DNA of 64,000 bases from Oscillatoria sp. FACHB-1406. GTDB taxonomy: Bacteria; Cyanobacteriota; Cyanobacteriia; Cyanobacteriales; Spirulinaceae. This document shows, in pieces, positions 1 through 64,000 of this stretch. The stretch lies in the NCBI RefSeq assembly GCF_014698145.1, contig NZ_JACJSM010000003.1:62001-126000 (forward strand), in the 5' to 3' direction. Within the stretch, counting starts at the first letter, position 1, and every line of letters begins with the position of its first letter. The notes below the pieces were generated by a model, which worked only from the letters and a program-made list of their open reading frames with translations, was not told the origin of the DNA and ran no database searches. The position numbers and the translations under genes are program-made.

Positions 1-105
1 TTTAAGTAATAGGCGATTTTGCGGATATTATATGACGGGATCGAAAATCCGATAGTGTCGTGGCAAGGCTCGATATTTAGGTTTTACATCGAACTCGCAT
101 CGGTC

Positions 106-1821
106 TTATTTTCCTTCTTCTAAAGAATTGGTTCTGCCCCCCAACTTCTCGATCTCTGCTTGCACTTCTGGGGGCAATTCTCGCACGAGGCGAAACTCAA
201 AACGTTTTGTCGAGACACTTTCGGCATATTCTGGCGTAAGGAAGATTGCTGAGTTGTCTGCTTCGTCGGTTAACTGTGCAACCATCCCCAGCGCGATCGC
301 TTTGAGATAGTTGCGAACGTCGTAGGCGGCAAAACCGACGACTTCTCCGCCGGAATAGGGCGTTTCGGGTTGACCGGCTTGGTCGGTGGTCGTAATCGGA
401 TCCTTGACGCTGAGGTGCGTCCCGCCGAGAGCGCCTACCAACCATTTTGGGGCATTGAGATGGGTGAAGGGGATAATTTGCTCGGCTAGCGCGGGCGTGG
501 TTTTATCGGCGGATTCCGCCCAGAGTAAGGTCGGAATTTTGATTTGCGCCAGTCCGGTGTCGCCAAACAGGAGTGAAGCGCTCGGAGAGAGGGCGATAAC
601 GGCTTTGACGCGATCGTCTCGCAGTTGGTAGCGGTTTTGGGGTAAGTCTCGAACGACGCACTGGGCAGCAATTCCTAAGTTACCGGCTAAGAGGTTTTGG
701 TCTTGGCAGCGCTGTTTGAGGGTTTCGAGTTGCAGTTCGCCCCCAGCAATCGAAAGAGCGGTTGCACCGCCCAAGGAGTAACCGACGACTAAGACGTTTT
801 GGGTGTTGAGTTTGCCGTTCAAGGTTTCTGAGTTTTGGTTGAGGCGCGCGAGTTCGTCGAGGACAAAACTGAGATCGCGCGGACGCTCTAAGAGTTCTTC
901 CCCCGATAGAAGTTTGCCTTCCTGCATGAGGGAGGCGAGACGAGCGAGGTAAGCGGGATCGGTATCGAACAGGGAACCGCTGGGTTTGTTGAGAACTTGG
1001 CGCAGGTGGGCTTCGTTGCTACCGGGATGTTCGGGGACGGCGACGACGTAACCGTGGGAGGCGAGGTGTTCGGCGAGGTAGGTGAGTTCGCGTTCGACGG
1101 AGAAGAGTCCGTGGGTGAAGAGGATGAGGGGTTTGCGATCGCTGGCGGCGGCGGGAAGGTAGAGTTTGAGGGGGATATCGCGATCGCGCTTTGCGTCGTA
1201 GAGTTGCAGGTTTTGGGTAGTGACTTGCTCGGTTCCGCGCTGGGTGGGATCGAAGGGGAGGTCTAAGTCGGGGCGATTGGGCGAGCGTTGGGGAGAGATG
1301 GAGAGTAAAAAGGCCTGCGTTTGCCAAAAGGGAGCGTTGAAGATTTGGAGGGTGTTAAAGGCGAGATCGAGGTCGAGAACGAGGTCTTCTTGGGGGTAGG
1401 CTTCGAGAAAGCCGACGATGGAGAGATCGGCGTTGCGAACGGCGGAAATTAGGATTCTTTTGAAGAAGAAGTATTCGATCGCGCCGTCTTTTTCGGCAAC
1501 TTTCGCGATCGCTTTTACCACTCGTTCGCCGAGATCGGTTTCTAGGAAGTCTGCCATGCGATCGGGCGAAATCGGCAATTTGGCACGTAGGGCGGCTAAG
1601 GCGCGATCGCGTTGCTGCGGCGATAACCCTCCCGCAATCCGCTCCAAACTCGGAGACAATTCCCCGCTTTGAGCTAAATCGGCAATTTCCTTGACTTTAA
1701 CGACTTCTTGTGAATCTCCCCGACGCAGAACGATTTGTTCCGCCGCCCGCACGGGTGAGTTGCTCAAACTGAAGGCGGTTAATGCGCCCAGAATCCAGAG
1801 ATGACGATGTTGCTTTGGCAT
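106..1821 (-). CDS. Secreted alpha/beta hydrolase (DUF1400 type)
   Basis: Predicted exported serine hydrolase of 571 residues. A hydrophobic N-terminal segment ends in an Ala-rich cleavage site near residue 27, so it probably acts in the periplasm or outside the cell. Residues about 28-150 resemble the helical DUF1400 region that cyanobacteria place before an alpha/beta-hydrolase core. The core shows FTHG at 235-238 (oxyanion strand turn) and the nucleophile elbow GYSLGG with Ser349. A GGTHLS segment near the C-terminus is the likely place of the catalytic His. Relatives are annotated as lipase-like or PAF-acetylhydrolase-like, so the substrate is unknown. It is transcribed away from the ABC permease at 1987, with 165 bp between them. 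Confidence 0.85.
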   Translation of the reverse strand: MPKQHRHLWILGALTAFSLSNSPVRAAEQIVLRRGDSQEVVKVKEIADLAQSGELSPSLERIAGGLSPQQRDRALAALRAKLPISPDRMADFLETDLGERVVKAIAKVAEKDGAIEYFFFKRILISAVRNADLSIVGFLEAYPQEDLVLDLDLAFNTLQIFNAPFWQTQAFLLSISPQRSPNRPDLDLPFDPTQRGTEQVTTQNLQLYDAKRDRDIPLKLYLPAAASDRKPLILFTHGLFSVERELTYLAEHLASHGYVVAVPEHPGSNEAHLRQVLNKPSGSLFDTDPAYLARLASLMQEGKLLSGEELLERPRDLSFVLDELARLNQNSETLNGKLNTQNVLVVGYSLGGATALSIAGGELQLETLKQRCQDQNLLAGNLGIAAQCVVRDLPQNRYQLRDDRVKAVIALSPSASLLFGDTGLAQIKIPTLLWAESADKTTPALAEQIIPFTHLNAPKWLVGALGGTHLSVKDPITTTDQAGQPETPYSGGEVVGFAAYDVRNYLKAIALGMVAQLTDEADNSAIFLTPEYAESVSTKRFEFRLVRELPPEVQAEIEKLGGRTNSLEEGK

Positions 1822-1986
1822 TTGCTTTGCTTCTCCCTCAATCCACCGCGCCTTTATTGTGGCACGTCCGCGCGATCGAATCTATTAAATTAAAGCTTAA
1901 AACCTCACAAACGGGGCTTCTCCCTAGCCATTCTCGTTCTCTTCTCGATAAACTTATAAAATTCGCTCAACCCTTATTTTTTTGAG

Positions 1987-2760
1987 ATGAAATATTGGAA
2001 CGAAACTCTTGCCGTCGCTCAACGCATTCTCATCGAACTTCTGCGTCGCCGTCGCAGTTTGGTATTTTGGGGGATTTTTCCGATTTTTCTGTTGTTAATT
2101 AATGGCTATATCGTGGCGGAACGGGCTAAACTTTCTCTCGCCAATGCGATGACGATCGCGGCTCCTTCCACTTTAATTTGCGCTGCTCTATTTTTTAGCT
2201 GTTTGGGGGGAAGTGTTTCTACAGTGGTTGCAGAACGAGAGCAACAAACTCTCAAACGCTTATTTATTTCGCCGCTGAGCGGAACTTCTTATTTTTTAGG
2301 GATTTTTCTCGCTCATGCTTGCATCGGCATCGTTCAATCTTTATTAGTTTACGTGCTTTCGGCTGCTTTCGGGGCAAAGTTCAACGGCTCGATTTTTTTA
2401 GGTATCTTAATTATTTTGCTGGGCATCGCTAGTTATGTCGGCGTGGGATTTATTTTAGGCACTCAATTGGCTCGAAGAACGGAAGATGTAAATGCTTTAA
2501 TTGCAGCATTTGGCGTTCCTTTATTGATTTTGGGGGGAGCATTCTTACCGACTTTTTTATTCCCCGATAAGCTGTTGAAGATTGCACGATTTAATCCGAT
2601 TTATCACATGAACGAGTCGCTGGTTGGCGTTTGGACGGATGGATCGTTGATTTCCGAACTCAGCCCGCACTTTGAGTTTCTTTGCATTTTTGCAGCAGCA
2701 ATGGTGGCAGGAGGATGGTTATCCTATTGGCGAATGTTGCGGGTAGAACGGCGATTGTAA
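1987..2760 (+). CDS. ABC-2 type transporter permease
   Basis: Integral membrane subunit of an ABC-2 exporter, 257 residues, with about six hydrophobic segments. The cytoplasmic stretch after the second segment contains the family signature in which EREQQTLKRL is followed by SPLSG, which couples the permease to its ATPase. A long hydrophobic stretch before FNPIYHMNESL near the C-terminus also fits the family. No ATP-binding gene lies next to it in the window, so the partner must be encoded elsewhere. The substrate (drug, lipid or polysaccharide) cannot be told from sequence. The ATG start follows a T-rich leader without a strong ribosome binding site. Confidence 0.85.
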   Translation: MKYWNETLAVAQRILIELLRRRRSLVFWGIFPIFLLLINGYIVAERAKLSLANAMTIAAPSTLICAALFFSCLGGSVSTVVAEREQQTLKRLFISPLSGTSYFLGIFLAHACIGIVQSLLVYVLSAAFGAKFNGSIFLGILIILLGIASYVGVGFILGTQLARRTEDVNALIAAFGVPLLILGGAFLPTFLFPDKLLKIARFNPIYHMNESLVGVWTDGSLISELSPHFEFLCIFAAAMVAGGWLSYWRMLRVERRL

Positions 2761-2853
2761 GGGGATAGCTCGATCTTTAACTTTAAGGTATTGCTCTGAT
2801 GAGGAGTAGAGATAGGGATTTTTTTAAAAGGGCTTGATTTTCGGCTTGATTTT

Positions 2854-2930
2854 GGGTATATTTATTGGATAATGGAAATCTGTGCAAAAATTTTAAAAAC
2901 GAAACTATTCCCATTATCTAAATAATACCC
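2854..2930. repeat. Imperfect inverted repeat
   Basis: Arms beginning GGGTATATTTATTGG and ending AAATAATACCC pair over about 20 bp with one small bulge and enclose an A-rich loop of about 32 bases. It lies in the 250-bp gap behind the ABC permease. No T-run follows on the + strand, so it is more likely a small dispersed repeat or a transcript-stabilising hairpin than a classical terminator. The rest of the gap is AT-rich with no gene. Confidence 0.45.
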
Positions 2931-3010
2931 CTAAAGAGCAAGAAAAACAAGCTTAAAATTCCCCAAAAAATATTTTTCGCGATCGCGCTTCTTCCTCATC
3001 CAACTTTTTC

Positions 3011-3418
3011 ATGTTTCTCTACCGTCCCGTCGGCTTACACGAACTCGAATTAATTGCCCGTTCGGGGTTTACTGCCTTTCCGCCACGCTTGCCAGAACAG
3101 CCGATCTTCTACCCAGTCTTAAACTTTGAATACGCGGAAAAGATTGCGCGGGAGTGGAACACCCGAAGTAATTCTTTTGCCGGGTTTGTCCTGCAATTTG
3201 AAGTCGCGGATGATTATCTTCAAAAATTCACAGTGCAAACGGTTGGAAGCTCAATCTGTCAGGAACTCTGGATTCCCGCAGAAGAATTAAAAGAGTTTAA
3301 CAGCCACATCCAGGGCAAAATTCAGATTAAAGCAGCATTCTACGGCGAACAATTCGAGGGAGAAGTAAATCCCGAAACAAATTTACCGATCGCGCTGGAA
3401 AATTGGATAAGTTCGTAA
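3011..3418 (+). CDS. Conserved hypothetical protein
   Basis: A 135-residue soluble protein of unknown function, without a signal peptide or membrane segment. It starts MFLYRPVGLHELELI and has the composition of a small folded domain. Conserved-looking stretches are FYPVLNFEYAEKIAREWN and QELWIPAEELKEFN. The style (an incoming arginine or glutamate handled near a PVG..E..LI segment) recalls small cyanobacterial proteins of no known role, but I do not recognise a named domain. It ends just short of the convergent mgtC-like gene at 3423 (4-bp gap), so the two transcripts must overlap. Confidence 0.6.
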   Translation: MFLYRPVGLHELELIARSGFTAFPPRLPEQPIFYPVLNFEYAEKIAREWNTRSNSFAGFVLQFEVADDYLQKFTVQTVGSSICQELWIPAEELKEFNSHIQGKIQIKAAFYGEQFEGEVNPETNLPIALENWISS

Positions 3419-3422
3419 ATAG

Positions 3423-3881
3423 TCAAATGAAACGTTCCAATTTTTTAACTAATCTTAAAACGACTAAGGATAAGACCGCTCCGATGAAAGCGAGAGACCA
3501 CAAACCGCAAGCCGCAGCAACCCCAAGCGCGGCAGAAACCCAAATTGCCGTTGCAGAGGTAAGTCCGATAACTTTCAATTCTCCCTTTTGCTCCCGACTC
3601 TGGTGAAAAATTTCCCCAGCCCCTACAAACCCAATGCCAGTAGCAATACCTTGAACGACGCGAGAAAGAGCATCGGGACTGCGTTCTGCCTCCCCCGTCA
3701 AAATAGGAATGAGGGTAAAAGTCGCCGCTCCGAGACTGACTAAAATATGTGTTCTCAGTCCGCCCGCTTTGTTATCGACTTGCCGTTCCATACCCAGGGC
3801 AGCGCCCACTATCATCGCGCCGCCGAGTCGAAGAGCGACACCCAACCAGTCGTGGTGAGAAAGAGCGTAATAAGCTGACAA
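3423..3881 (-). CDS. MgtC/SapB family membrane protein
   Basis: Small inner-membrane protein of 152 residues with the MgtC/SapB core: GGAMIVGAALGMERQ, then GLRTHILVSLGAATFTL, then further hydrophobic helices ending in FIGAVLSLVVLRLVKK. MgtC proteins are linked to Mg2+ limitation, F-type ATPase control and acid or phosphate stress. This copy is short and lacks the C-terminal ACT-like domain of pathogen MgtC. The frame opens at TTG; no ATG with a better ribosome binding site lies in frame upstream, so the exact start is uncertain by a few codons. Confidence 0.85.
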   Translation of the reverse strand: MSAYYALSHHDWLGVALRLGGAMIVGAALGMERQVDNKAGGLRTHILVSLGAATFTLIPILTGEAERSPDALSRVVQGIATGIGFVGAGEIFHQSREQKGELKVIGLTSATAIWVSAALGVAAACGLWSLAFIGAVLSLVVLRLVKKLERFI

Positions 3882-4217
3882 TGTTAGGCGCGATCGCGTG
3901 ACTTAAACGCCCTATTGTAGCGCATTCAAGCGCTCTCGTTGCGATCTGAGCGACCAACCGCCTAACGATAATCACCCAGCTAAGGAGAAGGAGAATGCCC
4001 GTTAATACGAGGGAACCTCGTTCCGCCTCGCTGATGTCGGCGGCGGTTGCCAGTCGGATTTAAGGATGTAGAACAACAGAGAAGGGACGAACCAAAGAAC
4101 ATGAGCCAATCCTGACAAAATTGACTATACTCTATGCTCATTGGTTGTCTAATAGAAATACATCTATGGTAAAATAATGGGGAAGGGAAATTTATTGGCA
4201 TTAAGGAGAGATTTCGG
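3882..4217. other. Intergenic region upstream of the LysR gene
   Basis: A 336-bp region between the divergent mgtC-like and LysR genes, with no credible gene. It must carry both promoters. A clear ribosome binding site AAGGAGAG lies at 4202-4209, just before the LysR start. The stretch TCTAATAGAAATACATCTATGG at about 4148-4169 is AT-rich and could be an autoregulatory site, but I see no certain LysR box. Confidence 0.5.
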
Positions 4218-5168
4218 ATGCAGGCAACCCTCCATCAGTTAAAAGTATTTGAGACCGTAGCGCGCTACGGCAGCTTTACAAAGGCGGCAGAGGCGCTATA
4301 TATTACGCAGCCAACCGTTTCCAGTCAAATCAAGCAATTGGCTGGAACAGTCGGGTTGCCGTTGTTCGAGCAGATTGGCAAACAGCTTTACTTAACCGAA
4401 GCCGGACAAGAACTGCTGACTACTTGTCGGGAGGTGTTCGAGCAGTTGGACAACTTCGATATGAAGGTGTCCGACTTAAAAGGCACGAAGCAAGGATGTT
4501 TGCGTTTGGGGGCGATTACGACGGCAAAATACTTTGTCCCGCGACTATTGGGGTCATTTTGCCAGCACTATCCAACGATTGATATTTCGCTGCAAGTCAC
4601 CAACCATCAAAATTTGACGCAGCGGATGCTAGAAAACAAGGACGATCTTTACGTTCTCAGCCAACGGCCGCAAGATGTCGAGCTTTGGAGTCAAGCATTT
4701 TTAGAGAATCCTTTAGTGGTGGTAGCGCGATCCGACCATCCTTTGGCGGGGAAACGCAATATCGCGATCGCGCGACTCAATGGCGAACCGTTCATCATGC
4801 GCGAGTCAGGTTCTGGAACTCGCCAAGCGGTAGAGGAACTATTCGAGCAGCAGGGCGTTTCGGTGAAGGTACGATTGGAACTAGGGAGCAATGAGGCCAT
4901 TAAACACGCGATCGCGGGCGGTTTGGGTATTTCTGTTCTCTCCCGACACTCTCTAATCCCCTCGATGTCTTCTGGGGAACTGACGGTGTTAGATGTCGAA
5001 CATTTCCCGATCCCGCGTCAGTGGTACGTGGCCTATTTAGGAGGGAAACAGTTATCTCCCATCGCCGAAACTTTCCTGCAACATTTGCTGGTCGAAAGCG
5101 CCAAATATTCGGCAGAACAGCCCGAATTTCTACATGACTATACCGCCTTATCCCGGAAGCGCGCCTGA
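4218..5168 (+). CDS. LysR-family regulator, CmpR/NdhR (CbbR-like)
   Basis: A 316-residue LysR-type transcription regulator. Residues 1-65 form the winged helix-turn-helix, starting TLHQLKVFETVARYGSFTKA and continuing ITQPTVSSQIKQL; this is closest to the carbon-regulators CmpR and NdhR of cyanobacteria. Residues about 90-300 are the substrate-binding co-inducer domain. CmpR and NdhR control inorganic carbon uptake and NDH-1 genes in response to photorespiratory metabolites; this job is inferred from family resemblance, and no such target is adjacent. The ATG follows a strong AAGGAGAG. The last 31 bp overlap the 3' end of pyrE on the other strand. Confidence 0.85.
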   Translation: MQATLHQLKVFETVARYGSFTKAAEALYITQPTVSSQIKQLAGTVGLPLFEQIGKQLYLTEAGQELLTTCREVFEQLDNFDMKVSDLKGTKQGCLRLGAITTAKYFVPRLLGSFCQHYPTIDISLQVTNHQNLTQRMLENKDDLYVLSQRPQDVELWSQAFLENPLVVVARSDHPLAGKRNIAIARLNGEPFIMRESGSGTRQAVEELFEQQGVSVKVRLELGSNEAIKHAIAGGLGISVLSRHSLIPSMSSGELTVLDVEHFPIPRQWYVAYLGGKQLSPIAETFLQHLLVESAKYSAEQPEFLHDYTALSRKRA

Positions 5169-5734
5169 AGATCCGCGATCGTAAAAATCGCTTGGAATTG
5201 AATTCCTTGGGATTGATAAAATTCAGCGCCGCCCTGTTCGCGATCGACCAAAGCCAAGATGAGATCGACTTCGTAACCCGCATCTCGCAAGCGTTCCACA
5301 GCTTGCATTGCCGATCGCCCCGTCGTGACGACATCTTCTAAAACAACGACTTTCGCCCCAGCCTCCAAAGTCGGCCCTTCAATATAGGCCATCGTCCCGT
5401 GACCTTTCGCCTCTTTACGAACGATGAGGGCGGGAATCGGATGGCCTTCTAGGGCGGAAATGAGACTAACGGCAGTGACGAGGGGATCGGCACCGAGGGT
5501 GAGTCCGGCGACGGCGCGCGCGTCTTCTGGTAATAGCGAGAAGAACAAGCGCCCGATCGCTTCGGCCCCTTCCGCGCGCAAGGTGACTTGTTTGCCGTTA
5601 ATGTAGTAGCTGCTGCGCCCGCCGGAGGAGAGCAGAAAATCGCCTTCGCGGTAGGCTTGGGTTACTAAAAGCTCGAGCAGGGATTGACGCAGCGCGTCTA
5701 AATGGGGGGGGGATGTTAAGGAATTTTGGTTCAT
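5138..5734 (-). CDS. pyrE: Orotate phosphoribosyltransferase
   Basis: Enzyme of de novo pyrimidine synthesis, joining orotate and PRPP to give OMP. The PRPP-binding motif is VVVLEDVVTTGRSA, preceded by the family strand GLTLGADPLVTAVS and the RKEAKGHG loop. The ATG at 5734 gives 198 residues, close to the usual bacterial length; an upstream in-frame codon at 5785 would add 17 residues of poor quality. The 3' end overlaps the LysR gene by 31 bp in a tail-to-tail arrangement. Confidence 0.93.
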   Translation of the reverse strand: MNQNSLTSPPHLDALRQSLLELLVTQAYREGDFLLSSGGRSSYYINGKQVTLRAEGAEAIGRLFFSLLPEDARAVAGLTLGADPLVTAVSLISALEGHPIPALIVRKEAKGHGTMAYIEGPTLEAGAKVVVLEDVVTTGRSAMQAVERLRDAGYEVDLILALVDREQGGAEFYQSQGIQFQAIFTIADLQARFRDKAV

Positions 5735-5813
5735 TGGAAGGAAAACTTGACCGATCGCTAGGGATGGGCAAAGATTTAAGTACAATTAGAATGCCAATTT
5801 GTGGGGAGATGTC

Positions 5814-6254
5814 ATGCTCATGCCATTCAAGAATTTAGTTGCTCTGCTGGCGATCGCGATTCCTAGTGTATTCTCTTCTGCGGCGATCGCTCAAACATAT
5901 ATCAACCCCGAACAGTTTGAACTGATCGACTTCGAGTCGATTCCCGATGCCTTCGACTATTCGATAACGTCGCATTCCGGCGATAGCTTTAACCGCAGTC
6001 GCCTCTATAGCCCGGTGCAAACGATGTTTGGTATGCCTTATTTCCTCGATAACGCGATCGCGCGCGATGCTGAAGACGCACATAAACTCTACCGCGAACT
6101 CTACTACCTGCAAACCATGAGCGGCCCCGTCATCCGCACCGTCGATATCGCCAATCCCTTCAATACCTCTCTCCGTCTCAATCCCAGTTTTGCAGGACCG
6201 CAGGCTCCCGTCCGGGGTAGCGAGTTTCTTTTCGAGGTTGCCCCGCCCCGCTAA
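5814..6254 (+). CDS. Secreted hypothetical protein
   Basis: A 146-residue exported protein of unknown function. The ATG at 5814 follows GGGGAG with good spacing and is preferred over the TTG at 5799. A signal peptide ends at an AIA-Q site near residue 27. The mature part starts TYINPEQFELIDFESIPDAF and is rich in aromatic and acidic residues, with no membrane segment or Cys. It is divergent from pyrE with an 80-bp spacer. I recognise no domain. Confidence 0.65.
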   Translation: MLMPFKNLVALLAIAIPSVFSSAAIAQTYINPEQFELIDFESIPDAFDYSITSHSGDSFNRSRLYSPVQTMFGMPYFLDNAIARDAEDAHKLYRELYYLQTMSGPVIRTVDIANPFNTSLRLNPSFAGPQAPVRGSEFLFEVAPPR

Positions 6255-6525
6255 AACACACGATCGCGCTTTTAGAGTATGCCATTCCTGAAGCCAGAAG
6301 TCGGACTCGATTTTAAGCCTTTCAATTGGGAATCTTCATCGATCGCCCGCTAGAGTGCCTTGCCCGTCCTGACGATGGTAAATATACCTAAAATCATGGC
6401 AAAATGAGTTCGTATTGAGCCTCAAACTGCCCCTCGAGATCGAGTATTTGCACTGATGACGCTTTCTAAAAGCATCGGATACTTTTGAATTAGGAAAGCT
6501 CAATCAACAATTATACGGGGTCATA

Positions 6526-6894
6526 ATGGGTCAATTAACCGCTTTTCGTAACTTAGTGGGTCATTCGCTAACGGCCGCCGCACTGTCCACTTCAGTTTTG
6601 GCATTTGCTCCTAACCGCGTCTCCGCTCAAACAGAGTCTGTTACTTTTAAGTTAGTTAATAATACCGATTTGATTTTAAATGAGTTTTATGCTTCCCCGC
6701 CGAGTACGGATGAGTGGGAAGAAGATATTTTAGGAGTCGATACATTAGATTCGTCTAGCTCTGTTCCTATTACAATCAATGACGGCAGAGAGGACTGTTT
6801 GTATGACTTTAAAAGCGTCTTTGAAGACGGTCAGGTCGTCGTCAGCGAGAATGTTTATGTCTGCAATGGCGGTCAATATGAGCTAGTAAATTGA
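6526..6894 (+). CDS. Small secreted hypothetical protein
   Basis: A 122-residue exported protein. A signal peptide of about 35 residues ends VSA-QT. The mature part carries FKLVNNTDLILNEFYASPP, then WEEDILG, then two Cys in a DCLYDF...VYVCNGG arrangement, probably a disulfide. Similar cyanobacterial proteins exist and are sometimes misannotated as argininosuccinate lyase fragments; no enzyme motif is visible here. The 271-bp gap before it holds only promoter sequence. A HIP1-based terminator follows at 6967. Confidence 0.7.
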   Translation: MGQLTAFRNLVGHSLTAAALSTSVLAFAPNRVSAQTESVTFKLVNNTDLILNEFYASPPSTDEWEEDILGVDTLDSSSSVPITINDGREDCLYDFKSVFEDGQVVVSENVYVCNGGQYELVN

Positions 6895-6966
6895 TAACTT
6901 CTGGTACATAACAATTCAAGCCCAGAACATTGGATTTTCCCTTGAAAAAAGTTTTGAGAATAGGTT

Positions 6967-7005
6967 GCGATCGCGTTAATTCATGAAGCGATCGCTATTT
7001 TTTTT
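6967..7005 (+). terminator. Rho-independent terminator made of two HIP1 octamers
   Basis: Two GCGATCGC palindromes at 6967-6974 and 6988-6995, separated by 13 bases, can pair with each other and are followed by TA and eight Ts. It lies about 70 bp behind the small secreted protein gene and is the natural end of that transcript. Confidence 0.65.
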
Positions 7006-7050
7006 GTAGCGGGACTAAGCCCAAATCCGAGCAAAACTGGCTTTATACCA

Positions 7051-7078
7051 ATTAAAAATTAAAAATTAAAAATTAAAA
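7051..7078. repeat. Tandem 7-bp repeat ATTAAAA, four copies
   Basis: Four perfect ATTAAAA units run together in the 394-bp gap (6895-7288) between the secreted protein gene and the tRNA. Apart from this tract and the terminator the gap holds no gene. It is a simple-sequence tract likely to vary in copy number between strains. Confidence 0.8.
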
Positions 7079-7288
7079 AACTTAGATATATTAGGGATTT
7101 CAGCCTCAATATCTGTCGTCCGAACTTGGAGAATTGGTATTAGAACCTGCCCGACTCGATAATATGTGGAAGTAGCGGGACTTAAATACTAATCGTCACG
7201 AGATCCCGGCGCTGCGATGGGAAAGACTTGCGATTGGGCGATTTCTCGCGATCGAACTATCTACAAGGAAGGCGGGTTCGATCGACAA

Positions 7289-7361
7289 TCCAGGGTGCAG
7301 GAGTTGAACCTGCCTGGGGCGAATTATGAGTTCGCTGCCTAAACCGCTCGGCCAACCCTGG
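7289..7361 (-). tRNA. trnI-CAU: tRNA-Ile(CAT), lysidine-type
   Basis: A 73-base cloverleaf on the minus strand. The acceptor stem is CCAGGGT with ACCCTGG, discriminator A, and CCA is not encoded. The anticodon stem GCGAA/TTCGC is perfect with loop CTCATAA, so the anticodon is CAT. The T stem is GCAGG/CCTGC. The loop CTCATAA matches tRNA-Ile2, whose C34 becomes lysidine through TilS, rather than elongator or initiator Met. An initiator would show a C1-A72 mismatch and three G-C pairs in the anticodon stem; neither is present. Confidence 0.85.
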
Positions 7362-7458
7362 GCAAATCTAAAATTCAAAGTTTGCGATCGAAAATGGAAC
7401 TTTCGATCTATAATATCATACTCGATCCTCGTAACTATCGAGTAGCGAACCCACCCTC

Positions 7459-8166
7459 ATGAAATTCAACTCAACCGTAGCATTGACATTTGTTTTGCTG
7501 ATTTTGATGGTCGCTGCGGGCGCAGTCAGCAGTTTGTGGGGCTATGCAATGGGGTACGAAGCCCTCAAAGGCGTAACTCAACCCGATACCAGTCCATCGC
7601 GAAAGCTGATTGGTGACAAGCAAGAAACGATGGATCGCAAAGAACTCAAAATTTTACTCAAAGAGCAAGATATTCTCAAAGACGTGAAAGCAGCGATCCG
7701 TCGCGGCAACCAAAGTATTAAGGACGGGAAGAAGCGAGACGACGAGCAGGATTCGAGCAAGGACGACAATGAAAATTCTGCCTCAAAAGACGCTGAGGAC
7801 AAAGCCAACCAGAAAGCCGCTAAGCTCCCAATCGCCGATCGCCAGCAAGATGTAACGATGGAAGTCACTAGCGCTACCGAAGATGGGGGTTCTCTATTGC
7901 TCGATGTCAAACTCAAAAATGAAAGCTCCCAACCCGTGCGCTTTCTCTATAGCTTCCTAGAAGTGAAAGACGACCAAGGACGGGTCTTAAGCGCTGTTAC
8001 CGATGGTTTGCCGGGAGAATTACCCCCGAAGAGCGAACAGTATTCCGGTACGGTAAAAGTACCTACTGCTCTGCTCGAAGGAGCGGAAAAAGTTTCCTTA
8101 TCTCTGTCGGACTATCCCGATCGCAAATTGCAATTAAACCTTGCCGGTATACCCATTAAGGACTAA
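7459..8166 (+). CDS. Membrane-anchored hypothetical protein
   Basis: A 235-residue protein with one N-terminal membrane segment (about residues 7-30) followed by a long, highly charged linker rich in Lys, Asp and Glu (about 60-125). The C-terminal domain of about 100 residues begins QQDVTMEVTSATEDGG and has alternating strand pattern typical of a beta-sandwich such as DUF4352 or FxLYD-like domains. It probably sits on the outside face of the plasma or thylakoid membrane. Its stop codon is directly followed by the ATG of the CNNM/CorC gene, so the two are co-transcribed and perhaps act together. Confidence 0.65.
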   Translation: MKFNSTVALTFVLLILMVAAGAVSSLWGYAMGYEALKGVTQPDTSPSRKLIGDKQETMDRKELKILLKEQDILKDVKAAIRRGNQSIKDGKKRDDEQDSSKDDNENSASKDAEDKANQKAAKLPIADRQQDVTMEVTSATEDGGSLLLDVKLKNESSQPVRFLYSFLEVKDDQGRVLSAVTDGLPGELPPKSEQYSGTVKVPTALLEGAEKVSLSLSDYPDRKLQLNLAGIPIKD

Positions 8167-9657
8167 ATGCTGGTTGCTGGGGATTGGGTGCTTTCTACTG
8201 TGACGTTAGAAACCGAACTGACACTTCAACACATTGCCTTCCGGTTATTGGCAGTGTTACTGTTGATTGCGATTAACGCCTTCTTTGTTACTGCCGAATT
8301 TTCAATCGTATCGGTACGGCGATCGCGGATCGCTCAATTAGTCGCCGCTGGGGATGTCCCCGCACAAACCGTTCAGTCGCTCCAGCGTAGCATCGAGCGC
8401 CTGCTTTCTACCACGCAACTCGGAATTACCCTTTCGAGTCTCGCCTTGGGCTGGATTGGCGAGAGTACGATGGCTAATTCAGTCGTCGAACTCCTCGAAC
8501 GTTTGCCTCTCCCCGCCGGAATCGAACAGAAGCTTGCCCACTCTGTGGCGATTCCCGCTGCTTTCTTTCTGATTGCTTACCTTCAAATCGTCCTCGGCGA
8601 ACTCTGCCCGAAATCCGTTGCTTTACTCTATTCCGAGCAACTCGCGCGTTTATTCGGCCCTCCCAGTTTAGCGATCGCGCGTATTTTTAATCCTTTCATC
8701 TGGATTCTCAATCAATCTACCCGCTGTCTATTGCGCTTGCTCGGCATTCAGTATACAGGGCAAGAATGGAACAATCGTATCACCCCGGAAGAACTGCAAC
8801 TGATCGTCGCCACCGAAGGCGAATCGAGCGGACTGGAAGCCGAAGAACGAGAACTGCTCAGCAATGTGTTTGAATTTGGCGAAGTGATTGCTGCTGAAGT
8901 CATGGTTCCGCGTACTCGTTTGTGCGCGATCGAACAAAGGGCAACCTTTGAAAGTTTGCTCGAAGAAGTCGTCAGCACCGGACATTCTCGTTTTCCCGTA
9001 ACGGGAGAATCCCTCGACGACATTCTCGGAATCATTGACTTCAAAGAACTCGCCGAACCCCTCGCTCGCGGTCAACTAACGCCGCAAACGCCTATTCAAG
9101 GCTGGATTAAGCCCGCTCGCTTTATCCTGGAAGTTACCCCCTTAAGCGAACTGCTGCCGTTAATGCAGCGATCGCGTTTAGAAATGGTTGTTGTGGTCGA
9201 TGAATTCGGAGGCACTGCGGGATTGGTCACGCTGCACGATGTCATCGACGAGATCGTCGGGCTGGAAATGCCCCTAGAAGACTCCGAAGAAGTCGCCCTG
9301 CAAATGCTAGACGAGCGCACTTACCTCGTGAAAGCGCAGATGGATTTAGAAGAGGTCAACGAACTGTTAGATTTCGATCTACCACTCTCCGATGAGTATC
9401 AAACCCTAGGCGGTTTTTTGTTGTATCAGTTCCAAAAAATCCCTACTTTAGGCGAAACGCTCCAGTATGAAAACCTTGACTTAACCGTTGCTGCGGCAGA
9501 AGGACCGCGCCTCGACCAAATTCGCATCCATCGTCGCGAACCGGAAATCTTAACCGAAGACAGCGAAGTTTTCCTCTCGGAATTGCCGGAAAGCGATCGC
9601 GAGAAAAATGCGGTTGAATTGGGCATCGATCGCTTAGATCGACTGGAAGAATCATAG
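8167..9657 (+). CDS. CNNM/CorC-type membrane protein (hemolysin C family)
   Basis: A 496-residue integral membrane protein of the CNNM/CorC/HlyC family, connected with Mg2+ or other divalent ion efflux. The DUF21 (CNNM) membrane domain covers about 20-200, with ALGWIGEST and LGELCPKS. A CBS pair (about 225-350) contains MVPRT and VVVVDEFGGTAGLVTLHD. A CorC_HlyC domain spans about 365-450. The C-terminal 45 residues are acidic. The start directly follows the previous stop; the older name hemolysin should not be taken as its function. Confidence 0.9.
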   Translation: MLVAGDWVLSTVTLETELTLQHIAFRLLAVLLLIAINAFFVTAEFSIVSVRRSRIAQLVAAGDVPAQTVQSLQRSIERLLSTTQLGITLSSLALGWIGESTMANSVVELLERLPLPAGIEQKLAHSVAIPAAFFLIAYLQIVLGELCPKSVALLYSEQLARLFGPPSLAIARIFNPFIWILNQSTRCLLRLLGIQYTGQEWNNRITPEELQLIVATEGESSGLEAEERELLSNVFEFGEVIAAEVMVPRTRLCAIEQRATFESLLEEVVSTGHSRFPVTGESLDDILGIIDFKELAEPLARGQLTPQTPIQGWIKPARFILEVTPLSELLPLMQRSRLEMVVVVDEFGGTAGLVTLHDVIDEIVGLEMPLEDSEEVALQMLDERTYLVKAQMDLEEVNELLDFDLPLSDEYQTLGGFLLYQFQKIPTLGETLQYENLDLTVAAAEGPRLDQIRIHRREPEILTEDSEVFLSELPESDREKNAVELGIDRLDRLEES

Positions 9658-9710
9658 TATAAAGTCACCCGGTCAGGGCGAGGTCTTAAACCCAGTTTTT
9701 TTTGATATAT

Positions 9711-10091
9711 TTAACCGAAACCTTTCTTTTTCTCGCTTCTCTTTGCCAATCGCTTAGCGCGCCCTAATTTTCCCTGCTCGATCGCTAATTTCCTAACTCG
9801 CTTACGCTGATAAGCTCGAATTTCTTCTGCAAGGTCGCACTCATTTGAAAATCTTAAGTGCGTAATTGAAATAGAATAGGCTCTATCATTTCCGGGATCT
9901 ATCCCGCAGATAATCCCACCCATATCCCCAATATAGTGGACATTATCGATTAAAAATTCTTGACTTTTAGGATACTTTTCACCCTGATTTTCTAAATGTT
10001 CTAGCAACTCTGGGGTAGCTCGCACGGGAATAGGCAAACGAGCTTCCATTTTTTCCAGTAATGCGATTGCTTGTTCGTAATTGTCAATCAT
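9711..10091 (-). CDS. Conserved hypothetical protein
   Basis: A 126-residue soluble protein of unknown function. The middle holds YIGDMGGIICGIDPGNDRAY followed by ISITHLRF, and the last 35 residues are strongly basic (RKRVRKLAIEQGKLGRAKR), suggesting contact with nucleic acid. It begins 27 bp after aroQ on the same strand and probably belongs to the same transcript as aroQ and the 47-residue gene. No named domain recognised. Confidence 0.65.
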   Translation of the reverse strand: MIDNYEQAIALLEKMEARLPIPVRATPELLEHLENQGEKYPKSQEFLIDNVHYIGDMGGIICGIDPGNDRAYSISITHLRFSNECDLAEEIRAYQRKRVRKLAIEQGKLGRAKRLAKRSEKKKGFG

Positions 10092-10118
10092 CGCCTTTTT
10101 TTATAGGCTAAGAAGATT

Positions 10119-10592
10119 TTATGAATTTGAGTCACTCTGCTGCAAATAATGAATAAGTGCAATCAGTCCGAGGCGATAACTTGCAGCCCCAAAACCGCTA
10201 ATCTGTCCGATCGCGATTGGTGCAATATAAGAGTGATGGCGAAAATCTTCCCGCTTGTAAATATTACTGAGGTGAACTTCTACCGTCGGAATCGCCACCC
10301 CCGCTAGCGCATCTCGAATCGCAACGCTCGTATGCGTATAAGCGCCTGCATTAATCAAAATACCGCTCTCTTTCCCCCAAGCGGCATGAATCGCATCGAC
10401 CAATGCACCCTCATGATTGGATTGAAAACAAGAGACATTGACCCCCAGCACTTCTCCTTCGCTACGAAGCTGGGCATTAATTTCCTCTAAAGTGATGCGG
10501 CCGTAAATATCTGGCTCTCGCAGACCTAACAGGTTTAGGTTAGGGCCGTGAAGAACCAGAATGCTGAAAGATTGCCCAGCCTCAGCGTTCAT
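10119..10592 (-). CDS. aroQ: 3-dehydroquinate dehydratase, type II
   Basis: Third step of the shikimate pathway. The 157-residue product has the type II hallmarks: [20 protein letters not shown] at the start, then [33 protein letters not shown] and [20 protein letters not shown] with the catalytic Tyr, Asn, His and Arg positions in place. Length is usual for the family. The start lies 15 bp after the stop of a 47-residue gene. Confidence 0.95.
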
Positions 10593-10607
10593 CGGTTAGG
10601 CTTCAAT

Positions 10608-10751
10608 CTAGTTGCGTCGGGGACGCTGTGGATCGTTGACGGGTATGGGGATTAGCTCTGCTTCGGGTTCCGCCTCTGGCCCTAGTAGAGCTTCGATTAA
10701 GCGGCGGCCCCACTCTTTTAGCTTTTCCAACACCGTGTCTATGTAATCCAT
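10608..10751 (-). CDS. Small conserved protein, 47 residues
   Basis: A short gene not easily seen by length filters. It begins MDYIDTVLEKLKEWGRRL, an amphipathic helix, followed by IEALLGPEAEPEAEL and a PIPV motif, and ends in a basic tail PQRPRRN. The ATG at 10751 is preceded by AGGAG at 12 bases spacing, a real ribosome binding site. The stop is 15 bp in front of aroQ. My recollection is that similar short proteins occur beside aroQ in other cyanobacteria, but I could not check this. Function unknown. Confidence 0.7.
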   Translation of the reverse strand: MDYIDTVLEKLKEWGRRLIEALLGPEAEPEAELIPIPVNDPQRPRRN

Positions 10752-11013
10752 GCGAACAAAAGGCTCCTGTTCAGACTTACTTTTATTGTACCCAGCAATC
10801 TAATATCATCGATTGTTGAGAGTGGCACTCTTTGCAGATTCAATCGACTTGATTGTTAAAACCGCTAGCACTTTAGGGGCAAAGCATTTCAAAAGAGCAA
10901 TGCTTTAATGTTTTGCCTCGAAACTCTGGATTGTTTAGTCTACCATAACACACTTTTTTATGAAGTGTTACAGATTTCAAGCTGGCATCGCACCCGATTC
11001 CACCTGCTAGAGC

Positions 11014-12261
11014 TTAAGCTAAAAGACGGCGGCGCAGTCTGTCTAGGGCATGACCGGTACTCAAAGAACGGATCGCCGCACGCTCTTTTTCCGTTCCAAA
11101 ACGGAACTCAAAGACTTCTACTGTTTTATCGGGTGCGGCTAAGGCAATGTAAACTAATCCCACCGGTTTTTCGTCGCTACCGCCTCCGGGACCGGCTACA
11201 CCGGTAATGCTTAAACCCCAGTCAGAATTGAGGCAAGCTTTGACTCCGAGGGCCATTTCCCGGGCAACGGTTTCGCTGACGGCCCCGTATTGCTGCAAAC
11301 TTTCAGGGCGAACTCCGAGGGCAGAGATTTTCACATCATTGCTGTAGGAAATAATCCCACCGAGAAAATAGTCCGAACTGCCGGGGATGTCGGTTAACAT
11401 TGCACCTAAAGCGCCGCCCGTACAGGATTCTGCTACGCTGAGGGTTTCGCCGCTCTCTCGCAATAAAGTTCCGACTATCGAGGCTAAAGTCTCTTCATCG
11501 CATCCAAAATAATCTTCACCGGCGATCTCTTGTAATTGTCGCGCGATCGGTTCGATGAGGGCAATGGCTGTTGCTTCCGACTCCGCTTTCGCCGAAACGC
11601 GCAATTTGACCAAACCGTAGCTGGCATAAGGGGCAACGGTGGGATTTGTCAAGTCAAAAAAGGGAGCAACTTTCGCCGCGAGCGCCGATTCGCCAATGCC
11701 CCAAAATTTCAGCGTGCGACTGTAGATGATATGTTTACCCCAACCCTGCTGTTTGAGCGCGGGAACGGCGGTTTCTTTCCACATGGGCTTCATTTCTGAG
11801 GGAACGCCGGGAAAGGTCAAAATCAGCAAATTTTCTCGCGGCTGCCAAACGATTCCGGGTGCAGTTCCCCTGGGATTGGGAAGGATGTCTGCACCGGCGG
11901 GAAGCTGGGCTTGTTTGAGGTTATTGGGAGTCATGGTTCGCCCGCGCTGGGCAAACTTTTCGCTGATATCGCGCACGATTTCCGGACGTTCTGTCAGGGG
12001 AGTCTCGAAGAAGGATGCGATCGCGTCGTGGGTTAAATCGTCGGGGGTCGGCCCCAAACCGCCAGTAAAAATCAGGATTGTGGAACGGTTGCAGGCGACT
12101 TGAATTGCTTGATGGATGCGATCGCAATTATCCCCTACCGTCGTTTGATAGTAGTGCGGAATCCCTAAATCCGCCAGTTCTCGCGCTAAATATTGGGCGT
12201 TCGTGTTTGTAATATCGCCCAAAAGGATTTCCGTTCCAACACAAATAATTTCTGCACTCAT
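11014..12261 (-). CDS. cinA: CinA-like protein (NMN amidohydrolase family)
   Basis: A 415-residue two-domain protein. The N-terminal molybdopterin-binding-like domain (about 1-170) starts SAEIICVGTEILLGD and has FTGGLGPTPDDLTHDA. The C-terminal CinA/PncC domain (about 255-415) has VAESCTGGALGAMLTDIPGS and GPGGGSDEKPVG and hydrolyses nicotinamide mononucleotide in characterised homologues. The ATG at 12261 was chosen because homologues start with M-S/A-A-E-I; 11 extra codons upstream are in frame. The 262 bp after it (10752-11013) contain only promoter sequence for the small gene and a weak hairpin. Confidence 0.92.
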   Translation of the reverse strand: MSAEIICVGTEILLGDITNTNAQYLARELADLGIPHYYQTTVGDNCDRIHQAIQVACNRSTILIFTGGLGPTPDDLTHDAIASFFETPLTERPEIVRDISEKFAQRGRTMTPNNLKQAQLPAGADILPNPRGTAPGIVWQPRENLLILTFPGVPSEMKPMWKETAVPALKQQGWGKHIIYSRTLKFWGIGESALAAKVAPFFDLTNPTVAPYASYGLVKLRVSAKAESEATAIALIEPIARQLQEIAGEDYFGCDEETLASIVGTLLRESGETLSVAESCTGGALGAMLTDIPGSSDYFLGGIISYSNDVKISALGVRPESLQQYGAVSETVAREMALGVKACLNSDWGLSITGVAGPGGGSDEKPVGLVYIALAAPDKTVEVFEFRFGTEKERAAIRSLSTGHALDRLRRRLLA

Positions 12262-12343
12262 AAAAATATTAGATTGCGGGCTTTCCCCTCGCATCGCTTA
12301 CCCCGATCGAAAAATGGAATTAAACAAGGTGGGGGGATTAACG

Positions 12344-13405
12344 TTAATTCCGTCGCACCTGCATATTGCGCCGCACTTGCCAGCCGACGTAGCACAGCAG
12401 CAGCGTTGCACCGAACGCATAAGCCTCGCCGCTAGGAATGCCAGAGAACGCCATCGCTAAACTTCCTACCCACAGCGTCAAAGCATAAATAAACAAAACT
12501 GTCAAGCGGTGAGAAATGCCCGCGTTAATTAAGCGGTGGTGTAAGTGGCGCTTATCAGCAAGGAAGGGAGAACGCCCGTTACTGAGGCGCAAAACAATCA
12601 CTGAGGACATATCGACGATGGGAACCGCCAGGATGAGGTAGGGCAAAATGACAGCAGTAATCGCCGTGCTTTTAACTAAACCAATCGCCCCGACACCAGC
12701 TAGGGTAAAGCCCATAAAATAAGCCCCCCCATCGCCCATAAAAATCTCGGCCGGGTTGAAGTTGTAGCGCAGGAAGCCCAAAGCACCACCCGCAAGCGCT
12801 GCTACGATTAAGGCGGCTGCGGGTTGATCCATAAATAAACTGACGACTAGCATAACGACGGCGGCAATACCGGATACGCCAGCCGCTAAACCGTCCAACC
12901 CATCAATCCAATTAATGGCATTGGCCATGCCCACCAACCAGACAATCGTGACCAAAAGGCTTAAACTCCCATTGATATCTACAAGATTGCCAAAGGGAAT
13001 AGAAAGGAAGTCAATACTAACGCCCATATTCCAAGCCCCGGCTGCAACAACGGTTTGCATGGCTAGGCGGGAGAGGGGACGAAGGTTGAAAAGATCGTCA
13101 GCTAAACCAATACAAAAAAAGCCCGTTCCTCCCAACATTACGCCGAGAATTTCGCTTTTGCGATCGGGAGTTAATCCTGTAAAAGCCCCCAAAAACCAAA
13201 CCGTAAAGAGGGCTGCAATCGTTCCTACAAAAATAGACACGCCGCCAATGCGGACCATCGGTTTTTGGTGCATTTTACGCTCGTTGGGGCGATCGACGTG
13301 ACCGCTTTTAAGTCCGAGGGTTTTGACGACAGGGGTGCACCAAAGAACGATGGTGGAGGCGGCAAGGAAGGCGATAAAATGATAAAGGTATTGATGGGCA
13401 GGCAT
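12344..13405 (-). CDS. MraY/WecA-like phospho-glycosyl transferase (GT4)
   Basis: A polytopic membrane enzyme of 353 residues that transfers a sugar-1-phosphate to undecaprenyl phosphate. Signatures are ERKMHQKPMVRIGG, the Asp-rich NWIDGLDGLAAGVSGIA, the Mg-binding IFMGDGGAYFMGF and the DKRHLHHRLINAGISHR loop found in WecA and TagO. This points to the initiating step of O-antigen, teichoic-acid-like or exopolysaccharide synthesis rather than MraY of peptidoglycan. Start codon ATG fits a first transmembrane helix beginning near residue 9. No glycan cluster is adjacent. Confidence 0.88.
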   Translation of the reverse strand: MPAHQYLYHFIAFLAASTIVLWCTPVVKTLGLKSGHVDRPNERKMHQKPMVRIGGVSIFVGTIAALFTVWFLGAFTGLTPDRKSEILGVMLGGTGFFCIGLADDLFNLRPLSRLAMQTVVAAGAWNMGVSIDFLSIPFGNLVDINGSLSLLVTIVWLVGMANAINWIDGLDGLAAGVSGIAAVVMLVVSLFMDQPAAALIVAALAGGALGFLRYNFNPAEIFMGDGGAYFMGFTLAGVGAIGLVKSTAITAVILPYLILAVPIVDMSSVIVLRLSNGRSPFLADKRHLHHRLINAGISHRLTVLFIYALTLWVGSLAMAFSGIPSGEAYAFGATLLLCYVGWQVRRNMQVRRN

Positions 13406-13507
13406 TAGGCTTGTAGACCTACAGGGATTCGCACAAAGTCTACATCACTTTGCACCGTTTCGCCTACCCATCCGTACAATTTTTCGGGAATTTTAGAAAT
13501 AGAGTAG

Positions 13508-13552
13508 GGGCATAGCAGTGCTATGCCCTCTTCACATAGCACTGCTATGCCC
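13508..13552. repeat. Nested palindromic repeat (GGGCATAGCA family)
   Basis: A 21-bp perfect palindrome GGGCATAGCA-G-TGCTATGCCC at 13508-13528 is followed at 13535-13552 by a reverse copy of most of it. The element lies between the beta-barrel gene and the transferase gene and may end transcription of the former. It looks like a dispersed cyanobacterial repeat. Confidence 0.75.
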
Positions 13553-13588
13553 TAAGTTCGGATTGGATTGCCGTGCTAGTGAGTCGAA

Positions 13589-14128
13589 TTAGTTGAAACG
13601 ATAGCCAACACCGGCTTGTAAGCTAACTGCATCAGCAGGGCTATTTTCATAGGCATTAATGCCCCATTTTGCATCGCCGTAGACCATGACACCATTTAAC
13701 ACTTCGGCTTCGCCACCGGCCACAATCACGGGAGCGTTATCATTGCCGAGGGGAGTCGGTTTGCCGTTGGCTTCGACGAAGGAGTAACCCGCACCGACAT
13801 AAACGTTGGCGTTCTTAGCAATCGGTTGGTCGTAAGAAACCATCGGGATAATCGCGCTGGTTTCGTCACTGAACAGAACTGCACCGCGAACGGAAACGGG
13901 GGCATTGGGGACGGCGACGCGACCTTGAATGTTACCGCCGAAGGTTGCTGCATCGCCGGTTTGTCCGCCGTTGGTTACGCCTGCGGCAATCCCCGCACCG
14001 ACGTAACTCGCATCGGTTCCGGGTTTATCGACTTCTACTCTATAGGGCTGTGCGGAGGCGATTCCTGCCGAGAGAATGGTTGCAGAGAGAGCGGACAGCG
14101 CGATCGCGGATTTCAGAATAGCTTTCAT
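13589..14128 (-). CDS. Putative outer-membrane beta-barrel protein
   Basis: A 179-residue exported protein. A signal peptide ends ASA-QP near residue 26. The mature part has alternating hydrophobic strands with glycine turns (YVGAGIAAGVT, VRGAVLFS, NVYVGAGYSF) and ends in an aromatic residue pattern GVGYRFN, the terminal Phe signal of outer-membrane barrels. Length fits an eight-strand OmpX/OmpA-like barrel. No peptidoglycan-binding domain follows. Confidence 0.7.
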   Translation of the reverse strand: MKAILKSAIALSALSATILSAGIASAQPYRVEVDKPGTDASYVGAGIAAGVTNGGQTGDAATFGGNIQGRVAVPNAPVSVRGAVLFSDETSAIIPMVSYDQPIAKNANVYVGAGYSFVEANGKPTPLGNDNAPVIVAGGEAEVLNGVMVYGDAKWGINAYENSPADAVSLQAGVGYRFN

Positions 14129-14416
14129 TGTTTTCTTCCTTCACTCAGTCGTGTTTTTTCAGGTCGTTGACTTCATTTTCTATGTCGTTTATCTACCTCA
14201 AAAAGTTCCCTGGCTTTCGCTATTAATCGGCAGATTTTTGACAGCAATTCCAGTAAACATAGAGTGGATTGATTGTTATTGAGGGAGCGAAATGCCTCTC
14301 AAATCTAACTTTTTCATTGCTGACAATTCCAATGACCGACCCGCCCGACTAAAGTTTCCGTTTCCCGGCGCTAAGTGGACTGTTTTTCAACTGGCACTCA
14401 TTCCACAAATTTTGAA

Positions 14417-14519
14417 TAAGCTAAGGCGCATTTAAATTGGGTAAACTCAATCTCCCCCTCTCCCCCTCTCCCTCTCTCCTTGTCAGTCCCAGATCGCAAT
14501 TTAAATGACGAACAGCTTA
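14417..14519. repeat. Inverted-repeat element around a pyrimidine tract
   Basis: Arms of about 24 bp (TAAGCT...CATTTAAATTG at 14417 and its reverse counterpart ending at 14519) surround a tract of CT-only sequence at about 14450-14480. The element lies five bases from the stop of the large kinase, inside a 395-bp gap that holds no gene. It has the form of a miniature inverted-repeat element and may also end the kinase transcript. Confidence 0.6.
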
Positions 14520-14523
14520 GGTC

Positions 14524-17500
14524 TTATTCATTTTCCTGGCGATTGGGCAGTCGCACAAAAAAGGTACTGCCTTCGCCGACAACGCTTTCTACCCAAATTC
14601 GACCGCCGTGCTGCTTGATAATTTCTCGACAAATAGCAAGTCCTAAACCCGTACCGCCTTTCTCTCGCGAATCGGAAGCATCGACTTGTTGGAAGCGCCC
14701 GAACACTTTTTCGAGTTTATCGGTGGGAATACCGCGTCCTTGGTCTCTAACATAAAAAAGCACCGAGTTTGGCTCGGAGATAACCCCAATCCAAATACTT
14801 TTTCCGGGGGTAGAAAACTTAATGCTATTACTGATTAAATTTGTCAGAGTTTGCAATATCTGGTCAGGATCTGCCCATAGGGGGACGGAATCGGGTTCTG
14901 CCGAACGCCGCGAAGCGGATGCTAGGAGCGCGCTGCCGTTTACTTCAAGTTGCAGCATTACACCGGCTTCGTCGGCCATCGATTGCATCGATTCGGCTGC
15001 TTGGACGATCAGGGGTACTGCATTACAATCTTGCTGCACCATCTTGACTTTTCCGGATTCCATGCGCTCGAGATCGAGAATGTCGTTGAGCAAGCGTCCG
15101 AGGCGCTCGGTATTCTTAACGGCAATATCGAGCATTCGCTGACCCTTTTCGCTGAGGGAACCCAAACGTCCGGTAGCCAGTAGTCCGAGGGAACCGCGAA
15201 TCGAGGTGAGGGGGGTACGCAGTTCGTGACTGGCGATAGAGAGAAATTCGTCTTTCATCCGCTCGACGGCTTTGCGTTCGGTAATATCCATCATCGAAAT
15301 TAAGTTGGCTGTTTCGCCTTCCCAATTAATCTCTACCGATCGCATCTCGACAACCACGCGGTCTCCTTGGGGGCGATAAATCGGGAGTTCGTTAGCTTCG
15401 CTATCGGGTAGCGGCATTCCCAACTCAACTCCGAGCAGTTCGGTTGCAGAACGACCAAAAATTAATTCGGCGGCCGGATTAATAAAGCGTACAAAGCCCT
15501 CACCCGTACAAACGATAACTCCGTAAGCATTGTTATTAATGACGCGGCGCAGTTGCTCTTCGCTTTCGCGCAGGGCGAGTTCGGCGCGAGTGCGTTCGGC
15601 AATTTCTTGGCTTAGCTGACGGTTGGCGGTTTGCAGTTCGGCGGTTCGTTCTTGGACTCGTTCTTCGAGGCGGTCGAGCAGTTGCGCTTGGGAGAGGGCG
15701 ATCCCAATTTGGTCGGCGAGTTGTTGGAGGAGTTCGATTTCGTCGTTATGCCATTTACGCGGGCGATCGCATTGATGGACAATCAGGCAGCCCCACAAGC
15801 TCTCTTGAGTAAAAATCGGGACAATCAGTTTAGCTCTAACTTGAAAGCGCTGTAAGATCGGCTGTTCTGCTGCCGGTAATTCTGCCGAGATTACGTCATC
15901 AAAAATGACTGCTTTCCCTTCTAAAAATTTTTCTTGGTAGTCGGCGCAGAAGCAGGGAAAGAGGAGGTTAGCGGTTTGAACCGACGCTCGATTGGGGAGG
16001 GCTGCTTCTTTAACGACTTTCCCAGCTTGTTCGCTCAGGCGTTCGACAATGAAGACGCGATCGGCATTAAGCAGGGTTTGAATCTCGGAAACGGTAGTCT
16101 GAAGAATCTCTGCAATATCGAGGGAACGACGAATTTTGAAGGCGAGTTCGGAGAGGAGTTGCAAGCGTTGGTAAGCGCGTTGGAGTTGCAGTTCGGTCTG
16201 AACGCGCGCGGTGATATCGATCCCGACTGAAACCGCAGCGGTATCGTGCTGGTATTTTTGAGCGACGATCAGGTAGTTGCTTGGCGAGTCTTCGCTACCA
16301 AAGTTGATGGTTTCTGAGGTGGAGGAGGCAGAGGTTTGAAAAAAGTGTTCGATGGAGCGGGTGAAGGGAGAGTTGGGGGTGATAAACCCGATGGGTTGAC
16401 CGACAAAATCTTCGGGGGAGAGATTGAGGGAGTTGGCGAGTTTGCGGTTTACGCCGAGATAGTGAAGCGATAAACCCTCGCCGTTGTCGTCTTCTCCGAT
16501 TGTAATCCAAGAAATAAAGCCAGGAACGGCATCTAATACGGCTTGTAGCTGTTCTTTGGCTTCTTGGAGCGCTTGTTCGGCTTGCTTGCGTTCGGTAATG
16601 TCGTGGGCGATGCTCAAAAGCTGATAGATTTCGCCTTTGCGATCGATGAGGGGAACGTAGGTGAGAACGAAGGTTCGCCTGCCGAAGTGGGGAAGGGAAA
16701 CGGTGCATTCTCCGGTTTGAGGCTTCCGGGTCGCGATCGCGCTTTCGAGTAAGGGTTGCAGAATCGAACTGACTTCGCGTGGAAAGATTTCGGCATCGGT
16801 ACGACCGAGCAAATCTTCGACCGGTTTATTGAAAATCCGAATTCCTTCAGTATTCACGAACTGATAGCGTCGATCGCGATCGTAGATGGCAAAGATATCC
16901 GGAATATTATCGACGGCAGAGCGAAATCTTGCTTCCGATTTGGCGAGTTCCGATTGGGCGGTGATGCGCTCGCTAATTTCTTGGCGCAGGATTTGGTTGG
17001 CATCTCGCAGTTGGGCGGTGCGCTCGTAGACGCGATATTCGAGTTCGGAGGCTAAAGTCTGCAATTCCGATTGCACTTTGATGCGATCGCTAATATCCCG
17101 AGCGACGATTAATACTGTATTGGCTGAGAGGGGAGAGAAGCGTCCGTCCAACCAAATCTCTCGTTCCTCAATCTTCATGCAATACTCGACGTGGGTTGTC
17201 TGGTACTCGTCGAGTGTTTGCGCGATCGCTGTCAGTAAGCGATCGGCTGTCTGCTGCGGTAGCACTTCGTGCAGCGTCGTCCCTACCTTTTCCCGGAAGG
17301 GTTTGGTTGGGGATGTCGCGTTGGTCGGTGCAACCTTCAGACAGCGCCCCTGGCGATCGCGGATCAGTACCAGGTCGTCCATTGCCGCAAATAGCGCTCG
17401 CAGTTCGGCTTCCGCTTGCTTTTGTTGCATCACCGTTCCTAACTGCGTCGCCACTGAAGCGACTAATTCAGCTAAGCGCTCGTCTTCTTGGCGTGCATCA

Positions 17501-18921
17501 GAAGTTGAATGCTCGAAATGGAGAAACACTAGCACTGCAAGAACCCGTCCCGCCAACCCTTGTTCTGGGATGGGCGCAACCACAATTGGCACCGACAAAC
17601 CGACGCTTAAGCCACAGGCAACCGCTAATTTCACGCGATCGCCCAAACCCTTTACTGACAACGTTAAATCTTGTAAATATTCGGGCTGTCCTTGTTCCCA
17701 AGCCCGTCCGGGTATGCCTTCGCCGGGAGCAAACGTTAACTGTTCGCTGTAAGAGCGGAAACGCTGGACGGCGGCATCGCTGTCTCCCCTCAGTCCGTTC
17801 GCGTACCAAGCCGGACTGCATTCTAACACCGTCCCATCAACGCTTGGAATCCAAGCTTCGCCATAGCTCCAGCCGCTAGCCTCGCAAACCTGTTGGAGCG
17901 CCCGTGCTAAAGCACTATCGAAGTCGGGGGCTTGACTGATAGCTTGAGTCACGCTTAACAGCAGTTGAGTTTCTTCTTTGGCTTTCTGGCGTTGCTGTTC
18001 GATGCGATGCCCTGCCACGAATTTCCCTAAGCTTTGGGCCATCAATTCAATAATTTCTCGTTCGTGGGAGTGAAACTCTTGCGATCGTATATTTAGGTCG
18101 GCAAAACACAGAGTTCCATAAAATTCGCCATCCACCCAAATTGGCGTTCCTAAATAAGATTCAAAGCTCAATCCCCGTTGGTAGGCGGGATGGCGGCTTA
18201 AGGTGTCGCTTTGACCGATGTGGGCGCAGGCAATCGTCTGTCGCAGGCGCGCGACTTCCCCGCAGTAAGTTTCTTGCATTGCAACTTCTGCCTTCACTTC
18301 GAGGTGTTTGATGTTGGAGCGAACTGCCTCGATCCGGTAGGTATTTTCTTGAAAACTGCTGACGATTCCCGTGGAAAATCCTAAGATTTGACAGCCCGTT
18401 TGCAAATAATCTTCGGCTAACGCTTCAAAAGTGTCATAGGTGGTGGTGTTGAGGCGATGAAGCTGCTTGAGGTTAGTGCTAAAGGTTTCGAGTTGGTCGT
18501 TTTTTAAGCGCAGTTGCTCGCGGGCGAAGCGCAGGCGCAGTTGATTTTCGACTCGGGCGAGAACTTCTTCTTTACGAAAGGGTTTGGAGATATAATCAAC
18601 CCCCCCAACCCGAAAGGCTCGCACTTTATCGACGGTTTCATCAAGGGCGCTAATAAAAATGACGGGAATGTCTCGGGTGCGCTCGTCGGCTTTTAGCTGA
18701 GTACAGACTTCATAGCCGTCCATGTCCGGCATCATGATATCGAGCAGGATCAAGTCCGGAGGCATGGTTTGCGCGCCGGAAAGGGCAAGTTTACCGTTGA
18801 TGGCGGGCCGCGCTTCGTGTCCCCGCTGCGTTAACATTCCGACTAATAAGCGCAGGTTAGCCGGCGTGTCGTCAACAACGAGGATACTGCCTTTGACTGA
18901 GTGATTTTCCTGATTCTCCAT
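14524..18921 (-). CDS. Multi-sensor hybrid histidine kinase (REC-GAF-GAF-PAS-PAS-PAS-GAF-PAS-HK)
   Basis: A 1465-residue cytoplasmic sensor kinase. An N-terminal receiver (about 15-130) has the phosphoacceptor in LILLDIMMPDMDG. Then come two GAF domains, three PAS domains, a third GAF domain, a fourth PAS domain, and the kinase core with phospho-accepting SHELRTPLTSI and an ATPase domain with NLISNSIKFS, DQGRGIP and GGTGLGLAI. No membrane segment is present, so inputs are probably internal: light, redox or small molecules. No bilin-binding Cys is obvious in the GAF domains. ATG at 18921 is preferred to an in-frame TTG nine codons upstream. The EAL gene at 19150 is divergent. Confidence 0.9.
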   Translation of the reverse strand: MENQENHSVKGSILVVDDTPANLRLLVGMLTQRGHEARPAINGKLALSGAQTMPPDLILLDIMMPDMDGYEVCTQLKADERTRDIPVIFISALDETVDKVRAFRVGGVDYISKPFRKEEVLARVENQLRLRFAREQLRLKNDQLETFSTNLKQLHRLNTTTYDTFEALAEDYLQTGCQILGFSTGIVSSFQENTYRIEAVRSNIKHLEVKAEVAMQETYCGEVARLRQTIACAHIGQSDTLSRHPAYQRGLSFESYLGTPIWVDGEFYGTLCFADLNIRSQEFHSHEREIIELMAQSLGKFVAGHRIEQQRQKAKEETQLLLSVTQAISQAPDFDSALARALQQVCEASGWSYGEAWIPSVDGTVLECSPAWYANGLRGDSDAAVQRFRSYSEQLTFAPGEGIPGRAWEQGQPEYLQDLTLSVKGLGDRVKLAVACGLSVGLSVPIVVAPIPEQGLAGRVLAVLVFLHFEHSTSDARQEDERLAELVASVATQLGTVMQQKQAEAELRALFAAMDDLVLIRDRQGRCLKVAPTNATSPTKPFREKVGTTLHEVLPQQTADRLLTAIAQTLDEYQTTHVEYCMKIEEREIWLDGRFSPLSANTVLIVARDISDRIKVQSELQTLASELEYRVYERTAQLRDANQILRQEISERITAQSELAKSEARFRSAVDNIPDIFAIYDRDRRYQFVNTEGIRIFNKPVEDLLGRTDAEIFPREVSSILQPLLESAIATRKPQTGECTVSLPHFGRRTFVLTYVPLIDRKGEIYQLLSIAHDITERKQAEQALQEAKEQLQAVLDAVPGFISWITIGEDDNGEGLSLHYLGVNRKLANSLNLSPEDFVGQPIGFITPNSPFTRSIEHFFQTSASSTSETINFGSEDSPSNYLIVAQKYQHDTAAVSVGIDITARVQTELQLQRAYQRLQLLSELAFKIRRSLDIAEILQTTVSEIQTLLNADRVFIVERLSEQAGKVVKEAALPNRASVQTANLLFPCFCADYQEKFLEGKAVIFDDVISAELPAAEQPILQRFQVRAKLIVPIFTQESLWGCLIVHQCDRPRKWHNDEIELLQQLADQIGIALSQAQLLDRLEERVQERTAELQTANRQLSQEIAERTRAELALRESEEQLRRVINNNAYGVIVCTGEGFVRFINPAAELIFGRSATELLGVELGMPLPDSEANELPIYRPQGDRVVVEMRSVEINWEGETANLISMMDITERKAVERMKDEFLSIASHELRTPLTSIRGSLGLLATGRLGSLSEKGQRMLDIAVKNTERLGRLLNDILDLERMESGKVKMVQQDCNAVPLIVQAAESMQSMADEAGVMLQLEVNGSALLASASRRSAEPDSVPLWADPDQILQTLTNLISNSIKFSTPGKSIWIGVISEPNSVLFYVRDQGRGIPTDKLEKVFGRFQQVDASDSREKGGTGLGLAICREIIKQHGGRIWVESVVGEGSTFFVRLPNRQENE

Positions 18922-19149
18922 TCTGCACTTCTGCTGACCCTTTACCAATTGTTAAGAATTGTTGAGTTCGCTATTCGATCCCAAGTAATGTACGGTAACG
19001 ATCGCGATCGCGTTTTTCTCCTCGCTCGTAAAAAAAACTCGCCATTCACGGAGTTTTCACGTTTTAACTCTAGACTAGAGCTAATTTGAGTCAACTTAAC
19101 TCTAATCAATTAATCCGCCAGAGAGCAACTTTTACAGGAAATTATAGCC

Positions 19150-20262
19150 ATGAGAGCGATCGGGGATGTAACAGGTGCAAGGAGCAAACAAAAATCTTAT
19201 CGGCCTTTAGAGGGTCAACCGAGCGCTGCTACTCCTGCAACAATCAGCTACGAACTGCGAACCCCGCTTACCTCAATTCAGGGTGCTTTGGGCCTGCTTC
19301 TCAGCGGCAAGATCGATATCAACTCCGAAAAAAGTCAGCGCTTGTTGGCCATTGCAGCGAATAATGTCGATCGCTTGTTGCGCTTGCTCGCAGCGCTGGA
19401 GAAGGATAAGTGTACGGCAATGCCAGTGCTATCGGTTGCCGATCTCGAGCGCCTGCGATTGGCTGCTGATTTCTACTCGGCTTTAGAACGCAACGAATTT
19501 CAACTCTACTATCAACCCGTTGTTTGCGCGAAGGCCGGACGCATTATGGGGTTTGAAGCCCTCCTGCGCTGGTATAATCCCAGACGCGGCTTTATTTCGC
19601 CTCAAGAGTTTATACCCATTGCCGAAGAAACCCGCGCGATTGACCGTTTGGGACTTTGGGTTCTTCGCCAAGCGTGCCGCCAGTTGCGCCAATGGCAAGA
19701 TGAATTTCCGGGCTATCCTCCCCTTACGGTCAGCGTCAATCTTTCTCCGGTTCAATTGTTACAACCGAATTTAAGCCAGCAGATTCAACGAGTTTGTCAG
19801 GAAACGGGTATTGCGCCGGGAAGTTTGCGCATTGAAGTAACCGAAAGCGTCTTGATTGAAAATTCAGAAGCAGCGATCGCGCGCTTGCGGGAGTTGAAAG
19901 CAACGGGCATTCAATTATACTTAGATGATTTCGGCACTGGCTACTCCTCGCTATCGAGGCTCTACGAACTCTCCATCGACGTTCTCAAAATCGATCGCTC
20001 TTTCGTGCGCGGCAAACAATGGGGTATGATTCGAGGCATCATTCACCTCGCTTCGGGGATGGGTTTGGGAGTGATTGCTGAAGGCGTTGAAACGATCGAG
20101 GAGTTAGCTCAACTGAAAGCTTTGGGTTGCAATCTTCTGCAAGGGTATCTGTTCTCGAAGCCCGTTGATGCCAAACGCGCGGGCGATTTAATTGCTAGAG
20201 GCTGCGAAGCTGTTTCTAGGGAGCGCGACTGGCTGCCCTATGCGCTTCCTGTGGCAGGGTGA
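19150..20262 (+). CDS. EAL-domain protein with degenerate HisKA-like region
   Basis: A 370-residue protein likely to hydrolyse cyclic di-GMP. The EAL domain covers about 105-360 with FEALLRW (E136-L138), SVNLSP (N197), IEVTES, LDDFGTGYSS (D259-D260), a Lys at 280 and AEGVET, so the catalytic set looks complete. Residues about 30-85 strongly resemble the dimerisation helices of the neighbouring kinase (YELRTPLTSIQGALGLL), but the phospho-accepting His is Tyr34 and no ATPase domain follows. The segment may serve only for dimerisation or for binding the neighbour kinase. It converges on the GGDEF regulator at 20401. Confidence 0.88.
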   Translation: MRAIGDVTGARSKQKSYRPLEGQPSAATPATISYELRTPLTSIQGALGLLLSGKIDINSEKSQRLLAIAANNVDRLLRLLAALEKDKCTAMPVLSVADLERLRLAADFYSALERNEFQLYYQPVVCAKAGRIMGFEALLRWYNPRRGFISPQEFIPIAEETRAIDRLGLWVLRQACRQLRQWQDEFPGYPPLTVSVNLSPVQLLQPNLSQQIQRVCQETGIAPGSLRIEVTESVLIENSEAAIARLRELKATGIQLYLDDFGTGYSSLSRLYELSIDVLKIDRSFVRGKQWGMIRGIIHLASGMGLGVIAEGVETIEELAQLKALGCNLLQGYLFSKPVDAKRAGDLIARGCEAVSRERDWLPYALPVAG

Positions 20263-20400
20263 CAATTGACAATTGACTATTGATAACGTTTAACAACCTC
20301 GAGCCATTGAGAGGTTGATAGGTTTGCCCACCCTCGTAATTTTGCCCGTGACCGAGTAGTTGACCGACTCTATAGAAATGGGCTCCGCACCGGAAAGATA

Positions 20401-22842
20401 TTAATGGGAAGAAAAGCCAATAATGCGATTGCGTCCTGCCTTCTTAGCTTGGTAGAGCGCAGCATCGGCGGAAAGATATAACTTTTGTAAATCGATACCG
20501 TGTTTGGGATATTCAGCTACGCCGCCGCTAAAAGTTACGCGCAAAGGTTCCTGTTCGGCGACCAAAAATATTTCGGCACGCATCGCCACCAATAAAGCAT
20601 CTAAGCGCTGAATGCCTTCCGGTTGAGTCAGCCCGTACATCCCGACAATAAATTCTTCGCCCCCCCAGCGCGAGACAATATCCTCGCTTTTAAAAGTCAG
20701 GCGTAATAACTGCCCGAGGCGTTGCAAGACGCGATCGCCAGTCGCATGACCGTAGCGATCGTTAATGTTCTTAAAATGGTCTAAATCGATCGCTGCCAAT
20801 GTCAGGGGTTGGTTGTAGCGGCGAGCAAGGCGCAGATAGCGGTTAAACTCTTGCTGAGAGCGATAGCGGTTAGCCACCCCCGTCAGCGTATCGGTTTCGG
20901 CAATATTGCGCAGCAACCGCGTCCGTTCGAGGCGGTTGACAATGCGCGTCACCAGTTCCGGTTCGGTAACGGGTTTCGGCACGTAATCATCCGCGCCAGC
21001 CTCGTAAATTCGCTGAATCGTGCGCGGGTCCCGCCGAGCGGTTAAGAAAATAATCGGCAGTCCTTGCCAGGTGCGATCGTTGCGAACGACCTGACAGAGT
21101 TCGATGCCGTTAATTTCCGGCATATCGACATCCAAAATCAATAAATCCGGTGCGGTTGCTTCCAGCGTTTCCCAAAACAGGCGCGGATCCGAGAGAGTAT
21201 GCAGTTCGATCCCCCAAGGATCCAGAAATTGTTCGATCGCAGCCAGCAAAATCGGGTCGTCATCGGTGGCTAACACCTTCGCTTCCGGCGTGCGAGTGCG
21301 TTTCATCACATCGATCGCCGTCTCGAACACTTGAGAAGGCGAAACCGGCTTCGCCAAAAAAGCCCGCCCGCCCAAACGCGCCACAGAAACGCGATCGTCA
21401 AATCCATCGCGCCGCGTGAAGACGATAACTGGAAGATTGGGCTGATGTTCGGAAAGTTCCTCAAGCAACTCCAATCCTTCGCTGTGAGCTTCGGGGAAGG
21501 CTAAATCCAAAAGAATAGCATCGGGGCGCTGTCGCGCGATCGCGGCTCGCGCGTGCGGAATATCCGCAGCCACTTGGACTTGCACGTCCCAATGCAGGCT
21601 TTCCTGTTCGAGTTGATCGGTCAGGGAAGGATCGTCATCGACCACTAATAATAAAGGAGCGTTGGCGGTCGGCATAAGTTTAAAGGGGGCATTCGTCTGG
21701 ACTGAGGGCAAAGTCCGAACCTCCAATTCCGAACTAGCTGCCTCTGGCACTTGGGGCGACTGTTCGAGTTCGTGGCGCAGTTGCGCGGCTAACGCTTTTA
21801 AGTTAGAAGCCAAGGATGTCGAAACTGGCTCCCGAACCGATAATCCCTCCAGCGCTTGTTCGATCTCTCGGGCGAGGTGAGACCCTTCGTTAAACCCGTA
21901 CATTCCCAAAGAACCTGCTAATTTATGGGCTTGCTGCTCGGCCTTCGCTCTTAATTCCTCGCTTAAAGTTCCCGATTGCAGCGCTGCAATCGCTTCGTCA
22001 ACGGCTGCAATTCGCTCCATAATCGGTCCTCTAAACCGCTCCCAAACTTTGCGTACTGCTGCAAGTGTCCGTTCGCGAGCCGCATCCTCTGCCCGATTAG
22101 AAGCGGCTCGTTCGCGAGTAACCTCTTCTGGCGAAGGTCTGTCTGGCTGGGCAACAGGAGTCTGTTTTTCAGGCGACGGTTTGAGACGATAGCCGATCCC
22201 GTAAACTGTTTCAATTGCCTCTTCTGCTCCTACTTGTTTCAGCTTGCGACGCAAACCCTTAATATGAGCGCGAATCGTTTCTTCGCTGGGAGGGTCGTCA
22301 AACGACCAAAGATGTTCCAGAATCGCTTGCTTGCTAAAAACGCGCCGGGGATTCCGTAAAAACAGTTCCAGCAAACTGTATTCTTTTGGGGATAGGGATA
22401 GGAGTTGCTCTTCCCACATAACTTCGTGGGCGACTGGATCTAAGCGCAGCGCGTCCCACTCGAGTACGGGCGCGCCCGAGGCGCTGCGTCGGCGTAAGAG
22501 GGCGCGCAGACGAGCAAACAATTCGCTAACGGTACAAGGCTTGACCATGTAATCGTCCGCGCCTGCATCCAACCCAGCAATTTTATCTTCGCTAGAGTCT
22601 TTAGCAGTTAGTAGAAGAATCGGGTTGTTATAGTCTTGCTTGCGCAGTCGCCGACAGAGGGCGATTCCATCCAATCGCGGCAGGCTGACATCGAGCAGAA
22701 TCAAGTCGTAGGTGAAAGCTTGGGCAAAATTCCAGCCTTCTTCACCATCAACCGCGACATCAACAACATAATTTTGTGCGCTCAGAGCAGTGCTGAGAGT
22801 TTGGGCAAGTAATTCGTCATCTTCTACCAGTAAGAGTCTCAT
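20401..22842 (-). CDS. Six-domain response regulator REC-wHTH-HPt-REC-REC-GGDEF
   Basis: An 813-residue regulator combining DNA binding and cyclic di-GMP synthesis. REC1 (1-118, Asp51), an OmpR-type winged helix (about 127-222, ending VYGIGYRL), an HPt domain (about 260-335, phospho-His306 in AHKLAGSLG), REC2 (about 396-510, Asp446), REC3 (about 522-640, Asp571) and a GGDEF domain (about 650-813) with GGEEF at 727-731 and the preceding LTGVANR and DLDHFKNIND motifs. The product-inhibition I-site RxxD is replaced by K-S-E-D at 718-721, so feedback control may be lost. It lies downstream of the kinase cluster on the same strand with a 238-bp gap, and ends 139 bp from the EAL gene. Confidence 0.9.
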   Translation of the reverse strand: MRLLLVEDDELLAQTLSTALSAQNYVVDVAVDGEEGWNFAQAFTYDLILLDVSLPRLDGIALCRRLRKQDYNNPILLLTAKDSSEDKIAGLDAGADDYMVKPCTVSELFARLRALLRRRSASGAPVLEWDALRLDPVAHEVMWEEQLLSLSPKEYSLLELFLRNPRRVFSKQAILEHLWSFDDPPSEETIRAHIKGLRRKLKQVGAEEAIETVYGIGYRLKPSPEKQTPVAQPDRPSPEEVTRERAASNRAEDAARERTLAAVRKVWERFRGPIMERIAAVDEAIAALQSGTLSEELRAKAEQQAHKLAGSLGMYGFNEGSHLAREIEQALEGLSVREPVSTSLASNLKALAAQLRHELEQSPQVPEAASSELEVRTLPSVQTNAPFKLMPTANAPLLLVVDDDPSLTDQLEQESLHWDVQVQVAADIPHARAAIARQRPDAILLDLAFPEAHSEGLELLEELSEHQPNLPVIVFTRRDGFDDRVSVARLGGRAFLAKPVSPSQVFETAIDVMKRTRTPEAKVLATDDDPILLAAIEQFLDPWGIELHTLSDPRLFWETLEATAPDLLILDVDMPEINGIELCQVVRNDRTWQGLPIIFLTARRDPRTIQRIYEAGADDYVPKPVTEPELVTRIVNRLERTRLLRNIAETDTLTGVANRYRSQQEFNRYLRLARRYNQPLTLAAIDLDHFKNINDRYGHATGDRVLQRLGQLLRLTFKSEDIVSRWGGEEFIVGMYGLTQPEGIQRLDALLVAMRAEIFLVAEQEPLRVTFSGGVAEYPKHGIDLQKLYLSADAALYQAKKAGRNRIIGFSSH

Positions 22843-23080
22843 CGCGATCGCAGAACGGATTAAATTTCAATGCCCATACCCTATTTTCGATCTCCGGCGC
22901 GCAGCACGATTGAGAAGGGTTTTTAATTGAAGTCGAGCTAACCGAGTTTAGGTAGCTTATTTTGGCTCTGAGTTTCGACTGCTGCCATAACCTGTAAGTC
23001 AAACTCCATTTTAGAGGAAACGGGACGAGGAGAGAGAAGAGATTCTCTTTTCTTCTTGCTTCGCCGCGTGCCTTTACTCG

Positions 23081-25024
23081 TTAAGAGTAAGGAGTTTGCA
23101 TTTTCCAAACGGATTGAATCAATTCTAAAAGTGTATCGAGGCGATAATCATCGACTAATAGGGTTAATGTATGAGCGAGGAGGGGATTATCGGTAGCGAT
23201 AGCAGAGATTGAAGCGTTAATTTTTTCATAGTTAATTTCTAAGGCGGCTTGATGCAGTTCTGCTAGTGCTTCGAGAGAGAGTTGAGAAAGGGCTTGCTCT
23301 GTTTGTTCTTTAGACAGTTCTTCGCAGGTGGGGGGCGGTTGTTCCTCGGAGTAGAGATAGCGAACGCCGAGATATTGTTCCAGTTTCTGCCAGAGTAGAT
23401 TTTCTTGGAGAGGTTTAACCAGAATATCGACGCATCCGGCGGCGAAAATTGCTTGCCGATCTTCTTCAAAGGCGCTGGCTGTCAGAGCGATGACGATCGG
23501 GGAAGCGCTGGTAGCGCGGGCGTATTCTCCAATCGTTCGGGTGGCTTGGTAGCCATCGACGGCGGGCATTCGCATATCCATGAGAATCAGATGCGGTTGC
23601 CAACTCCGCCAGAGTGCGATCGCCTCGCGACCGTTTTCTGCTTCTTTGACTTTAAATCCCAACGGTTCTAGCATCCGCACCAGCATTTTCCGATTTCCTT
23701 CTACATCTTCGGCGATGAGGATACGATAGGGGTCTGAGGGCGATGCTAAGGCAATCGGTCGCTGGCGATGGGGTTTGCTTTCTACTTCTGCCGCGCTGCA
23801 CGCTTTCACGCGGATAGCAAAGCTGAAGATCGAGCCGAGTCCGACCGTGCTGCGCACGGTAATTTCTCCGCCCATAATACGAACGAACTCCCGACTGATG
23901 GGCAATCCCAAACCCGTTCCTTCCATTGATGCGTAACCCGTCCGCGTTTGGACAAATGGCTCGAAGAGTCGGTCGAGTTCTTCTGGGGCGATGCCTACCC
24001 CAGTATCTTCAACCTCAAAATGTAAAAAAATGGGTTCGTCTTCGCTTTGCGATCGCGTTTCCTGTCCGAGGGAAGCTCGTAAAATCGCTTTCCCTCGAGA
24101 AGTAAATTTGATGGCGTTTCCCAGGAGATTGATTAAGACTTGACGGAGTTTGCTTTCGTCGGTTTGGATATGTTGGGGGAGGTTGTCGGCGCGATCGAAG
24201 ACCAATTGCAAATCTTTTGCTTTTGCTCGCAAATTCAGCATTTGATACAGTTCTTCGAGCAATTCGTGTAGGTTAAAACAATTTTCGTACAGCACCGTGC
24301 GACCGGCTTCAATTTTAGAAATGGAGAGAATATCGTTGATGAGTGTGAGGAGATGTTCGCCGCTGCGGTTGATGATTTCGACGTTTTCCCGCTGTTGGCT
24401 GCTTAGGGAGTTTTCGTTAGCGAGAATTTGACTGAATCCGAGAATTGCGTTGAGGGGGGTTCGCAACTCATGACTCATGTTAGCAATGAATTGACTTTTG
24501 GTTCGATTGGCAGCTTCGGCCGCTTTTTGGGCATTTTCAAGCTGGGCAGTGCGCTCGATAACTTTTTGTTCGAGGGAGGCATTTAATTGCTTTAAGGCTT
24601 CGTTTTTCTGCGCGAGTTCTTGTTCTTGTTCGTAACGCCTTAATGCCTCCGTTACAGTTAAAATTAAGTCGGTTTCATCCCAGGGTTTGGCAATATATCG
24701 ATAGAGATTGGCTTGATTGACGGCATTCCCGACGACATCCGCACTCGCTCGTCCTGTTAGTAAAATTTTCAGGGTATTGGGAGAACGCTCGTGAATCTTA
24801 ATAAGAATTTCATCGCCTTTCATATCGGGCATATGCGCGTCGGAAATAGCGAGCGAAATTTCGATGCCTTCGGCGGTGAGTTCCTCAAAGATTTCGAGAG
24901 CTTCTAACCCGTCGCCCGCAACTTCGATATAATATTTTTTACCGAAGTGCCGTTTGAGTTGCTCTTTTAAACTATCGAGAACAACCAGTTCGTCATCGAT
25001 GCAGAGAATTGCGAATTTACTCAT
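23081..25024 (-). CDS. Hybrid histidine kinase REC-HisKA-HATPase-REC
   Basis: A 647-residue soluble hybrid kinase. The N-terminal receiver (about 5-120) is of the type with AISDAHMPDMKGDE and TGRAS, like the small receiver encoded just upstream. A coiled segment leads to the kinase core (MSHELRTPLNAILGF; NLLGNAIKFT; GTGLGLPISREF) and a second receiver at about 430-545 with LILMDMRMPAVDGYQA. The last 85 residues resemble a helical HPt-like tail without His. Its start overlaps the end of the receiver gene by 8 bp, showing translational coupling and common transcription with the upstream kinases. Confidence 0.9.
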   Translation of the reverse strand: MSKFAILCIDDELVVLDSLKEQLKRHFGKKYYIEVAGDGLEALEIFEELTAEGIEISLAISDAHMPDMKGDEILIKIHERSPNTLKILLTGRASADVVGNAVNQANLYRYIAKPWDETDLILTVTEALRRYEQEQELAQKNEALKQLNASLEQKVIERTAQLENAQKAAEAANRTKSQFIANMSHELRTPLNAILGFSQILANENSLSSQQRENVEIINRSGEHLLTLINDILSISKIEAGRTVLYENCFNLHELLEELYQMLNLRAKAKDLQLVFDRADNLPQHIQTDESKLRQVLINLLGNAIKFTSRGKAILRASLGQETRSQSEDEPIFLHFEVEDTGVGIAPEELDRLFEPFVQTRTGYASMEGTGLGLPISREFVRIMGGEITVRSTVGLGSIFSFAIRVKACSAAEVESKPHRQRPIALASPSDPYRILIAEDVEGNRKMLVRMLEPLGFKVKEAENGREAIALWRSWQPHLILMDMRMPAVDGYQATRTIGEYARATSASPIVIALTASAFEEDRQAIFAAGCVDILVKPLQENLLWQKLEQYLGVRYLYSEEQPPPTCEELSKEQTEQALSQLSLEALAELHQAALEINYEKINASISAIATDNPLLAHTLTLLVDDYRLDTLLELIQSVWKMQTPYS

Positions 25025-25418
25025 CGAGCATCTCCAATCCAGACAAGATCGACTCTGCTAACTCATTTTCATCCCAGGGCTTGCGAAGGCAATAATGAAG
25101 ATTGGCTTGTTCTTTTGCTCGTGCAATTGCCTCTTCATCAGCTTGCCCAGTGAGCATGATTTTAATGACTTTAGGAAATTTACGGTGAACCTCGATTAAA
25201 AATTCGTCTCCTTTCATTCCTGGCATCAGCCAATCCGAAATTGCCAGCAGAATGGGTATGCCGTCATTATCGAGTTCTTCGAGAATTTCCAGGGCTTCGG
25301 CGGCGCTTTGGGCTGTTTCATAGGAATAGCGGCGACCAAATCTTCTTTTGAGTTGTTCTTTTAGGCTTTCAAGAACAACAGTGTCGTCATCAACACATAA
25401 GATTGCAGGCTTGGGCAT
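25017..25418 (-). CDS. Single-domain response regulator
   Basis: A 133-residue receiver with acidic pair VDDD at the start, the phosphoacceptor Asp in AISDWLMPGMKGDE, a TGQAD switch segment and the conserved Lys in LRKPWDE. There is no output domain, so it probably passes phosphate between kinases or acts by protein contact. It is very similar to the N-terminal receiver of the next gene, with which it overlaps by 8 bp; the pair probably arose by duplication. Confidence 0.9.
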   Translation of the reverse strand: MPKPAILCVDDDTVVLESLKEQLKRRFGRRYSYETAQSAAEALEILEELDNDGIPILLAISDWLMPGMKGDEFLIEVHRKFPKVIKIMLTGQADEEAIARAKEQANLHYCLRKPWDENELAESILSGLEMLDE

Positions 25419-25490
25419 AACGCTTAAAGTAAAAAACGCCAGTTGAATCGAAGGATGGATAGTTGCATTGGGCGAGCCAGCGGAGGAAAA

Positions 25491-26963
25491 TTAATTCTCC
25501 GAGCGGGGCAAAGAATCAGAACTCGATGGCTCGCTCGCGAATTTGAGCGGTAGAGCAATGGTAAAGGTAGTGCATCCCGGCTGACTTTTTACCTGTATTT
25601 TACCTTCATGTTTTTCAATGATTTTCCGAACGATATCTAAACCTAAACCGCTGCCTTCTCCTAGAGGTTTAGTCGTGAAGAAAGGTTCAAAGATTTTCTG
25701 TTGAAGGTGGGGTGCGATTCCACAACCCGAGTCGGTAAATTTCACGATCGCTTCATTGCCGATGCGATCGACGGCGATGGCGATGCGCCCTTCACCGTTC
25801 ATTGCATAAATAGCATTGTGCAATAAATTCGTCCAGACTTGGTTGAGTTCGTCAGGATAGACCATGATGCTCGGAAGGGGCTGGTAAGCGCGCTCCACCT
25901 CAATTTTATGCTTGAGTTGGTTGCGATACAATTCTAGGACAGTTTCAATGCCGTCTGCGACTCTAACCGATTGTTTTTCTCCGCTCGGATTTTGGTAGGC
26001 ATAGGTTTTTAGCGCAAAGACGACTTTTGAGGCGCGCTCGACGGCGGAAAGAATCGTTTTGTTGCTACTCTGCAAGCGGACTAAGTTGTAAGCTAACTGC
26101 AAAATCCAGTCGGCTTCAGGCGATTGCAGTAAGGGAAGATACGGCTCGATGCGATCGCAAATTCCCATATCGAGCAAGGTATCTGCCACATCTCGAGCTT
26201 CCTCAATCCCGCTATCTTGGAGTTGTTGCGTGAGGGCGCGTCGAAGCGAGCGCGTTTCTTCGGAGGACAGGAAAACGCGAGAGTTTAAGGCTTGTTCGAC
26301 TAGCTCGAAAAATTCGCGCTGTTGTCGATTTGATAGTTTTTCAAATAATGCGGGTAATTGGCTAGCAGATTCTTTTAAGGCTTTGGTACTGTTGCTTGCT
26401 GAGGCTTGAATGGCTCCGAGCGGTGTATTAATTTCATGGGCAATTCCGGCAATTAACTGTCCGAGAGACACCATTTTTTCGGATTGAACTAATTGAGCTT
26501 GAGCCATTTTTAGCGACTCTAGTGTTTCGGTTAATTCTCGGTTTTTTTGCTCGTAGCTTTGTTGAAGGAATCGTTTTTCGAGATGCGTTCTGACGCGGCT
26601 TAAAACTTCTTCGGCTTGAAAAGGTTTGGTAATATAATCTGCTGCTCCTAATTCAAAAGCTTTCACTTTATCAAAAACTTCATTCAAGGCACTGATAAAA
26701 ATAATTGGGATATCTCGATATCTCTCCTCTAATCTCAACTTTTCGCAAACTTCATATCCGTTCATTTCCGGCATCATGATATCGAGCAGAATAAGGTCTG
26801 GAGGAGATATTTTTATGCCTTCAAGAGCAATTTTTCCATTTGGAGATGCTCGTATTTTATACCCTTCTTCTTTAAGAACATTTGCGAGAAGCTTTAAGTT
26901 AGCGGGCGTATCGTCAACGATTAGAATATTCACGCGCTCGTTTTTATTGTCAGTATAGTTCAC
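25491..26963 (-). CDS. Response-regulator-headed histidine kinase (REC-HisKA-HATPase)
   Basis: About 490 residues. The receiver (about 8-125) has LIVDDTPANLKLL and LILLDIMMPEMNGYEV. The dimerisation region has IAGIAHEINTPLGAIQ with the phospho-His, followed by an unusually long helical stretch (about 200-300) before the ATPase domain (LLHNAIYAM; DSGCGI; GSGLGLDIVRKI). This form resembles cyanobacterial kinases grouped with Hik-type REC-HK proteins. The frame opens at TTG 26990; a GTG at 26963 gives the start MNYTDNKNERVNILIVDD that looks more like the family, so the start is uncertain. Confidence 0.87.
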   Translation of the reverse strand: MNYTDNKNERVNILIVDDTPANLKLLANVLKEEGYKIRASPNGKIALEGIKISPPDLILLDIMMPEMNGYEVCEKLRLEERYRDIPIIFISALNEVFDKVKAFELGAADYITKPFQAEEVLSRVRTHLEKRFLQQSYEQKNRELTETLESLKMAQAQLVQSEKMVSLGQLIAGIAHEINTPLGAIQASASNSTKALKESASQLPALFEKLSNRQQREFFELVEQALNSRVFLSSEETRSLRRALTQQLQDSGIEEARDVADTLLDMGICDRIEPYLPLLQSPEADWILQLAYNLVRLQSSNKTILSAVERASKVVFALKTYAYQNPSGEKQSVRVADGIETVLELYRNQLKHKIEVERAYQPLPSIMVYPDELNQVWTNLLHNAIYAMNGEGRIAIAVDRIGNEAIVKFTDSGCGIAPHLQQKIFEPFFTTKPLGEGSGLGLDIVRKIIEKHEGKIQVKSQPGCTTFTIALPLKFASEPSSSDSLPRSEN

Positions 26964-27023
26964 AGTCTCTAACACCAAATAATTTGTCAATAAGTAGATA
27001 TTACTAAGGAAACACTTTTATTT

Positions 27024-29858
27024 TTAAGGTTGATTTTCCTGGCGGTTGGTAATCAGGTTCAAGAGCTTCTCATACTCAAAATTATCGAGAGATTGCGCGA
27101 TCGCGCGTTCTAAGGTAGGGTTGCGATCGCGCAACGCTTCGAGTAAGGGTGGGAAAAGGTCGGAGTCGCCAGCCAAAAGCGCATACTTGAAATCCTCAAT
27201 CCAGGCAGTAGGAAGAGCATCTATCTCATGCGCTGTCGGTTGAGACACATCGATTTGCAAGAAGTTCGATTCATCTTTATCATAAAGATAACGCACGCCA
27301 ATATGCTTATTAATCGCCGCAAAAATTTCGGACTCGCGAAATGGCTTGTGCAAAAAATCGTCGCACCCTACAGAAATCGTCACCGCGCGTTCCTCCTCCA
27401 AAACGCTTGCTGTCAAGGCAATAATCGCTGTGGCATTTCCTTTTACAGTTCGTTTAATCTGCTGAGTTGCTTCGTAACCATCCATTACCGGCATTCTCAT
27501 ATCCATAAAAATTAAATGAGGTTCCCAAGCATCCCAAACTTCAATCGCTTCTCGACCATTAGCTGCTTCATTCACCGCAAAACCGAGCGGCTCGAGCAAC
27601 TTAACGAGTAATTGGCGATTTAAAGCTTTATCATCCACCACTAAGATGCGATAGTTCGGTTGGTTGGGGGCGAGGGCGGTAACGCGGCGCTGGGGCTGTT
27701 GGCTGGGGATATCGCTAGCACTCACAACCAATGCTTGAATCGTAAATTCAAAGATCGTATCTTGCGCCCGGTTTGCTGTTGCTGCTGGTTCGAGCGCGAG
27801 AACTTGACCTGTAGGCTGTAGGACATAACCCTGACTACTCGCGGTTATCTCTCCACCCATCATTTGCACGAATTTACGACTGATAGGCAGCCCTAATCCC
27901 GTTCCTTCTTGCGCTTGCTGCCCCGTTTCTGTCTGTATGAAGGCTTCAAACAGTTGCTCCATTTCTGCTGGCGCAATCCCCGAACCCGTATCTCGAACTG
28001 CAAAATGGAAGGTAGTTTTTGGATTTTCATCGGCGAGGGAGGGGGACGAAGGCAGAGTAGAAACGTATAGGGATACGCCGCCTTCTTGCGTAAATTTGAG
28101 CGCGTTGTTCAGCAAATTGATTAAAATCTGCCGCAGTTTCATGGAATCGGCGTACAGATAGCGGGGGAGGTCGGGAGATAGCTCAAAAATGAGTTGCAGC
28201 CCTTTCTCATTCGCTTTCAGATGGAACATTTCTTCGAGGGTCTCGAGCAATTCGTAGAGGTCAAAGTTGACTTCATTCAAGGTAGTCCGTCCGGCTTCGA
28301 TTTTGGAGAGATCCAAAACTTGATTGATCAGCGCGAGGAGATGTTCGCCGCTGCGATAGACAATTTGAAGATGTTCGCGCTGTTCGGCGGCAAAATTGCC
28401 GTTACGAACCAGCAGTTGAGTGAAACCGAGAATTGCGTTGAGGGGGGTACGCAATTCATGACTCATGTTTGCAAGGAAAGAACTTTTGGCTTGATTGGCA
28501 ACTTCGGCTTTTTCCTTGGCTTCGGCAAGTTGAGCCGTGCGTTCGTCAACGCGCTGTTCTAAGGTGTGAAAAGATTCTTGAAGTTGTTCGGCCATGCTGT
28601 TGAAGGATTGGGCTAATTGTCCCACTTCGTCGGCGCGATCGGCTCGCACTTTATTGTCCCATCGACCTTTAGCAATTTCTTTGGCGGCATCATTCAACCG
28701 TCGAATCGGTCGGATAATCCAGCTAGAAGTTATTAGCCCGAGTAATAAGGCGAATAGAGCGGCAGCAATACACAAAAGCAAGGTATGAGCGTTATTTTTT
28801 TCGATCTGTCCCATAAAGCTGGCTTCCGGCACGACCATAACAATCAGCCAGTCGAGACCATATTCGTCTTTCCAGGGCTGTACTCTGACGTATTGGGTTT
28901 TGCCCTGATAATCGAATTTTGAAAGGCCGGAGGTTTCAATCTCGTCGAAGTTACCGTTTTTGGCGAGCAAATACTGGGTTGCGGCGCGCAGCAGGGGATC
29001 TTCACTGTCGATTGCTTTCAGCGGGCTGGGGTTATTTTGATGAGATGGATAGAGTTTTTCATCGCGCGAGGAAGCGATGAGGATGCCGTTGCGATCGACA
29101 ATAACGATTTTGTAGGTGTCTTTGAAGTCGATTTGTTGTAAGAAATCATCAAGGGTTGAGGTTGCGATACTAACGCCGATTTCGCCTATCGATTTATCAC
29201 TTCTGTTTTGGAGGGGACGAAGGGCGGTTAGGGAGAGGATTCCTTCTCCTTTACTGTAACTTAGATAAATGTTGCTCCAAATTGGTTTGTTGGCGGTGAT
29301 GGCTTGTCGATACCAAACTTCACTGCGAGGATTGCGCGAGTAGACAGAGGAATCGAGCTTGCTCTGACGGTCTTGGGAGTCTCGGATAAAGTTACGCTGT
29401 TGCCAGTTAGTACGAGAGGAAATTTCGCTGATGGAGAGTCGTTTGTTTTGGAGGTCTTCTTTACTGTTGTACCCCACGCCGATATATTCTCCGGTTTCGA
29501 GTCCGTAGTTAATGTAGCTGACGGTGGACTCTTTGGCGGAGTACCAAAGAAAATGTTCGATCGCATCTAAGTCTGTGGCTTCTATGAACTCGAAATTAAT
29601 GAGGTTTGCGATATCATGCGCAATGTGATGCGGCTCGGTCAGATGGTTGGTGAGGTGGTCTTCGACACGCTTGCTCGATTCTTCTAGCAAGCGGTTAGCG
29701 AGACTGTTAACGGCTTGCTGGCTGTTTCTAAATGAGAGATAGCTGACTAAACCAACGGCAGTGATGATTTGAAGGACGAAGGGGATAATGAGAACGGTGC
29801 GGAGAGGAACTCGCTTGAGGATTGAAGTTGCAATGCGAGCGATCGCTGTGAGAGGCAT
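27024..29858 (-). CDS. Membrane sensor hybrid kinase dCACHE-HAMP-HisKA-HATPase-REC
   Basis: A 944-residue membrane-bound kinase and the first gene of the four-gene run. A membrane helix at about 20-42 and another near 360-382 enclose a 310-residue periplasmic sensor of double-CACHE type (YINYGLETGEYIGVGYN; EVWYRQAITANKPIWS; LIASSRDEKLYP), which usually binds amino acids or other small molecules. HAMP (about 385-435), kinase core (MSHELRTPLNAILGF; NLLNNALKF; GTGLGLPISRKF) and a receiver with LIFMDMRMPVMDGYEA follow. The C-terminal tail resembles that of the kinase at 23081. The 33 bp before the next gene support an operon. Confidence 0.92.
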   Translation of the reverse strand: MPLTAIARIATSILKRVPLRTVLIIPFVLQIITAVGLVSYLSFRNSQQAVNSLANRLLEESSKRVEDHLTNHLTEPHHIAHDIANLINFEFIEATDLDAIEHFLWYSAKESTVSYINYGLETGEYIGVGYNSKEDLQNKRLSISEISSRTNWQQRNFIRDSQDRQSKLDSSVYSRNPRSEVWYRQAITANKPIWSNIYLSYSKGEGILSLTALRPLQNRSDKSIGEIGVSIATSTLDDFLQQIDFKDTYKIVIVDRNGILIASSRDEKLYPSHQNNPSPLKAIDSEDPLLRAATQYLLAKNGNFDEIETSGLSKFDYQGKTQYVRVQPWKDEYGLDWLIVMVVPEASFMGQIEKNNAHTLLLCIAAALFALLLGLITSSWIIRPIRRLNDAAKEIAKGRWDNKVRADRADEVGQLAQSFNSMAEQLQESFHTLEQRVDERTAQLAEAKEKAEVANQAKSSFLANMSHELRTPLNAILGFTQLLVRNGNFAAEQREHLQIVYRSGEHLLALINQVLDLSKIEAGRTTLNEVNFDLYELLETLEEMFHLKANEKGLQLIFELSPDLPRYLYADSMKLRQILINLLNNALKFTQEGGVSLYVSTLPSSPSLADENPKTTFHFAVRDTGSGIAPAEMEQLFEAFIQTETGQQAQEGTGLGLPISRKFVQMMGGEITASSQGYVLQPTGQVLALEPAATANRAQDTIFEFTIQALVVSASDIPSQQPQRRVTALAPNQPNYRILVVDDKALNRQLLVKLLEPLGFAVNEAANGREAIEVWDAWEPHLIFMDMRMPVMDGYEATQQIKRTVKGNATAIIALTASVLEEERAVTISVGCDDFLHKPFRESEIFAAINKHIGVRYLYDKDESNFLQIDVSQPTAHEIDALPTAWIEDFKYALLAGDSDLFPPLLEALRDRNPTLERAIAQSLDNFEYEKLLNLITNRQENQP

Positions 29859-30144
29859 GGGATCGTTGTGCTGTTCTTAATATTTCTACTATCACCGAGA
29901 ATTTGACTTCTGACACCGCTTAATATCACCAATTTTGTAAGACGCAGGAACAGTGTTAAGTAGATTTGCGTAGATGTCCCAGTTTTAAAGGGTCGGCGCG
30001 CTTGCCTTGATTTTACTGCTGGCTCCCGGTTGTCCGAGAGATGCGATCGCGGTTCCTCATGTTTTAAGCGGCTCGGTGAACCAAGAATCCCCTCTCCGAC
30101 TGGCTGGGGAGTATCAATATAAACGTTGAAGGGTTCTAGAAACG
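29859..30144. other. Intergenic region, no gene seen
   Basis: The promoter region of the dCACHE kinase on the minus strand and the tail of the desaturase transcript. It contains one HIP1 octamer and pieces such as CCCTCTCCGACTGGCTGGGG that look like worn dispersed repeats. No open frame with a start and ribosome binding site was found. Confidence 0.5.
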
Positions 30145-30172
30145 AAAAATCTCCGCACTTCTAGCGCGGAGA
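30145..30172 (-). terminator. Rho-independent terminator of the desaturase gene
   Basis: On the minus strand TCTCCGC and GCGGAGA form a 7-bp stem with a 9-base loop, followed by ATTTTT. It lies about 140 bp behind the desaturase stop. Confidence 0.6.
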
Positions 30173-30182
30173 GTCTCAACTT

Positions 30183-30270
30183 GATATATCACTTCTGACT
30201 GGGGAATATAAATTTCTAAACGCACAAAAGTCTGGGTTGGTGGATGCTGCCCGCTCTGCCGAATTGGCTA
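30183..30270. repeat. Diverged copy of the GGTGGGCGCTGCCCACC repeat
   Basis: The segment reads GATATATCACTT..., then TTTCTAAACGCACAAAAG, then GGTGGATGCTGCCCGC, and aligns along its whole length with the element found between cas1 and cas2. The central palindrome is mutated, so this is an old copy. Confidence 0.65.
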
Positions 30271-30308
30271 CTGGAAGAGCGATGCCAACTGCGGTTCTAA
30301 AAATACGT

Positions 30309-31133
30309 TTAAAGAACGACTTTTTTCGCTAAACCTAGGGCGCGCAAGACTTGAATCGACCACCAAGTTATGTCGATTTCCCACCATTGTTGTCCGGCTT
30401 TGGCAACGCGAGGATGGGCATGATGGTTGTTATGCCAACCTTCGCCATAAGTAAGCAGCGCTGCCCACCAGAGGTTGCGAGAACCGTCTTCAACTTCAAA
30501 GGTGCGATAGCCTCGCATATGCGTTGCGGAGTTAATCAGCCAGGTGCTATGCCAGAGAACGACGGCGCGCACGAACATTCCGTAGACGACAAAAGGCCAG
30601 CCGCCGATCGCGTAGAGTAGTATCCCTAGCGGGAGTTGCAGCCAGAAAAAGTTACGATTGAGCCAGCGATAGTAAGGATCTCGGTCTAAATCGGGCGCAT
30701 ATTTTTTGTAGAATTCATAGTTGAAGAATTCATCGCGCGGGTAAAGCATCCAGAGCATATGGCTCCACCAAAAACCTTTACTGGCGGCGTAGGGATCTTT
30801 TTCGGCATCTTCGGTATGGGCGTGATGCAAGCGGTGTCCGGCAACCCAAAAGATCGGTCCGCCTTGTAGGGCCATCGCGCCAATCGTCGTAATAACGTAC
30901 TCTAAGGGTTTGGGAACTTGAAAGCTGCGATGGCTGAGCAATCGGTGATAGCCCAAACAGATGCCAATGCTACCGAGAAACCAGTGAAGCAAGAGCGCCA
31001 CTCCTAGCGCTTTCCAGGTAAAGAAGAAGGGCGCAAGACCGAACGCTAAGAGGTGGATGGCAGCAAAAAATATCAAACTGATCCAGGAAAGCTTCAAGGG
31101 TTGGCTCTCGGACGCGATCGCGGGTGATGTCAT
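30309..31133 (-). CDS. desC: Delta-9 acyl-lipid desaturase
   Basis: A 274-residue membrane di-iron desaturase that adds the first double bond into fatty acids of membrane lipids. The three histidine boxes are HRLLSH (63-68), HRLHH (100-104) and HNNHH (234-238). Four membrane helices surround them in the stearoyl-CoA-desaturase pattern, and WHSTWLINSATHMRGYR is the family stretch before box three. Length is typical for cyanobacterial DesC. It is divergent from a TetR-type regulator, with two copies of a palindrome in the 149-bp gap, so the regulator probably controls it. Confidence 0.92.
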   Translation of the reverse strand: MTSPAIASESQPLKLSWISLIFFAAIHLLAFGLAPFFFTWKALGVALLLHWFLGSIGICLGYHRLLSHRSFQVPKPLEYVITTIGAMALQGGPIFWVAGHRLHHAHTEDAEKDPYAASKGFWWSHMLWMLYPRDEFFNYEFYKKYAPDLDRDPYYRWLNRNFFWLQLPLGILLYAIGGWPFVVYGMFVRAVVLWHSTWLINSATHMRGYRTFEVEDGSRNLWWAALLTYGEGWHNNHHAHPRVAKAGQQWWEIDITWWSIQVLRALGLAKKVVL

Positions 31134-31207
31134 GTTCGCTAAATGAGATATCTGTTTGTTCGCGGGCTGCCAACGATAAAGGGCTTTGAATCGTCGTTGC
31201 CCGTTTG

Positions 31208-31224
31208 TGCAAGTAACACTTACA
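31208..31224. promoter_or_regulatory. Candidate TetR operator, copy 1
   Basis: TGCAAGTAACACTTACA, an imperfect 17-bp palindrome with half-sites TGCAAG and CTTACA. It is the same sequence as copy 2 except for two bases. It lies 75 bp before the desaturase start, where a repressor could block the desaturase promoter. Confidence 0.6.
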
Positions 31225-31255
31225 TTTTTTACAATAGCAGAGAAGCAAACGGCAA

Positions 31256-31272
31256 TGCAAGTAACGCTTGCA
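31256..31272. promoter_or_regulatory. Candidate TetR operator, copy 2
   Basis: TGCAAGTAACGCTTGCA, a perfect palindrome of TGCAAG and CTTGCA around TAACG. It ends just before the GGGGA ribosome binding site of the TetR gene, so binding would block that gene itself. Start-to-start distance from copy 1 is 48 bp. Confidence 0.65.
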
Positions 31273-31282
31273 TGGGGAAATT

Positions 31283-32512
31283 ATGCCAAATCGACAAAAA
31301 TCAACCCGAATTCGCCTGATTCAGGCAGCTTTAGAATTATTTGCTTCCAAGGGAATTACAGAGACGACGACGAAGGCGGTGGCAGAGCGAGCGCAGGTGA
31401 ATGAAGTCACGCTGTTTCGTCATTTTGGGAATAAGCAGGGCTTACTGTTAGCGGTGTTGGAAGAGACGGAGGCACTAGCGCGTTCGGACGAACCGGCGTA
31501 CCGAGAAGCGGCTCGCGAGCGGGGCAGTTTGGCTGAGGCTTTTGAAGAGATGGCAGAGTTTCGCTTGCAGAGTTTGGAGCGCGTTCCGGAGTTGGTGCGA
31601 TCGCTGATTGGGGAAGCCGGACAGTCGCCGGAGGAAACCCGGCAAGCATTAGGGCGGCGCTTGACGGAGGGGAACCGTTATGTGGCGAACTATTTCGCGA
31701 GCGTCTTGGAGCGAGTGGATTGTGCGAATACGCTGCCGTTAGAAACGCTGGCGAGTTTATTCAATACGGTGTTGTTGGGATATTTTTTAGTCGAGTCTAC
31801 GAGCGAAGGACATCAATTGTGGCGGGGACGAGAGGAGGCGATCGCGAGTATCGTGCAATTATTCTTACACGGTGCGATCGCATCGCGATCGCGCCACGAC
31901 TTGGAGCGGACTTCCAAACCCTCTGCCCTAACAACCGTCTCGGAATTGCCAAGCACTTTAGTCCATACCCTACTGCAACGAGCCAGAAAGCGATCGCGCA
32001 ACGATTATGCTTGGATGTACGTGCTGTTTGCTGCCGGACTCTCGCCGGAAGAAATCGCCAGTTTGACGCGCTCGCACTTAATCCGCGAACCGCACCAATG
32101 CGTGTTACAAGTTAACCTCAAGCGCCCGCGCCAAGTTCCCCTCGATCGCGGAATTCTCGGCAAACGCTACGGTTCCAACGCCAACAATCCCTTAACCCAG
32201 TGGCTCAAAAGCCGCAAAGATAGCGAAACCGCTCTCTTTCTCAATGAAGCGGGACAACCGCTCTCAGCCGTTGAATTGCGTCACAAATGGCAAGTTCTCA
32301 CCTCAGAATTGCTCGCTCCTGACGGTTATCCGCCGAGAATAGAACAAGCGCGACAAACTTGGTGTCTCGATATGCTCGCCAAAGGAATCGATTTAGAAGA
32401 TTTGAGTATCTTAAGCGGACTTACCCTCGAGCAATTGCAACCCTATCTACGGCGGGCCAGAGAAAAAGCTGCAATTGAGCGTGCCAGTCGTTTGGGACGA
32501 TCGGAAATTTGA
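31283..32512 (+). CDS. TetR-family regulator with tyrosine-recombinase-like C-terminal domain
   Basis: A 409-residue regulator. Residues 8-55 form the TetR helix-turn-helix (LIQAALELFASKGITETTT; NEVTLFRHFGNKQGLL). A helical ligand domain runs to about 200. The remaining 185 residues follow the pattern of phage-integrase catalytic domains: YVLFAAGLSPEEIASLTRSHL, QVPLD, LFLNEAGQPLS, then a region spaced like HxxR...LGH...Y. The arginine and histidine positions are replaced, while Tyr388 falls at the nucleophile spacing, so it cannot be an active recombinase. ATG 31283 follows GGGGAAATT and is preferred to a TTG at 31268. Family ligand is unknown; a fatty acid or acyl-CoA would suit the neighbour. 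Confidence 0.87.
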   Translation: MPNRQKSTRIRLIQAALELFASKGITETTTKAVAERAQVNEVTLFRHFGNKQGLLLAVLEETEALARSDEPAYREAARERGSLAEAFEEMAEFRLQSLERVPELVRSLIGEAGQSPEETRQALGRRLTEGNRYVANYFASVLERVDCANTLPLETLASLFNTVLLGYFLVESTSEGHQLWRGREEAIASIVQLFLHGAIASRSRHDLERTSKPSALTTVSELPSTLVHTLLQRARKRSRNDYAWMYVLFAAGLSPEEIASLTRSHLIREPHQCVLQVNLKRPRQVPLDRGILGKRYGSNANNPLTQWLKSRKDSETALFLNEAGQPLSAVELRHKWQVLTSELLAPDGYPPRIEQARQTWCLDMLAKGIDLEDLSILSGLTLEQLQPYLRRAREKAAIERASRLGRSEI

Positions 32513-32653
32513 ATGATGAATTATGAATGACGAATTCCGAACGCTAAGCGATCGATTAAGCTTGAGATCGATCGCAATTCGCTAAGATTGGTGCTTGGAA
32601 CTCAAAACTGCACTCTATAAATTTTCAAGTTATAGCGTTACCTGTCCAATAAT

Positions 32654-32735
32654 GAGCAGCACTAAAAGCTGAAAGTCTTGATTGGTGGGCGCTACCCACC
32701 CTACCGAACGTCCTAACTTATGGGTAGTGCTATAT
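32654..32735. repeat. Copy of the GGTGGGCGCTGCCCACC repeat with terminal inverted repeats
   Basis: A central palindrome GGTGGGCGCTACCCACC at 32684-32700 is bordered by AGCACTA on the left and TAGTGCT on the right, which form terminal inverted repeats. It lies in the 266-bp gap behind the TetR gene. The rest of the gap is simple AATTATCA-type sequence at about 32738-32772, with no gene. Confidence 0.7.
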
Positions 32736-32778
32736 ATTTCATTATCAATTATCAATTGTCAATTATCAATTATTTCCC

Positions 32779-33858
32779 ATGATTTCCCTGACAACGCGCC
32801 TCGGTTTAATCTTCTGCACTGCCCTACTGGGTTGGATTGCGCCGCAGCCCCAACTTTCCGCCCAAGAGTTACCCGAACCGGGAGAATACGCTCCTCGCTT
32901 CCCTAACGACGCACCGCCGCCGCCTAACACCCCGCTTCCCCCCGAACGCCGCCTTAACGACAACCTCGCTCCAGAAAAAGATTTCCGCGTTACCGCGCTG
33001 CAAAGAGATTATCAACAGGCGCTTTGGGTGGGTTCTTGGCTGGGACTCACGCGCATCGATCCCAACACGGGTAAGATTTTAGCCCGGGTTGCGCTGCCGA
33101 ACTATACGATTGGCGCGATCGCAGAAGATAAAGTCGGGCGAATTTGGGTGGGGACTTATGAAGGAATTGTCCGCGTCGATCCTCGCAGCAATGAAGTAAC
33201 GGCGCAAAATTTTGCTTTACCCTCGAATCGGATTCTGTCGTTAGCGATCGATCGCCGGGGTTATTTATGGGTGGGAACCGATCGCGGTTTATCGTTAATC
33301 AGTCCCGATGAAGGCTTGTTAATGACTACGGTGCAAGCGCTTCCCGGTATCAGCGCTAACGCTTTAACCCTTGACAAAGACGGTCAGTTATGGGTGGGAA
33401 CGCTGCAAGGATTGGCGCGCATCGATACGGCGAGCGCTTACCCCATCGGGCGCATTAGCGAGGTTCCGGGCGGAGTCGTCCAAACCCTTACTGTCGCGCC
33501 GGACGGTCAATTATGGGTGGGAACGCCGAATAGTTTGCTCGTTATCGATCCCGACACGCGAGAAATTTTGCGATCGGTTACGCCGATGCGCGGTTTGAAT
33601 GTCACTTCCGTGCGCTTTGCGGAAGATAAGACGGTTTGGGTGGGAACGACGAACGGACTGTGGCAGTTGCGTGCGGAAACCGGAGCGGTTCTGGGGGAAG
33701 TTCCCAATTTACCTTCGAGCGAAATCCTCTCGCTTTCCCCGGATACGGGCAATAAACTGTGGGTGGGAACAAAAGAAGGATTGGCGTGGGTGAGTTTAAC
33801 TTCGGGGCGCGTTCGTCCGCATTTTGCCTTTACGCGCAGCGGACCAACCGATTTTTAA
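32779..33858 (+). CDS. Secreted seven-bladed beta-propeller protein
   Basis: A 359-residue exported protein. A signal peptide ends near SAQ at about residue 28, then comes a proline-rich linker (about 30-65). Seven repeats follow, each containing a WVGS/WVGT motif and a (I/V)(D/S)P or similar strand: LWVGSWLGL, IWVGTYEGI, LWVGTDRGL, LWVGTLQGL, LWVGTPNSL, VWVGTTNGL, LWVGTKEGL. This is the two-component-regulator propeller repeat family, but no kinase part is attached. It could bind polysaccharide or protein in the periplasm. It ends 7 bp from the convergent nusB. Confidence 0.8.
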   Translation: MISLTTRLGLIFCTALLGWIAPQPQLSAQELPEPGEYAPRFPNDAPPPPNTPLPPERRLNDNLAPEKDFRVTALQRDYQQALWVGSWLGLTRIDPNTGKILARVALPNYTIGAIAEDKVGRIWVGTYEGIVRVDPRSNEVTAQNFALPSNRILSLAIDRRGYLWVGTDRGLSLISPDEGLLMTTVQALPGISANALTLDKDGQLWVGTLQGLARIDTASAYPIGRISEVPGGVVQTLTVAPDGQLWVGTPNSLLVIDPDTREILRSVTPMRGLNVTSVRFAEDKTVWVGTTNGLWQLRAETGAVLGEVPNLPSSEILSLSPDTGNKLWVGTKEGLAWVSLTSGRVRPHFAFTRSGPTDF

Positions 33859-33865
33859 AAGGTTT

Positions 33866-34501
33866 TCAAGAAGCTTCTTCTTTTAAGATATTGCTGACTC
33901 GCCGCAATACGCCGTTAATAAAGCGATGTCCTTCTTCGTCGGAATATCGTTTGGCGAGTTCGACGGCTTCGTTAATGGCGACTTGTTCGGGCAGTTCAAA
34001 AAACCAGATTTCGGCAACCGCAATCGAAAGGATATCGCGATCGATGCGCGATAGGCGATCGAACTGCCAGTCTACTAATGCTTTGCCGAGGAGTTCTTCG
34101 ATTTCGCCTTTGCGACGACTAATGGCACCAATGAGATCGAGCGCGTATTTCCGAACTTCTTGGCGCTCTGCAAGTTGAATGAATTCGGGCAATTCAACGG
34201 TAGTCCCCAAGCGGTTGATAGCGGTTTGCGTCAGTTCGATCGCTTCTTTCACCATTGCTTTAGCGCTTTGCAAGTCGCTGGCGCGGGTTTCGCTGGCAAG
34301 GATGCGATCGCTACTGCGTCGAACTTCGGCTGCTGCTGTTTCCAATACGTCGTTAATTTCTGTCGTCAACGTTCTAATCGCAGCGACGACGAGATCGTTC
34401 AATTGCTGGTGTTGCAATTGCTCGGAACTTCCTTTGATTTGGCTTAAACTCAGCAAAGCGAGTTCGCGGGAGATGCGGCGGGGTTGTTTGCGGGGCGGCA
34501 T
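33866..34501 (-). CDS. nusB: Transcription antitermination factor NusB
   Basis: A 211-residue NusB. The N-terminal 90 residues are a helical extension seen in cyanobacterial forms ([17 protein letters not shown]), and the C-terminal domain has the NusB signature [18 protein letters not shown] and [29 protein letters not shown]. It joins NusE (S10) on boxA to protect rRNA transcription. Start ATG in [11 protein letters not shown] is typical of the phylum. Confidence 0.93.
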
Positions 34502-34606
34502 GGACAGTTTACAGTTATGAGTTTATTAGCAAGCGGGGTCAGTTATCAGTTATCGAATGACATCAGCTATTCATTTATTTATATATTTTATTGATATATT
34601 TATCTC

Positions 34607-34672
34607 TCATAACTCCTCATTCATAACTCATAACTCCTCATTCATAATTCATAACTCATAATTCATAACTCA
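34607..34672. repeat. Low-complexity CATAACTC/ATTCATAA tract
   Basis: Short imperfect units of ATAACTCAT and ATTCATAACT in tandem between nusB and the LOG-family gene. The final bases run into the stop region of the latter. Such tracts are common between cyanobacterial genes and code for nothing visible. Confidence 0.75.
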
Positions 34673-35737
34673 CTTCCGTTCTGGGTGTTCGGCTTCGGGG
34701 GGAACCGTTCCGAGTTGGTTGATGCGGCGAATCATTTGGGTGAGGCGAGCCGCATTTCGTTGATTGTACTCGAAGGCGAGACGCGGTAGGGCGAGCGTTT
34801 CGTCGTGCTTTTCTTGAGGGAAGGCTTGCGTTTTCTCGATTTTGCCGCGCCGCAGAATATCGCTAAATTCCTCATTTAACTGAGCGATCGCGCGATCGCT
34901 CAGTTCGTAGTTCAAACGAATAACGTACTGTTCGCCCACATAGCGACTCGAATGATAGACGCGGTAGAAGTCACCGATGATTTGACAGGCAACATCGAGA
35001 TCGTGAGTAATCGCATACAAGCTGCGATCGTCTGGACTGACTAACCCTCGCTTCACTAAATGGCCGTGGATATATTCGTCCCACTCTTCCCAATAGCCCG
35101 TATCCGGTGCGGCAATTAAAACGACCGGAACCGGCCCGTAACGCCCGGTTTGGCAGAGTGTCAGCGCTTCAAACACTTCGTCAAGCGTGCCGAACCCGCC
35201 CGGAAAAACCGCGATCGCATCGCTCTCCCGCAGGAAAAACAACTTCCTCGTAAAGAAATATTTAAAATTAATCAGTTTTGGATCGTTTACGATGTGGGGA
35301 TTGGCTCCTTGCTCAAAGGGCAGTTGAATATTAAGACCGAAAGACTGTTCTCGTCCCGCGCCTTGATTAGCTGCTTCCATAATGCCGCCGCCCGCCCCCG
35401 TAATCGCCATAAAGCCGTGTTGAACGACGCACCGAGCAAAAGCGGTGGCAAGTTGATACTCCGAATCGTGAGACGGCGTGCGCGCCGAGCCAAAAATCGT
35501 TACTTTGCGGATGTGGCGGTAGGAATAAAAAACTTTAAACGCACCCTCTAAATCTTCCATCGCCGCCGTCAAAATTTTCCAATCGAGGCGATCGACTTCT
35601 TCCCCCATTAAGCGGACTAAAACCGCGAGCGCCCGTTCGATTAAATTATTATGGACGTGCGCGGGCAAGCCTTGGCTCAGTTGGGCTAATTTGCTGGCAA
35701 GCGATTGAATTTCCGGTTCGGCAGGAAATGATGGCAT
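34670..35737 (-). CDS. LOG family protein (TIGR00730-like)
   Basis: A 355-residue Rossmann-fold protein with the cytokinin-activating LOG signatures: FGSARTPSHDSEY, ITGAGGGIMEAANQGA and PGGFGTLDEVFE, where the Arg and Glu of PGGxGTxxE are catalytic in phosphoribohydrolases. Homologues were once called lysine decarboxylases, which is wrong. This longer type (over 300 residues) has extra N- and C-terminal helices and is poorly characterised; nucleotide 5'-monophosphate hydrolysis is the best guess. Confidence 0.87.
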   Translation of the reverse strand: MPSFPAEPEIQSLASKLAQLSQGLPAHVHNNLIERALAVLVRLMGEEVDRLDWKILTAAMEDLEGAFKVFYSYRHIRKVTIFGSARTPSHDSEYQLATAFARCVVQHGFMAITGAGGGIMEAANQGAGREQSFGLNIQLPFEQGANPHIVNDPKLINFKYFFTRKLFFLRESDAIAVFPGGFGTLDEVFEALTLCQTGRYGPVPVVLIAAPDTGYWEEWDEYIHGHLVKRGLVSPDDRSLYAITHDLDVACQIIGDFYRVYHSSRYVGEQYVIRLNYELSDRAIAQLNEEFSDILRRGKIEKTQAFPQEKHDETLALPRLAFEYNQRNAARLTQMIRRINQLGTVPPEAEHPERK

Positions 35738-35839
35738 AAAATTCTCTTTCTGACGACTGCTTCTCTACTCGTGAACCAAAGGCGCGATATTTTAAAGCGA
35801 GTTTGTATTAAGATCTATAGAAGAATTGAGCGGAGTCAA

Positions 35840-35869
35840 CAAAAGTGCCTTGGCTCTAACAGCCAAGGC
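35840..35869 (-). terminator. Rho-independent terminator of trxA
   Basis: TGCCTTGGCT and AGCCAAGGCA form a perfect 10-bp stem with a 5-base loop, followed on the minus strand by CTTTTG. A second perfect hairpin GTTTCTTCA/TGAAGAAAC lies at 35881-35899, directly behind the trxA stop. Confidence 0.8.
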
Positions 35870-35907
35870 ATCTGAACGTCGTTTCTTCATTGAAGAAACC
35901 GCCGAAC

Positions 35908-36225
35908 CTATAGATATTTTTCTAACGTATTTGCCAAAGTGGTTTTAGGAACAGCCCCAACCACCATATCAACGCGCTGTCCGCCTTTAAAAATCATCAG
36001 CGTTGGAATGCTGCGAATCCCGTACTGGGTAGCTACAGTCGGGTTATCGTCCGTATTCAGTTTCACGACTTTAACGCGACCTTCATATTGCTGAGAAATT
36101 TCGTCAACAACAGGAGCGACCATCCGACAAGGACCGCACCAAGGGGCCCAAAAGTCAACTAAAACGGGTACATCGCTTTCTAGAACGTCTTCTTTAAAAC
36201 TTGCATCTGTAACGCTAGCTGCCAT
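35908..36225 (-). CDS. trxA: Thioredoxin (m-type)
   Basis: A 105-residue thioredoxin, a general disulfide reductase that in cyanobacteria receives electrons from ferredoxin and activates Calvin-cycle enzymes. The active site WCGPC is at 29-33, and the family strand [14 protein letters not shown] with cis-Pro follows. Length and start are standard for TrxA. A perfect terminator follows. Confidence 0.96.
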
Positions 36226-36299
36226 ATTTAATGAATCCTTACCTACTATTGTCCGAACTTATTGATGGAATTCTACCATAGCAAAAAGGCGCTCCCCTT

Positions 36300-36316
36300 T
36301 TGTAGTTAAGCTACAA
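36300..36316. promoter_or_regulatory. Palindrome upstream of trxA
   Basis: TTGTAG-TTAAG-CTACAA is a perfect 6-5-6 palindrome 75 bp before the trxA start. Position and form suit a dimeric regulator, but it matches no site I can name with certainty. Confidence 0.35.
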
Positions 36317-36352
36317 TCGGACATATTTAAAGTTGCTATTGCCTCAATAAGG

Positions 36353-36379
36353 AACCGCCCGAGCGAAGTCGGGCGGGTT
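36353..36379. terminator. GC-rich hairpin behind a secreted protein gene
   Basis: AACCGCCCGA and TCGGGCGGGTT form a strong stem with loop GCGAAG, about 95 bp after the stop of the minus-strand secreted protein. The T-run after it is weak (TTCCTTATT), so termination is likely but not certain. Confidence 0.5.
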
Positions 36380-36473
36380 GTGGTGTGAGGAGTGAACGGA
36401 AACGTTTGTCTCCGCTTCTTCTATTGTAAGGGACTCCTCTAGATTTCGCATTTTTTCTGTGAAAGGAAAGTTA

Positions 36474-37178
36474 TTATGACCGATTGAGGATGCGACGGTC
36501 CAGCTTTTCAGCAAAATTACGCACCGCTAATGACTCTCCATCTTTAGCATAAAACACAGCAGCGACGGCTCCCACCTCGTCGCGACGGAACGGTATTAAA
36601 TCGACGCGGAAGCTCTGACCTTGAAGCTTAAGTTCTAGCGTTACGCCCGTCGAGGCATTCGCGAGATTATTTTGCTCGGGCAGCACGGCTAAGTTACTGA
36701 TTTCCAGGTCGCCGAGCGGAAAGGAGGCGAGCTTTTGCTGAATTGTTGCTAAAACCAGCTTTCGGACTTCAGGATTTTCAAGTTTTTTGAGGTTGGCATC
36801 GAATTCAGCTTGGGCGGTTGGAGTTTCAAGTTTGCTGGTGAACCCCATGACGATTTGAAAGTCCCTCGGGTTGACGAAAACCGCGAGGTTGTCGGGATTG
36901 AGATCTGCACCCCCCAGTTGTTGGCTAATGGCGCGCATTTGAGTGGCTAGTTGCGCGCGGAGGGCAGGCGGGAGTTCGGTAAAATTGTCAGGAACATCCT
37001 CTTCCATTAAGGTTAAGCTACTCGCCGTATTTTCACTCGCAAGCAGTTGGACTCGAGTGGCGGGCGCAACTTCCGCATGGACGGATTGCGCTAGTGACAG
37101 CGAGGAGAACAGGCTACTACTCAAAAGGCAAGCCGTTAAGAAGGAGAAAGAACGAGGGAGCAAAAGCTGTATTTTCAT
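36474..37178 (-). CDS. Secreted hypothetical protein
   Basis: A 234-residue exported protein of unknown function. The ATG at 37178 begins MKIQLLLPRSFSFLTACLL, a typical signal peptide ending near AQS at residue 32; an in-frame start 24 codons upstream gives a poorer signal. The mature part is hydrophilic, with LPPALRAQLATQMRAISQQLG and LEISNLAVLPEQNNL as its more distinctive parts. There are no Cys and no recognised domain. It is separated from the TrkH-type gene by 168 bp. Confidence 0.65.
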   Translation of the reverse strand: MKIQLLLPRSFSFLTACLLSSSLFSSLSLAQSVHAEVAPATRVQLLASENTASSLTLMEEDVPDNFTELPPALRAQLATQMRAISQQLGGADLNPDNLAVFVNPRDFQIVMGFTSKLETPTAQAEFDANLKKLENPEVRKLVLATIQQKLASFPLGDLEISNLAVLPEQNNLANASTGVTLELKLQGQSFRVDLIPFRRDEVGAVAAVFYAKDGESLAVRNFAEKLDRRILNRS

Positions 37179-37346
37179 AACATTCGGATGAGTTGATGTG
37201 CGGAGTGAACCGAGAAGAAGGAGCAAGCGCTCGTACCTCGTCGATTGCATTTAATGACTTTATTAGAGGCGGAAGGATTTTAGCTCTACCGTCTGGGATA
37301 GTAGAAGGAATTTACTGTGCTGTGGTTCCCCCTCCTTCTTTTTGTT

Positions 37347-38687
37347 CTAGCCGACTAAAAGATTTTCTTCCGGATAGCGCAGCATTGTCGGACGCGGATC
37401 GCCTAAAATTGCAGACATTAGTAGCAATATGCCAACTCTGCCGACATACATTACACCTACTAAGGTCAGTTTTGCTCCAGCCGACAGCGCTGCGGTAATT
37501 CCTGTTGAGAGTCCAACCGTTCCAAAAGCAGAAACGACTTCAAAAAAGAGTTGCACGAACTCAAATTTATCTTCGGGTTCGGATAAAGATAGGGAAATTG
37601 TAGCGAGGACAATGACGACTGCCGAGCCAAAAACGACAGAAATTGCTTTTAAGATCAGCAGGTTCGGAACAGTACGACCATAAATTGTGACTTCATCTTT
37701 CCCTTGAAGGATTGAAGAAGTACAGTTGCCGATAATCCTAAATGTTGTGGTTTTAATGCCGCCGCCCGTACCGCTTGGACTCGCACCGATAAACATTAAC
37801 GCGATCGTGATAAAGAGTCCGGCATAAGTCATCTTTCCGATATCAATCGTATTAAATCCCGCCGTTCTGCTGGTTACGGATTGAAACCAGGCTGCCATAA
37901 TCTTGTCGAAGTTACTCAGGGGTTGGAGCGTTTCTGGGTTTTTCAATTCTGTAAAGAAAATCAGAATCGTTCCGACAATTAATAATAAGATGGTCGTACT
38001 CGTCGCAACTTTAAAGTTTAGAGAAAAAATATATTTTGCTTTCTTGCGTTTAAAAAAGGTGACTAACCAAACATAAAATTCAATAATAACCTGGTAGCCT
38101 ATGCCGCCAAATATAATTAGTCCTGTAATTGTTAGGTTCACAATTACAGACGACCGATATTGAACTAAGTTATCGGACAATAAACCGAATCCGGCGTTAT
38201 TCCAAGCACTAACGCTGTGAAATACGGACATCCACAATCCCTGATAAAAACCAAAATCTTTGACAAAAACGGTCATCAATAAGAAGATGCCAGTAAGTTC
38301 AAAGAGGAGGGTTGTGGCAATAACCGAGCGGATAATATTTCGACTGCCTTGAAGTAAGGGGCGATCGAAGGAATCTTGGATGGCAAGTTTATGTCTTAAG
38401 TCGAATTTACGACCGATCAGTAAAATTAAGAAGGTGGTCGTTGTCATGTATCCTAAACCGCCGATTTGAGCGAGTAGGGCAATAAATAATTGTCCCCAAA
38501 AGGAAAAATCTTTTCCCGTATCGACGACTGCTAATCCGGTGACGCAAACGGCAGAAGTTGAGGTAAATAAGGCGACGATTGGATCGTTCCATTCTCCCGT
38601 GCTGGTGGAAAAAGGCATCATTAACAGCAGCGCGCCTGTAAAAATGACCGCAATAAAACCCAAGCAAATTGTACGAGAGAGCGTCAT
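37347..38687 (-). CDS. TrkH/KtrB-type potassium (or sodium) transporter subunit
   Basis: A 446-residue membrane protein with four M-P-M repeats. The pore-loop signatures are AVCVTGL, SAWNNAGFG, SRTAGFNT and GTVGLSTG; the Gly residues that form the selectivity filter are present in all four. Size and filter match KtrB of the Na+-dependent K+ uptake system Ktr described in Synechocystis. No KtrA-type RCK subunit is adjacent. ATG 38687 is chosen because GGAG lies about 10 bases in front; the in-frame TTG at 38702 would overlap it. Confidence 0.9.
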   Translation of the reverse strand: MTLSRTICLGFIAVIFTGALLLMMPFSTSTGEWNDPIVALFTSTSAVCVTGLAVVDTGKDFSFWGQLFIALLAQIGGLGYMTTTTFLILLIGRKFDLRHKLAIQDSFDRPLLQGSRNIIRSVIATTLLFELTGIFLLMTVFVKDFGFYQGLWMSVFHSVSAWNNAGFGLLSDNLVQYRSSVIVNLTITGLIIFGGIGYQVIIEFYVWLVTFFKRKKAKYIFSLNFKVATSTTILLLIVGTILIFFTELKNPETLQPLSNFDKIMAAWFQSVTSRTAGFNTIDIGKMTYAGLFITIALMFIGASPSGTGGGIKTTTFRIIGNCTSSILQGKDEVTIYGRTVPNLLILKAISVVFGSAVVIVLATISLSLSEPEDKFEFVQLFFEVVSAFGTVGLSTGITAALSAGAKLTLVGVMYVGRVGILLLMSAILGDPRPTMLRYPEENLLVG

Positions 38688-38883
38688 GTCGCTTGGCTCC
38701 AATTCGTAATTGTTAATTCGTAATTTGTAATTAATACCCCCTGAATAAATTCAGGAGATTGGAATACAATGGTACGCATTTATGTATTTTCCATAACTGA
38801 AGTTAGTTGCTCTGAAACTCGAATGAATTAATTGTTAATTTTGTCCGTAATGCCGAATTAATCTATTTAATTAAATTCCGATA

Positions 38884-38923
38884 AAAAAACCTACGCATTC
38901 TAAATCTTTTGCGTAGGTTTTTT
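38884..38923. terminator. Bidirectional terminator behind rpsA
   Basis: AAAAAACCTACGC and GCGTAGGTTTTTT are perfect 13-bp arms around a 14-base loop, giving a stem with T-runs on both strands. It ends the rpsA transcript on the minus strand. The 307-bp gap in which it lies (38688-38994) also holds the ktrB-type promoter, and no gene. Confidence 0.85.
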
Positions 38924-38994
38924 AAGAGATTAGCACTCAATCGATGCTTTTGTTGTTCGCGATCGCGAGTTAAGGGGCTAATCCCCTATTGACG

Positions 38995-39984
38995 TTATTC
39001 GTCTTCCGCCGTTGCATCGGGAATATCTTCCACTTCTTCTTCGGCGGTTTCAGAGAATCCGACCGGCTCAGCTTCGCCCTGCGCCTGTTGCAGGAGCTTT
39101 TGGCGATAGCGTTCTGCCATCTCTTCGGCTCTATCAAAAACCGTCGCCCGATTTTTAAGCATATCGCCAGCTTCAGGTTCGAGTTGCTTGGTAGACAGCG
39201 AAATCCGACCTCGTTCTGCGTCGAGATCGATAATCATCACCTTCAGTTCGTCGTTAACATTAAAGACGCTGTGAGGCGTATCGATATGATCGTGGGAAAT
39301 TTCAGAGATGTGAAGCAATCCGCTCACGCCGCCAATATCGATGAATGCGCCGTAGGGTTTGATTCCTCGAACCATCCCGGTGACGACTTCGCCGACTTGC
39401 AGTCCATTCATCTTGCGCTCGACTAAGGCGCGACGATGGCTCAAAACGAGGCGGTTGCGATCTTCGTCTACTTCCAGGAATTTCAGCGGCAAATCTTGAC
39501 CGACTAAATCTTCTTTCGCCTGACGGGTGCTGATATGGGAACCGGGGATAAAACCTCGTAATCCTTCGATCCGAACTAGCGCGCCGCCTCGGTTGGTAGC
39601 AAAGACGTTAGAACGCACCGTTGCATCTTCAGCCTGCAACTGACGAACTCTTTCCCAGGCCCGCAGATATTCGATGCGGCGGATAGAGAGCGTTAACTGT
39701 CCGTCTTCATTTTCGTCGGTCAGAATGAAAAATTCCCGCGTTTCTCCGGCTTGCAATACCTCGCTGGGATCGTCCACTCGGTTGATGGACATTTCTTGAA
39801 TGGGGATGTAAGCAGCGGTTTTAGCGCCGATATCAATCAAGGCCCCTCGGGGTTCCATATTGAAAACGGTTCCCGGTACAATATCTCCCGGACTGAAATG
39901 ATAGTCGTATTTATCTAGGAGTGCGGCGAAATCTTCGTGAGTAAAGCCAATGTTTCTAGTAGCGGTGGTGTTCTGACCGATCAT
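38995..39984 (-). CDS. rpsA: 30S ribosomal protein S1 (three S1 domains)
   Basis: A 329-residue S1 protein of the cyanobacterial and chloroplast size, with three S1 RNA-binding domains instead of six: about 30-100 (GDIVPGTVFNMEPRGALIDIG), 115-182 and 197-267 (GEVVTGMVRGIKPYGAFIDIG). The C-terminal 50 residues are acidic. It docks on the ribosome and helps mRNA binding where Shine-Dalgarno sites are weak. It follows nrdR, in an order seen in other cyanobacteria. Confidence 0.95.
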   Translation of the reverse strand: MIGQNTTATRNIGFTHEDFAALLDKYDYHFSPGDIVPGTVFNMEPRGALIDIGAKTAAYIPIQEMSINRVDDPSEVLQAGETREFFILTDENEDGQLTLSIRRIEYLRAWERVRQLQAEDATVRSNVFATNRGGALVRIEGLRGFIPGSHISTRQAKEDLVGQDLPLKFLEVDEDRNRLVLSHRRALVERKMNGLQVGEVVTGMVRGIKPYGAFIDIGGVSGLLHISEISHDHIDTPHSVFNVNDELKVMIIDLDAERGRISLSTKQLEPEAGDMLKNRATVFDRAEEMAERYRQKLLQQAQGEAEPVGFSETAEEEVEDIPDATAEDE

Positions 39985-40183
39985 GTGCGATAAATTTCCT
40001 ATGTTTTATCTCCTTACTGAAGTTCTATAAGTTTAGGCTCACTGACCGGGTGTTCGAGCCAAGCGCAGTATCCCCATTTATAGAAAGCTTTCCCATTATA
40101 CACGCTGGAGGAAAAGTCCACGATCGATTTAGCGGCTTGCCGGGAGGGGACAGGTCGCTGGGGAAGGGGCGCGCGATCGCGAC

Positions 40184-40738
40184 CTAAAAGCCGATGGAGG
40201 AAGAAGGAATCGGCGAGGTTAGCGGTTCCGAGGCAAGCGATTCGGCGACAGGAGCATACCAATTACCGCTCATTTCAGCGCGATCGAGGCGATTTTGCAA
40301 CTCTTCGAGGGTCTCGATAAAGTCTTTGATGCTCTGAAACTGCCGATAGACGGAGGCAAAGCGCACGTAGGCGACTTCGCTCCTACCGCGCAGCGCTTCA
40401 AGGACTAACTCGCCAATTTCTTGGGTCATTACTTCTCGTCCGACTTGCTGTTGGAGTTGAACCTCAATTTCGTCTACCAAGCTTTCGATCTGTTGGTGGG
40501 AGATTCCGGTTTTTTCGCAGGCCCGGACGATTCCTCGCAAGAGTTTGGAGCGATCGAAGGACTCCCGGCGATTGTCCCGTTTGATGACGGTAATGGGAAC
40601 AAATTCAATGCGTTCGTAAGTTGTAAACCGATGCTTGCACTGCAAACATTCCCTGCGCCGTCGAATGCTCTGTCCGCCCTCAGTGGGGCGCGATTCTAGG
40701 ACTCGGCTTTCCTTATGCTGGCATGAAGGACACTGCAT
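40184..40738 (-). CDS. nrdR: Transcriptional repressor NrdR
   Basis: A 184-residue repressor of ribonucleotide reductase genes. An N-terminal zinc ribbon with Cys3, Cys6, Cys31 and Cys34 is followed by the ATP-cone (about 49-136: [32 protein letters not shown]), which senses ATP and dATP. The C-terminal 40 residues are a low-similarity tail. It lies between psbT and rpsA on the same strand. Confidence 0.95.
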
Positions 40739-40920
40739 GATAGTTCTTTGGCGAAGGCCCGGTTAGACGAGGGAGTAGCCTCGCTACAAAACAGCCTGAA
40801 AATCGAAAAGAAGCTCGAGCCGTTTTTGGGGCGCTTCTCGTGGAGAGAAAGCAAGCCCAAAAGACGACTCAGGCTTTTATTAAAGGCTTTAAATTAACGT
40901 TTTCGAGCTAAATTAAAGTT

Positions 40921-41019
40921 TTATTTTTTCTCGATGCGGGGGGGTTCGCGGAAGGCGATCGCAAAAAATAGCACGCCTAAAGCGCCAGCGATAACTAAAA
41001 TGTAAGCAACACTTTCCAT
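40921..41019 (-). CDS. psbT: Photosystem II reaction centre protein T
   Basis: A 32-residue thylakoid membrane subunit at the dimer interface of photosystem II. It begins MESVAYILVIAGALGVLFF with one transmembrane helix and ends REPPRIEKK, matching PsbT throughout. It lies 300 bp after psbB on the same strand, behind a strong hairpin. The 181 bp between it and nrdR hold no gene. Confidence 0.95.
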   Translation of the reverse strand: MESVAYILVIAGALGVLFFAIAFREPPRIEKK

Positions 41020-41216
41020 GTTTTAATTCCCTAATACTTTAATACTCTCTCTTCAAATTTTCCCGACGCACTTGGCTTAGCAACCGAGCGCCGGATAGGC
41101 TAGCCTCACGACTCAATTTGATTATACAGCAGTTTTGAGTGCGGCCTCGCTCCCAAACCGTTCTGACAGAATCAAAAATTAACATAAAGAAGCGATCGCT
41201 AAACTTCTACCCCCAC

Positions 41217-41277
41217 AAAAAAGCCTTCGGACAAGGCAGAAGCAGCCGTTACAGCATCCCCTACTCATCCGAAGGCT
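41217..41277 (-). terminator. Terminator hairpin between psbB and psbT
   Basis: On the minus strand a perfect 10-bp stem AGCCTTCGGA/TCCGAAGGCT with a 36-base loop is followed by six Ts. It lies 42 bp behind the psbB stop, so most psbB transcripts should end here, with psbT made by read-through or its own promoter. Confidence 0.7.
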
Positions 41278-41319
41278 AGATTATCCACGAACGGGTAATC
41301 TCTTTAAAGTCAAGCCAGC

Positions 41320-42843
41320 TTAAGCTTTGACGCGAGTGGTTTTGTCGCCGAGTTTAGCAAACAAACCCCATTCCACTTGTTCGTCGAGATCTTCAGGAAC
41401 CCCAGCAAATACATCGCGGAAGAGGGTGCGCGTGCCGTGCCAGATATGTCCGAAGAAGAACAGCAGTGCAAAAACTGCGTGTCCGAAGGTGAACCAACCG
41501 CGAGGCGAGGTGCGGAATACCCCGTCAGCATTGGTGGTTGCGGTGTCGAACTCAAAGGGTTCGCCGAGTTGAGCTTGACGGGCGAATTTCTTCACCGTCG
41601 GCGCATCTTTAAAGGTTTGACCGTCTAATGCGCCACCGTAGAAGCTTACGGTTACGCCAGTTTGCTCGATACTGTATTTCGATTCAGCGCGTCGGAAGGG
41701 AATATCAGCGCGCACGACTCCTTCAGCATCGGTCATAACGACGGGGAAGGTTTCAAAGAAGTTGGGGATTCGACGGACGGTTAATTCGCGACCTTCTTTG
41801 TCTTTGAAAACCGGGTGTCCTTCCCAACCTTGAGGAATACCGTCGCCGTTAATCATCGGACCGACGCGGAATAAACCACCTTTGGCAGGGCTGTTACCCA
41901 CGTAGTCGTAGAAAGCGAGTTTATCGGGAATATTCGACCAAGCTTGCGATGGCGTGCTGCCCGAAGCGATATCGGCTCGGACGCGACGCTGAATCTCTTG
42001 CTGGTAGTAGCCTTGATCCCACTGATAGCGGGTGGGGCCGAATAATTCAACGGGGGTGGCAGCGTTACCGTACCACATCGTGCCAGCGACAACGAAAGCT
42101 GCAAAGAAGACAGCCGCGATACTGCTAGCGAGAACGGTTTCAATATTCCCCATCCGCAGCGCGCGATACAGCCGTTCGGGAGGACGAACGGTGAGGTGGA
42201 ATAAACCGGCGATAATGCCGACGATTCCGGCGGCGATGTGGTGCGCGACGATACCGCCCGGATTAAAGGGGTTAAACCCATCCGGGCCCCAAGCGGGCGC
42301 AACGGCTTCGACGTGACCGGTTAGCCCGTAAGCATCTGAAACCCACATCCCAGGTCCCCAAAGACCGGTGAGGTGGAAGGCTCCAAAGCCGAAACAGAGA
42401 AGACCGGATAAGAACAGGTGAATCCCAAACATTTTGGGCAGGTCGAGGGCGGGTTCGCCCGTGCGGGGGTCTCTGAAGAGCTCTAAATCCCAGTAAACCC
42501 AGTGCCAAACCGAGGCTAAGAATAAAAGACCGGCGAGGACGATATGGGCGATGGCAACGCCTTCAAATGACCAGTAACCCGGGTTGTTGTAAGGTTCGCC
42601 AGTGACGTTCCAACCGTTCCAAGAAGAGGTTACTCCCAAGCGAGCCATGAAGGGAAGAACGAACATCCCTTGCCGCCACATGGGATTGAGTACGGAATCG
42701 CTAGGGTTGAAGATTGCGAGTTCGTAAAGAGCCATCGAACCCGCCCAACCCGCAACGAGGCCGGTATGCATTAAGTGGACTGAAATCAGGCGACCTGGGT
42801 CATTCAGGACGACTGTATGGACTCTGTACCAAGGTAGTCCCAT
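41320..42843 (-). CDS. psbB: Photosystem II CP47 chlorophyll apoprotein
   Basis: A 507-residue inner antenna protein of photosystem II with six transmembrane helices and a long lumenal loop between helices five and six. It begins [19 protein letters not shown] and matches CP47 along its whole length, including the chlorophyll-binding His positions (e.g. [32 protein letters not shown]). The start is preceded by AGGAGG at 10 bases. Length is standard. Confidence 0.98.
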
Positions 42844-43191
42844 CGACTACGCTCCTCCTATCGAGAATTAATTTTTTACTAGGCGTTTTTTTTATCGCTC
42901 GGCTTGACTCTATCGCTCGCGCTCCGGGGATTTCCCGATGGAGTCGGCTCGAGCTTGCCCGAGTCGAGGATACTTTCAAACGATTAGATATTGAAGAAGT
43001 TTGACGATTCTCGCGGCTTAATGCCGGAGAATTGTGCTTCTGTTGAATTCCGCAACTTATCGAAGATAAGTCGATCGCGTTTCTTGCTTGGTTTATCCTA
43101 CCACAAGCAAGCTCGACCTGAAGATCGCGTTTGATTCCCTTTGTGGCGGGAGTTGGGAGGGCGATTTTGGCTCGATCGCTCCCTTAACTTT
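42844..43191. promoter_or_regulatory. psbB upstream region
   Basis: 348 bp before psbB hold its promoter and 5' leader on the minus strand, with the AGGAGG ribosome binding site at about 42854-42859. I see no separate gene. The stretch contains several GAG/CTC-rich inverted pieces, but no single clear operator. Confidence 0.55.
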
Positions 43192-43503
43192 TTACAGCGC
43201 GGGGGGACGAACGAGGGTTTCGGAACCGGCGATGCGAGCGATCGCGGCTTCAGCCACAATCAAGCGCTTGAGGACGACTTGACCGAAGGTATTTTCAGCC
43301 GCGCCGCCGAGGGGCGGTTTGACCTCGAGCATGAGAATGTTATCTTCAACTTGATACAGCCAAAGCGTTTCGCCTTGTTCGACAATGCCGACGTTGAGTT
43401 TCTGAATTTCCGGTCTGCGCCGCCAAACGCTTTCGTTCCAGAGTCCGCCGAATTCCCAGACTCGACCGACCGTCCAGCCATCGGATAAGAAAAAATATTT
43501 CAC
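43192..43503 (-). CDS. Conserved hypothetical protein
   Basis: A soluble protein of about 103 residues with start GTG at 43503 (VKYFFLSDGWTVGRVWEFGG...). Beyond that codon the frame continues to an ATG at 43620, but the extra part is low quality and overlaps the phosphate permease start. It carries WRRRPEIQKLNVGIVEQG and ENTFGQVVLKRLIVAEAA. Similar short proteins are known in cyanobacteria without function. It lies between psbB and the divergent permease. Confidence 0.65.
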   Translation of the reverse strand: MKYFFLSDGWTVGRVWEFGGLWNESVWRRRPEIQKLNVGIVEQGETLWLYQVEDNILMLEVKPPLGGAAENTFGQVVLKRLIVAEAAIARIAGSETLVRPPAL

Positions 43504-43605
43504 TCGAGTTGTTGGATCGATGTTAGTTTGAATGGATTCGCTCGCTCGTTGCTGTATTTTTGTTCTGTTTGCCGTTTGCGTCCCTGTTGCGAATCCCTGA
43601 ATATT

Positions 43606-44859
43606 ATGCCTGAGTTTCAATTAATTTTCGTCTCGATTTTGGCGCTCTTTGTAGCTTGGAATTTAGGAGCGAATGATGTTGCCAACTCGATGGGGACTTC
43701 GGTGGGGTCGAAGGCGCTGACGCTGCGGCAAGCGCTGACGCTGGCGGGGATTCTGGAGTTAACGGGCGCGATCGCGTTTGGGCAGGCGGTTTCGTCGGCT
43801 TTAGCGACAGAAATTGTCAATCCGGCGCTGTTTGAGGATTCCCCCCAAACGCTGTTGCTGGGGATGGTAGCGGTGATGATCTCCTGTGGAATTTGGTTGC
43901 AGGTGGCGACGCTACTGGGCTTGCCGGTGGCTTCGTCTCATGCGGTGGTTGGCGCGATCGCGGGGTTTAGTTGGGTGGCTGCCGGCCCGGGGGCAGTCCA
44001 TTGGGGCGAGTTGGGACAAATTGCCTTGGGTTGGCTGCTGACTCCGATCGCAAGCGGTGCGGTGGCAGCATTGTTTTACGCGATCGCTCGCCGCTGGATT
44101 CTCGAGAGCGATCGCCCCCTCATTCAACTTCAAGAGTGGATTCCTTGGTTGAGTGCAATTTTATTTGCGATTTTTGGGGTCATTGTTTTTCCGACTCTCT
44201 TGACAAAAGCACCATTTTCTGAAATTGCTCTCCCGTCGCATTCCTTAGCTTTAGGCTTAGGAGGGATAGCGGCGGTGAGTTTTGCGGCGTTTAACTGGCG
44301 CGGGCTGCGTAAAGCAGCGGCAACCGGCGCAGAATCGGGAGAGGGAAACATCTTGGAAAAATCGTTTGGACGCTTTCAGGTGATGAGCGCTTGCTTTGTG
44401 GCCTTTGCCCACGGTTCTAACGATGTGGGAAATGCGATCGCGCCCCTAGCGGCGATCGCGTACATCTTACAAACGCAATCCGTCCCTCACCCGCCTCTTT
44501 CCATACCCTTATGGATTTTAGTTTTAGGCGGAATGGGTTTGGTGGCGGGTTTAGCCGTCCAAGGGAAGTCGGTGATCGCAACTGTGGGCGAACAAATTAT
44601 CGCCCTGCAACCCAGCAGCGGCTTTTGTGCGGAACTAGCCACCGCAACCATTATTTTGCTGGCTTCGCGTTCGGCTTTACCCGTTTCCACCTCTCATGCC
44701 TTAGTCGGTGCGGTTGTGGGGATTGGCTTGCTGCGCGATCGCAAATCGGTACGTTTTTCGACCTTAAAATCGATCGCGCTGGCTTGGGCAATCACCTTGC
44801 CCGTTGCTGTAGGATTGAGCGCGATCGGCTTTATCGGACTGCGTGGGTTATTTTTATAA
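43606..44859 (+). CDS. Inorganic phosphate transporter, PiT family
   Basis: A 417-residue membrane transporter for metal-phosphate complexes. Both halves carry the PiT signature: WNLGANDVANSMGTSVGSKAL near the start and FAHGSNDVGNAIAPLAAI in the second half, with about ten membrane helices. ATG 43606 begins MPEFQLIF at the first helix; the frame stays open to 43528, but this overlaps the opposite gene. Confidence 0.92.
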   Translation: MPEFQLIFVSILALFVAWNLGANDVANSMGTSVGSKALTLRQALTLAGILELTGAIAFGQAVSSALATEIVNPALFEDSPQTLLLGMVAVMISCGIWLQVATLLGLPVASSHAVVGAIAGFSWVAAGPGAVHWGELGQIALGWLLTPIASGAVAALFYAIARRWILESDRPLIQLQEWIPWLSAILFAIFGVIVFPTLLTKAPFSEIALPSHSLALGLGGIAAVSFAAFNWRGLRKAAATGAESGEGNILEKSFGRFQVMSACFVAFAHGSNDVGNAIAPLAAIAYILQTQSVPHPPLSIPLWILVLGGMGLVAGLAVQGKSVIATVGEQIIALQPSSGFCAELATATIILLASRSALPVSTSHALVGAVVGIGLLRDRKSVRFSTLKSIALAWAITLPVAVGLSAIGFIGLRGLFL

Positions 44860-45125
44860 GCGATCGGCGTTGGCGATCGCGATAAAAGAGCGAACAAAGA
44901 TTGTATGCTTTCAGCAGAGAACCCGGAAACCTCGAAGCATCTCCAAACGCGATTCGAGATTGTGTCTGATGGAATTCCTTAGCGCGATCTTAGAAGTACA
45001 CCTTTCTTAAACAGGAAATTGACACATCCTACCCAACTCAGTTAGTAAAATTCCACGGATACTCCTAAAGAAAGTCGCACGGGAGTTAAGGCTTCGGTTA
45101 ACTGGCAATCCTAAGTAGTAAGGCA

Positions 45126-46811
45126 ATGGAGCAATTGGACAACCAACCGGAAAACAGTAATTCTAGCGATCGCGCGGCGGCAGAAAGCTTGCAAGACGTG
45201 GTTCGGGAGATGGAAAATCTCAAGACAACAGTCATTGCTCAACTCGCTCGGGAAATCGAGCAACTGCAAGCCAAAAAAGACCGCTTGCTTTCCGAAACCG
45301 AACAACTAGAAGCCAAGCGAGTCCAGCAACTCGAATGGCAGCAACAACTCGCCAGTCAAATTGCACCTGCGATCGCAGATCGCTTGCAAGATGCCTTGCG
45401 GCAACAACTCGATACAACATCGTCTCAGCATCGCGAACCCTTGCCCGCACTGCCGCCACTCGATGAATATAACGAAAATGCTTATCGCGCGATCGCGTCC
45501 CTCGACTCGACTTTAAGAGCCACCTTTCAAACCTTACAACAAGACTTAAGCAGTTACCAAAGCTACCTCGCCCAACAACTCGGTCAGATGCACAGCCTCG
45601 AGCAGCAGGGAACCACAATTCTCGAAGCGTTAGTCGAACGCTTGCGGCAAGAATTAGAAGCGAAAATGAGCGAACTGACTGCGGTTGCTCCCAATCCTAC
45701 CCCGCTGCCTTTACCGCCTCCGCGTCCCCGCCCCGCGCTGCCGCCCGAAAACCTTACTCCCTCGGAACCACTTAGCCCGCCCGAACCCGTTCCCCAGCCG
45801 CCCGCCCCGATTCAAGTCTCCCGGGCGCAAGTCAGACAGGGATTGATTTTAATGGCGATCTCCTCGCTGGCTTTCTCGCTTCAAAATATAGTAGCGCGTA
45901 CTATTTTTAAAGCCGAACCGTCCGAGATTTTGGGCGGGATACTGAAGTGGGGAAGTTACCTTTCGCCGACGGTGGGCAATGCCGTTTGGCTGCTGTTTGT
46001 GCGAATGTTTTTTGTGATGCTGGGAATGCTGTTTTTAGCAAGCGCTCTGTATCCCAAAACTTGGGCGGATCTCAAGCGTTTTTTGCAATCTAGCGATCGC
46101 AAAGTACAACTGCAAGTTTTTGGGAGCGGATTTTTGATATTCGTATCCCAGGTTTTAATTTACCTCGCTTTCGGTCGCCTAACGGCAGGCGTTACCGTCA
46201 GCATCTTCTTTATTTTTCCCATCCTTGTCCTCTTACTCCGGTGGCTATTTTTTAGAGAGCGACTTCGATTAATTCCCACTTGGGCAGCCGTAGGAGTATT
46301 AGCGGGAGTTGCGTTAATCGCCGCTGTCGGTTCGAGTTTCGGAGCGAGCGCCATCTCACTTTACGGTTTTTTAGCGGCTGCTGGTTCGGGAATCGCTTTT
46401 GCACTCTACGTTTTGCTGGTTCAAGCCAGCGCGAAACAACTCCATCCCATCCCGCTGAGCGCGCTCAATTTCTTAACCATCTTGATTTTTTCAGCGATAA
46501 GTTTACCTTTCGTACAGGGGAGCATGAATGGCGCGCCGCAAAAGCAGCCGGAAGTATGGATTGGGGCGTTAATTTTGGCGGGGCTAAGTCTGTTGAGCTA
46601 CTTGGTTAATAATCTTGGGATTCCGTTGCTGGGTGCGGCGCGGGCTTCGACGTTTGACGCGCTAGTACCATTGTTAACCGCCGTTTTAGGAGGGTTGACA
46701 ATGGGGGAAGGGGTGAGCCTACCGGAAGTATTGGGAATTGCGCTCGTGACGGCGGGCGTTGCGGCGGTACGGGCGGAGCGTTGGCTTTTTAAGCCCAAGT
46801 ATCCCCGATAG
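45126..46811 (+). CDS. DMT-superfamily transporter with N-terminal coiled coil
   Basis: A 561-residue protein with an unusual plan. Residues 1-190 are a cytoplasmic, Gln/Glu-rich coiled coil (EIEQLQAKKDRLLSETEQLE). A proline-rich linker follows (about 190-232). Residues 236-555 are a ten-helix EamA/DMT transporter (LILMAISSLAFSLQNIVART; AGVTVSIFFIFPILVLLLRW). DMT proteins export amino acids, nucleotide sugars or metabolites; the substrate is not evident. The coiled coil could form oligomers or bind a cytoplasmic partner. Confidence 0.83.
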   Translation: MEQLDNQPENSNSSDRAAAESLQDVVREMENLKTTVIAQLAREIEQLQAKKDRLLSETEQLEAKRVQQLEWQQQLASQIAPAIADRLQDALRQQLDTTSSQHREPLPALPPLDEYNENAYRAIASLDSTLRATFQTLQQDLSSYQSYLAQQLGQMHSLEQQGTTILEALVERLRQELEAKMSELTAVAPNPTPLPLPPPRPRPALPPENLTPSEPLSPPEPVPQPPAPIQVSRAQVRQGLILMAISSLAFSLQNIVARTIFKAEPSEILGGILKWGSYLSPTVGNAVWLLFVRMFFVMLGMLFLASALYPKTWADLKRFLQSSDRKVQLQVFGSGFLIFVSQVLIYLAFGRLTAGVTVSIFFIFPILVLLLRWLFFRERLRLIPTWAAVGVLAGVALIAAVGSSFGASAISLYGFLAAAGSGIAFALYVLLVQASAKQLHPIPLSALNFLTILIFSAISLPFVQGSMNGAPQKQPEVWIGALILAGLSLLSYLVNNLGIPLLGAARASTFDALVPLLTAVLGGLTMGEGVSLPEVLGIALVTAGVAAVRAERWLFKPKYPR

Positions 46812-46874
46812 GACGATACGGCGATCGTTAAGTATTAGGGAAGGGACGTTATCGATAACGTCCCTTCTTTGAAA

Positions 46875-46961
46875 CGGAGAGGGAGGGATTCGAACCCTCG
46901 TTAAAGTTACCCCTAAACAGCATTTCCAGTGCTGCGCCTTCAACCGCTCGGCCACCTCTCC
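46875..46961 (-). tRNA. trnS-GGA: tRNA-Ser(GGA)
   Basis: An 87-base class II tRNA on the minus strand. The acceptor stem is GGAGAGG/CCTCTCC with discriminator G, the anticodon stem CAGCA/TGCTG with loop CTGGAAA (anticodon GGA, TCC and TCT codons), a long variable arm, and T stem GAGGG/CCCTC. CCA is not encoded. Confidence 0.93.
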
Positions 46962-47049
46962 AGGTGTCGCGATTTACTATTATAGCAAACTTCGGACAGT
47001 TTTGTTCGCCTCTGACGAAAAATTGTCGGAACTGCCCTAAAATTAAGGT

Positions 47050-47418
47050 ATGAAAACCTCTTACACGATAAAAATCCACGATCGCGCCCTGGGGGTAGAA
47101 CATACCCTCGAAGTCGAACGCGATCGCTATATCCTCGCCTCGGCAGAAGACCAAGGCTACAAACTTCCCTTTTTGTGTCGCAATGGCGCTTGTACGACCT
47201 GTGCGGTGCGAGTGCTGAGCGGCGAAATCTACCAGCCGGAAGCGATGGGGCTTTCTGTCGAACTGCAACGACAAGGCTACGCCCTGCTGTGCGTGAGCTA
47301 TCCGCGATCGGATCTCGTGGTCGAAACTCAAGATGAAGATGAAGTTTACGAGCTTCAGTTCGGGCGCTATTTCGGAAAAGGCAGAGTGCGCGTCGGTTTG
47401 CCCCTGGATGAAGATTGA
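47050..47418 (+). CDS. Plant-type [2Fe-2S] ferredoxin with C-terminal extension
   Basis: A 122-residue ferredoxin with Cys43, Cys48, Cys51 and Cys81 in the CX4CX2CX29C arrangement of photosynthetic ferredoxins. After the last Cys come 41 residues (SYPRSDLVVETQDEDEVYEL and QFGRYFGKGRVRVGLP), longer than in the main PetF. Such extended forms, called FdC types in plants and cyanobacteria, have shifted redox potential and special partners; this label is inference. It overlaps the nuclease gene by 11 bp. Confidence 0.9.
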   Translation: MKTSYTIKIHDRALGVEHTLEVERDRYILASAEDQGYKLPFLCRNGACTTCAVRVLSGEIYQPEAMGLSVELQRQGYALLCVSYPRSDLVVETQDEDEVYELQFGRYFGKGRVRVGLPLDED

Positions 47419-47989
47419 GCGATCGCGACAACGGTTCTGCGGGCAACTCGCGATCGGGATTCTCATTATCATATTTATTGCATCTTGTCAAGCAAGTCCT
47501 CCCTCGCTCGGCACGCCCGTTACAATACAGCGCGTCGTCAGCGGGCAAACCGTAGAAGTAACCGCGAGCGGAAAGCAACCCGCCTTTCTCGAGCCAATTC
47601 GACTGGCTGGAATTTCTGCCCCCGACTTAGGGCAAAAACCGTGGGGAACGGAAGCACGAGAAGCTCTCAAAACCTGGCTTGGCGATCGCGCGACGGTAAA
47701 ACTCGAAATTGTGGGAACCGATGCCTACAATCGGCGCTTAGCCTACGTCTGGCAGGACGGAAAATTGCTTAACGAAATCTTAGTCGAGCGGGGATATGCT
47801 TTAGCGCGAGGGCAAGATCGCTCTCAGTACCGCGATCGCCTAGAGCGCGCCCAAGACTATGCTAGAGTCATGGGTTACGGAATCTGGAACCCTGCCCAAC
47901 CCCTGCGTCAAACCCCCGACGAATTTCGCAAGCTCAAAGCGCCCTCCCCACCCCGAACTGCAAAACCTCCCCAGAAACCCTTGCAATGA
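47408..47989 (+). CDS. Thermonuclease-family protein (SNase-like), membrane or lipoprotein anchored
   Basis: A 193-residue nuclease with an N-terminal helix ending IASCQAS, a likely lipobox with Cys26. The SNase core has IRLAGISAPDLG, GTEAREALKTW and YNRRLAYVWQDG, holding the Arg, Glu and Arg of the active site. It should cleave DNA or RNA outside the cytoplasm. ATG 47408 lies inside the end of the ferredoxin gene (11-bp overlap), and its stop overlaps the next start as ATGA, showing an operon. Confidence 0.82.
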   Translation: MKIERSRQRFCGQLAIGILIIIFIASCQASPPSLGTPVTIQRVVSGQTVEVTASGKQPAFLEPIRLAGISAPDLGQKPWGTEAREALKTWLGDRATVKLEIVGTDAYNRRLAYVWQDGKLLNEILVERGYALARGQDRSQYRDRLERAQDYARVMGYGIWNPAQPLRQTPDEFRKLKAPSPPRTAKPPQKPLQ

Positions 47990-48813
47990 CTCAAGAGCCG
48001 CAACAACTCCAAACCTTTCTCGAAATTGCCACCATCGCCGCCCAAGCTGCCGGAGCAGTCTTGCGAGACTGTCGGGGCAAACTGCAAAACATAGAAGAAA
48101 AGGGCGGCGGCGGCGATCTCGTCACCGAAGCCGACAAACAATCCGAAGCCGCCATTTTGCAAGTTTTAGGGCGGCACGTTCCCGAACACCGCATTCTCGC
48201 CGAAGAATCGGGAAAATTAGGCAACATTGACAGCGATTACCTGTGGGCGATCGATCCCCTCGACGGAACCACCAACTACGCTCACAACTACCCCGTTGCC
48301 TGCGTTTCCATCGCCCTACTCATTGCCGGAGAACCGCAAATCGGTGTCATTTACGATCCCTTCGCCGACGAGCTTTTTCAAGCCGCAACCGGATTAGGGG
48401 CAACCCTCAACCGCCGCCCGATCCGCGTTTCCCAAACTCAGAGCTTAGAAAAAAGTTTGCTCGCCAGCGGCTTTGCTTACGATCGCCGCGAAACCTCCGA
48501 TAATAACTATGCCGAATTCTGCTATCTTACCCACTTAACCCAAGGCGTGCGGCGCGCCGGTTCTGCGGCGCTGGATCTAGCGGCTGTCGCTTGCGGGCGC
48601 TACGACGGGTATTGGGAACGAGGGATTAAAGCTTGGGATATTGCCGCCGGAGTCGTTTTAGTGCGAGAAGCGGGCGGCAAAGTTACCGCTTACGATGAAA
48701 GTCCTTTAAATATCGACTCCGGGCGGGTTCTGGCAACAAATGGCGGGATTCATTCTGCCCTTTCGCGCGCTCTAGCCGAAACTCCCGCGATCGCGCAATG
48801 GAGTAAACCTTAA
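47986..48813 (+). CDS. Inositol monophosphatase family protein
   Basis: A 275-residue Mg2+-dependent phosphatase. Metal-binding motifs are DLVTEADKQSE, ILAEESG, WAIDPLDGTTNYAH and GIKAWDIAAGVVL. In cyanobacteria such enzymes act on inositol phosphate, 3'-phosphoadenosine phosphate or fructose-1,6-bisphosphate; the substrate here is unknown. It is translationally coupled to the nuclease gene through an ATGA overlap. Confidence 0.92.
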   Translation: MTQEPQQLQTFLEIATIAAQAAGAVLRDCRGKLQNIEEKGGGGDLVTEADKQSEAAILQVLGRHVPEHRILAEESGKLGNIDSDYLWAIDPLDGTTNYAHNYPVACVSIALLIAGEPQIGVIYDPFADELFQAATGLGATLNRRPIRVSQTQSLEKSLLASGFAYDRRETSDNNYAEFCYLTHLTQGVRRAGSAALDLAAVACGRYDGYWERGIKAWDIAAGVVLVREAGGKVTAYDESPLNIDSGRVLATNGGIHSALSRALAETPAIAQWSKP

Positions 48814-48908
48814 TTGGCCTATGAAAGTAGGAGCATTCCCGCTCGATCTAGGACATACTTATATTAATTAGCCTTAGCCTGCGATTACCACCATCAGACA
48901 TTACCCCC

Positions 48909-49868
48909 ATGTCTTTTTCTATCAAGCACGGACTATTTAAATACGATCTCATCGATCACTATGCCATTTTGGGAATGCCCATCGATTCGGATCCCAAACA
49001 AGTCAGAAAACAGTATCTCAAAATTGCTCGTAACTTGCATCCCGATACCCTAAAAGGGAAAAACGATGCGGAAAAGAAACAGGCGAGCGAATTTTTATCT
49101 AAACTCGTTAACCCCGCTTACGAACTGCTATCAAAACCCGCCACGGCGAGCGAGTACGAACTGGTTTTGAAGCAAACCGGAAAGCGCCTTGCCGGAGAAT
49201 CGGGAAAAGTTGCCCTCGAGAGCGATATCGCCAAACAACTTGCAAAAACGCCGCCCGCAAGTCTCGATGCTTCCTATAAAAGTGCGATCAAACAAATCGC
49301 TTCGTCGCAGTACGAAAGTTTGGCTCATTGCATTGAAGCAACCGGGCAGTTAAGCGAACTCAATATGGTGTATTTGATTCGCAAACAAGGACAAGTTGCT
49401 CGCACGCCCGTCGGTTCAGTTGGGGCGGGCAATTCGAGTCAAGGCAGCAAAAAACCAGCCGATGCGCCGCCCCCGCCTCCGCCGAAGCAATCCTCTCCAG
49501 CAGAAGCTTATATCCGGCGCGCTCAAGAATATATTGAGAAGAAAAATTATGCCAAAGCACTATTAGAATTGCGGGATGGCATCAAACTCGAACCGAACAA
49601 CAGCGCCGGTCATGCTTTACTAGGTTTGTGCTATCTCAAACAGAATCAAGCGACAATGGCTAAGATTCATATTAATAAAGCGCTGGCAGCCGATCCGAAT
49701 AATCCCTTAGCCCTTCAAGGAAAACAAGCCTTAGATCGGCTTACGGGGGGGAATACAGCGGCGGCTCCGAAAACGCCTCCGAAAGCTCAAGAGAAACCGG
49801 CGGAAACGAAGGGTAAACAGCAGAGCGGCTTGTTTGGCGGGCTTTTTCGAGGCGATAAGAAAAAATAA
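48909..49868 (+). CDS. DnaJ-domain protein with TPR region
   Basis: A 319-residue co-chaperone-like protein. The J domain at about 14-75 has DHYAILGMPIDSDPKQVRKQ and a conserved HPD (NLHPDTL), so it should stimulate a DnaK. A helical middle part of unknown role (about 80-160) is followed by a Gly/Pro linker, two or three TPR units (about 195-270: AYIRRAQEYIEKKNYAKALLE) and a basic, Pro/Lys-rich end (KPAETKGKQQSGLFGGLFRG). Confidence 0.85.
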   Translation: MSFSIKHGLFKYDLIDHYAILGMPIDSDPKQVRKQYLKIARNLHPDTLKGKNDAEKKQASEFLSKLVNPAYELLSKPATASEYELVLKQTGKRLAGESGKVALESDIAKQLAKTPPASLDASYKSAIKQIASSQYESLAHCIEATGQLSELNMVYLIRKQGQVARTPVGSVGAGNSSQGSKKPADAPPPPPPKQSSPAEAYIRRAQEYIEKKNYAKALLELRDGIKLEPNNSAGHALLGLCYLKQNQATMAKIHINKALAADPNNPLALQGKQALDRLTGGNTAAAPKTPPKAQEKPAETKGKQQSGLFGGLFRGDKKK

Positions 49869-50001
49869 CGCCGCAGCGGACTTCCTCAAGCTGTAAAAAA
49901 CGGGATAAAGGGGTAAAGGGGGCGAGAAGAAAAAAATTTCGTCCCCAGTAACGAATAACCCGCGATCGATCGTCAACAATTCATCACTAAGTAAGTTAAA
50001 A

Positions 50002-51213
50002 ATGAGTCATCAACCTCCGGCAGGAGCCAGAGATTTACTACCGCTTGAAGTCGTACAAAAACGCTGGATTGCCGATCGCTTGCAACAAGTTTTTCATCGC
50101 TGGGGCTATCGGCGTATCGTCACTTCAACGTTAGAATCGATGGAAACGCTGATGGCGGGAGGGGCAATTCAACGTTCGACGGTGCTGCAACTCGAAGATA
50201 GTTCGGAAGGGACGTTGGGCTTGCGTCCGGAATTGACAGCTTCTATCGCGCGGGCGGCGGTAACGCGCATGGCGGATGAAGGCTTTCCGCAGCGACTTTA
50301 TTACAACGCGAATGTGTTTCGGCGGCAACCCGAAGCGCGCGGGCAACAGATCGAGTTTTATCAGTCTGGGGTGGAACTGCTATTCGCGGGGGGCGTGCTA
50401 GCGGATGCAGAAATCTTGCTGTTGCTGGCTGAATGCTTGCAAAATTTGGGCTTGCAGGATTGGCATTTGATCTTAGGGGAAGCGGAGTTAACGCGATCGC
50501 TCTTGGGGACTTTTCCGATCGCGGTACAAGGTAAAATCCGCTATTGTTTGGCCAATCTCGATCGCATTGCCCTCGAGAAACTGCCCCTATCGGCAGAACT
50601 CCGCGATCGCGCCCTGATGCTATTTGACTTGCGCGGCGAACCGATGGCAGTCCTGCAAAAAGTTGCCAGTCTCGGACTCGATCCCGCCGGACAAGAAATC
50701 GTCAGCAAGCTCAAATCCGCGATCGACTTACTACAAAATGGCAGCGCCGTACCCATTTCAGTAACGCTCGACTTAAGCTTAATTCAAACCCTCGACTATT
50801 ACACCGGCATCGTTTTTGAGGTGATTAACACCGAAAATCGGCGAATTCTCGGCAACGGCGGCCGCTACGATCGCTTATTAGGACTCTACAATCCCCGAGG
50901 CGAAAGTTCTCCTGGGATTGGTTTCGCCCTCAACCTCGAAGACTTGCACGCCTGCTTACTCTCATCGCCCGAACTCCCCCAACAACCGCCGCGCATCGAT
51001 TGGCTGGTAATACCCGAAGTTCCTCAAGCCGCCACCGCAGCCTTCGCTTACGCCCAAAAGCTTCGTCGAGACTCCGAGCGTTTGGTACGGGTGGAACTCG
51101 ACTTAGGCGGGCGAGAACCCGAAGCAATTCGCAGCTACGCACGCGCCTGCCAAATCGGTTGTTTGGCGTGGGTGAAAGGAGACGGAACGCCCGTTATTGA
51201 AGCCCTCAACTAG
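50002..51213 (+). CDS. hisZ: ATP phosphoribosyltransferase regulatory subunit
   Basis: A 403-residue class II aminoacyl-tRNA synthetase-like protein that forms a complex with short HisG for the first step of histidine synthesis. It shows PPAGARDLLPLEV, then VLQLEDSSEGTLGLRPELTA (motif 2 like), QIEFYQSGVELL, and TGIVFEVINTENRRILGNGGRYDRLLG. The anticodon-binding domain of HisRS is replaced by a short C-terminal region, typical of HisZ rather than HisS. Confidence 0.9.
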   Translation: MSHQPPAGARDLLPLEVVQKRWIADRLQQVFHRWGYRRIVTSTLESMETLMAGGAIQRSTVLQLEDSSEGTLGLRPELTASIARAAVTRMADEGFPQRLYYNANVFRRQPEARGQQIEFYQSGVELLFAGGVLADAEILLLLAECLQNLGLQDWHLILGEAELTRSLLGTFPIAVQGKIRYCLANLDRIALEKLPLSAELRDRALMLFDLRGEPMAVLQKVASLGLDPAGQEIVSKLKSAIDLLQNGSAVPISVTLDLSLIQTLDYYTGIVFEVINTENRRILGNGGRYDRLLGLYNPRGESSPGIGFALNLEDLHACLLSSPELPQQPPRIDWLVIPEVPQAATAAFAYAQKLRRDSERLVRVELDLGGREPEAIRSYARACQIGCLAWVKGDGTPVIEALN

Positions 51214-51240
51214 CGCGGACATATAGAATCAAAAGTAGGG

Positions 51241-51348
51241 TGTGTTAGCGAAGCGTAACGCACCATCTCACCCCAAATTAACCCGAACTGACGTTGTGTT
51301 AGCGAAGCGTAACGCACCATCTCATCCAAAATTGAGCCGAGTTGACGA
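51241..51348. repeat. Two tandem 54-bp repeats (TGTGTTAGCGAAGCG type)
   Basis: Two nearly identical 54-bp units start at 51241 and 51295, each beginning TGTGTTAGCGAAGCGTAACG and continuing CACCATCTCA. The same motif occurs in reverse in front of cas10. It belongs to a common dispersed repeat of cyanobacteria with a small palindrome GTTACGCTTCGC. Confidence 0.85.
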
Positions 51349-51470
51349 AAATAACCTTAACTTGAAGAGGGCGGGTTTTGACTGCTGAATTCACCTCATA
51401 GTAAGGGTTTTAGCTAAACCTGCCCCTACAAATCCGATCGCACTTTTTTTACACCCTCCTACTTATCGCA

Positions 51471-51600
51471 ATTTATCATTCACCATTCATAATTCACCAT
51501 TCACCCTTCACAATTCATCATTCATCATTCACAATTCACCCTTCACAATTCACTATTCATCATTCACAATTCACTATTCATAATTCATCACTCATCATTC
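51471..51600. repeat. Low-complexity (CATTCA)-like tract
   Basis: About 130 bp of imperfect CACAATTCA, CATCATTCA and TCACCATTCA units between hisZ and the WYL gene. There is no spacer structure and no gene; the tract reaches the stop codon of the WYL gene. Confidence 0.8.
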
Positions 51601-52764
51601 ATAATTCTCCTGATAGCGTCGCAACAAAGCCCGCGCCGACTCGCAGTGCTGCTCGATTAATTCCGGTGGCGAAATAACTTGTACGTTTTCCATGTAACGT
51701 TGCAGCCAATTGCCGAACTCTTTGATAGAACGTTGCGGCAGCGCGATCGCATAATCCAAATATTCCAACTGACCCTCCTTATTCTTCGGGCCGCGTCGCA
51801 ATTGTTGGCGGGGATGGCGCAATTCTCCCTCAGAAATAAACTCACTCGCTGGCGGAAAAAAACGCACTTTAATCTCAATCAAAGGCAGCTTTCCCTGTAG
51901 CTCTAACTCCTGTTCTTCTACTTTGCCAAAATCCAAACCCCACCCATTTTCTAACAGCTTGTGTGCGCGATCGAGACTTTGTTTTTGGGCTTCGATGCCG
52001 CGTCCGGCTTGCGTCAGCACCTCGCAGCGGTCTTGGTAGCGCACGATTTTTCCGGTAAATATCTTTCCATTGCTGCAATTTTCTAACAATAAATACCAAC
52101 TGGTGTTGTAAAAAAATAATTGCAACGGCCACACCGATTGCGGCCCTAAATGTTTATTACTGTGGGGGCTGCTGTGGCGAAACAATTCCACCGCTTGACC
52201 TTGAATAATTGCGGTTTCGAGCGTATCGATGCAGTGAAATAAAGTTTTTCGATAGGCTTTTTGTTCCATCATTTCGACGGGATCGGTGCGATCGACAGCC
52301 CGATTGAGATTTTGTCGAACTGGATAGAAAAAATCGCCCTCATTGCCAAATTCAAAACCGCGCAAGCGCCGTTCTAAACGTTGATAAATTCGTCGAACTT
52401 GCGGATCGGCTTGATATTTAGCTAGGGATTCGAGGGCGTTGAACGCTACCTTAAATTCAGCTTTTGTCATCGCCCCCGTACCGAGATAGTAGCCCCAACG
52501 GTACATCCGGCGATCGAGAATTCCCCAATCGCGCAGCATTTCTAAATCTTTTCGCAGCGTCGGGGTAGCGGGATAATCGGAAGGCCAATTGAGATGCAAA
52601 GATGTCGCAACGACTCGCATCTGTTCGGCGAGAAGTTCTAAGGCATTGTGGTGCTGGGGGTTGTCGCCCCGGGACGCGAGAGGATCGATGCTACCGATAC
52701 CGGGATATTGAATTAAAGTAGCGATTAGCACCATCACGCGATCGCTCGTTTTCGGTTTGGACAT
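51595..52764 (-). CDS. WYL-domain transcription regulator of the CRISPR locus
   Basis: A 389-residue regulator with an N-terminal helix-turn-helix-like region (about 1-110) and a WYL ligand-sensing domain (about 190-275: WPLQLFFYNTSWYLLLENCSN). A C-terminal dimer region ends at 389. In cyanobacteria a WYL protein next to the CRISPR array (Sll7009 in Synechocystis) represses crRNA production; this gene has the same place and size, so it is a likely regulator of the locus. It is divergent from the Csx18-like gene. Confidence 0.85.
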   Translation of the reverse strand: MSKPKTSDRVMVLIATLIQYPGIGSIDPLASRGDNPQHHNALELLAEQMRVVATSLHLNWPSDYPATPTLRKDLEMLRDWGILDRRMYRWGYYLGTGAMTKAEFKVAFNALESLAKYQADPQVRRIYQRLERRLRGFEFGNEGDFFYPVRQNLNRAVDRTDPVEMMEQKAYRKTLFHCIDTLETAIIQGQAVELFRHSSPHSNKHLGPQSVWPLQLFFYNTSWYLLLENCSNGKIFTGKIVRYQDRCEVLTQAGRGIEAQKQSLDRAHKLLENGWGLDFGKVEEQELELQGKLPLIEIKVRFFPPASEFISEGELRHPRQQLRRGPKNKEGQLEYLDYAIALPQRSIKEFGNWLQRYMENVQVISPPELIEQHCESARALLRRYQENYE

Positions 52765-53016
52765 GGGCGCGGGGGGAATTCGTAGTTCGTAATTCGTAAT
52801 TACGCCTAATGTGAATTAGAAGCCAGCAAGATAGATATTACTGTTCTTTCTCCCCTCTCCCACCGATTGGGAGAGGGGCTGGGGGTGAGGGAAACCAAGT
52901 CATGAGTAGGGTGAGTCTTGCCGTTTCTGGCTCCCAACTCAAGGAAAAACGCTAAAAAATCGGCAATGCCCACCAAATCTCTCATCGCGTCCCTTTTCCC
53001 CCTCAACTACCATTAT

Positions 53017-53147
53017 AAAAAAGACAATATTTTTAAATTTCATTAAAAATTGCATAAAACCTCTTTGAGTAAGGCTTGTAGCATAGTTCAAAAATAAACT
53101 GAAAATATTGCCTTTTTCTAGCCAACCTCCCTTCAGCAGGCTACAGT
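53017..53147 (+). promoter_or_regulatory. Inverted-repeat promoter element A, upstream of csx18
   Basis: Arms AAAAAAGACAATATTTTT (53017-53034) and GAAAATATTGCCTTTTTC (53101-53118) enclose about 66 bp, and TACAGT at 53142-53147 is a good -10 box for the following gene. The whole block aligns with element B before cas10, including an inner stretch AAAACCTCTTTGAGTAAGG. It is a shared regulatory region or a miniature mobile element that carries a promoter. Confidence 0.6.
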
Positions 53148-53184
53148 AAAGCACAGAAGATTCCCACCCAGGAGAATAACTGCG

Positions 53185-53463
53185 ATGTACTTATCCAATC
53201 GTGCGGCTTTCGTGCGTAGCATCGTCGTTTCCGGCATCAACGGCGCAATTACCCTAATTTTACTCCTAATTGCGCCGCTAGGCTTAGCCTTAGTCATCAC
53301 TAACACCGTTCTCATCGTCCTCTCCACCTTCGTTGCTTGTACCCTCGGCGACCGCGTTGTCGCTTGGTTGTTGCGCTCTCAAAGCATCAACACCTTGGGC
53401 GGATGGACGCAACAGCAAGGGATACAGCATTTTGAAGAGAGAGAAGGGCGAGATCGGCGTTAA
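53185..53463 (+). CDS. csx18: Csx18-like small membrane protein
   Basis: A 92-residue protein with two hydrophobic helices (about 12-35 and 36-60: GINGAITLILLLIAPLGLAL and VLIVLSTFVACTLGDRVVAW) and a charged C-terminal tail. It lies next to a CRISPR array in a type III-B locus, as do the small proteins named Csx18. That name is from memory of the family and carries moderate certainty. It may anchor the effector or respond to cyclic oligoadenylate. ATG 53185 follows AGGAG at 9 bases. Confidence 0.6.
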   Translation: MYLSNRAAFVRSIVVSGINGAITLILLLIAPLGLALVITNTVLIVLSTFVACTLGDRVVAWLLRSQSINTLGGWTQQQGIQHFEEREGRDRR

Positions 53464-53585
53464 AGCTGGAAACTCGATTTTGTATCATCGGTTTGCGAGG
53501 GATCCGGAAAATCGCTGAAACCCGCATTCTTTCGTTCTATCCCTCGATACCGCTCTGAGACTGGGATTTCGCTATTTTTTAAGAC

Positions 53586-53612
53586 TTGCTGAGGGGCTTG
53601 GGGAGGTACAAT
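53586..53612 (+). promoter_or_regulatory. Candidate CRISPR array promoter
   Basis: TTGCTG at 53586-53591 and TACAAT at 53607-53612, with a 15-bp spacer, would start a transcript at about 53619, which includes the leader hairpin and reads into the first repeat at 53675. Confidence 0.45.
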
Positions 53613-53615
53613 AAA

Positions 53616-53673
53616 GCTATCCTTCGCAAACGCCCTCTGGAATTCACTCCAGGAGCAGGTTTGAGAGGGTAGC
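53616..53673 (+). promoter_or_regulatory. Hairpin in the CRISPR leader
   Basis: GCTATCC at 53616-53622 pairs with GGGTAGC at 53667-53673, and the inner parts CGCAAAC/GTTTGAG and CTGGA/TCCAG add further stems, giving one long imperfect hairpin that ends one base before the first repeat. Confidence 0.5.
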
Positions 53674-53674
53674 C

Positions 53675-53933
53675 TTCTCCACTCGTTGGAGAAACCTATT
53701 GAATGGAAACTTTATTGAAAAAGGATTCTGCAATTTGATTCAACAATTCTCCACTCGTTGGAGAAACCTATTGAATGGAAACAAAGAACGAGGACAACCT
53801 CTCCCGGCAAAGGGATGCGAGCGATTCTCCACTCGCTGGAGAAACCTATTGAATGGAAACTTGAAGTTTACCTTCCTTCAAATATTCTTTTATGTTGTTC
53901 TCCACTCGCTGGAGAAACCTATTGAATGGAAAC
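53675..53933 (+). CRISPR. CRISPR array, four repeats and three spacers
   Basis: Four 36-bp repeats at 53675-53710, 53747-53782, 53825-53860 and 53898-53933. Spacers are 36, 42 and 37 bp. Each repeat starts with a 7-bp palindrome TTCTCCA/TGGAGAA around a 5-base loop (CTCGT or CTCGC) and ends AATGGAAAC, the likely 5' handle. Repeats 1-2 have T at position 12 and repeats 3-4 have C. The leader side is the Csx18 side. At 53934-53946 ATTAAATGGAAAC repeats the last 13 bases of a repeat with one change, a remnant of a further repeat. Spacer targets cannot be told here. Confidence 0.95.
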
Positions 53934-54011
53934 ATTAAATGGAAACATTTCATTAATCGTTAAACTAGCGTAAACTTCAAGTAAACTTATCCCTTTTTGG
54001 AGGTCAAAGCC

Positions 54012-54251
54012 ATGACAGGAATTCGGCTAGTGGAAGGCGACCCGGGCGACACTTGGGACGATTTAAGCTGGAGCGATTTCAGTGACGAAGAAAAAGACGC
54101 TTGGAGAGTTCTCGGTTGGAATCGGGATAGTTGGGAAGAAGAAGATGATGCACCCGACTCTAATGATAAATACTGGGAAGAACTAACGCCCGAAGAGCAG
54201 GATGCAGCATCAGAACTCGGTTATACCCAGGAAAGCTGGGACGAGGGATAA
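54012..54251 (+). CDS. Small acidic protein with two tandem motif units
   Basis: A 79-residue, strongly acidic protein between the array and cas1. Two similar units are visible: WSDFSDEEKDAWRVLGWNRDSWEE and, with a gap, YWEELTPEEQDAASELGYTQESWDE, with common pattern EE-x-D-A-x-x-x-L-G-(W/Y)-x-x-x-S-W. There is no Cys, membrane segment or signal peptide. The ATG at 54012 has GGAGG nine bases upstream. Similar short LGYT...SW motifs occur in other cyanobacterial and algal proteins; function is unknown. Charge suggests a nucleic-acid-mimic or an inhibitor, which is speculation. Confidence 0.65.
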   Translation: MTGIRLVEGDPGDTWDDLSWSDFSDEEKDAWRVLGWNRDSWEEEDDAPDSNDKYWEELTPEEQDAASELGYTQESWDEG

Positions 54252-54544
54252 CTCCCCGATTGATAGTCAGAAACCCAGGGGCTTCTAACTCGAGCGAAGA
54301 AGAGCTTTCCACCCGCCCAAGAAACAAGATGGAATAGCAACGCTCGAATTCGCCTAACCTTCACTGAATAGAGCGGGTTAACTTCGTAAAATTCCAACAA
54401 CCTCTCCCCGACTCCAAAGTTTGTTGACTAAAAGCAACCCGCTCTTCCTTCTTTCTCCCCACTCCCAGCCCAATATTTTCTGTCCGTAGCAATGGACAGA
54501 ATTTCTGCAACGCTTCAACTCAGCCAATCTTTAAACCTCCAACA
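54252..54544. other. Gap before cas1, no gene
   Basis: 293 bp with CT-rich stretches and the start region of cas1. No further repeat-spacer unit and no open frame of note was found. Confidence 0.5.
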
Positions 54545-55537
54545 ATGAAATCCCTCTACATCTCCCAACAGGGGTGTTACATTGCGCTGCAACAAGAACT
54601 TCTCCTCGTCAAACAACAAAAAGAAATCCTCGCGCAAATCCAACTCCCCCACCTCGAACAAGTCCTCATTTTCGGCAAATCGCAAATGACAACCCAAGCC
54701 ATCCGCGCTTGTTTGTGGCGAGACATTCCCATCGTTTACCTCTCGCGCCAAGGCTACTGCTACGGGCGCATCGTCGCCATTAATCGCGGATTTCGGCAAC
54801 TCGCCCGCTACCAACAAGAACTCTCTCTCGGCGAACGTTTGAGCGTCGCCCGCGCCATCGTCGCCGGAAAACTCAGCAACAGTCGCACCTTACTCCAGCG
54901 TTACGCCCGTCAGCCCAACCGCGAAAGCCTCCGGCTAACCGTACAAAGTCTCGATTACCTCATTGACAAAGCCCGTCGCGCCGACAGTATCGAACAACTC
55001 CTCGGTTACGAAGGCGCAGGAGCGGGAAGTTACTTTTCTGCCTTCAGCGAATGCTTGCAAGGAAACGACTTTGAATTCGTCGCCCGCACTCGCCGCCCGC
55101 CCGGAAACCCCGTCAACGCCCTTCTAAGCTTCGGCTACCAAGTCCTGTGGAATCACCTCCTCGCCCTCATTGAAATCCAAGGACTCGATCCTTACTGGGC
55201 GTGTCTCCACCACAGCAGCGAACGTCACGCCGCCCTCGCCAGCGACTTACTCGAAGAATTCCGCGCCCCCTTCGTCGATTCCCTCGTGCTGTGGCTGATT
55301 AACAAGCGCATCATCAACGCCAGTCAAGACTTCGAGCATCGAGACGGCGGTTGTTTCCTCAACAATAGCGGGCGCAAAAAATACCTCAAATCCTTCGTCG
55401 GACGAATGGAAGAAACGGTTCAAAACCGCGACGGCGAACCGCAACCGCGCTGGGATTTGCTGCTGCAACAAGTCAAAGCTTTCAAACAATTCGTTTATCA
55501 ACCCAGTTTGGGTTACTGCCCTTACTCGATTCGCTGA
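54545..55537 (+). CDS. cas1: CRISPR-associated endonuclease Cas1
   Basis: A 330-residue integrase that, with Cas2, inserts new spacers. The metal-binding residues fit Glu156 (LLGYEGAGAGSYF), His222 (ACLHHSS), and Asp234/Glu237 (SDLLEEFRAPFVD). Length is normal and no reverse transcriptase is fused. Its stop codon TGA lies in a sequence copied again before cas2. Confidence 0.96.
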   Translation: MKSLYISQQGCYIALQQELLLVKQQKEILAQIQLPHLEQVLIFGKSQMTTQAIRACLWRDIPIVYLSRQGYCYGRIVAINRGFRQLARYQQELSLGERLSVARAIVAGKLSNSRTLLQRYARQPNRESLRLTVQSLDYLIDKARRADSIEQLLGYEGAGAGSYFSAFSECLQGNDFEFVARTRRPPGNPVNALLSFGYQVLWNHLLALIEIQGLDPYWACLHHSSERHAALASDLLEEFRAPFVDSLVLWLINKRIINASQDFEHRDGGCFLNNSGRKKYLKSFVGRMEETVQNRDGEPQPRWDLLLQQVKAFKQFVYQPSLGYCPYSIR

Positions 55538-55657
55538 AATGCTGTTTTATCGGATTGCTCGCGATATAGCGCTACTTGAAATGTGAATATACGTTTCTAA
55601 ATGCACCAAAGTCTTAGCTGGTGGGCGCTGCCCACCCTACCCGATGTCCCAACTGAA
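55538..55657. mobile_element. Small repeat inserted at the cas1-cas2 junction
   Basis: The bases around the cas1 stop and the following AATGCTGTTTTAT (55535-55568) recur at 55654-55687 with six changes, where they form the cas2 start. Between the copies lies an element beginning GATATAGCGCTACTT and containing the palindrome GGTGGGCGCTGCCCACC. The first copy still reads as a short cas2-like start MLFYRIARDIA, then stops. The best explanation is insertion of a miniature element with a target duplication of about 33 bp, after which the second copy kept cas2 intact. Confidence 0.7.
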
Positions 55658-55936
55658 ATGCTGTTTTATTTAATCGCTTACGATATTCCCTGCGACAAAC
55701 GGCGCAAAAAAATCGCCGATTTGCTGGAAGGGTACGGAACCCGCGTGCAATATTCCGTTTTTGAGTGCATCCTCGAGCGCGCCCAATACCAAGAACTACA
55801 AAAACGCCTGAAAAAACGCTATAAGTCTGCCGAAGATAGCCTGCGTTTTTATCCGCTCTCTCAACATACCCTCAGCCAAGTTGAAGTTTGGGGAGAACCG
55901 CCGCTGACTCGAGATTCTAGTTCGACGGTTGTTTGA
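55658..55936 (+). CDS. cas2: CRISPR-associated endonuclease Cas2
   Basis: A 92-residue Cas2 starting MLFYLIAYDIPCDKRRKKI with Asp8 in the active-site position, followed by VQYSVFECIL. It forms the dimer at the centre of the Cas1-Cas2 integrase. The start at 55658 is the family-like one; an in-frame ATG at 55601 lies in the inserted repeat. The C-terminal 15 residues are unstructured. Confidence 0.93.
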   Translation: MLFYLIAYDIPCDKRRKKIADLLEGYGTRVQYSVFECILERAQYQELQKRLKKRYKSAEDSLRFYPLSQHTLSQVEVWGEPPLTRDSSSTVV

Positions 55937-56118
55937 GGTAGAGAGGCTGCATACAACGTCCCAACCGGCGATTATTCTTCGCGATGTAGCGCTGATATGG
56001 CAATCAATAAACCTCTTTCGTAGGGTGCGTTATACCAATTCTCATTGATTTTGCACGATTCCCGAAGAGGGCAGCCACATTGTTCATTCGTGTCAACTTA
56101 AGGTGAAACACTTAGCCC

Positions 56119-56168
56119 GCCAGGAACTCAAGTTCCTGGCTAATAGCTGAAACCCGTTGAAACGGGTT
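56119..56168. repeat. Palindromic repeat pair behind cas2
   Basis: GCCAGGAACT-CA-AGTTCCTGGC at 56119-56140 and AACCCGTT-GA-AACGGGTT at 56151-56168 are two perfect palindromes separated by 10 bases. They look like one dispersed element of Oscillatoria-type genomes. They lie in a 960-bp gene-free stretch between cas2 and cas10 (55937-56896) filled with repeats. Confidence 0.7.
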
Positions 56169-56204
56169 AGATACATCTGAATTTCCCAGTCCTAACCCTA
56201 CTTT

Positions 56205-56598
56205 CACTCTTTCGTAGGGTGCGTTAGGCGCAAGCTAAACCTCTGAAAAAAGGAAAAGATATTTTAGTGCGCCGTAACGCACAGTCTTAGTGCTAACATC
56301 CCCTACTTTCACTTAAAAAGCGATTGAAAAAGGAAAAGATTTTTCAGTGCGCCATAACGTACCCAGATGGTGCGTTACGCTTCGCTAACACACCCTACGT
56401 TCGCTCTTTCGTAGGGTGCGTTAGGCGCAAGCTAAACCTCTGAAAAAAGGAAAAGATATTTTATTGCGCCGTAACGCACCGTCTTAGTGCTAACATCTCC
56501 TACTTTCACTTGAAAGGCGATTGGAAAAGGAAAAGATTTTTCGACGCGCCATAACATACCAAGATGGTGCGTTACGCTTCGCTAACACACCCTACTTT
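56205..56598. repeat. Tandem duplication of a 197-bp repeat block
   Basis: Two copies with period 197 bp begin at about 56205 and 56402. Each has CTTTCGTAGGGTGCGTTAGG, a GAAAAAAGGAAAAGATATTT stretch and ends with GCGTTACGCTTCGCTAACAC. Copies differ by scattered bases. It is the same family as the 54-bp units at 51241. No gene is encoded. Confidence 0.8.
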
Positions 56599-56638
56599 CA
56601 CGTTAAGGGCGATCGCGGAAAGATTGCAAATATTCAAG

Positions 56639-56780
56639 AAAAAGACAATATTTGAATCAATCCGTAAACAATCTTAAAAACCTTTTCTGGTAGGAATTTC
56701 AGCGAATCTAAATAAATTCTAAAAATATTGTCTTTTAGTGGATTTTCTATAGAGCCTTGAGCTAAGCTGCATACTACAGA
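56639..56780 (+). promoter_or_regulatory. Inverted-repeat promoter element B, upstream of cas10
   Basis: Arms AAAAAGACAATATTT (56639-56653) and AAAAATATTGTCTTTT (56721-56736) enclose about 67 bp containing AAAACCTTTTCTGG. TACAGA at 56775-56780 stands in the position of the TACAGT -10 box of element A. The two elements align over more than 100 bp, although B has 15 extra bases before the -10. It should drive the cmr genes. Confidence 0.55.
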
Positions 56781-57127
56781 TTGAGGAGAGCGGGCTACTG
56801 GAGCGATCGAGCTTCGGCAATGCCTGGAAAGTTTTTGCGGCGACAAACTTGCAAACATCCCTTAGCTTAACCCCTGCATGAAACCAGCGCAACTAATTAA
56901 GGAAATTTACGGAAGTCCGGCTCGATGCTCAATGGCAATGTTATTGGACGGCTGTTCCGTTCGGCGACCCAGAAGCAGATTTAAATCGTTCTCCGCGCAG
57001 CAAGAAGAAGTGCTATAAAACTTGGAAAGATAGACAAAATCAATTTACGACTCCTCGAGAAGAACTATTAGATCCAAAAGAATCAGAGTTTCTTGAAGCG
57101 ACTTATACAGAAAGCTGGCGAGAATAT

Positions 57128-58837
57128 TTGAAAGCGCAGAAAAAAACCGTCGGTTTTGAGAAACGTCCGAATCTCAATGTCGGTTCGTGGTGGGCGCAAT
57201 ATTTCGATTTAACTCGACTCAGCCTCACTGCCGTTAAAAATGCCCGCAGTTGGCAATTACCCACCGCCTTTGGGCCGCGTTCTACAATTTCCGGTATCGG
57301 CCCGGTCGTTCATGCCAATAACGGTGGAAAAGATTGGGTAACAGAAGGTGAAACCCGCCAGCTTTGGCAAAAAGATATGGGATTGTTTGATGGCATTGAA
57401 GAACTGAATGCAACCGAAGTTCTCAAGCGCGGACTGCATAAAGTTTTACCCAACCTTTTAAAAAGTTCTCTCCCTCGTCAAGAATATTATTATCCCGACC
57501 TTTCAGCAGGAGTTGCTGGCTGGTTGCGCGAGACGATTCAAAAGGAAGGAACATCTTCCCCAGCGGTTGAAAAATATAGAGAAATTTGTCGCGAACTTTG
57601 CCACGAATTTAAATGGGCTGAAGCAACGAACCAGCAAGCTTGGGGAATTCCTTGGGTTGAAAAAAGCAAGCTTCAACTGCCGCATCCTCGCCTGTTAAAT
57701 GCGGGTTGGGCGATTGAAGACTTTCGGGCTGGCAACGATAACCTTAGTTTTGAGGAATTTAAGCGCGAAAAACAGAAAGAACTAGAAAAAGTCCGAGACG
57801 CGATCGCGAGTTATTTCCCACCCGGCAGCAATCCAACCGATTGGTATGTTACTGCCGCAGGCGATGGCGACAGCATGGGCGAATGGCTCAAAGGGACTAA
57901 ATTGAAGCCTTATCAAGATTATTTTCCCGAAGCATTACCGGACAAAATTGAGGAACTTCCAGACGTTTTAAAACAGCCTTTTTCAGAGTTTACTAAAGTT
58001 AGCAAACGCATGGGGCCGGCAACTCACAGCGCCCTCAGTCGCGCCCTCCTTGACTTTTCCAACCAACTCCTTCCCTACCTCACCGAAGAACGTTACGCCG
58101 GACGATTAATTTACGGTGGCGGCGATGACGTTCTCGCTTATACCAACATTTGGGAATGGGACAATTGGTTGTGGGATGTGCGCTCCTGTTTCCAAGGGAA
58201 AGTAGACCCAAAAGGTGAGTTTGAAGGCGGCGATTCTAGGGGGGATTATTGGCAGTGGAAAAATACTGATTCTCCAACTCAAAACCCTGCTTTTAAACGT
58301 CCGTTATTTACGATGGGGCGCAATGCAACTATCAGTTTCGGAATTGTCATCGCCCATCAATCCGTCCCGCTCGCGATCGCGCTCGAAAACCTTTGGAAAG
58401 GGGAAAAAGAAGCAAAAGAGCATGAAAATGAGCAAAAACTAACAAAAGATGCAGTTCAAGTGCGAGTGATTTACGGTAACGGTAATATCCTCAAGGCAAC
58501 GGCAAAATTTGCTACCTTCGAGCAATGGCGTAAACTTCTCGAACTCGAAGTCGATAGCGCTTTGTTTGAAAACGCCGCGCAACTTTGGGAACAACATCCT
58601 GTACCCGTAGAAGCTGCAATAGAGCCTTGGGTAAAAGCTTTTATTTCCCGTCGAGAAACCCTGCAAGGTGACGAACAATTGAAAAATAATTTTTCCGATA
58701 CTTTGACCAACTTTTTAACGAGCTTATGGCAAAATTCTGTCCCAAATCGTCGCGACGCAGAAATCAAAAGCTGGCTCAAACTCGCCGCCTTTATCATCCG
58801 CAGTCGCAAAATTGAAATTCGCGATTTTCACAATTAA
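57128..58837 (+). CDS. cas10: Cas10/Cmr2, N-terminally truncated
   Basis: Large subunit of a type III-B complex, kept only from its middle part on. The frame is open from 56897 (after a stop at 56894-56896), beginning LRKFTEVRLDAQWQCYW; the first possible start in frame is TTG at 57128. Known Cmr2 proteins have about 900-1000 residues with HD and Palm-1 regions first; here about 570-650 residues remain. The rest looks healthy: RPNLNVGSWWAQYFDLTRL, TAFGPRSTISGIGP, DGDSMGEWLKG and the cyclase motif GGDD (Palm-2, residues 331-334 from 57128). No frame change in the part kept. A different frame from ATG 56878 reads MKPAQLIKEIYGSP and stops. Confidence 0.85.
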   Translation: MKAQKKTVGFEKRPNLNVGSWWAQYFDLTRLSLTAVKNARSWQLPTAFGPRSTISGIGPVVHANNGGKDWVTEGETRQLWQKDMGLFDGIEELNATEVLKRGLHKVLPNLLKSSLPRQEYYYPDLSAGVAGWLRETIQKEGTSSPAVEKYREICRELCHEFKWAEATNQQAWGIPWVEKSKLQLPHPRLLNAGWAIEDFRAGNDNLSFEEFKREKQKELEKVRDAIASYFPPGSNPTDWYVTAAGDGDSMGEWLKGTKLKPYQDYFPEALPDKIEELPDVLKQPFSEFTKVSKRMGPATHSALSRALLDFSNQLLPYLTEERYAGRLIYGGGDDVLAYTNIWEWDNWLWDVRSCFQGKVDPKGEFEGGDSRGDYWQWKNTDSPTQNPAFKRPLFTMGRNATISFGIVIAHQSVPLAIALENLWKGEKEAKEHENEQKLTKDAVQVRVIYGNGNILKATAKFATFEQWRKLLELEVDSALFENAAQLWEQHPVPVEAAIEPWVKAFISRRETLQGDEQLKNNFSDTLTNFLTSLWQNSVPNRRDAEIKSWLKLAAFIIRSRKIEIRDFHN

Positions 58838-60004
<1,167 letters not shown>

Positions 60005-60037
60005 TAATTTGTCATTCATCATTTAGTAACAAATTTC

Positions 60038-61348
60038 ATGGCTAGTATTCTTATTACCTTCGTCGGGAAGCAAGACCCCTACTCCGATAATTCTGAAAAA
60101 GAAGGCTCAATCGTCACCTTAGTAAGATACTTGATGGGTCAGGGTATTTCTTTTAAAAAAGTAATATTACTCTGCACGCAAGGAACGCAAGAACGAGCGG
60201 AAGCGACAGAGGACTGGTTAGAGACGGACGTAAAAATCGCGCGATCGCAAATCGAGATTATTCCAGTCTGTTCAGAACTATCAGACGATCCGGTGAATTT
60301 ATTGCTCGCCTCGAGAGAAGCTTACCGCGCGATCGAAACAGTGCAACAAGATTGGGTAGAAGGCGATTGTTTAGAATTCAATGCTTCTTCCGGAACTCCC
60401 GTCATGAAATCTTCTTGGAGTATTCTTGAGGCAGCAGGAAAAACGCCGCCAAACAGCAAAGTTTGGCAAGTTCGCGATCCTCGAGAAATCAAGCCCGGTC
60501 AAGAGGCTGTTTTTCTCAATGATGTCTCCGTTCTTAAAGATGAATTTGATATTCAAGTCATCAAGCGTCAAATCGCAAACTACAACTACAGCGGCGCTTT
60601 CGTAGACTTAAAACTGAGTAATCTTCACAGTTCAGAAATAGAAGCATTACTGAATTACGGACAGTACCGTTTAGCTTTTGACTTCGATCGCGCTTTCAAT
60701 AGCATTCAAAACTTACCCCTACCTTTTACTGAGACAGTCTTACCCCAACTAGCCGCCCTCAGAAGAAAAGACAAAAGAGCCTTACTCGAGGAAATTTATA
60801 GCAAGATACAGATTAAAGATAAAAAGGAAGAGTATTCCGACTTACTCGTACTGCTCTTTTCCTTTCAAGAAACCTTACTGCGTTTGCTCGTTGTACAAAA
60901 AACATTACCGAATGAGGTTCAAGCGAGTTGGGAACGGAATGAAGAAAAAGTCAAAAATCAAATTTCTACTTTTGATGGTGGAAAACTTAATTTATTTTTA
61001 GAAAATTACATTTTAAAAAATGGTAAAAAACTTCAAACTCTCGATGACAGAGGTCAACATTTTAGTCGGATTTCTTTAAAGGCAATCCTAGATTACCAAC
61101 CCGATTCGCGAGATTCAGAACTGTTACCTCTTATCGAAAGCTTAGAGAACTATTGCGGACAGCGCAATGATTATATCCATGACTTAAAAGGAATTTCTAA
61201 AATTGAAAAAAAAGGAGAAATCCTAAATGCCTTGAAAAAGATACTACAAAAAATCGGTAGCTCAACCTCCGATAATCCCTTCGACCGGCTTAATAAAGAA
61301 CTCTCATCTCTTTTAGAAGTAGAACAAAAACGAGGTCAAAATAAATGA
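60038..61348 (+). CDS. Csm6-like CARF-HEPN ribonuclease
   Basis: A 436-residue accessory effector. The N-terminal CARF domain starts ILITFVGKQDPY and has NASSGTPVM (115-123), the ligand-contact motif of Csm6-type CARF domains. The C-terminal helical half holds RNDYIH (Arg376 to His381), the RX4H active site of HEPN ribonucleases. In known systems cyclic oligoadenylate made by Cas10 binds CARF and switches on RNA cutting. Csm6 is usual in type III-A, Csx1 in III-B; here it sits between cmr3 and cmr4. The stop overlaps the cmr4 start as ATGA. Confidence 0.88.
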   Translation: MASILITFVGKQDPYSDNSEKEGSIVTLVRYLMGQGISFKKVILLCTQGTQERAEATEDWLETDVKIARSQIEIIPVCSELSDDPVNLLLASREAYRAIETVQQDWVEGDCLEFNASSGTPVMKSSWSILEAAGKTPPNSKVWQVRDPREIKPGQEAVFLNDVSVLKDEFDIQVIKRQIANYNYSGAFVDLKLSNLHSSEIEALLNYGQYRLAFDFDRAFNSIQNLPLPFTETVLPQLAALRRKDKRALLEEIYSKIQIKDKKEEYSDLLVLLFSFQETLLRLLVVQKTLPNEVQASWERNEEKVKNQISTFDGGKLNLFLENYILKNGKKLQTLDDRGQHFSRISLKAILDYQPDSRDSELLPLIESLENYCGQRNDYIHDLKGISKIEKKGEILNALKKILQKIGSSTSDNPFDRLNKELSSLLEVEQKRGQNK

Positions 61349-62163
61349 ATATTAACTTAGTCTATCTCTATCTACTTTCGCCCCTGCATACCGGCGGTGC
61401 AACTCAAGAAGGAAACCTGCTCGGTATTGCTCGCGAATCTCACACCAACATCCCCTATCTTCCCTCCAGCACGATTCGCGGCAGACTGCGCGCGAGCGAA
61501 ACCGATAAGAAGAAGCAGTACAAATTATTTGGCACCGAGCTTAAATCGGGTGAAGAAAATAGCGGCGGCTCAACTGATTCCAACAAGCTCGTGCAGGGTG
61601 ACATCTGGATTGGCGATGGCTCGATTTTATGGCTGCCCGTCCCTTCTCTCAGTCATGGCGTGGTTTGGATTAGTTCTCCGATGTTACTACAACGTTGGGC
61701 GAGACTCAATGCTTTACCTAGCAAGATTCCGACTGAATATAGCTGTAGTTTCAAGCAAAGCAATACGAGCGTTTACTTAAAAGATGCCGTGCTGAAAGCT
61801 AATGATTTGAAAGAGTGGAAGAATTGGCAAGAATTTGTCCCTAAATCGGCAGAAACTAATAATATTACTCGTCTTCTTGTCATTCCCGATCGCCACTGCG
61901 AAACGCTGATTCAAATGGGATTGTGGCGACAAGTCAAAGTCAAACTCGACGAACACAAAAATGTGAGTGGCGGTTTTCGGTACGAAGAAGCGATTCCTCC
62001 CGATACTCTCGTCTATTTTCCTTGGGGAATTACTTCTCAGGCGAATGGCTCTCGCCAACAGTCCGAGACCGATTTTAAAGCGTTGCTCGGCAACAACACA
62101 ATCTTGCAAATCGGCGGACAAGAAAGCTTGGGACGCGGTTTCGTTCAACAGTGGTTGGGATAG
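61345..62163 (+). CDS. cmr4: Type III-B protein Cmr4 (Cas7 family), catalytic Asp missing
   Basis: A 272-residue backbone subunit of the complex. It begins YLYLLSPLHTGGATQEGN and continues PYLPSSTIRGRLR, the Cas7 signature, and ends IGGQESLGRGFVQQWLG. In P. furiosus Cmr4 the target-cutting residue is Asp26, in VVDQPIQRE; the matching stretch here reads GNLLGIARE with Leu25 in its place and no Asp before residue 50. It therefore may bind but not cut target RNA. Confidence 0.9.
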   Translation: MNINLVYLYLLSPLHTGGATQEGNLLGIARESHTNIPYLPSSTIRGRLRASETDKKKQYKLFGTELKSGEENSGGSTDSNKLVQGDIWIGDGSILWLPVPSLSHGVVWISSPMLLQRWARLNALPSKIPTEYSCSFKQSNTSVYLKDAVLKANDLKEWKNWQEFVPKSAETNNITRLLVIPDRHCETLIQMGLWRQVKVKLDEHKNVSGGFRYEEAIPPDTLVYFPWGITSQANGSRQQSETDFKALLGNNTILQIGGQESLGRGFVQQWLG

Positions 62164-62167
62164 AAGG

Positions 62168-62253
62168 CTATTTCAGTCAACAAGTCAACAAATGACACTA
62201 ACTTAAGGCTGGTGGGCGCTGCCCACCCTACGAAATATCTATTTCAGTCAACA
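62168..62253. mobile_element. Palindromic repeat with 15-bp flanking direct repeats between cmr4 and cmr5
   Basis: GGTGGGCGCTGCCCACC at 62211-62227 is flanked by CTATTTCAGTCAACA at 62168-62182 and again at 62239-62253. The direct copies look like a target-site duplication around the small element, although the left and right spacing differ. It splits cmr4 from cmr5 by 117 bp without damaging either. Confidence 0.6.
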
Positions 62254-62280
62254 GTCAACAGTTATCAGTTATTAGTCAAG

Positions 62281-62781
62281 ATGAATATTTTCGATCCGCG
62301 AACTTTAAGTGAGCCTGTTTACAAGGCTTTATCAGACTTACGCCGTCCCTACGAAGAGGCTTGGCAGAAAGCCACAAGGGAAATCGATAAAAAAATTTAC
62401 TATAACCACCTCAAGGAGCAAAAAAATCAGGCGATCGAACTTTATACCTATATTTCGACTTGGGGGCTAATGCGTTGTAAGGCTGAAGAGAAATATTTAG
62501 ACAAAAGGAAGTTAGGAGAGCCAGAAGTTACGAGAGTAGAGGATAAAGCGAAAATCGAGCAATACGGTAAAAGGGAAGTTATCCAAAAATACTTTTCCTG
62601 TTTAGAAAATTTAGCAGCGAGTTCAGATACAAAAGATCTTGCTACCGATCGCGGATTAGATGTCCTCAAAGGTCTACAAGCCGATGAATACTTAGGCTTA
62701 ATGGGTTTAGGACTCGAACTCGCTAATGAATTCAGCTTTTGGGCGAATGCCGTTTATCACGATATTAAAGGAGACCAGTAA
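62281..62781 (+). CDS. cmr5: Type III-B small subunit Cmr5
   Basis: A 166-residue helical protein of the Cmr5 (Cas11-type) family, which lines the inner side of the complex along the target. It is Lys/Glu-rich with AIELYTYISTWGLMRCKAEE and LDVLKGLQADEYLGLMGLG as distinctive parts, and ends two bases before the next start (TAATC-ATG). ATG 62281 begins MNIFDPRTL; an upstream in-frame ATG lies inside the inserted repeat. Confidence 0.82.
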   Translation: MNIFDPRTLSEPVYKALSDLRRPYEEAWQKATREIDKKIYYNHLKEQKNQAIELYTYISTWGLMRCKAEEKYLDKRKLGEPEVTRVEDKAKIEQYGKREVIQKYFSCLENLAASSDTKDLATDRGLDVLKGLQADEYLGLMGLGLELANEFSFWANAVYHDIKGDQ

Positions 62782-62783
62782 TC

Positions 62784-64000
62784 ATGAGTCCTAACCCTAT
62801 ACAGCGCCCCAATAAACCGAATTCCACTCAACGCCCCGTTCAAAAAGCGAAAAAAGTTATCGATTCTTCCAGACAAAATCGAGGGAATGGCGGGGGGCGC
62901 AATCATGGTGGAGGAGGGCAAGGGGGCGGTAATAACGGGCGAAACGAACCTTCTCCTTGGTTAGATGAAAACAACGAACCCTCTCCAACTCCAACCGCTA
63001 GTTTTGTGGAATATTTGCGTTGGATGCGCGCCCCAGACTCGGAATATAAAGATGAGACAAAAGTCCAAATTTTGCATTTAGCAACGGAGAACGCGAACTA
63101 CCGAGAACGACTCAAACAACTGGTCAAACGGACTGAAATAATCGCACAAGTTACCTTTCAAGTCAAATGTCCTTGGCGCATTCGCGTAGGCGGAACTAAA
63201 GGCCCAGAAAACATTTTACTTCCTGCTTTCGATGCTCTCGGAATGCCCTACATTCCCTCTGCAACTCTGCGGGGAGTCGCGCGAAATCAAGCCATTCGCG
63301 AACTGATGAAAAAGCAAAAATTAACTTGGGATGATGCCGATAAAAAAGTTGCTCCTTACTTCGGTTCTCTAGAAGTAGAAGAGAAAGCCAATCGCGCTGG
63401 AAAAGTCGTCTTTCTCGATGCTTACCCTGTCCCCAGCGAAAAAGGGGGGTTAGCAATGGATATGGCGAATAACATTTGGAAGTGGGAAGGAGAACGCCCC
63501 GACTATTCGCCTAATCCCAATCCTTTTTTATCGTTAAAAGAACCGACTTTTTTAATCGGTCTGCGCTTGGCAACAGGTTGCCAGGACGAGCGAGTTTTAG
63601 AGAAAGTTAAAACTTGGTTAATTGAAGGAATGCGATCGGGGATTGGCTCGCAAGTCAATACTGGCTATGGCGAACTGTTTACAGCCGGTGCGGGACACCC
63701 AACCAAAGAGTTTTTCCGCGTTGAATTTTCTTTAGAAGGGCAACTAATTCACGGATATAAAAAGTTTACTCAATGGAATTGGAACGACCGCCGCAATGAG
63801 TGGCAAATGCGAGGGATTGCCGAAGCAGAAGTCCGCCCGGTTGCCTTTAAATCGATGCTAAGGTACTGGTTCCGCGCTTTTGCTTTAGGCGTTCTTTCTT
63901 TTAAACAAGTGCAGGAATGGGAAGCCAAACTGTTTGGTGGAATTGACCCCAAACGAGAATATGGTTATTTGAAAGTGAACATTATTGATGGTAAAAAGAT
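62784..64000 (+). CDS. cmr6: Cmr6 RAMP protein continuing into a Cmr1-like domain, partial
   Basis: Open frame from ATG 62784 to the window end without a stop (405 codons seen). Residues 1-75 are a Gly/Asn-rich linker (GNGGGRNHGGGGQGGGNNGR). Residues about 110-315 form a Cas7 domain of Cmr6 type: ALGMPYIPSATLRGVARNQA and GMRSGIGSQVNTGYGEL. From about 315 a second domain begins FRVEFSLEGQLIHG, followed by EVRPVAFKSMLRYWFRAFALG and WEAKLFGG, which is the start pattern of Cmr1. The gene thus appears to be a fusion of two subunits; the end lies outside. Confidence 0.85.
   Translation, partial: MSPNPIQRPNKPNSTQRPVQKAKKVIDSSRQNRGNGGGRNHGGGGQGGGNNGRNEPSPWLDENNEPSPTPTASFVEYLRWMRAPDSEYKDETKVQILHLATENANYRERLKQLVKRTEIIAQVTFQVKCPWRIRVGGTKGPENILLPAFDALGMPYIPSATLRGVARNQAIRELMKKQKLTWDDADKKVAPYFGSLEVEEKANRAGKVVFLDAYPVPSEKGGLAMDMANNIWKWEGERPDYSPNPNPFLSLKEPTFLIGLRLATGCQDERVLEKVKTWLIEGMRSGIGSQVNTGYGELFTAGAGHPTKEFFRVEFSLEGQLIHGYKKFTQWNWNDRRNEWQMRGIAEAEVRPVAFKSMLRYWFRAFALGVLSFKQVQEWEAKLFGGIDPKREYGYLKVNIIDGKK

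Follow-up and report, generated by a model that had tools for sequence, protein, structure and literature searches.

A cmr2 gene without its 5' part, probably a recent pseudogene, in a type III-B CRISPR locus of Oscillatoria sp. FACHB-1406

Described Cas10 systems and the Oscillatoria locus

The cyclase active site of Cas10 is formed by both palms, and Palm-1 is normally needed for cyclic oligoadenylate synthesis; an N-terminal HD domain is usual in Cas10/Cmr2 but not universal. The roles of the HD and palm domains have been described (PMC7192623). In P. furiosus, Cmr2 contacts Cmr3 through D1, its first cyclase-like domain (PMC3727216). Approximately 97% of Cas10s are predicted to be active, with the cyclase domain inactivated in subtypes III-C, III-G and III-H and lost in III-I (PMC12669027), and Csf1 of type IV systems has been proposed to be an N-terminally truncated Cas10 (PMC3150331). 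Among cyanobacteria, knock-out of the cmr2 gene sll7090 in Synechocystis 6803 abolished the CRISPR3 crRNAs, which were restored by a plasmid copy (PMC3575380). Based on the plasmid and the CRISPR3 context, we equate this gene with SGL_RS01050 of plasmid pSYSA (NC_005230) of Synechocystis sp. PCC 6803.

A 64,000-nucleotide stretch of the Oscillatoria sp. FACHB-1406 genome (contig 3, positions 62001-126000; hereafter the window) was examined in the present study. The draft genome comprises 5.47 Mb in 42 contigs, with a tool-estimated completeness of 99.93%. The window carries a CRISPR-Cas region with the following genes and array around cmr2, in window coordinates:

51595..52764, minus strand, WYL-domain regulator, CRISPR-associated according to PADLOC models
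53185..53463, plus strand, csx18
53675..53933, plus strand, CRISPR array of 4 repeats and 3 spacers, of a repeat type common to 3 other arrays of the genome
54545..55537, plus strand, cas1
55658..55936, plus strand, cas2 (listed frame starts at 55601)
58862..60004, plus strand, cmr3, full length
60038..61348, plus strand, CARF-HEPN ribonuclease gene (csx1/csm6) with the motif RNDYIH
61345..62163, plus strand, cmr4
62281..62781, plus strand, cmr5 (listed frame starts at GTG 62212)
62784..64000, plus strand, cmr6-cmr1 fusion, 655 aa in all, continuing beyond the window end

The genes cmr3, csx1, cmr4, cmr5 and cmr6-cmr1 look intact. The four genome arrays of this repeat type hold 21 repeats, and the Cas6 family PF10040 has one match in the genome, on contig 10. 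Between cas2 and the cmr genes lies a 197-bp tandem duplication (56195-56588, 93%), which holds a short intergenic repeat widely dispersed in the genome. The arrangement is shared with relatives, in that csx18-cas1-cas2 and cmr2-cmr3 also occur in one region in G009, G006 and locus L034. On pSYSA, csx18, cas1 and cas2 are likewise found near cmr2, and downstream of it cmr3, cmr4 and a RAMP gene are annotated, with a short hypothetical gene at the place of the small subunit.

The cmr2 gene at the head of the operon is represented by an open frame with the following features:

56894..56896, plus strand, TAA stop bounding the open frame on its upstream side
56897..58837, plus strand, cmr2/cas10 remnant, 646 codons and a stop, with homology to full-length Cmr2 from 56921
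57128..57130, plus strand, TTG, the first in-frame start-type codon (codon 78)
57377..57379, plus strand, first in-frame ATG (codon 161)
57863..57871, plus strand, DGD of Palm-2 (residues 323-325)
58118..58129, plus strand, GGDD of Palm-2 (residues 408-411)

A sequence-only reading of the window had described a frame that opens directly after a stop codon and shows Cmr2 from its middle onward, with an uninterrupted Palm-2 holding DGD and GGDD and with no ATG or GTG ahead of TTG 57128, and all of this was borne out: the stop of the frame is at 58835-58837, no internal stop is present, and neither ATG nor GTG occurs in frame within the first 160 codons (before 57377). The only ATG, GTG or TTG codons within the first 200 are TTG 57128, ATG 57377 and TTG 57383. 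By-eye inspection found no clear Shine-Dalgarno sequence ahead of TTG 57128, and the ATG at 56878 lies in a different frame that closes after 46 codons. Codon preference favours the remnant frame in all four segments, although its lead over another frame is narrow in the last one (0.078 vs 0.06).

On sequence criteria, the remnant corresponds to the last two thirds of a type III-B Cas10/Cmr2. The PADLOC model Cas10b PDLC02052 matches it at E 2.7e-198 over model positions 292-872 of 875, the Pfam family PF22335 covers Palm-2 at 59.4 bits, and the NCBIfam model TIGR02577 scores 78.8 bits, slightly below its cut-off of 79.4. Model match, Palm-2 with DGD and GGDD, and an operon with cmr3 to cmr6 thus all point to III-B, while Palm-1, an N-terminal HD domain and a complete gene with a start codon are wanting; the dipeptide HD is absent from the frame. 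Identity to pSYSA Cmr2 is 49%, with residues 9-641 of the remnant aligned to 370-977 of a 979-aa protein that retains its front, and the first 369 residues of which have no counterpart in the remnant. In the same way, the match to the 1025-aa Cmr2 of Cyanobacterium aponinum begins at its residue 375.

Extent of the missing front

Alignment with full-length cyanobacterial Cmr2 proteins, a check proposed together with the sequence-only reading, gave an abrupt homology edge: 21 of the 22 relatives used as tblastn queries align from 56921 (L030 being a duplicate of L008), which upholds the loss of the front. The twenty-second, L016, gave an alignment extended to 56804 across stops, which we do not regard as a front remnant upstream of the junction, as a profile test gave it no support (at best -0.7 bits). 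In this six-frame search of 55940-56914 the front profile found nothing above shuffled sequences (95% point -0.4, maximum 2.3, with 190 of 200 shuffles giving any match), and in the whole window no match of note. At 56781-56801, a TTG, four codons and then TAC TGG (YW) resemble the start of intact Cmr2, with unrelated sequence after them; this likeness, found by eye and post hoc, was set aside. A search of the genome with the front of one relative indicated that the missing front is absent, the only match being the III-B paralog on contig 28.

The loss amounts to approximately 370 codons of cmr2 itself, comprising the start, the HD domain and all of Palm-1 except the last strand. In a structure model of the full-length Cmr2 of L005, used as control, the Palm-1 strands were assigned to residues 235-245, 286-288, 330-337 and 403-411, and the remnant starts at the equivalent of residue 399; the last of the four strands is therefore predicted to be still encoded. 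The earlier description of HD and Palm-1 as missing thus holds for HD and, on this model, for most of Palm-1 but not for its last strand. The control model has a mean pLDDT of 64.7, and Foldseek places it closest to Cmr2 chains of III-B complexes, with TM-scores <0.5. A fold of the short frame (mean pLDDT 57.3) was unusable as evidence of instability, Palm-2 being poor in the control as well.

The ~180 bp between the upstream paired element described below and the junction (56737-56917) have no informative match in the genome, the relatives or plasmids, and a simple two-ended deletion is for this reason not demonstrated. Matches within the genome are of 15-32 bases only, at E 0.25 or worse (13 of 13 candidates scored), those in relatives are short and weak (up to 6 candidates per genome scored), and plasmids gave none.

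Comparison of the locus among relatives, likewise proposed beforehand, returned no relative with the same short gene in 58 genomes of the class sample. Two overlapping genome sets were used: a first set of 59 genomes, 26 of which (Oscillatoria included) have a Cmr2 match, and a class sample in which 59 of 388 genomes match at E <= 1e-60, leaving 58 besides Oscillatoria itself. Cmr2 frames in matching genomes are mostly 900-1100 residues long. The survey was judged by frame length, except for short frames, which were read: in 52 of the 58 genomes the frames are >= 901 aa and the front was taken as present, while of the six with shorter frames five hold the front (G213, G149, G204, G462 and G332) and one (G237) is truncated by the end of its contig. 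The short frames were accordingly discarded as fellow short forms. A comparable N-terminal loss was thus found neither in the 58 genomes (G237 being contig-cut) nor in the 25 others of the first set, where the cmr2 of G004 is split across two contigs with its front there. The genomes returned include none from the same genus, and neither a date for the deletion nor a comparison of its ends follows from them.

The cmr2 copies of G213, G149 and G204 (loci L089, L090 and L092) resemble the remnant in being III-B homologs that are no longer one frame. They differ from it in having kept the N-terminal coding DNA, front and back being present with breaks that are frameshifts or stops, whereas the remnant has lost DNA; these split copies are either other broken genes or sequencing errors. 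Two further loci stood out during the survey. In L098 (G332), a 703-aa Cmr2 frame keeps its front and matches the remnant over residues 9-351 only, which is either the opposite shortening or a diverged back part. In G003:C1, the same cmr locus is present twice (L041 and L042), in opposite orientation, near both ends of a 55-kb contig and with equal scores, as either an inverted duplication or an assembly effect.

Origin and consequences of the truncation

We propose, with a probability of roughly 80%, that cmr2 is now a pseudogene, having recently lost its 5' part through deletion or rearrangement. A recent deletion had been put forward in the sequence-only reading, and the clean edge, the lack of any front remnant or comparable truncated copy and the conserved remainder all favour it; as a loss confined to the spacer between the upstream element and the gene, however, it fails, some 370 codons of the gene being gone. 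The remnant keeps 157 of 160 columns invariant among 20 relatives (excluding the contig-end-cut L022 and the duplicate L030), and of its three misses one falls at the junction; the other relatives miss 0 to 11. Mean distance ratios across 9 of 12 relative loci, from alignments anchored on the window and hence biased low in all genes alike, show no excess rate in the remnant (0.84, vs 0.96 for cmr3, 0.88 for cmr4, 1.03 for cmr5 and 0.79 for cmr6-1). Since 5.1% of single substitutions in the frame would create a stop, the stop-free frame limits neutral divergence to ~3% at 95%, with all substitutions weighted alike and indels ignored. Such a conserved, unbroken remnant fits a recent loss, and continued selection would also be compatible with it.

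With the start, the HD domain and all but the last strand of Palm-1 removed by the proposed event, no usable Cas10 would be made from this locus. For want of it, the locus would provide neither HD DNase nor cyclic oligoadenylate, and its Cmr complex would probably fail to load crRNA properly. The doubt that the sequence-only reading cast on a signalling role agrees with established knowledge of Cas10. The operon may still be transcribed.

Elsewhere in the genome, a second III-B locus (L037, G000:C28:1-19000) runs from cmr2 to cmr6-cmr1. Its Cmr2 is of 1079 aa with GGDD and no HD dipeptide, and shares 39-44% identity with the remnant over matching parts; the remaining pairs are 28% (cmr3), 54% (cmr4), 42% (cmr5) and 41% (cmr6-cmr1) identical. 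The contig-28 locus also has a gene that matches Csm6 weakly (17.7 bits, well below the cut-off), and a tyrosine recombinase gene lies directly upstream of the locus. Its GGDD-bearing Cmr2 may make the loss of cmr2 tolerable.

It is unlikely that translation from TTG 57128, ATG 57377 or an unconventional start still yields a short Cmr2, of Palm-2 and the C-terminal domain, with a structural role in a Cmr complex that cleaves RNA only, through Cmr4. The unbroken and conserved 646-codon frame and the intact downstream subunits also fit such a used form, and reduced Cas10s are known elsewhere (PMC3150331, PMC12669027). Csf1 and the type VII and III-I forms resemble the remnant as Cas10 derivatives without front or cyclase parts, but these are conserved lineages, whereas the remnant is a single copy with no clear start that keeps GGDD and a CARF effector gene; a short form conserved in several lineages, as expected of a functional reduced Cas10, was not seen here, and no relative examined has the same form. 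Starts at TTG 57128 or ATG 57377 would both drop invariant residues encoded upstream. D1, which we equate with the missing Palm-1, forms the interface with Cmr3 in P. furiosus, and the CARF-HEPN gene is retained, whereas in III-G and III-H loss of the cyclase is accompanied by loss of such genes (PMC12669027). The sequence-only reading had offered a shortened but still used protein as its other option; with no ATG or GTG in 160 codons, no like relative and the Cmr3-docking domain lost (PMC3727216), this finds no support.

It is improbable that the intact contig-28 Cmr2 substitutes for the lost protein, with Cmr3-6 and the CARF-HEPN nuclease of the remnant locus staying in use. Such substitution, which can coexist with the pseudogene explanation, would account for the intact neighbours and could draw on a GGDD-bearing cmr2 with cmr3, cmr4, cmr5 and cmr6-cmr1 homologs beside it, but the divergence of the Cmr2 and Cmr3 pairs makes subunit exchange doubtful, and recency is a simpler account of the intact neighbours. 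We hold a remodelled III-B system equally improbable, in which a minimal Cas10 of Palm-2 and C-terminal domain, controlled by a shared operator, would still serve and the second III-B locus would take over signalling. More improbable still is that the assembly is wrong here or that the mutation arose only in the sequenced culture: the genome is a draft of 42 contigs, yet the site is internal to a 362-kb contig, 56740-56925 is single-copy in the genome, which leaves no repeat to collapse there, and a misjoin should have left the front on another contig, where the search found none.

A paired inverted element at the CRISPR loci

The sequence-only reading had placed a promoter element at 56639-56780, between cas2 and the remnant. 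A real and specific element is present there, at 56640-56736, but a promoter role was not upheld. Sigma-70 type promoters and terminators in 52700-59000 were not above shuffles, no Rfam family reached its gathering score in 50000-64000, and RNA folding of 56636-56900 gave a z of 0.13. The element and a second copy in the window are as follows:

53018..53117, no strand, second paired element, in the interval separating csx18 from the divergent WYL gene
56640..56736, no strand, paired element upstream of the cmr operon, two fully complementary 14-nt arms with 69 nt between

The arms, AAAAAGACAATAT and ATATTGTCTTTTT, are inverted and lie 81-84 bp (~83 bp) arm to arm. The first pair pattern had 2 matches in the genome and 0 in 118 other genomes. 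Similar arms stand ahead of arrays of the same repeat type at G000:C2:68825-68915 (L111) and G000:C1:335812-335904 (L113), with the first repeat following after ~360 bp. With two of the sites already known, the pattern was widened, giving three and then four matches in the 5.47-Mb genome, at csx18, the cmr operon, the contig-2 array and the contig-1 array; a reversed-pattern control gave zero matches. Outer lengths are 94, 93, 91 and 93, where the pattern permitted 78-108. No element was found in the stretch read at the contig-20 array, and the same pair geometry was not found among 12 relative loci, two of which duplicate each other; relative L039 has a recurrent pair of different sequence, and isolated half-sites with one mismatch are present in some relatives. 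The interiors of the four elements are mostly unrelated (z 2.4 for the contig-3 copies, <= 1.8 for the other five pairs), which speaks against a transposon family and led us to reject a mobile element.

Judging from position, geometry and specificity, the four elements are a candidate operator set, with the adjacent WYL regulator as putative binder; WYL regulators of phage defence loci have been described (PMC9122601). Should the remodelling weighed above apply, the AAAAAGACAATAT pair, present ahead of csx18, of the cmr operon and of two arrays far away, would place the pieces of a scattered CRISPR system under a single regulator. Among the open PubMed Central papers listed, the titles and abstract openings contain no description of the element, and those listed on truncated Cas10 gave no report of the remnant locus.

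As a phenomenon, the broken cmr2 is ordinary, being another type III system without its large subunit whose neighbours survive. The locus would be a natural test of what cmr3-6, the CARF-HEPN nuclease and the arrays do without Cas10. The paired element found at all four sites is a more interesting by-product than the broken gene itself; if the WYL protein binds it, this would show a scattered CRISPR system switched as one unit.
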